A DNA stretch of 64,000 bases from positions 1,984,001 through 2,048,000 of the forward strand of contig JAXQJY010000028.1 of assembly GCA_037042185.1 (NCBI GenBank). Direction: 5' to 3'. The translations under genes were made by a program, and so were the position numbers. This document shows positions 1-64,000 of this stretch, one piece after another (the stretch's first letter is position 1; every line of letters starts with the position of its first letter). The stretch is from Sordariomycetes sp. S80-01Y. Its lineage: Eukaryota; Ascomycota; Sordariomycetes. Below the pieces are notes generated by a model. That model was not told the DNA's origin and searched no databases. It worked only from the letters and a program-made list of their open reading frames with translations.

Positions 1-569
1 GCCTCAGCACCTCGGCTTTATGTCATGCAGCTGGTGTTCTTTGGATGGCGTTGTATATTTTAAACTTGTATGTTGAGCTATTGCGGCCGTACATTCATAA
101 GTCATAGTGCGTGTCCCTCTCCAGGAGCGCACACGTTTCTCGGGAACTGTCCCTCATATCTGTTGATGGAGATGACAGCATATTCCATGCCTCTGCATTG
201 AGCCCCCCATCCCTTCTCCATCACGACGGGGTCCTTACATAGATCCGCGTGATCCAAGCCAGTAACGAGACCAGGATTCGTTTCCCAAGAGCATTGTGCT
301 GGCTTCAGGGTAGGTCAGCGCCTGCTGGCAGCCCGCCCTCTGATGCTGATCACGGTGCACTGCGGCATGTCCAATGCAAGATAGGACCCGAGATCCTAGC
401 GGCACCGTCGTGTTCTGATGCTGGCGCGCGCCGCCCTCGGAGAACATAGTCGTCGAGGCCATCCATGGCCGAAGCGACGATCATGAGCTGATCCGTCTCA
501 TTGATTGCGATTGCACCTCAAGCGAAGTGCTTCCCATCTTCTGTTCTGCCTCATGTCATCGACAGCCGC
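1..569. other. Gene-free stretch
   Basis: Short open frames occur on both strands, but none shows a recognisable protein, coding bias or splice structure. It probably holds the 3' flank of the small serine-rich gene that ends at 570 on the minus strand. Confidence 0.4.
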
Positions 570-977
570 TCAGGAATACGCCTCCTTCTCAGGCTCCGCC
601 TTTTCTTCTTCTGGGCTGTCCCAAACCTCAAAGTTGGGGAAGCTGAAGTAGGAACCATCCTGCATCGAGTTGTTGGGCGTATAGCTCTCCCGGCTATCAC
701 TCCTTGACTCGATGGTGACGGGCTCACTCCTCTGGTCATCCTGAGTCGTCTGTCCGAGGTAGTAAGATGCCGGGACGTAGTTCATCCTGTTCAACATCTC
801 GGCGGCTGTGTGGGGGCTGTTGGGCGAGACGAGTGAAGCTTGGATCTCGGAGGATGAGGCTGTGATGGCAGGTGTTGTGGCTGAGGAGCGCAGGAGGCGG
901 GGGCGCTGGGACTTGGGCGAGGAGGACGACTTGTGGCTTGACGACGAGTCCCGACGAGGCGTTGTGTAGCGAGACAT
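570..977 (-). CDS. Small serine-rich protein of unknown function
   Basis: I do not recognise this gene. The predicted protein has 135 residues. The first half is basic and serine-rich (runs such as SSSSHKSSSSPKS). The middle carries a hydrophobic-aromatic patch (MLNRMNYVPASYYLG). The C-terminus is aromatic and then acidic (SYFSFPNFEVWDSPEEE). No signal peptide or membrane segment is visible, so a soluble, largely disordered protein is likely. The start chosen (MSRYTTP) is the first methionine before the protein-like part. The frame stays open upstream to 1217, but that extension looks like untranslated leader. The composition is protein-like and unlike the shadow frames around it, which is the main reason to call it. 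Confidence 0.5.
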   Translation of the reverse strand: MSRYTTPRRDSSSSHKSSSSPKSQRPRLLRSSATTPAITASSSEIQASLVSPNSPHTAAEMLNRMNYVPASYYLGQTTQDDQRSEPVTIESRSDSRESYTPNNSMQDGSYFSFPNFEVWDSPEEEKAEPEKEAYS

Positions 978-2287
978 GCCGACTGTGGGTGCTGTCTCCT
1001 TACTGGTTTGTGGTCTTGGGCTGTTCTTGGGATGACTTTCAAGTTGGATGGAACCGTCGAGCGAAAATGCACATTGATCTCGAAGCGAAGTCAAAGGCGA
1101 GACGACCCGAGGGCTGCGACTCCTAAGTAGGCGCCTTGAAACCGCGGACATAGCACCCCGAAGGATACGGCTGGCTCCCCTTAAACTTCGCGACGGATCG
1201 ATCGCGCGGCCACCCAAGGACGCCCCCGCTACACCCGCAGGCTCCTACACATGGCAGCAGCATCGAGACTGGGCCGGTGCCACCTGGCTACCTCCTGGGG
1301 GTTTCTTAGCAGGGCGACAGGCAGCGACACAGGAGACCACCGCCGGTAGAGGTGCCCAACCGACGGCCATGCGACCACACGGCGTGGGACACATCATTGA
1401 GCAGTGGCAGCGACTCAGCGACTCAGCGACTCGGGAGCCCGCTGGCACGTCTACAGTGGATGTCGTCCCCGGCGGTGACCAGAGTTTGAGCGAGTTGGCG
1501 GACGGTCGGACAGGGCCTCTTATGCACGCAGATGCAGCATGGGGGGGCGGGGGCTCCACCACCACACCTCGAGTCGCGGTCCGTTTGCATTGCCAGTGCA
1601 CTCCCGCTGGCACACTGGCGCTGGCACTGGAACCGGCACCCTCTCTCTCTCTCTCTCCCTGTCTCTGCCTGCCAGTGAGTCTCACCCACCACGCACCACG
1701 TACCACCACGCCTTGCTACCCGACTCGGCTTCAGGTTGACACTTGCACCGTAACACTCCTCCCGCCTCCCACCTCCCACCTCCCCCCTTGCGCCTCCGGC
1801 GGCATCTCCGTTAGCCTCTCTCCCATCCTTCTGGACCGGTCGTCGGCTGTTTACGCGTCGTCTTAGCTCCTTGTCCCGTCCTTCCCCGTCCACCGTCTGC
1901 CCCGGCTCTCCTCGTCCTCCACCACCACTGGCACCGCATGCCATGGCAGCCCGTGGCGCTGAATACGATCAAGGCATGCAATGCAAGCCCTCACTCACCC
2001 CTTCGCCCTTCGGCTTCACGCTCGCCACACCCCCATGCACGCCTTCTGCAACAAGTCTGGTGATGGTGGCCAAAAGGCCTTCATGTGATGGCTGCACCTC
2101 AGTGGAATTGCCAAATGCTATCTGGACTCTATTTTCCGTTCTATTACTGGACCAGGGATCCGAACACCTCCAACGCACCCGGGTGGCCAGGTGAAAGACC
2201 GGTGAGCCCGCCTCAGTGATCGATGCTGCACTTCGTCAGTCTACATGTCCTCGACGTCAATCACCTAGAAAATCAAGGAAAAGGCAC
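978..2287. other. Intergenic stretch with low-complexity tracts
   Basis: No gene is supported here. It holds a tandem run of GACTCAGC-like units near 1410-1432, a CT microsatellite near 1641-1658 and C-rich pyrimidine tracts near 1745-1830. This looks like the upstream region of the small gene on the left and the 3' flank of URC1 on the right. Confidence 0.5.
1641..1658. repeat. CT dinucleotide microsatellite
   Basis: An uninterrupted run of about eight CT units lies in a pyrimidine-rich, non-coding background. Confidence 0.8.
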
Positions 2288-4800
2288 TTACTCCTCCCAC
2301 ATGCGACCCTGGACTGCCTGCAGCTCCTCCTCCGTCAGACGTTTCCCAGCAGTAAAGTAGCCTGCGGGTGGGTCAGCCAGCTATTTCCGAAGCCATGTAC
2401 TCCGTCCGGAGTACATCGTGATTCTGCTACAGAATACTTACCAGCTGTGATCTTGGCATCGATTTCCACCCGTGAATCGGCCGGGATCAAATAATCCGGC
2501 AGCTCAACCCGCTCGTGGATCGGGATACTGCCAGCGGTTAGTCTATCCGTCGCCAGGCACAGTTGTCCTTGTAGCTCACCCTTGGCCGACAATCGCGTCG
2601 TGTTTCATGCTATCCTATGTGTCAGTCATTCCTCTCCAATACTTCTTACTTCGGCACCACCACTCACTTGCTCATGCTCAACATGCGGTCAATCTTCTTG
2701 ATCCCCAACCAGTGGAGGATGTCGGGCATGAGGGCCTGGAAACGCATGTCCTTGACGCCCGCAATGTTTTCCGTCCGTTTGAAATAGTCCGAAGCGCGGT
2801 CTGCGCCGCGTTTGCGGGCGTTGTACACCACTGCGGCTCATGTAAGTATCTCGCCGACTTCTTGCGCGGCACTTTGGCGGCACTAGGCGGCACTCACGGT
2901 ACTACCAATGGAGTTAGCTGGTGCTTCGTTATGCAGGGGTCATGAGACCCTACCTTTGTCACCTCTCCCAAGGCGCGGCCTTCCTTCCGGAAATAAATCA
3001 CGACACCGCAACCGCCGTTCTGCGCCTCCTTAACGGCCTCCTCAATACCAAAGATCAGGTAGGGGCGGCACGTGCAAATGTCAGACCCGAACACATCGCT
3101 ACCGTTGCACTAATGCAAGTCAACATAGTAGGCCCAAAAGTCCTGCAACGACTTACTTCATCGTGAATCCTGAGTGACAGTCGCACATTCTCATCCGACA
3201 TCTTGGCGGGGTCGCCGAAGCAGTACACTGTTAGTCCACCTATAATGTGTTATTTGAGGCCCTTGAGATCTCTTAATTACTTGCCAATTGGAGGGAGGAA
3301 GAGCTTGATGTCTCCACGAGTGATTAGCTGTCCATGGTTAGCTGTGCTCCGTTCTTAGCTGCGCATATGCTTACTTCGGGATAGCTGCCACCGGTATGCT
3401 CGAATAGAGATCTTCGCAGGGTTCCTTCGTCTGCTAGAGTCAGCTGGTTGAACGATTATGCTTTTTGTTGTTATCCATACCAATCCCGAAACGCTCAGCA
3501 ACTCCAGGAAGATACCAAACCTGTACCATGGTAAGTGGGCGAAGGGGATCGGCTTTCAAGACCTGAACGCACCGGTTCCACAGCGAACTTGGTGACAGCG
3601 AGCTCACCGAGCTCGTTCAAGCACACCTTTCCATCAGGCACCCTATGGGAGGTCAATATCCGGATTCTTGTGCAAAACCCTTGGCAGGATACCTACAGGC
3701 GTCCCTTGCGGACACTATCCTCTAGCTCGGGTAACTTAGAAGCTTCAGCTTTCCCATATGTACGGTAAGATATAGCGTGAGACAAACCTTCATGTGCGCT
3801 TTGGTGATTGCAATCGTGGGCCGGATGTCGACTTTGTATGGTGTCAGCAGATTTGACCTTGGAAACAGTTGGCAACATCTTACCATCTTCCTTCTCAATT
3901 GTGTCTTTGAAGATCCAAGGAGCAAGGTGGCCGTAAGGATCCATAGCCACGATTTTCTTTGGATCACCCCACTGTGGAAAGGGGCCGATCTGCGAAGCGG
4001 GCTCGGTGTTGGTGAAGTCAGGACTGCAGGGTGTCTCAGCATCTAACACCCCTTTTCCTAGAGGATCTCTAAGCTTACCGGTGATCAATGTTCAACTCTT
4101 TGCTCGCGACTGCTAGAGCATAGTAAATAGAGTAAGAACCGCCGCTAGATCGGTGTTAGCCACCCACAACCCTTTTCACCCAGGTGGTTCACCTACTGAG
4201 CTGCTCTGAGTTAGCAATTGATATCACGGCCACCATATCTTAGTAACATACCTCCAATAGCTGTTTACATAAACTAAGTTAGTACATGCTCTGTGTTTGT
4301 GACCTGGAGTTACGGACCATTTCGGCGCCTGATCGTGGAGGGCAACCTCGACACAACCACAGGTCCACGCTTCAAAGGGTCAAAGTTCCCCCAGTCCATG
4401 GGCATGGGATTGATGCCGATCTGCTTCGGGTATGTCCTGGATACATCAGAATCTGAACAAGAGGGGGGTTCTACCATTCATACGTAAGAACAATCCTCGA
4501 TGTAAGACCAGGTCGCTGGCTCGGTGACGCGGGAGCTGGAGCTTGCAACGTCTCTCCGCCACTTAAGTTCGAACGAATAACGGCATCACTACTAGTAGTA
4601 GGTGCCGATTCTGGCTGCTGCTTCTTCTCGGATGTCTCTTGCGTCGACTGGGCGACACCGCCGGAAGCAGATGTTGAACCAGGTAAGGCCACTCCAACAC
4701 GAGCCGAAAGAGTTTCCATAGCTTCCAAGAGCTGAGATTGTGTCTGGTGAAGCTCTCTGAGAGTCTCCATGACTTCGGCTTGGTCGGCATTGGGATCCAT
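2288..4800 (-). CDS. URC1: URC1-type uracil catabolism protein (GTP cyclohydrolase II-like)
   Basis: The spliced protein has 513 residues. It belongs to the URC1 branch of the GTP cyclohydrolase II family, which acts in the fungal URC route of uracil degradation. Family marks are the cysteine cluster in CNGSDVFGSDICTCRPYL, the following YFRKEGRALGEVTK, and the C-terminal IPIHERVELPDYL. The N-terminal 100 residues are helical and low in complexity. Nineteen exons are needed: 4484-4800, 4318-4436, 4252-4260, 4197-4200, 4079-4144, 3884-4023, 3788-3831, 3697-3734, 3573-3642, 3481-3520, 3375-3430, 3285-3327, 3157-3239, 2954-3109, 2898-2901, 2668-2830, 2580-2609, 2442-2527 and 2288-2361. Their lengths sum to 514 codons in frame. 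Three are micro-exons (9, 4 and 4 nt), and the intron 3240-3284 has a GC donor. The start is the ATG before DPNADQAE. Uracil phosphoribosyltransferase lies 1.7 kb away, beyond ELOF1. Confidence 0.9.
2395..2416. repeat. Perfect 10-bp inverted repeat inside a URC1 intron
   Basis: ATGTACTCCG and its complement are separated by two bases. The arms carry the TACTCCG core that recurs in several non-coding places in this window. Confidence 0.7.
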
Positions 4801-5789
4801 GGCGAGGAAGCGTATGATGAGATGGATGCAGGGTCGAAATGAGAGTATGATACAGCAGAGCAAATACCAGAGATAGAATTAGAGGGGAGGAGATCTGGAG
4901 TCCTTGCTACCACAAGCAATTGATGATTGAGGTAAGCTGTCCTCACGGAGACAGGCAAACGAGGTAATCGGAAAGTAGGTGTGTCAACGGGACTTCGTGT
5001 GGAGAGAATGAGGACCTGACATGAGACACGGCCAACCAGATCATCAGGCAGTGCTGAGTTGGGAGCCAAGACCAGGCACGGGAAGCGGAAGCTGCATGAA
5101 TGGCCCCAGCAGGATCGCTGATAAGGGAATGGAGTAGCGCCTGCCTTTCGATAGCTTACGAGGTACTCCGTAGATACGGTATGGCTGATGTCAGTCTGGA
5201 TGTGGTACAGCACTGCTAGATGAGGCTCTGACGAGGAGGCAAAGGTATAACAGTTCGGCAGCCCTCAGAGCAGCTACTAACTAGGACTCATTGCCATGCG
5301 TGGGGGAATCATCGGTTCTGATTCAGAAAAGTCTAGAGACCGGACATACGGGAACCCACGGTGTTGTCTCACACTCGCTAACAAACGCGGTAATCAACCC
5401 CTCACTGCCTACCTAAGGAGCCCATATCAGCAGCGGTCACGCGCCTGCGGAGCCGAGGGGTACAGTAGGACTAGTTCGCAGCCAGCAGCCCCGCGACATC
5501 GGATGTCACCGATACCCCCAACGGGCTTCACCGCTGGCCCCGCACTCCCCGGTACATGCATGATCGACGTTCTCTCGTTCTTTCTTCTTTATGCATGCAC
5601 TAACAATTGCATGCACCCTCGAGTTCCTGCCGCAAACAGCCCCCGGCCTCGACGCGCTTATCGATAACACTCTTGTGCCGGACTCGAAGCAGAGGCGGCG
5701 CTCCAGCCTTGCGTCAGAGCCAACTTTATCTGCCAACATTTCGCACAAAGCGCAACCAACAACACCACGCGCCCACGCGAGAAGACACC
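4801..5789. other. Divergent promoter region of URC1 and ELOF1
   Basis: No further gene is seen in this stretch between two divergently transcribed genes. A GTACTCCGTA motif lies at 5163-5172. The start of ELOF1 is preceded by an A/C-rich leader. Confidence 0.5.
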
Positions 5790-6364
5790 ATGGGCAAGCG
5801 CAAGAAGTCGTCAAGGGGACCACAGGGACCCAAGAAGGTATGCGACACTTCGAGGCCTATGTAAAAGATTCGCGACGTGCTCACGCGGATTGCAGAAAGA
5901 TCCTCTTCCTTCGCAATTCACATGCCTATTCTGCAACCACGAGAACGCTGTGACCGTCAAATTAGACAAGAAGGCTGGCGTTGGCCAGCTTGACTGCCGC
6001 ATTTGTGGTCAGAAGTTCCAGTGCGCGGTCAATTGTATGTTGCGATCCGAGCCCCTGGCTACTTCACCAGAAGGATCGCCCGCTGACGCGCGCTTCTCAA
6101 CAGATCTCTCAGCAGCGGTGGATGTCTACGGCGAATGGGTTGACGCAGCAGGTATGCGGCAGACGCTATAATATTAGAGGGTGGACAGACCGGCTAACTG
6201 CTACAGATGCCGTCGCGAAGGAGGATGGCGCAGCACGGGATTATTCTGGGACATCGAGGGGACCGACACGAACATTGACGAACAAGACCGCGGGCGGCGA
6301 CGACTTTGACGACGACGAAAGGCAATACGAGGGCGATGGGATAGTTGGCGATGATGAGATTTGA
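5790..6364 (+). CDS. ELF1: Transcription elongation factor 1 homolog (ELOF1/Elf1)
   Basis: Four exons (5790-5837, 5896-6034, 6104-6151, 6207-6364) give 130 residues. This is the small zinc-ribbon factor that rides with RNA polymerase II in the nucleus. The basic N-terminus MGKRKKSS is the family hallmark. The zinc ribbon follows, with cysteine pairs in [11 protein letters not shown] and DCRICGQKF, then the conserved [15 protein letters not shown]. The splice between the second and third exons rebuilds the N-Y-L of that segment, which supports the model. The acidic tail ([14 protein letters not shown]) is usual for fungal members. The gene sits between the two uracil-metabolism genes but is not functionally linked to them. 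Confidence 0.95.
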
Positions 6365-6469
6365 ATGCGGGTTGGTCTCGTCTATCTGTGCGACGCTCGG
6401 CCACACCCGTTTCGATGCAATGATATAAAACGTCGCTTAAGACTCGGCCTCATCGACAGATGTCGTGCT

Positions 6470-7359
<890 letters not shown>

Positions 7360-8143
7360 TGGGGCTTGTGTGATGACTTGGTGTGATTAGGAGGATTCGA
7401 GCTCTTGGTATTCTACGAATCTGCGGTTAGCCCATGCGCACTCATGCCACGCCTCTTATCAACGAGGCAGTCCCAGAAAGAATTTGGAGAGGTTCCTGGA
7501 GGCGAAGCCTGGATGCAAAGTCCCTGCGGAATCTCTCACCTTTCTCAAGTTCGACAGAGTCGTCGGCGAGGAATTTTTGCCTCGAGAGCAATTAGCTGAA
7601 TTTGGTGAGAGGAGGAAGCAGTTTCGTTCTCGACTCTTGGAGCAAAGCACCTGCTCCAAAAAGGTATCAGCTCTCGTGAGGAGGCCTAGACCCGCTCGGC
7701 GCCTACCGCTGGGTACTTCTGAACGGCATACCAGTGGGTTGGAGGGTTGAAACGAAGCCTCGGGGTGTTATGCGTCTACTGAAGTATTGGTTCAACCAGA
7801 GCTGGCCGTGCACAACTTCTAGCTTGAAGCCTTGTGCATTGCTAGCACAAAATTGTGTCAGACAGCTTCCAGTTGCGCCGGCCGGGGAAGCGAACGGAAG
7901 TTGCATGCCCTTTGTTGATTGTCGCATCGCAACTTCCTCAAAGCGCAGGCATTCTCACAGGCTGAGATGTTACCCCCTATTCACACGCACTCACACACTT
8001 CACCGCCCCATCATCTTCGTCTTTCCCCTTGCTGAATGCCCTCGCTTCTTCTGTGCGCCACAAACTCCTACGCGGCGCATATGTGTTAGCCTTCCCACCC
8101 GGACGAGCGATCATCGCTCTGGACTTCGACCCGTTGAGACATC
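7360..8143. other. Promoter stretch between divergent genes
   Basis: Short open frames here show no family resemblance. The last 200 bases are pyrimidine-rich with CACACTT-like runs, as expected for the leader of the WAPL gene. Confidence 0.45.
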
Positions 8144-10671
8144 ATGATGGCAACGAATTCTGCGCCGAGGAAGCTGGCGACCTACGGCAAGAGCCCACGC
8201 GATCGTCCGGGCAGCAAACCGCCAATTGCAAAGCCTTCAACACCTGCGGTTGACGAGCTCTACGATTTCCCCGAGTCCGATGATGGCGCGCCGAAGAAGC
8301 CTGTGCAACGTAGCAAGGCTGTAACGCCTACGAAACCGGCGATACGCCAGCATACGAAGCCCCAGACAGCAGCAGCTGCCTACGAATTTCCTTCTGACGA
8401 TGAGCTATCTGCACCGACGCCGCAGAAAGCCGCCAGAGGGTCGACAACGAAGACCCAATCCAAGTCCCAGCCGCAGTCGCAGCGCGCGAAGCCCAGCGTC
8501 ACAAAGCGGCTGCCGACGAATAAGCCACAAAGGCCCTCGCCCCCTGACCGGCGCAACAACGAAGTCGATAGGAAGAGGGCCTTTGCGAGCGCCTTCGATT
8601 CTAAGGAGTCGCAGCATTCATCCGAGCGGAATGCTGCGATACCCAGCCGTCCCGCAGCCGCACCATATCCGCGTGGACCGAACCCGAACACACCCTCGAA
8701 CCAGCGGAAGCCCACGACCTACACCACGTCCAGAACCTCTCAAGCAGGTCCTCCAGTTGCGGGTGGTAAAAAATCCTCAACTCCCGCTCCGGGACGCTTG
8801 ACACGGCCCGCTCAAGTTCCTTCACCCACGACGAGATCACCCCCGCTGTCAAAGCCATCCAAACCAGACAGTTCATCCGCAACGCAGACTCCGCAGCCTC
8901 GCAAGAGGGTCCGGTTGATCGACCGTCTTGCCTCACAAAAGGAAGAGAGCTCGGAATCTGAATCGGGCTCTGATGATGAACAAGATGCCAGTACCAGCGC
9001 CGAAGGCAACCGCAACACCCCTCGCCCGGCGTCGCAAGCCCCATCGCAAACGCCAATGTCGCAAAGCTCAGTGCGCTACGGCAGGGAAGGATGGTCGCGG
9101 CCAGGAACGTTGATCAACAAGAAAGTCAAGCTTACGTACAGTCAGACTCGGTCAATCCGCGACGAAAGCCAAAGTCAGCAGCAGGCCATGGGAGGCACGA
9201 TGGACCTCATACAGGAAGCACTCGTTTCGAGTCCGAGCCCAGCGCCCGCCGACGAGTTTGATCTGGACGAAGATGAAGACGACATACCAAAGACTGGAAT
9301 CAAGAGTCTACACGAGCTGCGTAGGGCTGGTGCCAACAATCGATTTGGCGACGAAATGGAGGATTTGATGTCGAGAATCGACAAGCCAGGCTCTGCGAAC
9401 ATGTCAATGAGGAGGAATGCTTTGCTCGATCTTGCTCAAAGACTACAGCGAGACGACTTTGCAGCGCAATTCAGAGATCATGCTGGACGCGACAACGTTG
9501 CCAAAGAAATCGGCAAAGAGACAGAACCTCTCAGTGCATTCGGCCTCGCTGCGGCTTTGACAACGTTTCTGTCGTCCCACCAAGCGCCGAATCTGCTCAA
9601 GAGGCTTGCGGAGGAAAATGTTGGGAAGCTGCTGGCTCGACTGTTGAGACAGGAAGAAGACATCGATGCGATCGCGAGGAGAAGGGAGAACAATTTGTCC
9701 AAGATGGGAAGAGCATCAGTGACCAAAATCAAGGATCACCTCGCCAGAATGCCTATATGGCATGGCTGCAAAGTCACGGATCTGACACCTCGCACTGTTG
9801 CGCTGCGATTGTTGCACATTCTCCAGCAGAACCTGGATATACGAAGCCAGGCCGACATCGTCCGGCATCTTGAAAACGAGCTTGCAGACGCAGCCGAGGC
9901 TCACGCGCGGACAGACTCAGTGAGCGATGTCGACTTTGTGCTCGTTGCATTGGTGATGGAAGCCGAATCAGGGGCGGATACAGTGGCTCTGGGCCAAGAT
10001 CAGGTCGCTCGACAAGCGAATACCAGCGCACACTTGCTTCGGAAAGTTCTTCCGAGGTGGCCCTCGGACCTTGGGGAGGTCCCGTCCGCCATATTGAAGC
10101 TGGCCATCAACGCTACAAACACGGACCTAGGGGCGAAAGCTTTCAGCGACCGAGAGATATTAGCAAGTGTAGCCACGTGCGTCGTGGAGGGGTTGCAGGA
10201 AGTTCAGGAAGCCGTTGCGAAGGGCTCTTTGGTACCCGGGCTTTACGATGGACTCTTGCTCAACATGGGAGTCTTGATTAACATCCTCGAACATTGCCCT
10301 GCATCTCGAAGCACCATGGATAATGAGTCGCTGCAGAAGCTCGCCGATCTTTACTTGGCAGTCCGTCCCTTGGTCATGGACGTAAGTGATACCCTTTCTG
10401 CTTGTTCTGGACCCTTGACTAAAGCCAACAGGCCGATACGGAAGAAAAGTCGAAAGTTGGCGTAGCAGTTGGCTATCTCTCTGTCGTACTCGGCTACCTG
10501 TGCCTGAATGAAAGGGGCCGCAAAGCGATGAATCATGACACTCGAGGGAAAGCAATTCGAGAACTGGTCAACTCGATTCAACATTTCATGGAACTTTACC
10601 GCAGCGTGGACACGCGGGTACATGAGCTAGAAGGACTTGTTGTCGACCTCCAGCGGTACAGCAGATCATAG
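8144..10671 (+). CDS. WAPL-domain cohesin release factor homolog
   Basis: Two exons (8144-10381, 10432-10671) give 825 residues. Residues 1 to about 380 are disordered and rich in K, P, S and Q, with short acidic phenylalanine motifs (ELYDFPESDD, AYEFPSDDE). From about residue 386 a helical domain begins with GIKSLHELRRAGANNRFGDEMEDL and runs to the C-terminus, which matches the fungal Wings-apart-like (WAPL/Rad61) domain. WAPL opens the cohesin ring and so controls chromatid cohesion in the nucleus. The second exon supplies the final helices (KVGVAVGYLSVVLGYLCLNE), which the first exon alone would lack. Two ATG codons lie in tandem at the start, and the first is used here. Confidence 0.85.
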
Positions 10672-11459
10672 ACGGTGGGAGGGCAGAGTGTTTGCATATC
10701 ACTCAGGACGGAGACGATTGTCATCAGGAATAGATCAAGCCAGGGAGGAACGATATCACGGCGGCACATGGTGTTCAGGGTCATTTCAAACACGAGCACT
10801 TGGTCGGAGAGTTGACCACATGAAGGGACTGGAACGCTACTACGGGCTGGCCTCTAGACTACCAGGCAGTTTAGACTAAACGAAACGAAGAAACTCACAT
10901 GTGCTTTTTGAGGCGGAAAACCCCGTTCCCGCACTTGGTTACCAGTTGCTGCGCAGTGTTGTTTGGAAACGGTCATACCGTGAGTTGGGCCTGGAGCTGG
11001 CTCGTGTTGGTCGAACTCTAATCCGGCCGCGGCATGCCCAACACAGACTACCACCGCTGTACCACCACCGCAACGCAGCTCACTGGGGCTTCTCCCGACC
11101 CCCGGCCCTGGAATTCCTCTGCCTCGCACCATCATCGCTCGCTTCTGTTCCTTTTTGGGTATTCACATGGGAATTCTTGTCGATCTTTCATCTACCTGAC
11201 TTTGACCGGTCCACAGACCCCTGGCGATTGCACGTGCGAGCACCGCAGCTTCTACGTCACTGCTGCTGAGAAGGGAAAAGAAACAACGACGCTCCGAGTC
11301 CTCGACGCTGGCAACCCAACACAGCGCCGCCTGTATCCCCGTGGACCTACACATACACACACCTTGGCTCGTTGATATCTGAGCTGGAGGCATCTCTCGA
11401 CCGTTCTTGCAAAGCAGCAAAGCAACACACCCCCGCCATCTTCCGACCAATTCGCAGCT
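10672..11459. other. Intergenic stretch, likely Rheb promoter and leader
   Basis: No coding region is supported. The part just upstream of the Rheb start is C-rich with ACACACACC-like tracts. Confidence 0.45.
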
Positions 11460-12078
11460 ATGCCCAACGCAGCGCCCAAGCAGCGCAAGGTCGCCATTGT
11501 GGGCAGCCGCGCCGTCGGTAGGCCCCCCCAACCCTGTTATCTAAGGGCAGGCTGCTGACGATGATCCAGGCAAGTCCTCACTGGCAGTGCAATTCGTCGA
11601 TGGGCACTTCGTAGATAGTTACTACCCCACCATCGAAAACACCTTCTCCAAGACGATCCGCTACAAAAACCAAGACTACCTCACCGAGATAGTCGACACG
11701 GCCGGCCAGGACGAGTACTCCATCCTCAATAGCAAGCACTTCATCGGCATCCACGGGTACATGCTCGTCTACTCAGTGTCGTCCCTGGCCTCGTTCGAAA
11801 TGGTGCAGGTCGTGCGCGACAAGATCCTGAACCACCTGGGCACGGACAGCGTGCCGATCGTCATTGTGGGAAACAAGAGCGATTTGAGGCCGGAGCAGAG
11901 GCAGGTCAGCACCGAGGAGGGCAGGAAGCTGAGCGAGAGGCTGGATTGCGGGTGGACGGAGGCAAGCGCGGCGTACGACACCAACGTGGCCAAAGCGTTC
12001 GAGTTGATGATTGCGCAGATTGAGAAGAGTCAGAACCCGGGCGAGGCACCGGCTAAGAGCAACTGCATATTGATGTAG
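11460..12078 (+). CDS. rhb1: Rheb family small GTPase
   Basis: Two exons (11460-11517, 11570-12078) give 188 residues. The P-loop GSRAVGKSS (residues 15-23) is rebuilt across the intron and has the arginine typical of Rheb where Ras has glycine 12. The effector region YYPTIENTFSK, switch DTAGQDEYS, guanine-recognition NKSD and C-terminal farnesylation box CILM follow. Rheb activates TORC1 at endomembranes in response to nutrients, and in fungi it also affects arginine uptake. The tail before CILM lacks a polybasic stretch, as usual for Rheb. Confidence 0.97.
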
Positions 12079-12839
12079 GAGAGGAGGCAAACGTTCGGCG
12101 CTGACCGTGGTGCGAAGAGAGCACCCTGGCACGAACATACACCCCCGACACCACCCCGGTGCCTCGGAACACCTTGAAATACGTTGGGAGGGGTCGGAGA
12201 CGTCAATATCTTGCCGCGAAGCTGTTGAAAGTATATGGACGACCCCCTATTTGCTGTTGAAGTTGCGCTGTGAGGAACTATGCAACATGATTACGATGTG
12301 GCCGTCTTCAGCTGGTCTGAGTGTATTTAAATGACGTTGATAGACTTGTTAGTCCCGAGCTGCGATAATGCGAGAAAACCATGCTTCATTTTTGTGTAAC
12401 CCTTCTTGTTGATCGGCTGCAAGTCTTCGTTCCTGGTCTCTAGGCGTATAGGTCGCTCTGGAAGATGAGGCAGCGCAGCGCTCGAGGACCCCGCGCTAAA
12501 CAGCCCCGCGTCAACTCGAACCTGAGGGAGCGTTGGAGGGGCCAGAAAAATCACCACCTGCAACCCGACAACCCCCACCATTTGTTGACTTGAAGCAGCC
12601 TTCATTCTTCCCGAACTCTGTTCCTTCTGTCGCTCTTGTCGCGAAACCTCACCGAAGTGACTCAACTGCTTCTCACACCAGCGCCTCACTGCGCCGTCTC
12701 GTGCCATCACCCCGCTGCCCCTCCATCTTGAGCTCAGGCTGTGACTCGACCGGAGACGCTGCCACCGACGCCTACAAATAACGCCGGAACCGTCACCTCG
12801 TCGCCCCGAATCCACCGAACATACCCAGCAACCGACAAG
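12079..12839. other. 3' flank of Rheb and promoter of seryl-tRNA synthetase
   Basis: No gene is seen. The stretch ends in a C-rich leader (ACCGTCACCTCGTCGCCCC) just before the synthetase start. Confidence 0.45.
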
Positions 12840-14319
12840 ATGCTCGACGTGATCGATTTTATCAAGGAACGCGGCGGCGACCCGGAGAAGATTCGCGAGT
12901 CGCAGCGCCGCCGCCATGCGCCTGTCGAGGTCGTCGACGAGGTCATTGCTATGTGGGAGGATCATCGCAAGACCAACTACGCCGCCATGCAGATGAACAC
13001 CAAGATCAACGAGGTTCAGAAAGCCATTGGTCAGAAGAAGAAGGTAGGAGGCTCCCTCCAGTCCTCACCTCACCAGGGGTTACGTCTAACTTTGCCTAGG
13101 CCAAGGAAAACGCCGACGAGGAGCTCCAGCAGAAGATTGCGCTCGAGAAGGAAAAGAAGGAGCTGGTCGAATCCGCCGCCGCCAAAGACGCCGCGCTCAA
13201 AGCCAAGGTCAAGACCATCGGCAACTACGTCCACGACTCGGTGCCCCGTTCCAACACCGAAGACGACAACGAGGTTCAGCGCACATGGCCTGAGGCCAAG
13301 CCCGAGAAGAGGGAGGACTTCCTCTCCCACCACGAGGTACTCATGAGGCTAGATGGCTACGACCCCGAGCGCGGTGCCAAGATTGTCGGACACAGGGGCT
13401 ACTTCCTAAGAAATTGGGGCGTGTTCCTGAACCAGGCGCTCATCAACTACGGTTTGGAATTCTTGACGGCTCGGGGATACACTGCGCTGCAAACACCGCA
13501 GTTCATGCTGAAGGAATACATGGGCAAGACTGCGCAACTGGAGCAGTTCGACGAGGAGCTGTACAAGGTTCAGGACGGTGACGCTCAGAACGACAAGTAC
13601 CTCATCGCCACCTCTGAGCAGCCCATCTCCGCGTTCCACGCGGACGAGTGGTTGGTGGCTGGAGATGTGCCCATCAAGTACGCTGGATACTCGACTTGCT
13701 ACCGCCGCGAGGCGGGTGCCCACGGGCGCGATGCCTGGGGCATCTACCGCGTCCACCAGTTTGAGAAGATCGAGCAGTTCCTTCTCACCGACCCGGAGAA
13801 GTCCTGGGAAGCCTTCGATGACATGATCAACATCTCGGAGGAGTTCTACAAGTCCCTCGGCATCCCCTACCAGATCGTCGCCATCGCGTCCGGCGCGCTC
13901 AACAACGCTGCCTCCAAGAAGCTCGATCTCGAGGCCTGGTTCCCCTTCCAGGGTGAGTACAAGGAGCTGGTGTCCTGCTCCAACTGCACGGACTACCAGT
14001 CGCGGGCGCTTGAGATTCGCTACGGCGCCAAGGCGCAGACCGACATCAAGAAGAAGTATGTGCACTGCTTGAACTCGACGCTCTGCGCGACGACAAGGGC
14101 CATGTGCTGTATCCTGGAGAACTACCAGACGCCCGAGGTACGTGAAGATTCCCGTTGCATGATAGGTGCGTCTACTAACAAGACGGATAGGGTCTTAAGG
14201 TGCCAGAGCCGCTGCGCAAGTACCTCCCTGGTGCGCCCGAATTCATCGAGTACATCAAGGAGCTGCCCAAGAACACGACCTCGACGAAGCTGGCCGAGCG
14301 GAAGAAGGGTGGCAAATAG
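12840..14319 (+). CDS. SES1: Seryl-tRNA synthetase, cytosolic
   Basis: Three exons (12840-13043, 13100-14137, 14191-14319) give 456 residues. This class II enzyme charges tRNA-Ser. The N-terminal 110 residues form the tRNA-binding coiled-coil arm, starting with [20 protein letters not shown]. Motif 2 is in [20 protein letters not shown] and motif 3 in [20 protein letters not shown]. The third exon adds [20 protein letters not shown] and a lysine-rich eukaryotic tail ending KKGGK. No mitochondrial presequence is visible, so this is the cytosolic form. Confidence 0.97.
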
Positions 14320-14866
14320 ATGAACTGTGGACTTTCCGGTGGCCATATGGCACGAGAAATAAAGAAAGCAAATTGACTGCTCTTGTCAAGAGAGTTTATT
14401 GAACTTTTACATGTTCCCAACGAGGGTGAAGGTCGATGTGTGCCCCTGAGAGTGCTTCCTGATAAACGGGAAACCCCTTTAGACGAATGTCAGCCCCGAT
14501 GATGCAATAACCTCAGGGACCGCTATGCCCCTTTGAGCTCTCACTCAACGACGCCTGATCGATCCATCCTACCGCGTGACTCGCATCGATTCATGCTGCA
14601 GGAGGAAATAGAGTCAAGCACCGGCATGACACGGCCGTCAAACTTATCCCACGAGCGGTGAGACCGCCTTGTCTGTCATCCGAGAAACGCTCAACGACTG
14701 CGCCACTGGACTGTCGGTGAATCCTCGACGGCCGTAGCCTCCACCTCTCACTACCTCAACCCTATGCTTCTTGATGGAAGGCCGACTTCTGGACAGGGCT
14801 GAGAGTTCGCGGTTTCATGAATAGAGAGCTTTTGAGACAGACTGGGCGTCTGGGCTGGACGGCGCT
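14320..14866. other. Short intergenic stretch
   Basis: Between two plus-strand genes, I see no coding potential, RNA gene or repeat here. Confidence 0.45.
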
Positions 14867-16301
14867 ATGAGCCAGACTCCAGAATGCCCCTTCTGCGGCT
14901 TCAAGACCGTCCAAAGCGATGCTCTCCTGAGCGTGAGTCTATCGCCAGGACCACGGACTTAATATGCTGACTGCCGTGCAGCATATCGATGATCAACACT
15001 CAGAGGAGGCCCGACCACCAGCCTCTTCAGCTGAAGGACATGCGGATGTCGACAAGGAAAGAAAGCCACCGCTCTCGTCATCGCAAGTGCCATCCAAGGA
15101 CCAGAAAAGGCCCCCAGAAGATCGCCTCAAGTCTTCATCAGCCTCTCTGCGGCCACGCTCTAAGAGAGACCCACCGTCGAATTCATCATCGTCCTCCAGC
15201 CGGAAACCCAAGCCTGGTGAGACGCACGCCCGCCAGAGTGCCGTCTCGGCATGGCGTGAGATCTTTACAGGACACAGATCCAAGCCATCAAGCTCTCCAA
15301 GCCGACGAGTGCGCCACAAGTCAAAACACACAGACGTTTCAGGCCGATCTGAGAGCTCCGCGCCCTCACAGAGCGGCTCCTCGTCCACGACTGCCCGGCT
15401 CGGTAAGTCCGAGCTGGGGCGCCATGTCAACGAATCGCAGATGCCTACCTGGCTAGCCACGCTTCTGGAGAAGGAGAAGGGAGTCTACAGTGCAGGCGTC
15501 ATACCTGTACTGGAGCAACTTCTGGATATATGTCCCAGCACAAGATATGCGTACCTCTGCAGTCCCTGCGTGGAGCATGTCTCAAAGCTGACGAGGGAGG
15601 GCAGCTTCTGCGGGTACAGAAATATACAGATGCTGCTGTCGTACCTGATCAACAGCGGCGCCAGGGGCTCTGAGCTGTTCGGTGACAGCATCCCCTCGAT
15701 ACCGGATATCCAGGATTTGATCGAGGATGCGTGGGACAGTGGCTTCAACGTCCAGGGGCGCATCGAGACGGGCGGGATCAAAGGGACGAGGAAGTATATT
15801 GGGACATCCGAGGCACATGCCATGTTCAGCAGCCTTCACATCCCATGTCCGGTGCAGGCTTTCAAGGACAAAGACCGCACGCGGGCTAAGAGTCTGCTGT
15901 TGAAGGCCATAGAGACATACTTCCGACAAGGTGCTGGTAGCGACGTGGGCAAGGTCAACGCAACGGCTTTACCACCTGTATACTTCCAATTCCGGGGCCA
16001 CTCCATGACCATTGTCGGACTGGAGAGATCGCACGACGATTCCGTACATCTCATCGTCTTTGACCCCTCATATCGCGACTCTTCACTGGTGAGAGGCTGG
16101 GTTGGCAAGACCGTCAAGCACCCCAAGGAAAAGGTGGATGGCGTGCTCAGTCACTATCGACGCGGCAATAAGTACCTGCGCAAGTACCACGAGTTCGAAG
16201 TCCTCTAGTAAGTATTGCTACCCAGTTCTACTTATCCGGGAAGTTAACCGCCTCCCCACAGTCTGACCGACAGCGCACCACCTTCAGACCTGGACTCTTG
16301 A
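14867..16301 (+). CDS. Zinc-finger C78 family cysteine peptidase (ZUP1-like deubiquitinase)
   Basis: Three exons (14867-14932, 14982-16207, 16262-16301) give 443 residues. A C2H2-type finger opens the protein (CPFCGFKTVQSDALLSHIDDQH, interrupted by the first intron). A basic serine-rich linker follows. The peptidase C78 domain has the catalytic cysteine in GSFCGYRNIQMLLSYL (near residue 232), histidine in FRGHSMTIVGLE and aspartate in VFDPSYR. Family members cleave Ufm1 or, in the ZUP1 branch with zinc fingers, Lys63-linked ubiquitin chains during DNA-damage responses. The finger plus absence of other domains favours the ZUP1 type. Reading straight on gives a stop at 16206-16208, but splicing the last intron restores FEVLYLTD at the end. 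Confidence 0.88.
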
Positions 16302-16320
16302 ACCTGCAGACCCTGGCGCA

Positions 16321-17081
16321 TCAGGTCGGCTTGCCCCCATTGACCCAGGCCTGCAACTTCTCCAACGCCCGGCCCCTGTGTGAGATGGCGTTCTTATCCG
16401 CCTTGGGCATCTCCGCGAACCTGCGCAAGTCAGCATTAACAACCGGTAGTCATGGACTGGGTCAGACTTACGTCCTGCCCTCGTACTCAAAGCAGGCATC
16501 CCACCCAAAGTCCGTCGGTCCCCTGGGGAGCACAATCTTACCCGGACACCTTCCCTGGAAAAGAATAGGCTCCTGCCCGGGCCCTGCAGAGTAGCCGAAT
16601 GTGCAGACTGCCTCGGCGGACTTGTCGTCGTAAGCGGCGAGGAGGTTGTTGAGGCCCTGGTGGCCGACGGTGGTCATAAACCATTTGCTATTTCCGATTT
16701 CAGCATGCGGCTTGACGTGCGTTTAGACTAGAGCTTGGCATACATGTACGGTCCCGGGAGACCACCGAGGGCGTTATAGCAAAGAGCTGTATCCTCGACG
16801 AGGACAGGGCCATTGACCTAGAAAGCACCCCAGCATCACATTAGCAACCAGCACTTAGATTACATGTATTATAATCCTTTGCCGCGAGATTCCTCCTGAT
16901 CGTCTACACTCACCATCTCAGCAGCTTTTCGGCACTTGGACTTTGTGACCTCCTCAATCGTCCCCTGGACTTCCTCGATATCGATGGCCTGGCTGCGGAC
17001 CTCGATGGCGGGCTCGAGGAAGAGCTTGACCTCCTTGAGCTTGTTGGCATTGCCGGTGATAAAGTTGACGTGGTCGGGCAT
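16321..17081 (-). CDS. HAM1: Inosine triphosphate pyrophosphatase
   Basis: Four exons (16914-17081, 16744-16817, 16472-16687, 16321-16420) give 185 residues. The enzyme hydrolyses ITP, dITP and XTP to monophosphates, keeping deaminated purines out of nucleic acids. Family motifs are [12 protein letters not shown] at the N-terminus, [23 protein letters not shown] in the middle (joined across an intron) and [10 protein letters not shown] then [11 protein letters not shown] near the end. The start is the methionine of MPDHVNF; the frame is open further upstream but not conserved-looking. The stop lies only 19 bases from the end of the convergent C78 peptidase gene, so their 3' ends must overlap in transcripts. 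Confidence 0.95.
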
Positions 17082-17449
17082 CTTGATCTCCTTTGCACCG
17101 TTGCGGTGAAATCTTTTTGCTAAATTTTGATCTGGCGAGTCTTGAGGCGAGGGACGGTGGTTGATATCTCTGGGTCTCAGGTGGGTGAAAGAGCTGAAGC
17201 GTGTGCGAACCCCGCTTGGAGCATATTTCGCCGGATGTGTCATTGCGACCTCAGCACGCTGGCGGGTGGTTCAGCATAGAAACAGGCTGGCGTTTTACAC
17301 GATGCCTGTTTTCTCCCAAATACAATAGTTTAGTACGTCATTGATGAGTGCTGAATACTGTGAATTCTTCACTGGAGTATTGAACTGGGGTTGCGATGCA
17401 GCCCTCCTCAACCCCCTCACGCCTGTCGTCCTGGACAAGCATCAAGGCC

Positions 17450-18155
17450 CTACGCGTTATTCTCCTTCCAGCCCTTGACCCACGCCTCTATCCTGTCGAC
17501 GTTGCTCTCCATCTCCTCTGTGCTGTCGCTCCTCAGCTCAATGACGATCTCCTCGTCGTACGAGTCCCGCGCTTCTTGCAGCAGCACCTCCATGATCTCC
17601 GTGTCCAGATTCTCCTGCAGCTTGACCTCTGGGTAGTCCCTGCTCACCTCGTCAGCAAACACTCTCCTTTGAATAGGGGGGGCTTGTCCATCGCCCAGCA
17701 CTGGGGTGTGTGGATGGGTTAGATTCGGGGGCACGTGCCTTGCTTTCAACCGATCGTAGAGCATCGTAGAATCCACCCTCAAGACGACTACCAGATCGAT
17801 CCACCGCTTGGGAAAGAGTTCGCAAGCATGCCAGTCAATGATACACCCTCCCTTCTCGGCTTCCGGTTCTAGCGCGTCCAGCAACTGCCACTCATCAGCC
17901 TCGCCCTTTCTCATGCCCGTCAAACTTGGCGCTTCAAACCCTGGGACTCACCTTGTCCTCATCGACAATCCAGCTCTGGAACTCGTCATCCCATCCCTCG
18001 TGACACTCCTTGTCCTTTACAACTTGGTTGACTGACATGTGGCGGAATCCAGGGTCCGAGGCGGCCAGGCGCTCAGCGAGCATCTCGCAGTGAGTTGTCT
18101 TGCCGACACCGGGAGTGCCTGTGATGATGATGTTGGGGAGTTTGCGGTCCGACAT
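17450..18155 (-). CDS. FAP7: Adenylate kinase isoenzyme 6 / FAP7
   Basis: Three exons (17952-18155, 17739-17884, 17450-17639) give 179 residues. This small nuclear P-loop ATPase acts in the last step of 40S subunit maturation (18S rRNA processing, with uS11) and has adenylate kinase activity. The P-loop GTPGVGKTT is at residues 13-21, the AMP-site region CIIDWHACELFP follows, and the C-terminus has KLQENLDTEIMEVLLQEARD. The second intron uses a GC donor (GCACGT). It is 99 nt long and free of stops, so an unspliced form would encode 33 extra residues. Spliced length fits the family better. Confidence 0.93.
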
Positions 18156-18708
18156 GATGGCTTTCGATGCGGCTCTGTGTGCGATTGGGTGGAAGGGTTG
18201 GCGTCGGCTCCGTAAATGCGATCTTGGTTAATTAGCTGAGAACAGTGTTGGTGTAAGTGGCACTTGAGGTTGAGTTTTGCGACTGAGAAAAATCTTCTCC
18301 ACTGCGACCGAGTAACGCCACCAGCACCCCTTTTACACCTTTATAATCGGCCCCCTTTATGCTACTTCACACGCGATACTTCACAAGAGGTTCAAAGAAC
18401 GCAAGACGGTGTAAGGACGAGGCGCAGCTCGTAATCAAGTAGAAATCAATATGGCCCTATAAAGTAGACCCCCAAGTCCGCTCCATCCCAGTCTCCGCGC
18501 GCGTAGTCGCATTACCAAGGAAACAAGCGTTGCAACATTTATTGTAACAAGAAGCGGCGTGAACGAAGAAAAACACTCCATAAGTAACGTCGCGGTACCT
18601 TCTGCAATGTTCAAATGTTCCGACGCAGGTCTATCCATCCGCCAAACCCTCTATATCATCATTTCACACATGTAGACGTTTGTGGCTGCTGCCGTCGGCT
18701 GGGATGCA
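18156..18708. other. Intergenic stretch upstream of FAP7
   Basis: I see nothing coding here. It holds the FAP7 promoter and the 3' flank of the myosin gene. Confidence 0.45.
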
Positions 18709-21700
18709 CTAGTCTTCCCGATCCGAGACGTCGACCTCGTCTGCTTCGTCCAGTTCTTGCGGGAAGTTGTCCCCGTTCTCTATGCGTTCTTGTTGCTGAA
18801 TGGCCTGGGTCGACACTACCTCTGCCAGCCTCTTCAGGCGGGGGGTTTGGAGCCCTGGGAGAATAGTTAGTGGTTGGTTCAAGACACCGCGTAATGGATT
18901 CGACTTACAAGATGGCGTGTACGTCTCGAGCGCAATGATGGGTCTTGGCTCGGCAACCTCGTAAGGTCCGCTGTTGTCAAGCTGGACGGCCGGCAACAGA
19001 AGGACGTCACTCTTCTCCGTAACGCGGGAGGCGACGGCCTTCATGATCTCGCCATTGATAGGCTGCTCGTAGTCTGCAACCAAGTACTGGTTGAGCAGCT
19101 TCTGGATTTGACTGGGAGAGAGCATCCAGCAGATGTCCTGGATGATCTCAATATCATTGAGCGTGGCCTTCTTGAGCTGCAGGAGCTTCGTGGCTTGCAT
19201 CAAGTGCTCAAGCTGAAGGGTACCTTCGGGCATATCGTGGCTCTTGCACCACTCCTCAATGCGGGTGATGTTGTAGTTGATCTGCAGACCTCGCTTCCAC
19301 GAGAGGAAGTTACGGCGCATCAACAAATCATTGAAGGCCGTGACACCAACTAACCGCAGGAGTTCGGTGACTGTTTGAGTAATGATGGAGTCCTCGAGGT
19401 AGAAAGCCTTCATCGCGCGGAAGACATTGTTGAGCAGGCTCAGCAGGTTGTCCATGCTGTACGCAGGTTGTGAGTTGCTCTGAAGGAGCTTGCCGAGGAA
19501 ACGGCTGTTCTCGTTGGTGATGAACCCAGGCAGCGACTGCGACTCGATGATGGCGGGGATGATCATCTTATGTAGCTTCTTCTTGAGCACCTTCATCCAA
19601 GTGTGGTATATGTTGAACTCGAGGCTCTCCAGGTCATGCTTGACTAACGTCAAGAGACGGTCGTACTCGCCGCTGTCCTTCTTCTGGCACTCGTACCAGT
19701 CCTTGGCAAGGAATACGAAGGAGAACATCTCGTGTACGTTGGAAAGCCAGAAGGCTCCCAGGTTGACGGCATCATCGCCATCATGCTGGATGACCTCCTG
19801 TTGGATCGAACGCATGACGTAGGCAAGGAACCGCTCAGACTCGTGGACAAGACCCAAGTTCCACATCTCGGACGTAACCAGGTTGATGAGGTACGAGGGG
19901 AACAAGACCTCCTTGTCGGAAGGCGGCGGGGTGGCGCTGGGCGACGGTATCCTGAGACTCTTGATGAGACCCTCGTTAACTTCGTCATTCAAGACATCCT
20001 CATCGCCAAGCAGTTTCTTGAGCTCCTTCTCAATATCGTCGACACTAGGAGTGAAGCTGGGACCGGAGAGGTTTTGGCGGTGGGAAATGCCCGTGACGGC
20101 CATGGACACTGGTCGAGGATCGTAGGCGCGGCTGAAGCGGTCCACCTCGCGTGGCTCGGATCCGGCACTGCGGCGTTGCGGCTTCTTCGATGACACCAAG
20201 TTGATGAGACCGGGGGTAGGCTGTGCTGCAGCGCCGTTCGTGGCCTCGCCATTGACCGGGGCATTCCTCTTAGCGTGCTCCAGAGCATCACGGAGAGCGT
20301 CGAGTTCTTGCCTCAGGCTCGTGTTGTCCTTTTCGTGCTGGCTGCTGATGCGCTTGGCATCCTCGAGCTCCGAGCTTGACATGCGCAGCGACTCCCGAAG
20401 CTCCCTCTCCTCTTCTTGCATCCTCTTGATGTTGACGGTGGATTCGTCAAAGGCAACCTGGAGCTTCTTCATCTCGTCCTCCATGGCCTGGAGGCGAGCG
20501 ACGGCGATGCCAGCCTGGTTAGCTTCGGTCTGGAGCTCCTTTGTCCGCGCCTCAAGGGCGTTGTGACGGCTCTTCCACGACTTGATCTGGCCTTCATAGT
20601 TGTCGACTTGAGATGAGAGGTTCTTGTTTCTCTCCTTCATCGAGCCCAAGGCTTGCGTGAGCTCGACAACCTTGTTCTCAAGCTTGTACGAGATCTGCTT
20701 CAGATCGCGAGCCTCCTCGCGCATACCCTTGTATTCACGACGGGCTGACCTTCCGCGCCACAAGCTCTGGATGAGAACCACCTTCTTGCGGTATTGCCTC
20801 CATGATTGTAGACCGCTGCGTTGCCTCCAGGCTCTTTGAATGACGCGGGCGGCATTACCAACCCTCGTCTCCATAATCTCCTTCCGGCGCAGGTAACCTT
20901 TGGCAACTGACTCGAACAGAATCATGTCCTTGCGGATCTGCATATACTTCTTACGCTGCTTCTCACCACGCCAGATGCGCTGGATAGTCGTAGCGGCGTG
21001 AATGGTCCTGAGCTCCTGCGCACGTTTCCTGGCGATGAACGCCCTGACGGCAGATTGCGACTGGATGATAGCCTCGCGAGCTTCGAGGAAACGACGTCGG
21101 TAGAACTTGGCCTTGAGGTTCTTCTGGATCATGATGGCGCATTCGTTCAGGCGGTTTGTTCGGAGGTTCTCGAGGAACGCAAGCATACCAGCTCGGAAGA
21201 AAATCTTGGTCAAACCAAGCTGGTACTTGTCCATGCCCCTTTCAGAGCTCGTGCCCAGTGCCTTTGAGAGAATTGCGTCAGCCATCTGGCGGATCTCGGC
21301 AGTCCATGCGCTCGAGTGGACGAGCATGTAGTAGCGCAGAGCGAACTCTTCGTAGGTCCACCTCGTTGGGTATCCAGCGCAAGAAATGCGGACAGTCTCG
21401 AGAACACCGCAAGCACGCAGCTGACTGAGAACCATAGGACCCTCGAATTTCCAAGCCTCCTTGGCCTCGTTAGGCTTGATGCAACGGATGTAATGGACAT
21501 CGGTACTGTTGATCGTGCCCATGAGCTCGATGAGCGACGACCTGAAGATGCCACCGAGCGTCGGCTTCCTGTTGACAGCCACGCCGATCTTCCTACCAGC
21601 AGCGGGCTTAACGGCGCTGGATGAGGTGGCCGAGGCGACATCCTTCTCGCGCACGGCAGCAGCAGCGTCAAGCACCTGCTTCAAAAAGTCGTTCGACGAG

Positions 21701-23602
21701 GCACGCAGGACAGCCAATTGCTCATCGGGGACGGTGTCGCGGTTCTTCTCGATAAAGCCCTCCGACTCGTACGTCACGTCGATGGCGTAGTGGCAGACAG
21801 TGAAAGCCGACTTTCCAAAGCGAGGCTTCTTGAAGAACTGGTGCTTGCTGTCACCAAAGTTGTTGTGAAGCTTCATGGCGAACTGCTCATCAGAGCCCAT
21901 GGGGAGACGCGATTCTTCGTCAAGGAGAGACAGAACACCCATCTTGCCCTCAATGAGATCGATACACGGCTGGTTGTCCGAGAAGTCGATGAAAGTCCAG
22001 TCAATTTGCTCCTTGAGATATTCTTCTTGCTCGAGCTTGAAGACGTGGGCGTTGAACTCCTGCTGGAGCTTCTCGTTGGCGTAGTTGATACAGAATTGCT
22101 CGAACGAATTCTTGGCAAAATGCTCAAAACCATAGATATCAAGGACGCCGATGAAAGACACGACGCGGTTCAGGACCTCCTCGGTAGCCAGGCTGTGGTT
22201 GATGATATCAACGAGCCAATCGAACAAGCTGGAATAGATGAACTTGGCAACTGAGTCTCGCACCACCAACGCCTGAGCCTGGGTGAGATTCGAGGTGATT
22301 TTCTCTCCGCGAGTAATGAGCTGCTTCTTGACAATCCATTTGGCAAACTCGGTGCCATTTACACCCAGAATGTCGCAAGCCTTCTCAAGAGAAGGTTCTG
22401 TGGGCGCAAGAACACTGTCATTTCGGGAGGCGCCAATCTTGACATTACCCAAGTGCAGCAGACCAGCCAGAAGGCGGAAGATATCTTCTTGCTGATCCGC
22501 CGACACTCCGACAGTCGTAAGCGATTGCTTGGTAGCCTCGAACTCGGCCTTGTCGTCTACACCATCAATCGTCGGCGATTGTCCCTGGTTAAGATACTCA
22601 AACTCCTCGACGGGAAGGATGTTCAACTCCTCGCGCTGCTTGTCGGACGCGCCAGCGACAAGCTGGTAAAAGATATGGTAGTTGCGTTCCTTCAAGGGCT
22701 GGAAGACCAAACGAGACCGTTCCAACAAATACGTCCGAATCTTAGCCCCAATAATGTTGGTCTTGTCATCAAACATGATCTCAATGTACTTTCCAAATCG
22801 AGAAGAGTTGTCGTTCCTTGTTGTCTTCGCATTACCGAATGCTTCCATGATGGGGTTCGTCGCGAGGATTTGCTCCTCAGTTTCGCTCATGGACTCGGCG
22901 CCGCTCTTGATGGAGCTGGGGCTGTCGGGGGACTCTCGTGTCGCAAAGTATCGCATAATATACTTGGCGCTGACAGTCTTTCCGGCACCAGACTCTCCAG
23001 AGACGACGATGGTCTGGTTCTTTTTGTCCCGGACCATGTCGGTGAAGGCCTCCTCTGCGATGGCGAACAGATGCGGCGCCTGCGTGGCTCTTTGCTTGCC
23101 AGCATAGACTTGCACCATTCCCGGCACATATAGCGAGTCGACTCGAGCGAAGGGATTCGTTGCGATGAGAACGATACCGGAGTACGTGTAGATCTCTTTT
23201 TGCATGTAGCGCAGGCGGATGGCTTGGAGGACTAGACACCTGTCAGATCAAGCTTCTTGGCGACGTTACTGCTTGGACAAACCGGCTGGCTCGTTCAGAT
23301 GAGACAAGTTGGTCAAATCGTCGCTGGCTTCGAGCATGGAAGGGTTCATCAAAGGCGGCAGCGCAGGGTCGTTTCCTTTGAGGAGCGCCTCCTCGGAGAC
23401 CTCGATGGTTTTCTCCTGTTCCCGACAGTCAGATCCGGTCTTACAGCGATCCAGCACGTATCCATACCTCTCCATTCTCGAGTTTGAAGACCAGCTTGGC
23501 TTTGCCGCCCTCGACAGACTTGTTGACAAGCTCGGAGGCTACCCAGCCCTCGGCAGTGTCTGGCTGCCATGCCCTGGTACCGACATCGTATGCGGACGCC
23601 AT
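18709..23602 (-). CDS. myoE: Class V myosin heavy chain
   Basis: Four exons (23468-23602, 23283-23415, 18910-18909 boundary with main exon 18909-23231, and 18709-18854) give 1578 residues. This actin motor carries secretory vesicles to hyphal tips. The SH3-like N-terminus starts MASAYDVGTRAW. The motor has the P-loop GESGAGKT near residue 168, then DIYGFEHF and FIRCIKPN-type segments. About six IQ motifs lie at roughly residues 795-930, a coiled coil at 930-1090, and the cargo-binding DIL domain at about 1280-1500. The last small intron (18855-18908) rebuilds the conserved YTPSWLQTPRLKRLAE; left unspliced it would insert 18 residues, as it contains no stop. The upstream neighbour is divergent to nothing for 1.1 kb. 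Confidence 0.95.
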
Positions 23603-24702
23603 CAAGGCGATTCGGAGCCCAACACTCGCAGCGCTGGGTGGCGGGGAAGAACAGCGGTGTTCAAACGGTTCGATTTACGACGCGGTGGGCGACGGAAGAC
23701 GAAGGCTAAAGGAGCGTGGCTGGTCGGGGAAAGACATTCATGAGCAAGTGGAACTTCGTAACGACGTCAAAGGAGATCCCCACGGCGCAAAGACAGACAA
23801 CAGATAACAAATAGTACAAAGGTCGGGAATCTCTGTCGAAGACCAGAGATGGTCGGAAGGAAGAGTCTCGCGATGGGTGCCTTGGGAGAAGGACTTTTGG
23901 GGGAGGAACAGCAGAAGCAGTAGGAAAGATTGCCAGAAGATGCTATGTCTGGGGCCGAGCAAGGGGTTGAGGCTTGAGGTGAGAGGATCCACGCCACGTT
24001 TTTTTGGGGTGCGCACTAACGGGAGGCTGACGGGCGAGCTACAGGCCGCCACCCAGGCGCGGTGAGGTGATGTCCGGGTTTATTTTGTCCGTCCTACCAT
24101 TCTGATGCCCCTGGCTGCCCCTGAACAAGCTGCAGCCTGTCCATGGACTTTACCGCCTTTAGCTCTCCCGCGTCTGCTGGTCCTCCAAGTTTGTCGCGTC
24201 GACGGGGCGTAAAGTCGCGCCCATTTAAACCAGCCACCTCCATGAACCCGGACCTTAATTGAGAACAAAGATTCGCCTCCACATGCCGCGAAACAAGAAA
24301 TGCCGGATTTCATTGACTCAAGCTTGGCCACGGAGATTTATGTTTGCCCTCGAGGGTGAGTATTGCCACAGAATCCGAACACATCAGCCACGGCCAAACA
24401 TGTCACATCGCTTGAGTGGTAGAAGCGCATTTCGAGTCCTCTTGCACGGGCCAGCTGCATCTTGTTTCCGAGTCCATGATTCGCTGTTAAGAAGTCTGCC
24501 CTATCTCTATTAAATCGATGCCATGGTATGCTTTTGTACCTCTGAGAACGCCCCAATGCATCAACCGAACCCATACCCGCACAACAGCTTGTTGAGGCTG
24601 TAATCGTCCTCCCTGCCACTAGTTCGCACACTGCGCTCACGAGCTCAGGTAGTTGAATCTGAGCTGTCAACGTAGTGATCCACCTCAATGTTCGTTCTGC
24701 GT
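23603..24702. other. Promoter region of myosin V
   Basis: No gene is supported across 1.1 kb. Poly-T and G-rich short tracts occur near 24000, but I see no repeat or RNA gene. Confidence 0.45.
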
Positions 24703-26245
24703 TTAGTACAAAACGCGGGTCGAGATACGGGCTATCGATCAGAGTTAGTAATCATCCCTGCAGAGTGTGTCACTTGAAAGACTTACAGCTCAGACCCTCC
24801 AAGCTCTCATACAGATCCTTGATCTCCCCAACCTGCACCTTGCTAATGTCGGCCATGAGGTACGCAACATCGCCCCTGTTGTCTGAAATCTGCTTGTCGA
24901 CGTTGTGGTCTCCGAGGATCTCGTTGACCTTGCGCAGCACACCAGGCACATTCTTGTGGATGTAAATGACACGGGCCGTGTTCTCCTCGTCCAAAGTGAG
25001 GGAGCGGAGCTGCACCTCAGGCATATTTACACTGCCGACAGTGATGCCCTGGTTGATGTATCGAACAAGGGCCTCGCCAACTTCGATGCCAATGGCGCGC
25101 TGGGCTTCCTCCGTGCTACCACCGATGTGAGGCGTGAGGATGATGTTGTTCAAGTTGCGCAGATCGTCGCCCCAGGTGTTCAAAGAGGCGTTGAAGTAAT
25201 CGCCATTTGCGGCGGGCTCGTTAGGGTACACATCAAGAGCGGCGCCGGCAATCTTCCCGGAGTTCATGGCCTTGATCAGAGCAGGGATGTCAACCACGCT
25301 ACCACGGCTGGCGTTGATGAGGTAAGATCCGTTCTTCATCTTGTCGAACTGCGATGTCGAGATCATGTTCCTTGTCTCAGGCAGGTCCGGCACATGAAGA
25401 GTAACGAAATCGGCCTCGTCCAGCAGGTCATTCAGAGTGGGCACTTGGCGGGCTGTCCCCAAGGCCATCAAGGTGACAACGTCGTAGTAGATGACATTCA
25501 TACCCATGGCCTCAGCCAGGACCGAGAGCTGCGAGCCAATATGGCCGTATCCGACGATACCCAGGGTCTTGCCACGGATTTCCCAGCACTTGGCGCTAAC
25601 CTTGTTCCAGGTGCCACGGTGCATCTCGTTGGAGCGGTCGCCAAGCTGGCGGGCCAGAGTGATGATCTCGGCAATGACGAGCTCAGCAACGGATCGGGAG
25701 TTGGCGAAGGGCGAGTTGAAAACGGCGATTCCATGACGAGCCGCATAGTCGAGATCGACTTGGTTGGTGCCGATGCAGAAGCAGCCAACCACAAGCAGAT
25801 TCTTGGCTTGTTCGAGAACCTTTGCTGTCAACTTGGTCTTGGAGCGAATACCAAGCACGTGGACGTCGCTTAAAAAGGTCAGCATGCAGGGAGGACTATG
25901 GTCGGTTCGAGATGGGCCTCACCGAATTTTCTCAATAAGTTGATCCTCGGGAAGCGAGGTCTTCAGGGCCTCAACCTGATATCCCTGTTTCCTCAAGATG
26001 TCTTGGCCTGCGGTGTTCACGTTCTCCAGAAGCAGAATCTTGACATCCTGTGTGTTGAAGGGCTTAAGCAGCTTTTCGGTGGCCGTCCTTTGCGGCAGTG
26101 CCCCGCCCCAGCTGGAAGGCTGTGACTGTAATGGGTTGTGGAAGTTGGTTGTGGGAGATGTTGAGAGATGTTGCTGGTCGAAGCTGTGCGAGACGGTCCT
26201 TTCGAGGCCGCTGCCTGTTTGCTTGATGTCTTGAGCTGGTGTCAT
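24703..26245 (-). CDS. SER33: D-3-phosphoglycerate dehydrogenase
   Basis: Three exons (25923-26245, 24787-25868, 24703-24731) give 477 residues. The enzyme oxidises 3-phosphoglycerate to phosphohydroxypyruvate, the first step of serine synthesis in the cytosol. The NAD-binding loop is GKTLGIVGYGHIGSQ. Catalytic parts are in INASRGSVVD and in LTPHIGGSTEEAQ, where the histidine acts as general acid partner. A C-terminal ACT domain (ARVIYIHKNVPGVLRKVNEI onward) fits serine feedback control. The tiny last exon restores the ending SSRISTRVLY. The first 50 residues are fungal-specific and disordered. An in-frame ATG at 26356 would add 37 residues; the downstream one (MTPAQD) was preferred by position. 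Confidence 0.95.
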
Positions 26246-27545
26246 GCTGGGCTTCAACTGAGTGGCAAGGGTTTTCTGTGAGGTGGGAGAGGGAAGAATT
26301 GACGCTGATGTCGTTGGCTGGTGCGTCGTCCACTTGAGGTGATCTCGGAGTTCCACAGGGGTGGGGGAGATGGTCTACAGTATCGTTGATCTGTCTGTGA
26401 GGTAAATGAGGCAATGAGATGAAGTCAGGCAATTGAGAGAAATATATATATTCTAGTCCTAAGCCGGAGAGCTCGAAGCGGCGTGCCTGCCACGCATAAT
26501 TGACACCAACGCCTGTGCCAATTCAGGGAGGCCGCTGTACGGGCCAGCAAGACGGCTGACTGAGCACAGAACATCGGGCGCTATCCCAGTAGTCCTGACT
26601 CATTGTGTTGACAAGCACCTGAAAACTTTTCCAGCCAGGACAGACGCCCAAATACACTTGCGAATAACCGCGACGCACCGTCGAAATGCCCCGCGTCATC
26701 GCCAGGCTCGGTGCGGATATCGGATGGAGGGGCAGTCTATGGCCCTGAGGTGCCAGTGCCACTACGGCGACGGCACTGGACTGACACTCTCACTTAGTGG
26801 GGCACAGGGCTCACATGGCGCCAACCTGGTGGTGCCATTTTTTGCCGGCCTTGCTTGACCCAGACCCTTCACCCGCCCGTGGCACATTGGCACCTAGGGG
26901 GTTCCTGTTTGGGTACCGCCGCACGCTGCAGCGACCTGCATGCGGCCACCAAGGTTCAACAACATCCGCTGAGTCGCAAAGACGGACTACCTCCGCTGTG
27001 CCTTCTGACGCAGAGCCGCCGAGTCCGGCCTTGAAATGAAAGAAATCATGGTAGCCAGGCGCCCGCGTAATTACCGCGCATGCGAGTTACTGGTAGCCTG
27101 GCCGTATTCTGGTTCAAAGAAGGGCTGCCGGTGGTGCATCGGAGCCCCGGAAGGCTGGACGTTGTACAATCATGCAGTCTCTATTAGAATATTTTCAAAC
27201 CATTACATCCCCCAAACTACCTTACCCCTGAAGCCGGAGTGTGAGACCATTGTGTACCGTATGCGAGTGTGCGCGTAGAATGCATCAAGGAAATAGCAGA
27301 CACAACAGAACTGTGAGCGGCCGAGCACTCTGCCGTCTAAAATTCACTCCGTATCGAGTCGTCTTCGCTCCGCCTGCCTTGCTTATGAACAAATGTGTCG
27401 ATCCTGTAGCATATCGGACTGCAAAGGCTAGATAAGGGACAGCTCGTCATACAGGTAGATGTCCTGTCTTGACTTCTGTCCAACTTTGCGGGCTCCTCTG
27501 TCGGAGGCGATTCTCCCATCTTTGTTTAACAACCTGCTGACCCGC
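26246..27545. other. Gene-free stretch upstream of SER33
   Basis: Both flanking genes are on the minus strand. No convincing ORF, tRNA or repeat is visible in 1.3 kb, which should hold the serine-pathway promoter and the NAP1 terminator. Confidence 0.45.
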
Positions 27546-28997
27546 TCAACTCTGCTTGCACTCGGCGGCTTCTTGCCTTGGCTTGCCGGAGCCGTCCTAA
27601 TAATGATTAGCAAGGGGTTCGTTTCATTTTTGAAGGTTAGAAGCTTACCTCCTCGTCGGTCTCCTCCTCATCATCATCGTTCTCGCTCAGACCATCCTCA
27701 TCGTCCTCCTCGTCCTCAAACTCATCAGATCCCATGTCATCCTCGTCGAGCTCCTCGAAGGCCAGGGCCTCACCCGTGAACCAATCAATGGCGCGGGGGA
27801 TGAGCTTCTCCTTGATGTCCTCACCAAGCTGGTAGTCCAGCTCAAGGCGATCCTCGATGTCGGACGCAACATCGGCGTCGTCGCCATCTTCCTCGTCGTT
27901 CGGGGGAGAGGGAGGGGAGAAGAAGTTGAAGAAGGATTCGGTAGGGACAGACTTCTTAACAATACGGGTCTGCTTGGTGGCTAAGGAACGGTCAGTAACT
28001 GAAGTTGGGGTGGTTTGATGAGAGAGCTTACTCTTGTTACGCTGCTTCTTGGCCTCAACGCGAACGGTCAGGTCCTTGCCAGGCAGCCACTCGATCTTGT
28101 CGCCCTCAGCGTGGTCGTAAATGAAGTCACCTCCGTAGCCCATTTCGCTCTGGTAGAAGTAGGTCTTGGTGAGGGTCTTGTTGGAGAAGAACTCGTTAGG
28201 GGCGAACTCGAAGATAATCTTGAATCCGGGAACGTCGAGGTACTCCATGCGAATGTCAACAAGGTGCTTCAGCGCAGCCTCGTCACGGTCGGTGATCATC
28301 TCAGCAAAGGTGACCTGGTTCTTCATGGCGGACAGCCAGAACTCCGGAATGCCAGCAACGTTGTCGGGCATGTCGCTCTTCTGCTCGGTCTTGGCGGCAG
28401 ACTCGCCCTCCTTCTCCTCCTCATCATCATCGTCCTCCTCGGCAGCCTTGACCTCCTCCTCAGAAGGCTCGGTGGCACCGTTGACAATCTGGGAACGACG
28501 CTCGTACAGTGGGGTGAACTTGGCGAAGTACTTCTTCTCGAGCTCGAGAACCTCCTGCTGGAAATCGGCCTCGAGCTTGGAGTGTTCCTTCTGGATTCCC
28601 TTCAGACCGGCAACGCGGCGGCGGACGGGGGCGGGGAGGGACTCGACGTAACCAGAAGATCGTCCGACGAGGGAGCCAAGACGGCCCTGGATCATCTGGA
28701 CGAGCTGGGGGTTTTGGGCGAAGATGCTTGCGGCCGCGGCGCGGTCCATGTCCTCTGGTCTCGTCAGTCATCAATTCACACAGATCTTCCGAATAGAACT
28801 CACCCTCTCCGATGGAAGCAACACCGGGCTGCTGGGCGTGGGATGAGATGGGCGCGTTGTTGGCGGGCGTGTTTTGAGGCGTTCTGGAGGTGGGGTAATC
28901 AGTATCATATCAAGATGTTGAGGAGCACCGCTGGAACAGGTGGATAGACTCACGGAGCCGTCGCCTCGGGGCGCTTTCCACGGATGGGCTCAGCCAT
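27546..28997 (-). CDS. NAP1: Nucleosome assembly protein 1
   Basis: Five exons (28954-28997, 28804-28883, 28032-28754, 27649-27980, 27546-27596) give 409 residues. NAP1 is the H2A-H2B chaperone that shuttles between cytoplasm and nucleus. The NAP fold covers about residues 60-350, with LEADFQQEVLELEKKYF (long dimerisation helix), EMITDRDEAALKHLVDIR and SFFNFFSPP. Acidic stretches lie in the middle and at the end (EDEEDDEDGLSENDDDEEET). The small last exon gives the ending ECKQS, a CaaX box like that of the yeast protein, so farnesylation is likely. Without splicing that exon the tail would be lost. Confidence 0.96.
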
Positions 28998-30166
28998 GAC
29001 GATGGTTATGATGTAGTTAGTTGCGTGGGAACAACGGCGGTCTGGGAAAGGGAGGGAGTTGAAGAAGGGAAGAAGTTGGAGAGGCGGTGGTGCTTCTTCG
29101 ATGGGTGACGGGAATTTTGGTGGGGGGCAATGGTCGAAAAAATTTGGACAGTCTGGGTGCAGTGGTCCGGGCCAGTAGCACCAGCTGAGGCCAACCAAAA
29201 CTGCACGCAGCGAGCTGCACGGCGCCTCAATCTAGTACTGTTACCGCTGAGTAGGTGGCTACTGTACTCGAGGGTGCAACTTGTTGAGCGCGATTCTAAT
29301 TGATTGCAACTACGTCGCGTCGCTGACCAGTTCACGATTACGTCGACGGAGATGCTTGGCACTACTCCCAGTCCTGCCACTTGCACTCAGCAATGGAGGC
29401 ATTTGCTATTACCCCATAGGCATCCTTTGGCTGTCTTGCACAGCTCTTCTTAAGCACAGAGGCTGTTCGATCCATCCCTCCAAGGTCCGCTCGCGCACGT
29501 TTACTTTCCATCCCGTTTCCGTCTTGACGACTCACAAAGCCCGGGGCAAGGGGCTGAGTCGCCACAACTAGCGGTGACACCGAGTCGCACGACTCGCGGA
29601 TGGCCGTTTGCAACTCCAAGGCAGCGCAATTCCAGCCAGTGCTGCTACCAAACCAGAGCAGAGTCACTGGTCGACGACTTTTCTGAGCGCTTCCGCTATT
29701 GAGGTGCTCATTACAGAAAGAAGGTTTTCTATCATCAGTTTAGTGCGATGTGTATATGCCGTGAGATCTACGCATTTGGTCTTGACCCGAGTGTGCTCCT
29801 CAAATCTCACAGACGAAGATCCGTAGGCGTTGGACCACGCTGGTACCCGGGGTTCCAGCTGTCGCTGTCCGGTTGGTGCAGCCAATAGTCGAGGAATGCG
29901 GCGGCATCGTCTCTGACCCTTCCACCGAGAGCCAGGCAGGGGTCCAAATGGTTCACCACGTGACTCGAAGTTTCCTCAGCTGATGGTGCGGGCTGGTAAA
30001 ATGTAAGTCCGATCGGAAAGGTGGGGCCCACCTGGGCACACCGCGACTCGATTAGCCCTCCACACAAAATTTCCAGGTTGAATATTCCCCTCTACGACGT
30101 GGACTTAGTCTTCTTTCAGCAGCATCGTCCTTTCTTCTCCAACTGCGCAAATCAGAGCCAGCAAAC
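28998..30166. other. Divergent promoter of NAP1 and ribosomal protein eS1
   Basis: No gene is supported. The leader before the eS1 start is strongly pyrimidine-rich (TCTTCTTTCAG and TCCTTTCTTCTCC), as is common for fungal ribosomal protein genes. Confidence 0.5.
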
Positions 30167-31145
30167 ATGGCTGTTGGAAAGTGAGCTTCCCATCAATCCA
30201 TCGAGACGAATTCAGCGACTGATACATTTTCTCCAGGAACAAGCGCCTCTCAAAGGGCAAGAAGGGTCTCAAGAAGAAGACCGTCGACCCCTTCACCCGC
30301 AAGGACTGGTACTCGATCAAGGCTCCTAACCCTTTCAACGTCCGAGAGTGAGTCTTCCGCCCGCCTGATGAACGCGAATCGATTGCACGCGCAGCGTCGA
30401 CGGCGAGACACGAACTGGGGAATCGAGAATGCTAACAGGGTTTTGCAGTGTCGGCAAGACCCTCGTCAACCGCACCACCGGTCTGAAGAACGCCAACGAT
30501 GCCCTCAAGGGACGCATCGTCGAGGTCTCCCTGGCCGATCTCCAGAAGGATGAGGACCACTCGTTCCGCAAGGTTCGCCTTCGCATCGACGAGGTCCAGG
30601 GCAAGAACTGCCTGACCAACTTCCACGGTCTCGACTTCACATCCGACAAGCTCCGCTCCTTGGTCCGCAAGTGGCAGTCTCTGATCGAGGCCAACGTCAC
30701 CGTCAAGACGACCGACGACTACCTCATCCGCCTCTTCGCCATCGCTTTCACCAAGCGCCGCCCCAACCAGATCAAGAAGACCACCTACGCTGCGTCGTCG
30801 CAGATCCGCCAGATCCGCAAGAAGATGACCGACATCATCCAGCGCGAGGCCACCTCTTGCACTCTCACCCAGCTCACCTCCAAGTTGATCCCTGAGGTCA
30901 TTGGCCGTGAGATCGAGAAGGCCACCCAGGGTATCTACCCTCTCCAGAACGTGAGTCGCCCTGTTTGGCCAGCTTTGAAGACTAGAATCTAACGAAACAA
31001 GGTCCACATCCGCAAGGTCAAGCTGCTGAAGGCCCCCAAGTTCGACCTCGGTGCCCTCATGGCTCTCCACGGCGAGTCAGGAACGGACGACCAAGGCCAG
31101 AAGGTCGAGCGGGAGTTCAAGGAGCGTGTGCTTGAGGATGTTTAA
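30167..31145 (+). CDS. RPS1: 40S ribosomal protein eS1 (S3a)
   Basis: Four exons (30167-30180, 30237-30347, 30449-30950, 31002-31145) give 256 residues. It is a structural protein of the small ribosomal subunit near the mRNA exit. The first exon holds only MAVG and part of a lysine codon, a typical ribosomal-gene arrangement. Marks are [51 protein letters not shown] and the C-terminal [19 protein letters not shown]. Codon choice is highly biased to C-ending codons, fitting strong expression. Confidence 0.98.
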
Positions 31146-31486
31146 ACGGTTCCGTTACGCAGTGTGTGGAAGGCGCAGACGGGGCATGAGGGCTGAGTGA
31201 TTGAGTCGCTCATTCCTTGCATTTGTTTACGATCATCTCAATGGCGTAGATTCATAGGCGGGTAGGGGTCTGGCATGATTCCCACGAATTCAAAAAGCTC
31301 GGTTAATGACTTCTGGATGCTGTGTGGGTGACATATTGTGTGACATTCCTGGCAATGGGATGAGTTCTTTGAAAGTCTAATTCGCCAAATGTCGGAGCCC
31401 TCTATATGTCTATGTTGATTGAGCACGGCATACGAGCTTGCCTGCCGTCGTAGATCCGTAGCGATGTCACAAATCCCACACTAGCC
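31146..31486. other. Short convergent 3' region
   Basis: This lies between the ends of eS1 and of the minus-strand hydrolase. I see nothing in it beyond presumed 3' ends. Confidence 0.45.
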
Positions 31487-32496
31487 CTAATCGCTTGGCT
31501 GTAGAAACTCGACGACGGCTACGCTTTAATCAGCACAGTCCTCCTTAGCAGGCGCGGCGGTTTCCACTTACCTTGTCTAAACTCTTCTGGCTTCTCCGAG
31601 ATTAACCAATGCCCAGCATCGACGTCTACCAAACTGAACCTGGGGAAGAACTCCCCGATGAGAGGCAGAACCTCATCCGGCACGTACTTGCTGCTCGTCC
31701 CCCGGACGAACAGCGCCGGCTTGTTGAACCGGATCTGCTTTGGATCCTTGTACGGGAAATCACCTAAGTTGTCCAAGCTCTTTCCCAGCGTATCCAGCGG
31801 TACCCTGAACTTCTGCACCTTCTCGCCTTGCGGGCGATGCAAGTTGCCCAGGAGGAATTGGCGGATGGGAAGCGCCTCTTCGTACTTGGCAAGGATCTTG
31901 TCCGCCTCAGCCTGTCGCGTGACGCCAGCAGCGTCGATCTCCTTCATGCCGCGCACGTAGTCCGCAAAGTCGCGGCTGAGAATCTTGTCGACGGGCGCGT
32001 TGTCCACCGAGCAGATGTTCTGGACCAAATCAGGGGAGCGCAGAGCCAGCGCCATTGCTGTCTTGGCGCCCATGGAGTGTCCGATTATGGTTGATTCCTT
32101 GAGGTTGTGCTCATTGATGAAGTTTGACACGTCGTCGGCCATGACTTCATAGTTGTGAGTCTTGTTGTGCGGCGACTCGCCGTGGTTTCGGAGATCGAGG
32201 GCGTAGACATATCTCCCCAAATCCCTAGCCAGTGCTCTGCCAGCGTCAGTCCAGAGACTTGCAACGTAGACCAGAACTGGAACTCACTTGCTTATGCCTC
32301 GATTGTTCTTCTTCGACCCGAAAAGTCCGTGAAGAAACAGGATTGGCTCCGTCTTCTCATCAAAGCGCGGTTTCGCCGGCTCATGAAGGTCGTACACGAG
32401 CGGCCCTACAGCTTGTGAGTACGCGCGCCATGAGACGCCTATCCTCGCACGCGGTGTGTGAGCGAGGACCGGCCTCGCAAAGCTGCGTACAAACAT
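31487..32496 (-). CDS. Mitochondrial alpha/beta hydrolase (ABHD11/IMO32-like)
   Basis: Three exons (32288-32496, 31572-32236, 31487-31518) give 301 residues. The first 25 residues are rich in Arg, Ser and Ala without acids (MFVRSFARPVLAHTPRAR), which looks like a mitochondrial presequence. The hydrolase core has the oxyanion HGLFGSKKNN, the strand LDLRNHGESPHN, the nucleophile elbow GHSMGAKTA and the catalytic histidine in DAGHWLISEKPEEF. This pattern is that of the ABHD11/yeast Imo32 and Eat1 group, whose members have esterase, thioesterase or ethyl-acetate-forming activity. The substrate cannot be told here. The small last exon ends QAVVEFLQPSD. Confidence 0.9.
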
Positions 32497-33041
32497 GGTG
32501 AGGGGGGTCTAGGTGAGTTTGCGATCCTAACGTACAAGACGCCGCCGCGAACTTGGTGTTCAAGTTGTTTTTTGGTGGAGATTCGTGACGCTTGACCAAC
32601 CAGCCGTCGCTTCGGCGATGCGATCCGAAATCGCGGATGGCGTCGTTAACCTACCCTAGATGCTGAGCATCGTAGCGATTTCCGCATTCACAGCACCAAC
32701 TTAGTGCTAAGAGTACTTTTATGTACTTTCCTAGGTCGGCAGGGAGAGACTGACACAGGTTTGTTTTCGCAATGCCAGGCATCTGAGATATTTGTTGAGG
32801 AAGGCCTCTTATGTACGTGGGACCCTTTACGAGGTTACAAAGTTCTTCGAGCCCGTTCCTAGCCAGCTTTCCCAGCCCTGTCATATGAGACTTAGGCAGG
32901 GCGGCAATTCGGCTTCACAGTCATCTCTTATATCAACTTCGGAGTAGTTGTGTCCATCTTTACAAAGGACATGCACGATTCCCACCGGGCTGAAAGTGTC
33001 AATGATACCTTCATCTTGTACACGTATTCCGCAAGCCTCAT
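32497..33041. other. Intergenic stretch
   Basis: I see no coding potential or repeat. It holds the hydrolase promoter and the 3' end of the FAD synthase gene. Confidence 0.45.
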
Positions 33042-34033
33042 CTATTTATTTCGACCCTTGCGCTCTTCGTCGTCGCGGACGAGCTCGTAGGCCGGTCGGA
33101 ACTTCTTGCCCTCGGCATCTATTGCAAGAGCTGGGTTGGGTTTGGTATCTGATGTCCCGCCGAGAGACGTAAATCCCTGGTCATACAGGCAGCAATATGG
33201 TATCTGGATGTGCCGGATGAACTGCCAGTCTGTTAGCGAAAACCCCAGAATAAGCGCTGCACGGTGGTCATACCGCCCAGATGTCTGCGTAGTGCCAGTC
33301 TATCACTGGGTTGATCCTCATAAATTGCGGCCAGCCCTTGTCTGTAGGGCTGAAGTGGCCTAACGTGTCGCTGTGGGGATCTGTCCGCCTTGTGCCCATG
33401 AAAATCCCTTGTACATTGGGCACGTCATTCAAATAGGCGTCGAGTGCTTCTCGCATGCCCATTGCATAACGCCGGAGGTCTAGGTGGTACTGCGCGGATG
33501 TGACCTCGACGAACTCCTCCACCTCGGCGAACGGATCCTTCGACACGATATATATAGCTTGTACGGGATCGGATGCGCCACCGCTCGTTTCGTCCTCGAC
33601 TTCTGGAAGACACGCCAATATGATGACGAGGAGGACAAGACAGTCCTTGCCTCCGTTGTATGATAGAGATAGATGTTTGCGCCTACAGTTAGATCAGCAT
33701 TTGCTCCCGTTAAGTTCCCAAGATACCCTATTGGCTTCTGACAGGTACTGCGCAACAACGCACCTCCAAGCCGGGTTTCCGAGGCGAAGGAAAACGCAGC
33801 ACCTACTCGTACCGGCGCAGCGCCTCCACGACTACCTCCATCGCCACCCGCACGTGGCCTTGCAAGCTTCGCAACCTCTTGTCATCTGTATGATCTTCTT
33901 CTAGGAAATCGAGAAGCTTCTTCCGAAGAGACCTGCATATCGATTGGAGGTCTGCATGTTGATTGAGTGCGCTTGCGCCGTTGGAGCTTCTCGAAGTTGT
34001 AGTGCCAGGAGGGGCTCGGCTTGGGTCGGACAT
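33042..34033 (-). CDS. FAD1: FAD synthase (FMN adenylyltransferase)
   Basis: Three exons (33807-34033, 33274-33682, 33042-33221) give 271 residues. The enzyme transfers AMP from ATP to FMN to make FAD. It belongs to the PAPS-reductase-like superfamily. The nucleotide loop SLSYNGGKDCLVLL, the arginine-rich IFMGTRRTDPHSD, the strand RINPVIDWHYADIWAFIR and the flavin-site YDQGFTSLGG are all present. The first 75 residues form a helical extension seen in fungal members. The third-exon acceptor was chosen so that WAF-IRHIQIPYC is restored; another AG lies eight bases upstream but would shift the frame. Confidence 0.94.
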
Positions 34034-35450
34034 TGGAGGTCGGCGCAAACAGATCGCGCTCGGGATCATGCGTATCGGTGGCAGAAGCGATTGACTGCAA
34101 AAAACGTATGCCAGTGTCGTAGGGGGGTGCGAAAGATGGTCCTGTAAGCAACGTGTTGCAAAAGAAATAAAGCTGATTAGGTCGTGTGTTACAGGAGATG
34201 TTGCCAAATGCTCGAGGGCTCGGTCGAAATTCCGCGGGGTTCTGCAGTGCTTCTGCCAGAATGCGGGGACGAGACAACCGAGGCCGACGGCAATAAGACG
34301 ATACTTTGTTTTTGCGGTGGGACCACTGTTCGTCCGTGTAACCCGTTAGCGCGTTCAGAATTGGGGTCCTCGTGCACTTCGTGTGCTCCTCACGGTCTAG
34401 AACTTGCGACCTGCTCATCTTTTCGAGAGCGCGTTTGTCGTTTTAGGAAATGCGAGAACTGCACGAAACCGCACACAGCGCGTCCGGTTTGACAAGTGTC
34501 CGAAGCGGTGTCGCGTGTTCAGACGCGACTCATCCTTGCGCAAGCTCACCCACTTCACCTTTACGCTGCTTACGGGTTGGGCAAATCCCCAGATGGTAAT
34601 CGGTAATCGAATCCATCGTCAATCATAACATGAAGATGCCTGCGCAAATACTCTGGCCAGCTTCGTCATCAAGCTGAGGGTAGATCAATGTGCCTTATGG
34701 ATTGGTGTGAGAAGATCACAAAGCCATGATGTTTTGCCGCCACCACGGGCCTTGATCCCCTGATCTTGTGTGACACAAACTTATAAAAATAGGCCGAGTC
34801 TCAGCGAGATGTCAGCAAAGACCTCCAAACGCTTCGAAAACTGTCCTTTCTTACAAAACCGCATCACTCAGCGCCAAAAAGTAAATGTATCTGTTCTGGC
34901 CTGGAGCGCAACGCATCACCTGGGAACGCACTATCGAAATCAGACCTGTACCGTGCATCTCAGGGCATCAGGGCTTTTATGACTTCTCTCAGTTTCACAC
35001 GGACAATGAGAGCTATTATTCAACGCTCGAGCTTCCTTGCGGAGGATTGTCGGTCATACGAAATGACGGAGAGCTTCTTCTCTGGAGCTGAACTGTACAT
35101 TCGACGGGTACTGGGTCTAGGGATTGACCGACTAAACGTTTGTCGACCTGACAACGCGGAGAACATATGACAAGATCGCCTGGTCTAGGCAACAGGAATT
35201 CAGGATGGCGCGTGATAACACGAGGGGTGCTTGGCTTGAGGCTCCAGGTCACACCATCGTCATAACCGTCGTTTCAAACGACATATCTTGGATGAGCTTC
35301 CAACAATATAGCCAGAAATGTCTCTGAAAACCGCAACACACATAAACCGAGCCACGGTCACTGTAACCCACTACAAGGTTTCCTGCGCGAAGACTGGCAG
35401 CTAAATACAACTACCAAGATGGGACATCCAACAGCAGTGCCGCCCGGAGT
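34034..35450. other. Gene-free stretch
   Basis: Over 1.4 kb I see only short, unconvincing open frames. The stretch 34770-35100 is less GC-rich than its surroundings, but no repeat or family match is visible. Confidence 0.4.
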
Positions 35451-37376
35451 TCAGACCCTCCCCTCGTGGCCTCCATGAAGAATCTCTTCCTGGGCTCGCT
35501 GAACGTCCGTCACGTACTTGCTCATCTTCCAAGCCGGGACCCCCTTCTCGTACATCTCATCAAGCTCGGCAGCATTTCGACGGGATGGCTCTGGCACGAA
35601 AAACCAGATGACCACCGAAGTCACCACACCAAAGCCACCGAAAAGGAACGATGTATTGAAGCCCATTCCGGATTTAGTCTCATCAACTGCGAGCCAGTCA
35701 GAACACCTTTTGGAAGGAAGGACTCAAGACTACTTACGCATGATGGGAACGGAAGTGTTGAAGATTAGCCCGAACACGACGGAGAGCCCTGCAGCCAGCC
35801 CGGCAGTCCGAGCGCGTAGCTTCTGTGATGAGATTTCGCCAACAAAAGCCCAACCCAGCGAGCCGAGAGCCGAGTTGAACAGGGCCCAGACGCAGGCGAC
35901 AAAGATGGCACCGGCTTGAAGAGAGCCGGTCAATGGGAAGAGTCCAATAATACCAACGACGATGAGGGCCGCACTCGAGACGACACCGCTGATAAAGACT
36001 ATCAAGCGACGCCCAAAGTAGTCGGTCCAGAGCATGAGCGCGATCGACGTGATAAGTGCAATGATGGCTTGTGGTGTCAGCGCTCGCCTAGTCTCCAGCG
36101 CAGATCTGGGGGGGTCTTACTCAAGATGGTAGTGATGAGGAAGGGATCGTCAAACCCAGCCTCGCGGAAGAAAAGAGAAGCATACGTCTTCAAAAAGGCA
36201 AGACCAGTCAACTGCTGCGCGCAGGCAGGCAGGGCAGCACCCAAAGTGCGCTTTGCGTTGACGCCCTTGAAGCATTCGACATAGGAAAAAAGCAGTCCTT
36301 TCCAGCCCATATGCTGGTGCTCGTCGGATTCATTCTTCCTGCGGCGTTGCTCGAGAATGCTGTTCTTGATGATGCCATACTCAGCCTCGACATCGTAGCC
36401 TGGAATGTTCCCATTGATGCGGCGCAAGGTCTTGATGCCACGCTCGTCCATGTCCCGCTCGGCATAGTACTGCGGCGTCTCTGGGAGCCAGATGAATATA
36501 GGCAGCATGATACCGAGGAAAGCCCATTGCGTAACGATGGGGATCTTGTACTCGAGAGGGTCGACGTGCTCGCAGATGAGCAGGACGAGGGGAGCGAGGA
36601 ACTTGCCCAGCGTGTTCCAAACGCCGTAAGTCAGAACCAATCCACCACGGATGTTGCTCGGCGCCCACTCAGAGATATACACCGGGAGCGTGGATTGGAG
36701 AGCTCCGACGCCGATCCCAGCTAGCACCTTGGCCCCAGTCCAGTCTCTCCAGTCGCGGACCAGAGTCTCGATGATGATGGACTGCAGGATGTCAGCGGAC
36801 TGAGACAAGAATTCAGAGCGATATACGGCGGGCCAACTTACACCAGTCAAGACAACCCAAAGTACGTACAGGGTCATCTTGCGGCCGATGGTATCGGAGA
36901 TTGGGTTCAAGAAGATCATGCCGACCAACTGACCGAGGGACTGCATGGCACCCCAGAGGGCCGTGTAGTTGGAGTTGAGCGAGTACTCGCCATCGCTTCC
37001 CATGAAACCGACATGGTTGATGAAGCCTTGGTTGGCAATGACATTTCCGTTCAAGGTGTACTGATAGCCATCCGCAGCGGCGGCGATGGATATGAGGTTA
37101 CAGGCGAGCACAGGCTATGCATTCGTGTCATCAGCGCGTTGCACAATATCGGATACTGGAAGCAGAAGAACGGGCTGCCTTTGTCCTGCGGGGTTTATCC
37201 ACGTGGGAGCTCACCTTCCAGAAGATCCGTGCGGTCTTCCAATAGCCTAGGCTGTCGTGGCTAGACTTGAGGAGCACGGGCTCCTCCCGCTTGAGGTCAC
37301 TCTCATTGTCACCCCGTACCGCATCTGACCCACGAGGTGCATGCTCGATCTTGTCGTTGTGCGGAGCCGCCGACAT
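35451..37376 (-). CDS. MFS sugar transporter (maltose permease-like)
   Basis: Five exons (37215-37376, 36842-37114, 36121-36781, 35738-36067, 35451-35686) give 553 residues. Twelve hydrophobic segments are expected. Sugar-porter marks are SDTIGRKMTLY between helices 2 and 3, LPVYISEWAPSNIRGG, LPETPQYYAERD before the central loop, DYFGRRLIVFISG, and VPEPSRRNAAELDEMYEKGVPAWK at the end. Overall it resembles the fungal alpha-glucoside/hexose symporter group. The N-terminal 55 residues are cytosolic and acidic. It is divergent from a GH78 alpha-L-rhamnosidase with a shared 0.95-kb promoter, so a rhamnoside or rhamnose-containing disaccharide is a likely substrate. That link is inference from position. 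Confidence 0.93.
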
Positions 37377-38324
37377 GATAGCGAGCTGCTTTTCCGTTGC
37401 CCTCACGGATAGGACTGGTCGGCTCTTCAAGAAGCAGGGAGTATAAGTGCTTCGGAGGAGCTCGTGCGTTGACTTTGGATCTCGCCGAGCTTCGTTGACG
37501 GCTCTGTCGCCAACAAACACTGATTCTGATCGTATCACCGAAAGCCTTTCTTAATCCGGGGAAGCAGATGTCGGCCGAGTAGATATAACAACGCTCTCGC
37601 GCACAGTTCGACCGAAGCGACCGGACGTCCCAAGCTTTACCCTCGAAGCTAGGACGGCATCGTCCCGGATTCCTCGCAAAAATTGACCAAGTCGAACCTG
37701 GGGAAGCTGGTGCGGAAGGATCCCACCGCAACTCCAAGCGCATGGGGCAAAGACGCTAATACCTAACGTGGGGAAGAGCTGGGGGATTTCGCGGGGATTG
37801 ACTAGTTGGACCGGACTCTTTTCCGTGGTTTCGGGGTTTAAAGCAACGAGGTGACAACAAGACTCGAGCCATGTTGCTGATTGGGAGCTTCCCGAGAAAG
37901 ATGGAGTTCCGAAGGAGTAGCGTGGTCCATGGTGCCGAAGCCCGGGAATCCGCAAATGAAGGCAGACGCGGAGAAGTCTCCGTACCAGACCAAGAGCTGT
38001 ACAGTGATTGGGAGAGCTTCGTAGAACTCTCCACAGCCAACCACGTGGATGACCGAACTCCAGGATTGAATACGCGGAGTTCCAAGCCAGACTCGACGAC
38101 ACGCGGGCCTGCCTAGCGAATAGCAGCCTGCCTTGTAGTCAGTGATGAGCTTATGAGTTTTGTCTTGAACCGAGAGACCGAGAACTCGGCCCCCTTTACT
38201 CCTTTCTCCGACATGTCAGGACGCTATTAAGGAGCTCAAAATCGTGTACTCGAAGGTGTGTATGCAATCAGCGGATATTCACTTTCGACGAGACCTTGGC
38301 ACGGACAATAGCCGCCGGATCGAT
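37377..38324. promoter_or_regulatory. Shared divergent promoter of transporter and rhamnosidase
   Basis: The two genes run away from each other and no convincing gene lies between them. A single shared control region would explain co-induction. Several GGGGAA/CGGGG-like clusters near 37550-37850 could bind zinc-cluster or CreA-type factors, but I cannot point to a clear operator. Confidence 0.5.
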
Positions 38325-41002
38325 ATGTCGGTCTCTATTGCTCAGGTCAGCGCCGAGCACCACCACGATGGCTTCGGTCTGTTCACCCCGACTCCCCGCC
38401 TGTCATGGCGCTTCAACTCCACCACATTAAAGGCGTGGAAGCAAGCATCTTACGACATATCCATCAGCACGGAGAGCGGCGAAAAGTCGTATCACGTTGA
38501 GTCGTCCGAGTCTATCCTCGTGCCTTGGCCGGCTCTTCCGCTGTCTTCGCGGCAGAGGGCGGATATCAAAGTCCGGGCCACAGGCCACGATGGAACTTCG
38601 ACTGATTGGGCAAGCCTGAACGTGGAGGTTGCACTGTTGTGCGGAGCAGAATGGTCAGCGAAGTTGATATCCAGCCCTGCTCAGGGGCCACAGCCAAAGC
38701 GCCCCTTCATGTTGCGCAAAAGCTTCACGTTGGACAAGATCGGCCCGGCAAGACTGTACTCCACAGCCCATGGGGTCTACGAGGTTGAGATCAACGGCAA
38801 GCGAGTAACCGATGAGATCTTGGCACCGGGATGGCAGGCGTACAACCACCGATTGTACTACCAAACCTACGACGTATCCTCCTTGTTGCAAGAAGGAGAG
38901 AATGTAATTGGCGCTCACGTAGCTGAGGGTTGGTTCGCAACCCGAATCGGACGACCCGGCGTACCGAACCACTGGGGTGAAAGGCCCGGTTTCTTGGGTC
39001 AGCTCGAGGTTGGCGGGAGAGTCGTCTGCGCAACAGATTCTAGCTGGGAACATCTTGAGAGTCCCCTGCTAGCCTCTGAGCTGTATGACGGTGAGGTTTG
39101 TGACACAAAGTTGATCAATCAGAGCTGGTCAACACCGGCGTCCGAAGTTGCCGGAAAGGGGGCGGCGGAAGAGTTGTCCTTCCCAGGGGCGGAGCTTATT
39201 GCCCCTGAGGTTGCCCCTGTGCGGCGCATCATGGATGTCAAGCCCAAGAAGATCATGACGACGCCTTCAGGAAAGAAGGTGCTCGATTTCGGCCAGAATT
39301 TCGTGGGATGGCTGAGGGTAGAGAAGGATCTTCCTGGGAAATCCGGCGAAACTCTTCTGATCAGACATGCGGAGGTCATGGAACACGGAGAACTTGGAAC
39401 GAGGCCACTGAGGAGCGCTAAGGCACAATTCACCCTGAAGCTTGGGGGTCCGACCAAAGGCATCGAGACCAAGTTCTCCTTTTACGGCTTACGGTGTGTA
39501 TTTCTAGTTCTTGAAAGGACTCAAAGATGAAGAGCTGACACCCGCCGAGATATGCCGAGATCAATGGTTACGATGACCTGTCGCTCGACGACTTCACCGG
39601 GGTGGTCATCTCGTCTGATATTCGCCGGACGGGGCACTTTGAGTCATCTCACGCTTTGCTCAACCGCCTCCACGAGAACGCAGTCTGGTCCATGAGGGGA
39701 AATTTCATCTCTATCCCCACGGACTGTCCGCAGCGAGACGAACGCATGGGGTGGACTGGGGACATTCAGGTCTTCAGCCCGACGGCCAACTTCCTGTACG
39801 ACACTGCGGCGTTCTTGGGATCCTGGCTGCGCGACCTCGAGCACGACCAGCGGGACGCCAACGGCGTTGTGCCCATCATCGTGCCCAACCTGCCCGCTCA
39901 GCCGGACGATCGCATGGTACGACCCATGGCCATCTGGGCAGACACGGCCGTAATCACCCCCTGGGACCTGTACAACGCGTTTGGAGACATAGGGCAGCTC
40001 CAAATCCAGTGGGACAGCATGTGTCTCTGGTTAGACAAAGGCGTGCCGCGAGACGAGAAGGGCTTCTACTCTACCCGAACGCCACAGTATGGCGACTGGC
40101 TCGATCCTAGGTCACCGCCCAACATGCCTGGAAACTGCCCAACCGATAGCTTTCTAGTCGCGAACGCCTATCTCATCTATACTACGAAGCTAGCGGCAAG
40201 AATTGGCAGGGTCCTTGGCAACATCGAAGTTGCGAACAGGTACGAGGCAGATGCTGAGCGGCTAACGCAACTCTTCCGAGACGAATACGTTACGAATACC
40301 GGTCGTCTGGCCTGCGACACGCAGACGACTTACGCCCTCGCACTCCAATTCGGGCTCCTCGAGGAGAAGCACCTGCCCACAGCTCGATCGCGGCTGGGCC
40401 ATCTTGTTGGTTGGGAACGCTTCAAGATCACTACCGGCTTTGCTGGAACACCCATCGTCCTCAAAGCCCTGGCAGACAACGGGATGCTTGATCTGGCATA
40501 CCGCATGCTACAGGAGCGCGACTGCCCCAGCTGGCTGTATCCGGTTCGCATGGGCGCAACCACGATCTGGGAGAGGTGGAACTCAATGCTCGAGGACGGC
40601 TCGATAAACACGGGGCAGATGACCTCGTTCAACCACTACGCCCTCGGCTCGGTGTGCGCTTTCATGCACAGCGTCGTCGGGGGGCTCGCACCGGCTGACC
40701 CTGGATGGAGGACAGCCCTGGTCAGGCCACAGCCCGGAGGCACCGTGCGCTTCGCCAAGACGCGCTTCGACTCGCCCTACGGCCCCTTCGCCGTAGATTG
40801 GAGGATAGAAGACGGGAGGATGATCACCGCCGTGGAGGTGCCGCCGAACGCTGAAGCAAGAGTTGTCCTGAGGGGCGTGGACGAACTGGTGGGCAGCGGA
40901 CGGTACGTGTTCGAGACGGAATGGGAGGATTCTAAGAACTGGCCGCCAGAGTTTGTGCCGGGACCGCAGCGGAATGCTATCGAGAGCGCCTTTGTGCCAT
41001 AG
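38325..41002 (+). CDS. Alpha-L-rhamnosidase, GH78, no signal peptide
   Basis: Two exons (38325-39493, 39550-41002) give 873 residues. GH78 enzymes remove terminal L-rhamnose from flavonoid glycosides and pectin side chains. The order is: an Ig-like N-terminal domain (LSWRFNSTTLKAWKQASYDI), beta-sandwich modules (ARLYSTAHGVYEVEINGKRV, LDFGQNFVGWLRV), then the (alpha/alpha)6 barrel. Acidic catalytic candidates are in DCPQRDERMGWTGDIQ (near residue 452) and in TTIWERWNSMLEDG. A C-terminal beta domain ends the protein. No signal peptide is seen at either of the two candidate starts (38244 or 38325), so it should act in the cytosol on imported rhamnosides. It pairs with the divergent sugar transporter. 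Confidence 0.95.
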
Positions 41003-41622
41003 GTCAGGGAGCTGGTCTTCAGCATAGAGAGCGCACATCTGATCTGAACCCTTCTGGACGTAAACCCGACGTGCCAAGCGCTGAGGCCACCTCGTATGTA
41101 TAATCTACCATGCGGCAGGGTCTGAACCCGGTCCGACTTCAACAATTCTTTGCGACGGTCTTACAATCGAACCATCTTTAGCGTGCATGTCTTCGGTCGC
41201 TGTCTGATGCAAGAATCCCTTCCTTCCGATGCCCCTGGTCACAATCCTCAGCCCATGGTTACAACGCTAGCCTATCGGCCGCGCTTCCGAGTACGTGTAG
41301 ATACGGTCTACATGAAACGTGATTCGCTGCTTTGAAACGTGAGGAAGCTGCAAGATGGTCCCTCACCGTGGGCGGGGGTTTGAGGGCTGAAAGCGGGCTT
41401 GTACGTTGCTAGATGAAGCGTCTTGTTCCAGTATTCGAGCATCACAGGGTATTGGATCTCACAAACAAGACAGATTGGCAGTTCAGGGGAAGATATAACA
41501 TCCATATTTACTAGCCACTTATTACAAGACCTATCGGAATGAAAGTCGTCCACAATCCAAACAAGTCATAATATGCACACAATGTAATCCCCCGACAATG
41601 AGCAAGCATGCTTTGCGCACGT
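41003..41622. other. Convergent 3' region
   Basis: I see no gene here, between the end of the rhamnosidase and the end of the minus-strand permease. Confidence 0.45.
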
Positions 41623-43349
41623 CTAGTACGTGTAGCGGAAGCTCTTGTTCTCCCGGTCCGTCTGGGTGGCCCAGACCTCGGGGTCCAGGTACTGCTCCTC
41701 GTTCTCCTTGAGCTCACCACGGCGCTTGTTCTCCCAGACGTAGTACAGGAAGAGCAGGAAGGTCGTGAGGGCGCAACCAGCCTGGGTGCCCATGACGGCG
41801 AGCTTGGCGGGACGGTACTCAGGGGCGTCGCGGGCCTGGAAGGTCTGGGGCCCGATGATGTTGCCGAGAGAGAAGGAGCCGGAGATGATGGCGGTGGCGA
41901 AGGCGCGCTTGGTAGCTCCGCCGAAGTTGGCAGCGGTCCACTGCGGCATGTTAGCTTAGGGGTGCTTGGGTCAAGGTAGAATAGAGGAGCGTACGGAGTA
42001 GAAGACGGTCAGGGGGGCGACAACGGCATTCACGAGGTAAATACCAGCAAGGCAGCCCGCGCGGTTGGTGGAGGGGAGGAATGACATGAGAGCACCGCCG
42101 AGGATGGCGGGGATGATGCAGACGATGATCCAGGCCCAGCGGTGGGAGCGCATGCGGATGCCAAAACCGACCATCAAGGTGAAGAAGATGGAAACGACGC
42201 CCGAGGGCATGTTCATCAAGGCAGCGCGCTTCGGCGTGTATCCAAAGCCGCGGATCAATGTCGAGGAATAGGTCGTGACGACACCAGAGGAGACAGACAG
42301 CTGCGCATGGTCAGTATTCTTGCTCCGTAACGATGGCGAGCGCGGGCACTTACCAGGACGACGGACAAGGTCAGCAGCCACATCTGGGGGTCGAGGAGGG
42401 CCTCGACGATCTGCTTAGGGCGGAACTTGCGGCTCTCGATGCCGGTCTGGTTGACGCTGACGTGCTTGAGGAGGGCGACCTTTTCGCTGTTGGACAGCCA
42501 CTTGGCCTTCATGGGCGTGTCCGGCACGAACAAGAAGGTGGAAATGCCAATGAGGATGGTGACACAGCCCAGAGTGACAAACATGATGCGCCATCCAGCC
42601 ATGCTTCCTCCCGTGATGTGCTGGAAGGCGTACGAGACGGCGCCTCCGAGGATCTGGCCCAGGCCGAGACCGAGGTACCAGAAGGAGAAGCGCGGGGCCT
42701 GCTCAGACTTGGTGTACCACTGGCTGCTGATGAGCATGAGCGAGGGGCCAACGGTGGCCTCGAAGATACCCAGGAAGACGCGGGAGACGAGCAGGGTCTG
42801 GTAGTTGAAGGCAGCGGCACCGCAGGCGGTTGCTACGCCCCAGAGAGTGACGTTGATACCAAGCCATTTGGCGGCAGGGACCATCTGCAGGAACCAGACT
42901 TGGGGGCCAGAGTCAGCAACGACGTTTCCTCGACGGCCCAAGAGGCGGGGGGAGGGGAGAGGGGAGAGGGGGAGAGACTCACTGTTGGGGACCTCGAAGC
43001 ACAGCAGACCGACGAAGAGGAAGGTTGCGATGTTGGAGAACTGGTTGCCGACGAGACCCAGATCCTCGTTGATGCCCATGACGGCGGCGTAGTTGAGGAT
43101 GACCTTGTCGAGGAACTGCATCGTGTAGCAGAGGAACATGAGCGGGACGACGCGCAGGTCAATCTTGCGCCTGAGGCGCTTCATGTCGACGACGCCGTCG
43201 GCGCCAGCAGCATCGCGATGCTCATTGAGGAACTTCCAGGCCTGGTCGACGTTGCTGTCGCTGGCGCCATCGGGCTGCGCCGTGGCCTGCGCATTGGCGA
43301 GGACAGGCGCGGGCGTCTTCTCCTCGTCCACGGAGCGGTTGGACGACAT
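41623..43349 (-). CDS. MFS anion:cation symporter (Dal5/allantoate permease-like)
   Basis: Four exons (42983-43349, 42354-42898, 41995-42300, 41623-41940) give 511 residues. Twelve membrane segments fit the sequence. Family features are RRKIDLRVVPLMFLCYTMQFLDKVILNYA at the first helix (spread over charged lead and hydrophobic core), RVFLGIFEATVGPSLMLI, QWYTKSEQAPRFSFWY and FVPDTPMKAKWLS. These mark the anion:cation symporter group, whose fungal members carry allantoate, vitamins (biotin, pantothenate, nicotinate) or other organic anions. Substrate cannot be read from sequence. Both termini are charged and cytosolic. A CAG-repeat lies in the leader. Confidence 0.93.
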
Positions 43350-43403
43350 GGCGAGAGTTGTGCGCGCGCGCGTCCAGATGACGGTGGTGATGCTGCGTCG
43401 ACG

Positions 43404-43423
43404 GTGCTGCTGCTGCTGCTGCT
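43404..43423. repeat. CTG/CAG trinucleotide run in the permease leader
   Basis: About six triplets lie some 55 bases upstream of the permease start on its leader strand. Confidence 0.75.
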
Positions 43424-44054
43424 CAGGAGGAAGGAAAAAGCAAGTGCCCGTGTATCGCTCGCTACGTTGGTGCAGCCAGCAGGGGAGAGGAGGGGGTGGG
43501 AGGGAAAGCAGGTGTTTATCAAAGAGCGACGAGAATGGGATGTCCAACGCAAGCGAGACGCACGAAAAAGGTGGCGATCAACCTCGGGAGGAGAGGAGCG
43601 AAGGAGGTGGTGGCAGGCCAGGGTAGATAGATGAATGGGCAGCCGAAGAAGCAAGGCAGCATAAAAGCAACGCGACGCAAAGCAACCCTCCTGAACCGAC
43701 GGCTTGGGATCTCGGTCAGCGACGGGAGAGGGTCCGACTCAGCAGTACGGAGCAAGGTACTCTGGTACTCTGTACTCTGTACCTTGCCTGGGCCTGGACG
43801 AGGAGGAGGAGCACGGAGGAGACACGGAGGCGGAGGCGGACGGAGGTAAAGGGAGATTGAATCCGCGGCAGCTAAAGTAGGTCGAGTGTTACGAAGCTGC
43901 CGTGCTGTGGCCCTCACTCTAAAGTCCACCTCCACCTCACCTCCCGGCGTCCTCCTCCACTGATACTGCCAGAGCACCTCATCAATCCACATCGCCCGTC
44001 TTGGCTGCTGGTGGCGCATTGGGGACGGGAGGGCAGTGGGATGAGCCAGACAGG

Positions 44055-44079
44055 GGGGCTCCAGGGCTCCAGGGCTCCA
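44055..44079. repeat. Tandem GGGCTCCA octamer, three copies
   Basis: Three direct copies lie in non-coding DNA; related GACTCCAGCAG copies follow at about 44109-44130. Confidence 0.7.
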
Positions 44080-46956
44080 TGATTCCACGATTGCCAGGGC
44101 TCCCGCAAGACTCCAGCAGGACTCCAGCAGGGCCGAGGTCCACCCACACCCGCGCTGCTCGTCGCGGTCGCTGACAGATGGGGAGGGGGGCTGAGATGGG
44201 GCTGCGAGTCTCTCTACTCCCTATAGATGATGTTGACAGAAGATAGCCGGAGAGTAAAGCATCATGTGAGAAGTTCACCATGTGAGAGGAGCTCCAATAG
44301 TGAGACTGTCAGTGCGTGCGTAGTCTCACCAGCTCAGTCCAGCTCGACCCCTTGCACCACCGGCACCACTGAGGTGCCTCAATTGACACGACAGCTCGAG
44401 CCACGCACGCCCAATCACGCCGCGCGCAGGCAGCATCGAATCTTCAGCACCTCCTCGAGCGTTGAACCACCAAGCTCGCTTCAGTCCAGTTCGGCTGGCG
44501 CACGCCAAACCGCCGGCACCCGCTGGCGGTACCCAACCACCGTCGAGCACTGGCCACCAGGAGCTGCAGGGCGGCAGAGCGCCAGAAAAGTCTCGCCCAC
44601 CAATGGAGCGCCAGCAGCAGCGCGCTACGACCACTGCGGTAATGGCGCCCCGCCCGCTGACCCCTGCCCGCCCCCCATGCCCGCCAATGGCCTCGGGCCT
44701 CTAATCTCGGTGGAGCAGGGATCGACGCCCTGCCCGTTCGGAACGCTGGCCCGCGCACAAGCTTTTCCCAGGTGCGCGACCTCCATCCCGGCCACTGACG
44801 TTGCGATCCCAAAGGGCCTCAAGGGCCTCGAGGGCCTCACCTCACTGTAGCCGCAGCCGTACTGCGCACCTGCAACTGCCGCACTGCGCTGCGCTGCGAA
44901 ACCACCTCCCCTACCATTATCGTCTTGCAGGTCCGACGGTTGATGCAACTGTCATCCACATCCACCTCATCCATCCATCCATGGCATCCATCCATGGTCC
45001 ATGCCCCGACTCCGACCAGGTCAAGGCGTGCGCGCGTGCGGGCGATGTCACCCTCCGCTCCCACGCTTGCGCTCGCTCGTCCATCTTCGCCGAGGGGTCT
45101 CTTCAGGGTCGCCCGTCGTGGCATGAACTGTCGATAGCATTATGCGTAACGGCCGGCCGCCATCATATCATGTATCATCTCTGTCGTATCCGCCCCGCCC
45201 CTACCAGAAAGATGCCAGATCGGCCGCCTGCGCGTCGGCGGGGATGGGCAGGGCGGCCACGAGCGTCGACCTTTTTTTTTTGTTGCTTTTGTTCTTTTTT
45301 TTCCGCCTCCAGATGAGACGTAATTTCGATCTGACGCTGCACGCCAAACCAGAGCAGATGCGATCAGATCTGCTCGTGCAAGTAAAAAGCAACAAGGCCC
45401 GCACCGCCGGGATGGGACCGGCTCCCAACCCACGTTGCACCGTGAGGCCATCGCCGTCCAGCTGGAACCAACAGACCAGACCCTAGGGTTGCCGCTTGTC
45501 CGACCCTCATGCGCCCTGCTCGGTCTGGACGGCCGCCAAGCGTCGACCCGGACTGCATCGCTCGAGGGGATGAGACAGCGAGTGACGAGCTGCCGGAACC
45601 TCCCACCGTGGCAAAAAGCAAGTCGCAGCACATCAGCCTGTCAAGATTAAACAGTCCGAGGCCCTGAGATTCAATAGCCGGCTCTTGGCAACGCCTGGCA
45701 ACGCCATCGATGAGACATCGCGAATCAGCTGATCTGGAGACTGCGGTGCTACCGAAGCCGTCGAGAAGACGCATGGAAGAAAAAGGAACGTGGCCAATGC
45801 GTCCCTTCAGCTCCTCGACCTATACGCTTTGTGGCAGGTTTCAGCAGCCATTGGCAAGCGATGCTACTACTGCCGCTGCTGTTGCTACTACTACTACTGC
45901 GTAAGGCACTAAGCAAGCTAAAGTACCGAGTGTACCGAGCGGACACCGGCTGTTCGACATCCCACCGTCAGAATCCAGGGGGGGCCAAGCATCCAAACCT
46001 CCTCTGCGCACTGACGACAAGCAAGCTATAGCACGCAAGGGGGACGCCCAAGGTGCTCAACATGCGAGTTATCCATCCTGGTCCTCTGGTCCTCGGGCAC
46101 GCGCTCCAAACAGCAACGAGCGCGTCTTTCCCACAGAGATCTGCAAGGCCTCCGCTCGCCAAAATGCTTGCCAAGCCCTCCGTAAGCTGCCATCAAAGCT
46201 GCCAGAGACTCCGTTTCCAGCCAACCCACGGCCTGGTGGACGGAGGATTTCTTTTCCACCACGCTATCCTCGCAGCGGCCAATCTGCGTCCAGCGCCCGG
46301 ATATGAGACATGATAGGCTTCGACTGACGCCAGCACCGAACGCTGCTTCATTCCAGATTACTGCACCGATGTGCGTTAGCCTGCTGGGGCCTGCGCCGTG
46401 TCGCATCTGTCTGTTCCTTCAGAGGGAGGTGCCAGGTGCCTGGCATGGCGTACGAGGTACATCTGTGGCCCTTTTTTGCTTTCTTTTTGCGCAATGTAGC
46501 CTGCGGCATGTCCATCACTTACGGGTCCCCTTCTGTTTTTGGCCCGCTACCCCTGGCAGAATGACACTTGGACCCGACTGGTAGGAAGCATCTGCCGCGT
46601 CCTCGTCACCTTTTAGCTGGAGAGGCGAGGGACGTCGTGGGCTTCGCGCAGTCCCATTTGTAAACCATCCCGGTCCTGGGTTGCCAAAAGAAGTCTCGGA
46701 TTGACAGATGCGATTCCTTTATTCAAGGCCCTGCGATCGGGGACCCCTCCATCCCTCGTGGTGACAGCCCAGACCTACATGTAGAGAGACCCATCCGATC
46801 AACCGGCCGCCATATCGCCTTTCATATTCACTCTTTGTATCCCCTCCGTCGCTTTCCCTCCACTTCCTGATTCTTTACTCGGTCAAGCAACCGTCGCAAA
46901 GAAGCTGTCCTCCTCAACATCACCTCCCACGACGCACATCTCAGGCCCTTGCTACC

Positions 46957-48170
46957 ATGGGCTGGGTCCTCAACGCCTCGACTGAGGTCAACGCCGAGTC
47001 TGAGTACCCCAAGATCATTGCCATCTGCGTCGTCCTGTCGGTTGTGTCAGTCACGGGTGTCTCGGCGAGGCTATGGATCCGTCACAAGAGCAGAGGCCTT
47101 GCCTACGATGACTGGATGGCGCTGTTGTCGATGCTGTTTGCCCTCATTTACTCCATGATGTGCATCGCTCGTACGTATCGTCAGCCTCATGCTGGAGCGG
47201 GCTCATGCTAACAAGTCATTTCAGAGACTCGCTACGGCCTCGGCCTGCCGATCAAGCTGCGTCCCGAGGCGAACCTCATCACCTACACCGAAGTCAACTT
47301 TGCTGGTCGTCCCATCTACCAGCTCGGCATTAGCTTCTTCAAAATAGCACTTTTGATCAGCTATCTTCGCCTGCTCCAGGGAACAAGCCAACGTGTGTAC
47401 CGCATGGTGGTCTACGCTACGATCGCATTCGTCTTCGTCTCGCACCTCGGCTGCGCGTTCTCCCTGATCTTCGCCTGCACGCCCGTCTACAAGTCGTGGA
47501 GGCCTTTGACCGAGGGCACCTGTCTACCGCCCGGCCCTTCGTTCACGGCTTATGCTGTCGTGACGATTGTCTCGGACGTCATTGTGGCGGTCCTCCCGAT
47601 CCCCATGCTCTTGAGCTTGAACATCCAACTCTCCAAGAAGCTGGGTCTCATTGGTATCTTTATCTTGGGTCTCTTCACGACACTGTGCTCTGTTTTCAGA
47701 TATCTTCAGATCAACCGGATCCAGTACGGCGATGGAAACTCGACCATGCTGATCTTGTGGGGCGTGGTTGAGTTCAACGTTGGTGTAAGTGATTCATTGA
47801 CGGGTTTGTCAGAGCATCCCACTGACACAGCAAACAGAACCTGGTGTCCTCCCTCCCCTTCCTCGCACCCATCTTCATCAAGAAGGCCAAGGAGTACCGC
47901 TCCAAGCCGTCCTCTGGCTCCGGCTACGGACGATCGCGAAGCCGCCACCTCAAGGGCACCGACGCCTACAAGCTCAGCGACCGCGGCAACAACCGCAGCG
48001 CCTTTGTCTCCGCCGATCACAAGTCCGACACCGGCAGCGAGGAGAATATCCTGCAGGGCAACAACATCCTCAAGTCGGTCACCTACACGGTCCAGGTGGA
48101 CGAGGACCCAGCCTCGGAGGGCACCGGAAGCCAACAGCGGAGACGGAACACGATGGAGAACAGGGATTAG
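46957..48170 (+). CDS. Pth11-like rhodopsin-domain integral membrane protein
   Basis: Three exons (46957-47170, 47225-47784, 47838-48170) give 368 residues. The protein has a short extracellular N-terminus, seven hydrophobic segments and a cytosolic tail. Family marks of the fungal rhodopsin domain are RLWIRHKSRGLAYDDWMALL, the QTRYGLGLP after helix 2, KIALLISYLRLLQGT, CTPVYKSWRP and SDVIVAVLPIPMLLSL. Such proteins include Pth11, a surface-sensing receptor of plant pathogens, but most relatives are uncharacterised. No cysteine-rich CFEM domain precedes the helices, so it is the non-CFEM type. The tail is serine-rich and basic, with likely phosphorylation sites. The start follows a C-rich leader. 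Confidence 0.92.
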
Positions 48171-51100
48171 ATTTTACGAATCTTCAACGGTTGTTTCTTT
48201 GCTCATACTATTCACAGCCGGAGAGACTGGCTTACGACCTCGGAATGATTGGTGCCTTTCAGGGCGTTTGGGGACATCTGTACGAATTATGGGTCATGGG
48301 AAATTCCACTCGGAGTTGCTGCTCTACAAACTTAGATCGGAATGTAGAAGGACGGAGGCTTCACGTCCGCGGTCACCCGCTTCGAAACAAGTTCGTCTTA
48401 GTACTCTGCCCCACGCAGTCCTTCGTGTTGTCGGTACGTCTGACTGTGTCGTCCCTAGCCCTGCAACATATCTTGAAGAATAAGAAGAAAAAAAAATCTT
48501 CAGCACAGATCCCACGCGTCTGTGCCGTTCTACATCCCAGGCGTCTGCTGTTGTTGGTCGTGAGGCCCCCGAGCCCTTGCATTAGCTCGGCCAGCCGACG
48601 AGCCAGCCGGCCGACTGTCGCAGAGACGCAGAGACGCAGCCTCGCTCCCGTCCAACCAAAGCATGTCTCGTCCCATTGATGCGCATCCCGCGATCTGGAC
48701 CGGAAGGTCGTCCCGCGGGCTGGCGTGGGATCCCTGCGGAAAATCCCCTGACACGGCGTCCGTTTGATGAGATCTCCCGACAGATTTCCTGATCCCTGAG
48801 GGCAATCACGACCTTTGCTTTTTTCTTTTGTGTTTTGCCGTCTTCATGCTGTAGAAGACGGCCTGCAGGTGAAACCGGGACTTGGCTGCGCGTTGCTTGT
48901 GGGCTGATCTCTGCGTCAAGACTTTCTTCTATTCTTCGCCGCCGGGGTCTGAGCTTGCAGCAGAGCTGTATCATGTGAAATCATGCTCTGCTATTCCGGG
49001 GTCGACGGCAAGTTCCATGCGCCGGCCTTCAAACCCTTCCTCCCCCCAAAGTCCCTCAAATTGGAGGAGTAAATACAGTATTACTTCACCCCAGCCACGC
49101 AATCATCGTCCTTGGTTTAAGCTAGACGCCGGACATCCCACGGCACGGAGTCCGCCCGACCCTCTTCGCCAGGGGTGGGCTAGTTTTCAATAGGCGCAGA
49201 TCACCACGGCAGCGTTGATGCTAAGCCCGCCCCGTCTTGGTGGCGTTCTAGCGCCGCCGTCATGGAAATCTACGAGTGATTACCCACCTGGATTGACATC
49301 GGCCTCTGCGTTGCTGGCTGCCGTTGCGGGCAAGTTTACGGACGCATGTACTCCGTGCTAACAGATGATGCGGAGGATTGTCCGCATGAGGTATGGGGGA
49401 AGCTGCGCCTCTGTACCCCTGAATTTTTGAGACTCGGACTTTTTGCTGCCCATGTCAGCTCTAGCGATTGATGCTTGTTTTCGAAGAGAGAGAAAGGGGT
49501 CTAGATCGGGAATGCAAGCGACGGAAGGATCGCAGACGACGCAGCGACGGCTACGGCCTTCGGTCGTGGTTTGGCCCGGACGAGGCCGTGGCTAGCGCCT
49601 GATAAGGGGAAGTATGGGGCTCATGATGTGTTTGAGTTGCTTCTCGCCTCTTCTCTCGTGGGAAGTAGTATCTGTTCTCTGTCGATTCACGGACTGTCCT
49701 CCGTCCGAATCTTGTCCGTGCGTTGTGGTGTGGCGAAATGCACGGAGTGCTTGATGGACTGGACTGAGGTATTGGCAGCTTGGGGATATGTGTCTACCGG
49801 CTGCAGCGAGACCTTGCCAAATGCTTGAAGGTTCCTCCAAGGCCATGGCCATGTTCAACACAAGATAGGCGGGTTGGTATCCTATTGCTGAATGTTGAGC
49901 TAGACCATGAGCTGTCTGCTCTAACGTTTTGGGATCTCACGCCTACTAAGGAGCAAGTACGGGCATTTCGTATGGGTATGGTGCCCAAACAGCTAGAGAG
50001 TAAAATTGCTGGCGCTGGGAAATCGAAGACGTTCTATCTCGTCGTCCCAAAGAGAGGCTGCCCAAAGGGGTTGACAAGACAGCCTACATCCCAAGCCAGG
50101 TTTGGTTTTCAGGCTGGAAGTTGACTTGGCTTTCTAGTTGGTCTGGACAAGGCCTTGAGCTGCTCGCACAACTCTCTTCCCGAGACCTACATATCCCGAG
50201 CCTCTCTGTTGATCAAGTACAAGCGCGGCGGGGTTAAGGGACGAAAAGAGGCCAGAGGGGTCCTGTTGCGGTCAGTCACTGGCGCATCTATTTCTATCCA
50301 GAGGAAGTAGTCACATCACATCAAATTAGGCGGTCTCATCATGAGGCTTCAAACTATCTCGGCTTACTTTTGATTGAACAGCGGGTTTTAATCGATGAAA
50401 ACGCTAAATATCAGGTGCGGCAACAATACGTGGGTGATTTTATTAGCTGGCGGTTAGTTTCTCATAGCTAGCAGATGCCAGCGAATTAATCTCTCGTTAT
50501 CTGGTCTTTTCAGATGCGTAAGCTCAACATGTTGCTGAGATTTCTTGAGTCTTGGAGGAACGAACGTAGCTCAGCCCCGCGCTCTCCAGACTTCAGGAAT
50601 ATGTGGGAGGCTCCCCGTGTTAGTAACGCAAGACGTCAAAGGCAGGGTTTTGTGGCCCAACCAGGAAAAAAAAGGACCCTGATTAAAGCTAGTCTACTAC
50701 TGAACGTGCTTTGAAGCCAGGCATCGGATGGTTTGGAGATTTGACATGTATTGCTCGTGGCAGCTTGATGTCCCTCGGGCGCATAGCGACCACGCAGTCC
50801 TCTTATAAGGCCATGGAGACCAGTCAGTCCCGTGTCCCTCCCTGGGCTTCTTCGAGAGTCGGAACAAGTGAGACTTCGCATCCAGTGATTTACGTGCGGT
50901 GCCAAAAGCCGAGACACTCTCCCTGAGAGGGGTTGGAATGAGCCTGAAGGCATCTGACAGTGGTCAAACTACAATCCTAAGAGCACCGGAGTTGAGTGAC
51001 GTCCTTAAGAAGGAAAAAGACCCCATAATGTTTGCTATTTATACTTACTGAAGTCCAGTTTATTCTGTCATCTTCCTTCTCGCGTTTTCGGCCATTACTG

Positions 51101-51423
51101 GATACTTCTATCAAAACTGGGTTCCATCGTTCGCCAGACCCCTTACAAGGTTTTCGTGAAGCCTGTTCACTAAGCCCGAGGCGCCTATTCCCACTGAAAT
51201 AGAATGTATAATATGCTCATTGCAACTTTCACTTAGATGATGAACCCCTTCGATATTGAAACAAGTCCTGCGCTAAGGGTCCGGGTAGGTTCCACAGCCA
51301 CGACGATCCTACGTCATCTATTGTGGAGGGCCATATATATGCGAAAGCTGGTTTAACTTCAGATTGCGCGTCGTTTTCAAACCTGTGTCAAGCAAGTGCA
51401 ATCCTTCGGCTTTGATCACCAAA
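48171..51423. other. 3.2-kb stretch without a supported gene
   Basis: The first part is the 3' flank of the Pth11-like gene. Between about 49,830 and 50,470 there are stretches whose translation looks protein-like (for example EEVVTSHQIRRSHHEASNYL) but interrupted and without a start, so a decayed gene is possible. I could not assign a family. Confidence 0.4.
50033..50470 (+). pseudogene. Possible decayed coding relic, family unknown
   Basis: Plus-strand frames here give protein-like pieces such as PKERLPKGVDKTAYIPSQVW and LLIEQRVLIDENAKYQVRQQ, separated by stops and frame changes. Base composition is more AT-rich than in the housekeeping part. I do not recognise the family, and it could be chance. 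Confidence 0.2.
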
Positions 51424-52554
51424 ATGTCTAACAAAGTCATCGCGAAAGTCGACACCCCGGACCCGTGGATGATTGCGGCAAATGGCGTCTACTACCTCAC
51501 CTTCACGCTCGCCAACCGCATCTCCATCTGGGAGTCACCCCACATGGAGGATTTCACCAATCCTAAGAGATGCATAATCTGGCAACCGCCAAAGGGCGGG
51601 CCCTGGTCTGCTGCCATCTGGGCGCCTGAGCTTCACTGGCTTAACGGAGCGTGGTACATCTACGCCACCGCCTCTCAGCCGGGCGAGGGCAACCGAGGCC
51701 ATCGCACTATTGTCCTCCGGTCGAGGCATCAGGACCCCATGGAAAAGTCTGGATGGGAGTTCCTGGGCCCGGTGAAAGGGATGCCCGAGCAATTCAGCAT
51801 CGATGCTACGGTCTTCAGCATTAACGGCCAAGACCTGTATCTCTGCTGGTCCGGCTGGCCTCCCGGGGATAAGTCGGACACTCAACAGAACCTATACATT
51901 GCGCAAATGGTGTCGCCAGAGGAAGTTGTGCCCGCATCAACTATGGCACCTGTGTGTATCTCCAAGGCGGACAGGCCCTGGGAGCGTTTCGACGGAGGCA
52001 AGCGTGGAATAAACGAGGGTCCCACGTGGCTCAACTTACCTAACGGCGCCTTCACAGGCATTGTCTACTCAGGCCACGCGAGCTTTACAAGCGAGTACAA
52101 ATTAGGCCTGCTGCGACTCGTTAGACCGGACGCAGATCCCTTGGATCCAAAATCCTGGGAGAAGAGGCCGACGCCGCTGCTGGTCAACGAAAAGTCGATG
52201 CCAGGTCCATATGCGCCTGGTCATTCCAGCTTCTTGCTAAGCCCCGAGCCTGGTGACAACAGGGTGTTCTGCATCTATCACGCGACGGAGAACTGGGGCG
52301 AGGGGTTCCGCAATCGCAAAGCTAGGGTCATCGCGCTGAGCCCCGAGAGGTTTGCCAAAGACGCACGGCCCGTGTGTTGTTCGAACGCCCCCGATAATCC
52401 ATTCTGGAAGGGCGGTCCTGAGAGCCACAGCACTGGCCCGCAGAGGATTATATCCAAGGCTGAGGAGGGGATTCATCAAAGCGGGGATAGATTGCCAGAG
52501 TCAGTCCAGAAGGGGTTGGGCAGGGGCCTGGATAAACTAAAGAAGTTTCTTTGA
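51424..52554 (+). CDS. GH43-like beta-propeller glycosidase, no signal peptide
   Basis: A single exon gives 376 residues. The sequence fits a five-bladed propeller of the GH43 arabinosidase/xylosidase group. The expected acidic triad is visible: Asp in DTPDPWMI (near residue 13), Asp in IDATVFSINGQDLYLCWSG, and Glu in NEGPTWLNLPNG. WSAAIWAPELHWLNGAWYIY and APGHSSFLL are also typical. Substrates of related enzymes are arabinan or arabinoxylan fragments. No signal peptide is present at this start, and an in-frame ATG 60 bases upstream adds a charged, not hydrophobic, segment. It should therefore be cytosolic, which is unusual for GH43 in fungi. It stands alone in a gene-poor region. Confidence 0.88.
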   Translation: MSNKVIAKVDTPDPWMIAANGVYYLTFTLANRISIWESPHMEDFTNPKRCIIWQPPKGGPWSAAIWAPELHWLNGAWYIYATASQPGEGNRGHRTIVLRSRHQDPMEKSGWEFLGPVKGMPEQFSIDATVFSINGQDLYLCWSGWPPGDKSDTQQNLYIAQMVSPEEVVPASTMAPVCISKADRPWERFDGGKRGINEGPTWLNLPNGAFTGIVYSGHASFTSEYKLGLLRLVRPDADPLDPKSWEKRPTPLLVNEKSMPGPYAPGHSSFLLSPEPGDNRVFCIYHATENWGEGFRNRKARVIALSPERFAKDARPVCCSNAPDNPFWKGGPESHSTGPQRIISKAEEGIHQSGDRLPESVQKGLGRGLDKLKKFL

Positions 52555-53063
52555 ACAATTTCGCTCCAGTGTTTAGGATAGCGTCTGGAGTTTCGAGCAA
52601 CGACGCTCACAAGGAACCGCAGTACCGGAATCACTAAGTAAATGACCTTCAGATACTACAGGTCGCAATATTCTAGAATTTTCCGAGCAACTAAAGGAAT
52701 CTACGATCAGAGTGACCTCGCATACAACCCCTCGTCCGTAGCGCATCCACAGTAGAAGATTGATGTGGGCCTGGCTTGGGAAAAGGTCTCTTCTATTCTC
52801 GAGAACCCCGCCGCGATGCGTGATTGATATGGTGCTAGGAGGTATTGCGAAATGCATGCATGCTCAAGATGCGCATCATATTGTAGCTCAAGCTGTGAAC
52901 ATTCGCTGAACCACAATAGCCTTTGCGGACTCGGTTTTCCTTTTTGAGCCATCGCATTGCTGTTAGCATAAAGGGAAGAGGTCGACACGACTTGGTTTCA
53001 CCTGGAAATAGTCACCTGAGGGCGAGCTCCATCTAGTTTGCTTCCGCTGTACATACAACCGCA
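52555..53063. other. Gene-free stretch before the MITE
   Basis: A minus-strand open frame of about 90 codons exists at 52707-52988, but it has no recognisable features. I see nothing else. Confidence 0.4.
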
Positions 53064-53065
53064 TA

Positions 53066-53160
53066 CTCGTGCCACGCCCCACTTGAAGTTTTGCAATGGG
53101 ATTGCGCACCATCATAAGATGGTGCTTGACACCATAACGGCCACATCACCATAACGGCCA
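53066..53160 (+). repeat. MITE left terminal inverted repeat
   Basis: It contains a perfect hairpin (GCACCATC, four-base loop, GATGGTGC) and two copies of CACCATAACGGCCA. Confidence 0.85.
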
Positions 53161-53263
53161 GGTTATCTTATCATTAACTAGCCCCACAAGCGGATAACCT
53201 ATGGTTAAACCCCGCCCCAAGTTAATTATCCGACATAAATATAATCAGGCCGCCGCCTAACAG

Positions 53264-53358
53264 TGGCCGTTGTGGTGATGTGGCCGTTGTGGTATCAAGC
53301 ACCATCTTATGACGGTGCGCAATCCCATTGCGCACCTTCAAGTGGGACGTGGCACGAG
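53264..53358 (-). repeat. MITE right terminal inverted repeat
   Basis: Reverse complement of the left arm with eight mismatches. It contains the nested inverted repeat GGTGCGCAAT / ATTGCGCACC around a three-base centre. Confidence 0.85.
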
Positions 53359-53360
53359 TA

Positions 53361-54284
53361 CTCATGCTCGAAGCCGATGCAAAGAGGCATGTTACTGAAG
53401 ACGAGTACGTAAATTACTTTGGGCTCATTAGGTCTAGCTTACACAGCGATGTTGCTATGGATCTGCGTATACTGTTTCTCTGAGCTCATACTGGCGTACT
53501 TGAATATCACAGCCTCGCGCGAGCACGCGTTGGTTTCGCGGTGGTTGCATGTAAGCTACTGCTCGTTAGTTCCAATAAGCTCCGTAATTTGTTGCCAACA
53601 CGAAGCATGGATCTTGATTGGAGAATGAAGATATCCAAGGATGCCACAGTCTTCTCTCCGCCCTTTTCATGGTATTTGTGCGGTTGCGACAGCAGATGCT
53701 GGTGAGCGCCAAGGATCTGGGCCTCAAGTCTCTCAATATACACTGCCATCAGATAGAACCATCGCTCTTCAGCGAGCCCGAGCTTCAATAGTCCCACAAA
53801 GACACCTGAGGCATCTTTAAGATCTATACGTATACCTTCTTATATGCTGCACTCATCAGGAGTAGTAGTAGATTCTGTAAAAGACGAAGGCTCAACAACT
53901 AATTCCCGAACTAGAGGCGCTATGAAGTCCATACGCGCTTATCTTCTCCTCTTCATGCTGTTCGCAGGCGAATTGGAAGTCAAGGTAAACCAGCTCAGCG
54001 CTGAAACCGGTGAGGTCAATCGCATGCATATCCCAGCACAAGCCCTTCTCATTGGTCTAGTGATCCGCGAGAAGATGATGCCCAACCAACAGAAGCTATG
54101 CAGGTGTAGACCGTTCTGTCAGCCTCAACAAGGCTCTCGAGTCACTTCCCCGCTCGAGCTGTGCCGTCTCCTCGAAATCATTTTTTCAATTGTCAATCCC
54201 ACCTTTCCCAACCTCCGCGCAGCAGAAGGAGCGGGATCTCTGACTTACAACTCAACCCGATGATTCACCTTCGTCGATGTCGCA
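53361..54284. other. Stretch between MITE and NLR gene
   Basis: No gene is firmly supported. On the minus strand, 53507-53830 translates into a protein-like stretch (GLLKLGLAEERWFYLMAVYI) that may be a gene fragment. On the plus strand, 53922-54263 encodes 113 residues opening with a signal-like MKSIRAYLLLFMLFAG. The two overlap in part in opposite senses, and neither has a recognisable family. Confidence 0.35.
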
Positions 54285-57200
54285 ATGCCTTCAGTGGGCG
54301 TGACGCAGCATGACTACAGGACCTACCGTGTCTTAGGGGTCGATAAAACCTGGGACGTCGAGAAGCTACGAGTCTGTCTCGCGAGCCAACCGGGGGACAT
54401 CCAACCGAAAGTTCTCTCACTCGCTACAGAAACAGACAGACGATCACAAACGGCCACAGTCGTCTTTCAAAATGGCAGAGTTCCGACCAGTCCGATCCGT
54501 CCAGCGAACATCGTCATAGAACACACCTTTCACGGTATCACGCCTCTTTTCACGCCTTCCAAGGAAAACCACAAAGTCGAGTCAGGATTGTCTATAAAAC
54601 CGCATCGGTCATGCACTTACCCGATCACAGTATTATTGCCATTTCCGGCCTGGGCGGCCATGCGTTAGGCTCTTTCAAACAACGGGGTAGTGACTACATG
54701 TGGTTGAGAGACTCTCTTCCACAGGACCTGGTGGAGGAAGGCTATGACGAACATGACCGTCCTATAGCCCGCATCATGGTATATGGATATGCTTCAGAAC
54801 TGGATGACAGGACAAGTTTTCAGAGCATGGAGGACATCGCTTCAAGTTTTCGTCAAGCGGTTGAGGATTGCAGGCTGACGAAGCCTACAATATTCATTGG
54901 GCATAGCCTTGGTGGAATTCTCGTGAAGGAGGTAAGATCTCTATCTACCTTTCTAAGCTTTGCTGATGGAATAATTGCAAGGCCTTCATCCACTGGACCC
55001 AATCTAAACATCACGCAAAGCTATTGCAAGCGGTACACGCCATCGTGTTCTTTGCCGTACCTCACGATGGCATGGAAGTCATATCGTTGATTCCGATGGT
55101 CGGAAACACAAATCGCAAGCTGGTTGATTTACTTGACCGCCATAACCCGACGAAACTCTCGAGCCAGCGAGAGCAATTCCTCAAAGCTTTAATAGCAAGA
55201 CCTGAGACCGAAATCTTCTGCTTTTATGAAACTCAGCTATCGCATACTGCACAGAAGGTGTGAATACAATCAAACAAACTATGTGCTTGACTGATGACCA
55301 TAGGACGAGGATAATCCCGGAAAGTGGAAGATGGACGGTCCTTTGGTTGTGCTTGTTAGCCAACCGTCAGCGACCATCTATCGACCCGGGGAAGACAGCC
55401 CGATGCCTATCGCTGCTATCAATCGTTCGCATTCGGAAATCGTAAAATTCGGACCCCACGACGCAGAATATAAGAATGTACGCGGCGCGCTCCGTGGTCT
55501 CTGCGAAAGGGCTATCGAGAAACAGCAACACCCGGCTGTGCAAAGTATGTGAGATGTTGTCAATGCGTGTTCGGATGCAGTAAGCTGACGCCGTCCTCAA
55601 GTGAGTGAGAGCATTTTGAAACGGCGGGAAACCCTCATGAGATCATTGAAATTCCCACAAATTGATGAGCGGCTGTCAAATGTCAAATCTCCCCATAAGA
55701 AGACATACGATTGGATCCTAGACGATCCTACTTTTCGCCAGTGGCAGGGTTCTACACAAGATTCAGACAAGCACAGGATGATTTGGATCAAGGGCATTCC
55801 TGGAGCAGGCAAATCGACCATTATGAAGTTTGCCTACAATCAAGTACGCAAACGCACTGCAGAAAATGTTCTTGTCTCATCATTTTTCTTCAATGCTCGA
55901 GGGGATGAGCTGGAAAGAACCGTGCCGGGCATGTATCGATCACTCCTATGGCAGCTTCTCAACCACTTCACTGACCTTCAGATTGTGTTTGACGACTCTG
56001 AAATGCTCAGTCCGTACCGGAATCATTGCTCCCTGCTTGAGCTCCAAAGCCTTCTTCGTGGTGCTGTGTTGCAGCTAGGCCAACGGAGCCTCTTCTGGTT
56101 CATCGATGCACTCGACGAATGCAAAGAAACTGAAGTTGCAGATATGATCCACTACTTTGAAGAGTTGGGCGCATCCACGCTAGCGAATGGTATCAATCTG
56201 GCGATCTGCGTCTCTAGTCGTCATTACCTGACGATCCGCATGCGACGGGCTCACGACCTTGTTCTCGAAACTAACTTGCACCACGAACGAGACTTGAAGG
56301 CCTACATTACGGACCGGTTACGAGTAGATGAACCTGATATCGTCGAGAAAGTCTTTGCCAAAGCTTCTGGAGTGTTCTTGTGGGTTGTCCTCGTTGTTGA
56401 CATCCTAAATAGAGAAGACCAGAATGGCGGATTCTCTATGAGTAGGCGTCTCGACGAAGTCCCTGGCGACTTGCGTGGCCTATTTGTACAGCTTCTGGGG
56501 GAAAAGACTGGCGATGCAGTCAGAAACGAGACCACCAAGCTTAGTATGCTTTGGCTTTTATTTGCTAGGCGGCCGCTTGGACCAATCCAGTATTGCAATG
56601 CGATCTGGGCTGGGCTGTCATCGAAAGGGCTGTTGAAAGACGATGTCCCCCCATGGGACGATACTATGCCAAACGCCCATGAACGAGCTACGAGATATGT
56701 CATCAGCTCCTCTAAAGGACTTGCAAGGGTTCCTGCGGTGACTGAAACGGGGGTTTTCAGTAACGTTCAGTTAATACACGAAACCATCCGAGACTTTCTG
56801 TTGAAAGAGGATGGCTTTGCGCGACTATGGCCCGAACTCAAGACCGACATCAAGGCCTTCAGTAATTTGACTCTCCGGCAATCATGCATGAGCTATTGGA
56901 ATCATTTGTCGAAGTCATCGTCCCGTAGTCCCGCCGAACAAGATTATCGACATTCTTCGACTGACGGAACGGCATTCTTAGACTACATCGTGGATTTCGT
57001 TCTATGTCACGCCGAAGCTTCTGCGAGCACCTTCCCTCAAGAAAGGTTTCTACTTGAGTTTCCTGTTGCAAGTTACGTCGCAGCGAGAGGACAAGGCGAC
57101 GACATCGATAGCTTGAACGGGAATCCAGATTTTCTTTACATACTTTCATTCTACGGTTACGCAAGGCTTATCTCTGCATTTCTTCAGCTTGAGAGTGCTG

Positions 57201-59017
57201 GCCATTATACCGCGGGAAGAGCAGGAAGGCATAGATTTCCAGCACTTGTTGCTGCCGCAGAAGGAAATCAAGAGGCGTTCAGTGCTCTTGTTTCAACCCC
57301 AACAGATATCTACGTCGGAGCTGACCTATTCGAGGGTTTTCAATGTCTCCAAGACTTATGGGGCGACATGTCCGATGGAAACCCATATGAGTTGCTCACA
57401 CCAATGACTTGGGCAGCGTCAAGAGGATACACACAGATGGTAAAGAAGTTGTTGCTTCAATACAAAGAAGACATAAATCAATCTGATCGCTTTAGGAGAA
57501 CGCCACTTAGTGCAGCAGCGGGGGGTCGATCCGAGGAACTTACGCGGTTTTTGCTTAGAAAAGGGGCAGATATTGAGGCCGGTGAGCCTCTTGTTACAGT
57601 CTCGGAACGAGGGTACGAGGAGATAGCCCGACTTCTGATCGAAAAGGGGGCAGATATTAACGCCGGTTATCCTCTCGCTCACGCCTCGAGAAGGGGCCGC
57701 GAAGAGATTGTCCGACTTCTGATCGAAAAGGGGGCAGATATTAACGCCGGTTATCCTCTCGCTCACGCCTCGAGAAGGGGCCACGAAGAGATAGTCCGAC
57801 TTCTGATCGAAAAGGGGGTAAATATAAACGCCGGTTATCCTCTCGCTCACGCCTCGAGAAGGGGCCGCGAAGAGATAGCCCGACTTCTGATCGAAAAAGG
57901 GGCAGATATAAACGCCGGTTATCCTCTCGCTGAGGCCTCAAAAATGAGCCATGAAAAGATAGCCCGACTTCTAATCAAAAAGGGGGCAGATATAAACGCC
58001 GGTTATCCTCTCGCTGAGGCCTCAAGAAGGGGCCACGAAGAGATAGCTCGACTTCTGATCGAAAAGGGGGCAGATATAAACGCCGGTTATCCTCTCGCTC
58101 ACGCCTCGCAATTTAGCCATAAAAAGATAGCCCGACTTCTTATCGAAAAGGGGGCAGATATTAACGCCGGTTATCCTCTCGCTCAAGCCTCGAGAATGGG
58201 CCACGAAGAGATAGCCCAACTTCTGCTCGTTCATGAAGCGGACGTAAATTTGGAGGATGAATCACATAAGACGCCTTTTGTTGCTGCTCTCACATCGCCT
58301 CTTCCTAGCAACTACAAAATAGTCAAGTTGCTGGCTACATGTGAGGGTATGGAGCCAGGCTATTGCATTAGTCTGGCGGCAGTTCTCGGAAAGACCTCAA
58401 CCCTTCGGGCAGTCATACAAGGGCTCGAAGCTCGTCGGGATGTGAACGTCACAGATGCCATCAACGCAACAGACGCTTTAGGTCGGACTTGGATCGCATA
58501 TGCATCCCGAGTGGGCAATGTCAAAGTATTAGAATGTCTGCTCGAGCAGGAAAAGGCCAACATCGCCAAACCGGATCTCTATGGCACCATGCCCCTCGAT
58601 GCGGCAGTGAGAAACGGTCATTACGAGGTCGTTGAGACTCTCTTCACGAATGGAGCGAGACTCTGCGACACGAACGACCTTGCAAACACATCCTTGCTTG
58701 GCTGGGCTCGACTAGGGCATGACAATGACAATGAAAATGACATCGCAAGGCTGCTGAAGTCGCAGGCGTCTGTTGCTGGTGGCTCTCTCCGAGACGACCC
58801 GGCTCCTGCTGGTTATGAGAGGGTTCACGTCGGTGCTCGAGAAGTATGGTGCGATGTGTGTACTCTCACCATTGCTACCAATGCTGTATATTATGTGTGT
58901 CGGATGTGCAACCAGGGGGGTCTTGTGGTTTGTTACGTTTGCTGGAGACAAGGATTCACGTGCCTGAATGCACAACACGTGTTGCTTGAACACAAAGTGG
59001 AGGCGATCGCTGGATAA
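54285..59017 (+). CDS. Fungal NLR-like protein: alpha/beta hydrolase, NACHT, ankyrin, ZZ
   Basis: Five exons (54285-54580, 54631-54931, 54982-55257, 55304-55544, 55602-59017) give 1509 residues in one frame. Residues 100-330 form an alpha/beta-hydrolase domain with IIAISGLGGHALGSF and the nucleophile elbow GHSLGG (near 189). A NACHT NTPase follows, with P-loop GIPGAGKST (436-444) and Walker B LFWFIDALDECKE (near 535). The winged-helix region ends near 830. Ankyrin-type repeats fill about 970-1410, including seven nearly identical 28-residue units. A ZZ zinc finger closes the protein, with CDVC, CRMC, CYVC and a later histidine pair. This N-effector/NACHT/repeat layout is that of fungal STAND proteins that act in self/non-self recognition and cell death. 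The effector role of the hydrolase is inferred. Confidence 0.9.
57617..58204 (+). repeat. Seven tandem 84-bp units in the NLR gene
   Basis: Each unit encodes 28 residues of the pattern EEIARLLIEKGADINAGYPL plus a variable helix end. Unit starts are 57617, 57701, 57785, 57869, 57953, 58037 and 58121. A diverged eighth unit precedes the array. Differences cluster at unit positions 1-2, 4, 9, 12-13, 22 and 25-28, and the rest is invariant even at the DNA level. Units are five residues shorter than the canonical 33-residue ankyrin repeat, lacking the turn and its threonine. Confidence 0.93.
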
Positions 59018-60366
59018 ATTACATAACACTTCATATTTAGGTACCAGATCTATTTGCTTTCCTCTGTACCAATCATCACGGGGCTTTTTGGTAATGCAAA
59101 CATCGGCGGGGTCTGTGAACCTCCTTCGTTGCTTCCGTACAACCTGCGGGCATCAAGTCCATCTTGTTACTCCCCCCTTGTGGTCTTCTCGGCGGCGAGA
59201 GTACAACCTCACGGAGCGCTTTGAGAGCGCTCAACCCTCTCATAAATATGCTCTTCCCAGTAGATCTTTTTTATATTTTTTATTATCAAACTCTCTCTAA
59301 CCGAGGCCAAAGTCTCTGCTGATGGGAAATGGGTAGGCAGTCTTGGGCTTGCCAAGGACTAAAAGGATCCCAGGCCGGATTCTGCTAAGCTTTATGAGAG
59401 GAATCACGAATCCTATGATGTCTTGTAACTAAAACGTAAGAAGCGATTAGTGCTAGGGCGACGTGATCCATCCCATGTGGCCAGATCATGCCGCTGGCTT
59501 CGGCGTTACCAGTGTGCTGGAGGTGCGCAAGATCTCAGCTCGAGCTCTCAAAACAGTGTCGTTACAAAACGCCGTGCTATTGTGGGATTCATCTACCAAC
59601 TAATTGAATCAGGCTCGAAAGAAACCTCAGCACCTATTTAAGAACGGATCTGAGCACGTGTTTTCAGGATCTTGACCAAATAGCAGACCGTTACGTGAAA
59701 AAGGTAAGGTATACTCGCAATTCAGAAGCTTCTTGTCAGAGACATCAAGTACCCAAAGTCGAAACCCTAAATCTTCTCTGGGACTAGCTTGTTGATTCGA
59801 GGGAAGCAAGCGTTCATGGCTCGGCCTTGCCCGCATTTGTTGACCTGAATTGCCACGTTTTAATGATCCATATAATTCGAGGACTATTCGTTTGGGCATT
59901 GAGAAATTTCAGACTTCTACTTCAAAGAGTATCGATCATCTTTCCTATCACGAGCCCGCGGAAGCGCTGCGTTTAGATGGCCAGTGAGTCGTCCTGAGAG
60001 CGCTCTTGAGAGCGCGAGTCTCTATCCTGATAACTTTGTAGAGACGCTTTGAGGTCTGCCTCTGTACAATGTGATTCAAAAGATTTGCGAGCGGCAAATT
60101 TTCGCCAAATATGGTTCAGGATCCACGAACGTGTTGAGATTACGGTGCTCATAGCATCGCTCGAGTTATGACCTTGCTGGGTGCTGTTTCCAACCGCCCC
60201 TGGTATGTGGTAACGGTCGCGATGAAATGCTCTGGCTTTCTGACTTGCAACATAATAATAGTGCAGTGTCTTCAAGTCAACGACTGAACCAAACCTGCCG
60301 CCTTGCCCGCCCCAAAATGAGCATATCAGTGGTGTCCAGGCTCTGCAAATCTGCCATTGCCTTGAC
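59018..60366. other. Gene-free stretch downstream of the NLR gene
   Basis: No coding region, RNA gene or repeat is supported here. The composition is more AT-rich than the left half of the window. Confidence 0.45.
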
Positions 60367-61949
60367 TCATAGCGGTTCCAATGTAGTCTTCTCGTTTGCA
60401 CCACTCTTACTTCCATCTATCATGTTTAGCTCCTCCTCGATTTTCGCCCAGGCCTGCGGAAGCAAAGTGCCAGATAACCAGTAGTTGTCGCCGTGGTCCT
60501 TCCCCAGCACCACTACCACGTTTCTAACTCCGGGGCTCACGCGCATTGATTGCGCATGGTGGTACACTATGGTCCCAGGTGGATTAATCCTCAATGACTC
60601 GGGCTCACCTGCTCTAACGACTGCGGGAGCAAAGTCAACGGTCTTGGAAATCTTGGCCCGGGTCCAGTTTGTGAAGGGCACCAGGAGTGAGTTGGACTCG
60701 CCGCATAATATGTTCGCATCGCCATCCGCCTTCGTTTGCAGCTCACGTACGCAGGCTAGCACCTGAGCTTCGGTCGCTTGCTCCGATAGGTGTCGTCGAT
60801 TCTCCATGGCGAGGGGGCCCAGTGCTCCTGTCGCGACCTCGGGTGATAGGAGAGTGCAGGCCGCTACCGCCAAGTTCTGGACATAAACACCGGAGGCCTG
60901 AAGTAGCGACGGGACTCTGAAGCGCGCGTTAACCGCATGTAAAACGACCACCGGTCGCGCCTCCGGCAGTGACGAAGCTATCGCGCGGGTAGCCCAAGCC
61001 GTCAGCACATCGCCATCGCTCACGAAAGGCTTCTCTTCTCCGCCATCCACAGTGGCCAGATCATTCTCAGCCTGGCGCCGCAACGCAGCCATCGTCGCCT
61101 TGGGCATGAAGATGGTGCGGGTCTCAGCTGGGGGGTTCCATAACATGTCCCAGGCAAATCGCAGTCCGAACATCAACATTGCCCATCCCTTGAGCTGCTT
61201 CTTCCCTAGCTTGAACTCTTCCTTCTCCGTGTCCGCCTCTGCAGCCGCACACAAGGCGTCTTCCCGGGCGCCGAGCATGGGCGGTACCTCGGACTCTCGC
61301 TTGGCAAGCACCAGAGACCACGCGCGGAGGAGCGCGTGCTGGCCCATGACGTCCATGAGAGTGTGGGACCATGAGAGGCCGACGAGCGTTGCGTCGTTAA
61401 AGGAGGTGACGTGCAGCGATATCTGGGGTAGGTCTGTGGTGGTGAAGTCTTCAAGCGTCTCTGGTGCGTTTTCGCGAGCCCCGAACGCTCGAAAGTTCCC
61501 CGGATCAGCCTGAATCGAGGCGGCTTCCGTGGCTTTGGGGAGACTCTTGGCCAGCGGGTGGTCCTCAATGTTTATACTGTGGATGTTGCGGGTATACGTC
61601 ACGGCGGGACGTTGTGGTGTGAAGGGGCGTGGAACGTGAATCTCCAGCTTTCCATCTTGCTGAACGTCATAAGCCATCTGCGGCAATCAGGCAGATTAAG
61701 AAAACCTACGTTTAGTCTCAGGCGTCCGCCGAGTTTTCTCCAGTCTCCAATCTCCAGCAACCTTGACAAGGAGCTGTGCAATGCATCGGCGTCCAGCACA
61801 TCGTTGAAGCGCAGCGTCCAAGTGACGACGATAGTCCGGAGCGTCTTCGTGTCATCCAGCATGTGGACAGGGTAGACTTCGTCCGTCTCAACCGGGTCCG
61901 GCGTGCCACTGACTGGGCTGGCTCCGAGTAGACGCTTCATGTAGTCCAT
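60367..61949 (-). CDS. BAHD-like acyltransferase (transferase family)
   Basis: Two exons (61710-61949, 60367-61677) give 516 residues. The catalytic HxxxD motif is seen in LSWSHTLMDVMGQHALLRAW. The second half has the substrate-channel region (FVSDGDVLTAWATRA) typical of the fold. The plant-type DFGWG motif is absent, as in many fungal members. Such enzymes move acyl groups from acyl-CoA onto alcohols or amines in secondary metabolism; trichothecene 3-O-acetyltransferase is a fungal example. No signal peptide is seen. No backbone enzyme (PKS, NRPS, terpene synthase) lies in this window, so the acceptor is unknown. Splicing joins RLRLN to MAYDVQQDGKLEI. Confidence 0.85.
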
Positions 61950-63799
61950 TGCGCTGTGTATAGCCTTGCATCAAGGTGCAGAGCTCTAGGCTGTCGCTTA
62001 CAAGATGTCTGGAGCATTATTGGGATTTTGCAACGCGGCTGATCTGCATCCTTTATGAGCTATCAGTGATCCGTATCTTCTCGTTTATATAATTTAGTGC
62101 TCAACGGGCGGCCTGAGCTAATCTGTTCGCGTCCACAAATTTAAAATTGAAGCCTCCAAGTGGCTAATCAAGATCCGCTGTCGGCATTGGGATGCAGGGT
62201 CTTGTCCGTCCCGCCGGGCTTCTCATTTACTGATCACAGGAAATCTGCAAATCGTCAGGGGCACCTCCTCGCAATGGTCAAATAAGGGACTTCCTCGGGT
62301 GTGGGTGACTGCAAATTCCGTGTTTGTCATCTCTTACCACAAGTACGGAGTGGACAGATGTCTCCAGTCGATCTCGTTACGACAGCGCTGGGCCCAATTG
62401 CTCCACCTTCTATAATGCCATGCCTTCGCCAACGACGCCAACTCTGTGCGTTTGAACATATAAATACTCCACCGCGCGCTGTCTCTTCTTGATTTGCCAG
62501 AAGCCACCACGATGGGTGTTTCGCTGGAGACGTTGTTCCCTCAAGAATGCAGTTTCCGCCGAGCTTGAACGCCATATCACCACTCTGCGTGAACTTGAAC
62601 CCCCCCGCAGCAGGATCTGGTCGCTCCGGCATACCAGAACCCCTCATAGACTTTCGCGTGGGCTATTGCTACTTCGGAATGATGAACAATCGGGACTTTC
62701 AAGCATTGACACGAGGGCATCTTCGAGCTGAGGATATTCTCCCGTTCCCCGGAGATGACGTACAGAAGACGCACACGACTCGCTGTCGCACTCAATTCAC
62801 ACACTCGGACTTGGCTGCCAGGACCACCATGGCCAGTCACAGTCGAGTTGTTACAGTCGTTGACTGTTAATTCTCGGGATCATACCCTGGATACGGGACC
62901 TCACAGAAGCTCACTATGACCTCTCTGGAGATAATGGTACCAGCGCCTGGACCCGTGTTTTCCTCCGTAAGATATGGAGCTGCGTGCAAAGCGGGTACTC
63001 TGGACATGGCTTCCAGGCCCTGCCTCACGAGCTGTACAACTTTACACCGGTAGGTGGCATGAGAGCGAGGCTCCAATCCTTCAACAGTGTGGCTAGAATC
63101 ATCCAAAGATCATGAACAAAAGGCGCTCTGGACCTTGGCGCTATTACATGCATAAAGCAGTGACTACAACAGAGGCGAGTTAGTTGCCCTTGTAAACGAC
63201 GAATCCCATCGCCGTAGCGAATGCTACGCTGCGTTGCTTGAGTATTATGGTCGTCATTACCCCCTCCAACGGCTAGACGAGATGTCAGGTAATTGGCCGA
63301 ATTTGGCCATCTGTTTAGAGGCCGAGTACAGGTTTAAAGCCCACATATCTAATGTGAAGATGAGGTTTCAAAAAAGCCGGTGCCCTAGAGTTGGTGTCCT
63401 CGAACGCCTAGTCGAAGGGCACTTTCATTGTTATCTCCACCGAGAAGAGGGACGATATTTCGACGCGGGCGTGGAGTGCGTGGAATGACCTTCGAATTGA
63501 ATGAAAATAAGTCAGCGATCAACGGCAGATCAAAACCAAGCAGATTGAGGCCGGCGGGATCCGACAATACTACTCCGTCATCATGTTACACGGGCTAGCG
63601 TCGCTCGCGTGATTGGGGCTGCATATGAGCTCAGGTTCACATTTGCGAGGTATCAGACTCTCCCCGAAATCGCAGCAACGAGCGGCGGCGGGGTTATACC
63701 TCTGACCTCGATAAATGTCGTCTTGCTACATCGACTTACCAAGGGCTTAGCATCTTGATCTCATCGATATTAGGCCTATTTCCTGCTGTCGTCGCGAAA
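61950..63799. other. Gene-free stretch upstream of the acyltransferase
   Basis: Several short open frames overlap between 62300 and 63500 on both strands without recognisable features. It is probably promoter DNA for the acyltransferase and for the gene starting at 63800. Confidence 0.4.
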
Positions 63800-64000
63800 A
63801 TGTCAACCACATCCACAGTCACTTGGGTCACGCCTCGCACCGAGGCACCTCCTGGTCAGCCCGACATCGACTACGCTCCAGATCACGACAAGTGGCAAGC
63901 TCGTGCGGCGAGGAGAGTCGCTGAAGGTGGTTTACAGGACAGGGTCCCCGAGGGCTTTCCAGACGAGCTGACAGGAGATCTGGTCTGGGATGGCAATGTC
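63800..64000 (+). CDS. Probable TauD/TfdA-like dioxygenase, 5' end only
   Basis: The first 67 codons are present, and the gene runs off the window. The segment YAPDHDKWQARAARRV then VPEGFPDELTGDLVWDGN resembles the N-terminal lead of fungal clavaminate synthase-like, TauD/TfdA-family Fe(II)/2-oxoglutarate dioxygenases. The HxD iron ligand would lie beyond the edge, so catalytic residues cannot be checked. The start ATG follows CGCGAAA, an acceptable context. Together with the nearby acyltransferase it may belong to a small metabolite locus, but two genes are too few to say so. Confidence 0.55.
   Translation, partial: MSTTSTVTWVTPRTEAPPGQPDIDYAPDHDKWQARAARRVAEGGLQDRVPEGFPDELTGDLVWDGNV

Follow-up and report, generated by a model that had tools for sequence, protein, structure and literature searches.

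A predicted URC1 gene of a sordariomycete fungus with dense short introns and putative exons of nine and four nucleotides

Fungal exons smaller than those described here have already been published. In Fusarium, CYP621A contains a 1-nt exon, reported from 20 orthologues in the abstract and from 24 genes in the discussion of the same article (PMC12940212). As in the gene studied here, that exon was inferred from a conserved motif and the reading frame in a filamentous ascomycete, and its omission breaks the frame; CYP621A, however, has one such exon, confirmed by RNA reads, whereas the 9-, 4- and 4-nt exons of URC1 are predicted from sequence. The P450 genes of Phanerochaete chrysosporium share with URC1 very small exons and frequent introns of 45–55 bp, but they belong to a basidiomycete and the shortest exon reported for them is 6 bp (PMC1184071). 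The 20-nt switch micro-exon of Trichoderma virens Xlr2 was likewise overlooked by annotation in a filamentous ascomycete (PMC11121469); its inclusion is regulated, whereas constitutive inclusion would be expected in URC1, where a skipped exon would simply ruin the protein. Basidiomycetes also provide an example of one gene crowded with short introns, a bacterial alpha-amylase gene that underwent massive intron gain (PMC3584928); there the hosts are intron-rich and the transfer is documented, whereas the host genes sampled here are intron-poor. S. pombe urg1 and yeast URC1 belong to the same enzyme family as the present gene (PMC2174524, PMC3869809), and all three have a uracil phosphoribosyltransferase and URC4/urg3, a DUF1688 gene, as partners. 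PMC2174524 never mentions introns and PMC3869809 does so once, in a reference. Unlike in those descriptions, URC4 here sits on a different contig, and 18–19 introns divide URC1. Among the matches listed by a literature search, none dealt with the intron structure of URC1, which does not prove that no such paper exists.

The window, a 64,000-nt stretch of the Sordariomycetes sp. S80-01Y genome, carries a URC1-type GTP cyclohydrolase II gene on its minus strand (4800–2288). Homology and domain scores support its prediction as URC1, the urg1-type GTP cyclohydrolase II of uracil breakdown, in agreement with the earlier note. A 510-residue version of the spliced protein, made with a later acceptor of intron 7, scored 292.6 bits with PF12471 (GTP_CH_N) and, following it in order, 62.3 bits with PF00925 (GTP_cyclohydro2), both above the curated cut-offs, and aligned end-to-end with the GTP cyclohydrolase II 7eev/7ej3 at 504 bits. 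When exons 3 and 15 were left out, the two domain scores dropped to 276.3 and 34.3 bits. When aligned with five homologues encoded on plasmids, the protein showed the conserved HDECNGSDVFGSDxCTCRP core and the RKEGRALGEV motif. In three of the five plasmid loci opened, a URC4/urg3 gene and upp come after the URC1 homologue; one of the other two records is unannotated there and one lists neither gene. In the fungus, a UPRTase gene (6470–7359) adjoins URC1, and two full DUF1688 (URC4) genes were found elsewhere in the same genome. Among the viral contigs, 24 pattern matches were obtained, none of them a relative. Profile and conservation were derived from 85 bacterial homologues, which start at about residue 98–103 of the fungal protein and leave a non-conserved N-terminal extension of ~98 residues.

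The gene was reconstructed by spliced alignment to the profile of these 85 sequences, at a flat cost of 8 bits per intron (14 for GCAA donors) and with no splice-site model. The optimum contained exactly 18 introns, with a score of 780.4, and the joined frame comprises 513 codons and a stop. Exon 1 (317 nt, 4484–4800) carries the N-terminal extension and a start codon that is predicted only; the ab initio model described below begins at 4405. Exon 2 (119 nt, 4318–4436) ends in the conserved RRRN. Intron 2 (57 nt, 4261–4317; weak donor GTCCGT at percentile 18, branch TACTAAC) precedes micro-exon 3 (CTATTGGAG, 9 nt, 4252–4260), which would hold the end of an Ala codon, Ile, Gly and the opening base of the Ala codon that follows. 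Intron 3 (51 nt, 4201–4251; donor GTATGT, branch GCTAAC, tandem acceptor GAGCAG) separates it from micro-exon 4 (CTCA, 4 nt, 4197–4200), which would complete Ala149 and open the invariant His150, and intron 4 (52 nt, 4145–4196; donor GTAGGT, branch GCTAAC) follows. Exons 5 (66 nt, 4079–4144), 6 (140 nt, 3884–4023), 7 (44 nt, 3788–3831), 8 (38 nt, 3697–3734), 9 (70 nt, 3573–3642), 10 (40 nt, 3481–3520), 11 (56 nt, 3375–3430), 12 (43 nt, 3285–3327) and 13 (83 nt, 3157–3239) lead to exon 14 (156 nt, 2954–3109), which ends in GEVTK. Between intron 14 (52 nt, 2902–2953; donor GTAGGG, branch GCTAAC) and intron 15 (67 nt, 2831–2897; donor GTGAGT, weak branch CTTAC) lies micro-exon 15 (TACC, 4 nt, 2898–2901), with the codon for Tyr396 and the first base of that for the invariant Leu397. 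Exons 16 (163 nt, 2668–2830), 17 (30 nt, 2580–2609) and 18 (86 nt, 2442–2527) precede the last exon of this model, exon 19 (2288–2361), which ends in TAA at 2290–2288.

The three micro-exons, which had been proposed at these positions in the earlier note, are each immediately preceded by AG and followed by GT; they would be internal exons far below normal length with their own acceptors and donors. Their inclusion rebuilds RRRNAIGAHGGSY and VTKYLVYNARKRG and keeps the frame open, as had been claimed. The CTAAC-like branch sites described for the introns around the first two were recovered in introns 2, 3 and 4, and CTAAC occurs additionally in intron 14, whereas intron 15 has only CTTAC. Across the 85 homologues, G148, H150 and L397 are conserved in all 85 and I147 in 81, whereas Phe occupies position 396 in 84 of them and Tyr in one. 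The score of the spliced alignment fell to 764.7 when exons shorter than 6 nt were barred and to 750.6 when those shorter than 12 nt were barred; exon 15 supplied most of the gain from allowing exons of less than 6 nt (13.0 bits). In dinucleotide shuffles of the interior, the real score under flat costs was reached in 13 of 2000 trials for exons 3 and 4 and in 14 of 2000 for exon 15; with site models trained on other genes, these counts were 0 and 5 of 4000.

The same structure was approached with an ab initio gene finder that was trained on other genes of this genome, without homology and without URC1, so that two largely independent methods give the URC1 structure. At an intron cost of 14, the finder returned 16 of the 18 introns, including all five that border the micro-exons, and differed from the spliced alignment in two. 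All three micro-exons were called at costs of 11–15, and at 16 the calls were reduced to exon 15 and its neighbours. Elsewhere, exons of at most 12 nt numbered 12 at cost 11, four at 12, one at each of 13 and 14, and none at 15–16. In a reversed-sequence control there were three such exons at cost 11 and none at 12–16, with one predicted gene at cost 14. Low intron costs made the finder useless (2,028–3,224 introns in 40–42 genes). At a stricter cost of 17, in a separately trained run, this simple finder lost URC1 altogether, so annotation may well break at this gene. Compared with 153 other predicted introns, those of URC1 have a median length of 52 nt (versus 53 nt) and do not differ significantly in length, GC content, T content or branch distance (p = 0.10–0.60). 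The acceptor-plus-branch scores of introns 7, 12 and 15 are at percentile 1.

Several boundaries of the intron model required correction. Intron 7 (53 nt, 3735–3787) was placed by both methods at the acceptor TTCTAAG, which restores LPEL; the later acceptor CCCGAG, used in the 510-residue version, was rejected because it leaves a three-residue gap relative to 7eev. Intron 12 (45 nt, 3240–3284), placed by spliced alignment, is the sole one of the 18 with a non-GT donor and belongs to the GC-AG class, with GC in an otherwise strong donor consensus (exonic G followed by GCAAGT) and an AG acceptor (ATTATAG); the ab initio model uses the same GC donor and a later acceptor. The acceptor first tried for intron 16 results in an in-frame stop. 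At the 3′ end, a 19th intron is likely (66 nt, 2226–2291; donor GTAAGT overlapping the TAA, branch CTGAC). Its donor ranks at percentile 77 and its acceptor plus branch at percentile 87 of other predicted introns, and it was called ab initio at costs of 11–15, not at 16, as well as by spliced alignment with site models. In that case, exon 19 would probably span 2292–2361 and be followed by a likely exon 20 (13 nt including TGA, 2213–2225), giving a 516-residue protein ending in MWEDIDH. The earlier count of 19 exons and 18 introns matches the spliced alignment exactly, but the number of exons may be 20, because this good intron covers the stop that was used; neither this likely 19th intron nor the GC-AG intron figures in the earlier note.

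The open frame, the conserved residues and splice signals that resemble those of other introns in the genome are observed. Taken together, the locus is very likely a functional-looking URC1 whose ordinary short spliceosomal introns number 18, probably 19, and in which the 9-, 4- and 4-nt exons would be constitutive by-products of dense introns. Introns of 45–80 nt may be recognised as units, by intron definition; recognition across exons as small as these seems physically impossible. The two introns flanking a 4-nt exon would leave sequentially, because U1 on a donor and U2AF on an acceptor 4 nt apart could hardly coexist. Skipping either 4-nt exon produces a frameshift to an early stop, and skipping the 9-nt exon removes three residues, among them the Ile-Gly of a near-invariant motif; a regulated protein isoform made by skipping is therefore unlikely. 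With exons of 4, 4 and 9 nt, this conserved enzyme gene would offer a clean test of splicing, since most splicing errors would be visible through a disrupted frame or the loss of an invariant residue.

The weakest point of the micro-exon case is exon 4. A 13-nt exon 3 joined directly to exon 5, or a 7-nt exon 4 produced through the tandem acceptor GAGCAG, would stay in frame, and each was the optimum in some run that barred exons shorter than 6 or 12 nt. Under flat costs, the 13-nt version scored only 2.7 bits below the proposed model in the region of exons 3 and 4 (70.2 versus 72.9). It would, however, place Gly-Ile where Ala-His is expected, at a His present in 85 of 85 homologues, and the 7-nt version would add an extra Ala; with site models the proposed structure scored 94.4 against 86.9 for the 13-nt version (a margin of 7.5 bits) and 77.0 for the 7-nt version. 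We regard these small-exon variants as improbable. The earlier claim that the conserved sequence can only be restored by the three micro-exons was nearly right: small exons of other sizes offer alternatives, but the claim held with respect to single excisions. These were enumerated with boundaries shifted into the exons by at most 20 nt and into the introns by at most 70–80 nt, with any dinucleotides, which gave 194 and 758 in-frame, stop-free cases; those with a length off by at least 6 residues were left unscored. The best single excision reached 19.1 against a real local score of 39.6 for exons 3 and 4, some 20 bits lower, and for exon 15 a non-canonical one reached 55.8 and the best canonical one 43.9 against 61.9. 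Removal of the exon 2–5 or 14–16 interval in one step, as a single non-canonical intron or a stwintron with no micro-exon kept, is thus very hard to credit even though stwintrons are known in Pezizomycotina (PMC5639578) and the exon 15 score comes fairly near, since direct joining of the flanks shifts the frame, none of the in-frame excisions enumerated matches the micro-exon model in rebuilding the protein, and each of the five introns carries a separate donor, acceptor and branch-like signal, although the signal in intron 15 is weak.

The true outlier of URC1 is its intron density and not its micro-exons. With 18 introns in 1,542 nt, the gene has 11.7 introns per kb, and its conserved core 14.4 per kb, whereas 153 introns occur in the 147,165 nt of 89 other predicted genes that are 300 nt or longer (~1 per kb), with a maximum of six per gene; the mean reported for Pezizomycotina is 0.47 per kb (PMC8476143). 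When 18 sites were placed at random in 1,248 nt (200,000 trials), at least three internal exons of at most 9 nt arose in 34.8% of trials and at least two of at most 4 nt in 25.0%, so the micro-exons are not as unusual as they seem. The gene had been called extreme for a fungus, and this stands mainly for its density; in a gene so rich in introns, chance alone would be expected to yield such micro-exons. Three introns may have landed within 13 nt at one place and two within 4 nt at another.

The positions of these introns bear on retention of old introns versus gain of new ones, a question in intron evolution. We favour retention of old introns in a rarely transcribed gene over a local burst of gain. 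More specifically, and only tentatively, URC1 could be a gene near-silent under normal growth that was spared the transcript-mediated intron loss by which other genes of the lineage were depleted, and so keeps an ancestral dense set, micro-exons included; if so, the preserved density of 11.7 per kb, or 14.4 in the core, would exceed the value of 7.6 per kb that has been reconstructed for the ancestor of fungi (PMC8476143). Counting against retention, the two URC4 genes have just 2 and 3 introns, although uracil induces S. pombe urg3 together with urg1 (PMC2174524). Transfer from an intron-rich fungus, with its introns kept, would account for a density far above the host sample and for the low coding log-odds of URC1 (6th percentile among 83 genes), but intron length, GC content and branch distance fit the host, and the means given for intron-rich clades, for instance 3.28 per kb in Agaricomycotina, fall far short of 11.7 (PMC8476143); we consider it unlikely. 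A tree of 85 bacterial rows and this one fungal protein says nothing on transfer, because URC1 is the single fungal row and sits on a long branch.

Less probable still is an origin of the introns in a recent burst of repeated insertions, by introner-like elements or others. Introner-like elements have been reported in some filamentous ascomycetes (PMC4457414) and would fit a density over ten times as high as in the sampled genes. The 18 introns, however, match one another over at most 12 nt (E up to 1), a search of 264 kb of this genome (E up to 0.1) gave no second place for any of them apart from an inverted repeat within intron 18 itself, and intron 18, the one intron searched genome-wide, has a single place, so that near-identical copies were found at none of these levels. 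Direct repeats at the URC1 intron junctions are no longer than those of other introns (mean 1.17 versus 1.12).

The three short segments of URC1 that the earlier note had read as separate exons, CTATTGGAG (exon 3, window 4260–4252), CTCA (exon 4, 4200–4197) and TACC (exon 15, 2901–2898), were all found there on the minus strand, each between AG and GT. The exons claimed as coding join into an open frame of 513 codons once the intron 7 acceptor is corrected. The exon structure was analysed with an 85-protein profile drawn from five plasmid loci and 80 loci in prokaryote genomes (the best 80 of at least 574 confirmed); none was discarded, and two members are identical. This bacterial set is intron-free and contains no fungal sequence, and the profile is therefore blind to the expected structure. 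Spliced alignment by dynamic programming, with introns of 35–200 nt, GT donors at 8 bits, GCAA donors at 14 bits and any AG as acceptor, reproduced the model's 18 introns exactly as its optimum, scoring 780.4 with flat costs (a fixed number of bits per intron). The residues rebuilt by the micro-exons include Gly148, His150 and Leu397, each conserved in 85 of 85 homologues, and Ile147 (81 of 85); at position 396, 84 homologues have Phe and one has Tyr, and the variable positions are Ala146 (28 of 85) and Ala149 (10 of 85). Barring exons shorter than 6 nt cost the alignment 15.7 bits, 13.0 of which were due to exon 15, and barring those shorter than 12 nt cost 29.9 bits.

Chance was assessed by shuffling the interior of the exon 2–5 or exon 14–16 stretch, with dinucleotides preserved and the first 8 and last 20 bases fixed. 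With flat costs, the real score was matched in 13 of 2000 shuffles for exons 3 and 4 and in 14 of 2000 for exon 15; with site models, in which splice-site scoring was trained on other genes, the counts were 0 and 5 of 4000. Under the site models, exons 3 and 4 scored 94.4, against 86.9 with exons below 6 nt barred and 77.0 with those below 12 nt barred, and the corresponding values for exon 15 were 297.4, 275.6 and 261.6. Exon 4 could instead span 7 nt through the tandem acceptor GAGCAG (window 4206–4201), which stays in frame and adds one alanine. The remaining alternative is an exon 3 of 13 nt, over which exons 3 and 4 had a margin of only 2.7 bits with flat costs, and which loses the invariant His. 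A single contiguous excision with any boundaries always scored lower (194 and 758 in-frame, stop-free cases within the searched range), the nearest competitor, a non-canonical one in the exon 15 region, lying 6.1 bits below the micro-exon model.

The micro-exons were also called without homology by a gene finder that combines a codon-phase Markov model with donor, acceptor and branch weight matrices on both strands, self-trained on 264 kb of the same genome with URC1 excluded from retraining. At an intron cost of 14, it called URC1 with 18 introns, 16 of them identical to those of the homology model, among them all five flanking the 9-, 4- and 4-nt exons; it missed intron 1, through a later gene start, and the intron 12 acceptor. 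The three micro-exons persisted at costs of 11–15; at 16 only exon 15 and its surroundings were called, and at 17 a separately trained gene finder called no gene at the URC1 locus. On reversed sequence at cost 14, a single one-intron gene was predicted, none of its exons being as short as 12 nt; at cost 11 there were four genes, with three exons of 12 nt or less. Elsewhere in the sample, 12 exons of this size were called at cost 11 and four at cost 12, and at cost 14 two of 83 internal exons were predicted to be 16 nt or shorter (3 and 16 nt). The 3-nt exon called by the gene finder lies at 735340–735342 of contig C5, another contig of this genome, in a gene with a 2,004-nt coding sequence.

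The micro-exon observation is right and useful, with small corrections needed. The intron 7 acceptor is TTCTAAG (3735), which regains LPEL in the frame, and intron 12 is GC-AG. The proposed 19 exons at 4800–2288 agree with the 18 introns of the spliced alignment, and a further intron at 2291–2226 would probably bring the number to 20. Its donor GTAAGT overlaps the TAA stop, its branch site is CTGAC, its site scores rank at the 77th and 87th percentiles among other introns, and the protein would end in MWEDIDH at 2213 (516 aa). This candidate intron 19 was called by the gene finder at costs of 11–15, was absent at 16 and was unused in the flat-cost spliced alignment; the C-terminus is too poorly conserved for proof.

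Fungal exons as short as 1 nt (PMC12940212) and 6 bp (PMC1184071) have been published before, so the URC1 micro-exons have precedent, and the more surprising aspect is the intron density within one gene rather than exon size. URC1 has 18 introns in 1,542 nt (11.7 per kb), and its conserved part of 1,248 nt reaches 14.4 per kb. The 89 other gene predictions that are 300 nt or longer total 153 introns, no more than six in any one gene, over 147,165 coding nucleotides (1.04 per kb), a comparison in which other intron-dense genes could escape the same gene finder. Among the 71 that are 900 nt or longer, the mean is 0.94 introns per kb and the maximum 4.63, and the densest other gene, Elf1-like, has three introns in 393 nt (7.63 per kb). 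The reported mean for Pezizomycotina is 0.47 introns per kb, and the ancestors of Pezizomycotina and of fungi are put at 0.98 and 7.6 per kb (PMC8476143). The genome is taken as one of Pezizomycotina on the strength of the eS1 protein encoded in the window, which has as its top solved match 7r81 and as its next 5oql, from Neurospora and Chaetomium. The micro-exons follow from this density and need no special cause, because random placement often yields them: of 200,000 trials with 18 introns in 1,248 nt, 34.8% produced at least three internal exons no longer than 9 nt, and 25.0% at least two no longer than 4 nt.

The URC1 introns look native. They did not differ significantly from the 153 others in length, GC, T content or branch distance (p 0.10–0.60), and a CTNAY branch is present in 13 of 18 versus 124 of 153. 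The longest mutual alignment among them is 12 nt, and no second copies were found in 264 kb of the genome. Intron 18 (window 2441–2362) carries a 22-nt inverted repeat that matches at 20 of 22 positions, and the intron itself occurs at a single place in the genome.

The spliced protein (510-aa version, with a later intron 7 acceptor) matches PF12471 (GTP_CH_N, 292.6 bits) and PF00925 (GTP_cyclohydro2, 62.3 bits), and its residues 103–507 align with chains 7eev and 7ej3, solved structures of GTP cyclohydrolase II (504 bits). A genome search gave two PF12471 matches, both inside URC1. Identity to five aligned plasmid-borne bacterial homologues is 51–60%; a URC4/urg3 gene and upp come after the homologue in three of the five loci, one of the other two records being unannotated there and one listing no such neighbours. 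URC1 and a uracil phosphoribosyltransferase gene (window 6470–7359, minus strand, three predicted introns) form a partial URC cluster, with the Elf1-like elongation factor gene (5790–6364, plus strand) lying between the two. URC4 (DUF1688) is present away from URC1 as two full-length copies about 50 kb apart on contig C5, at 703444–705083 (two predicted introns) and 755174–756600 (three). URC4 and uracil phosphoribosyltransferase are also the described partner set of URC1/urg1 in yeasts (PMC2174524, PMC3869809).

Short introns are described as spliced by intron definition, with Prp40 cited as required where exons are too small for splicing enhancers (PMC8624252). In URC1, micro-exon inclusion would be constitutive, and splicing intron-defined and stepwise. 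What the gene itself shows is the signals, the frame, the conservation and the consequences of skipping: omission of exon 4 or exon 15 truncates the protein, and omission of exon 3 removes three residues. If intron loss acts through reverse-transcribed mRNA, a silent gene would keep its introns longer, a possible reason for the high density in URC1 that only loosely matches the URC4 (2–3 introns) and uracil phosphoribosyltransferase (three introns) genes of this genome. In S. pombe without uracil, urg1 is placed within the lowest-expressed 10% of genes, its basal signal being ~3- and 4-fold under urg2 and urg3 (PMC2174524). The coding log-odds of the URC1 coding sequence are low, ranking at the 6th percentile among 83 gene predictions, as in a weakly expressed or foreign gene.

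Elsewhere in the window, 54698–59017 (plus strand) encodes a predicted protein of ~1,350 residues with an apparent NACHT-type NTPase followed by a run of near-identical ankyrin-like repeats, both named by inspection.
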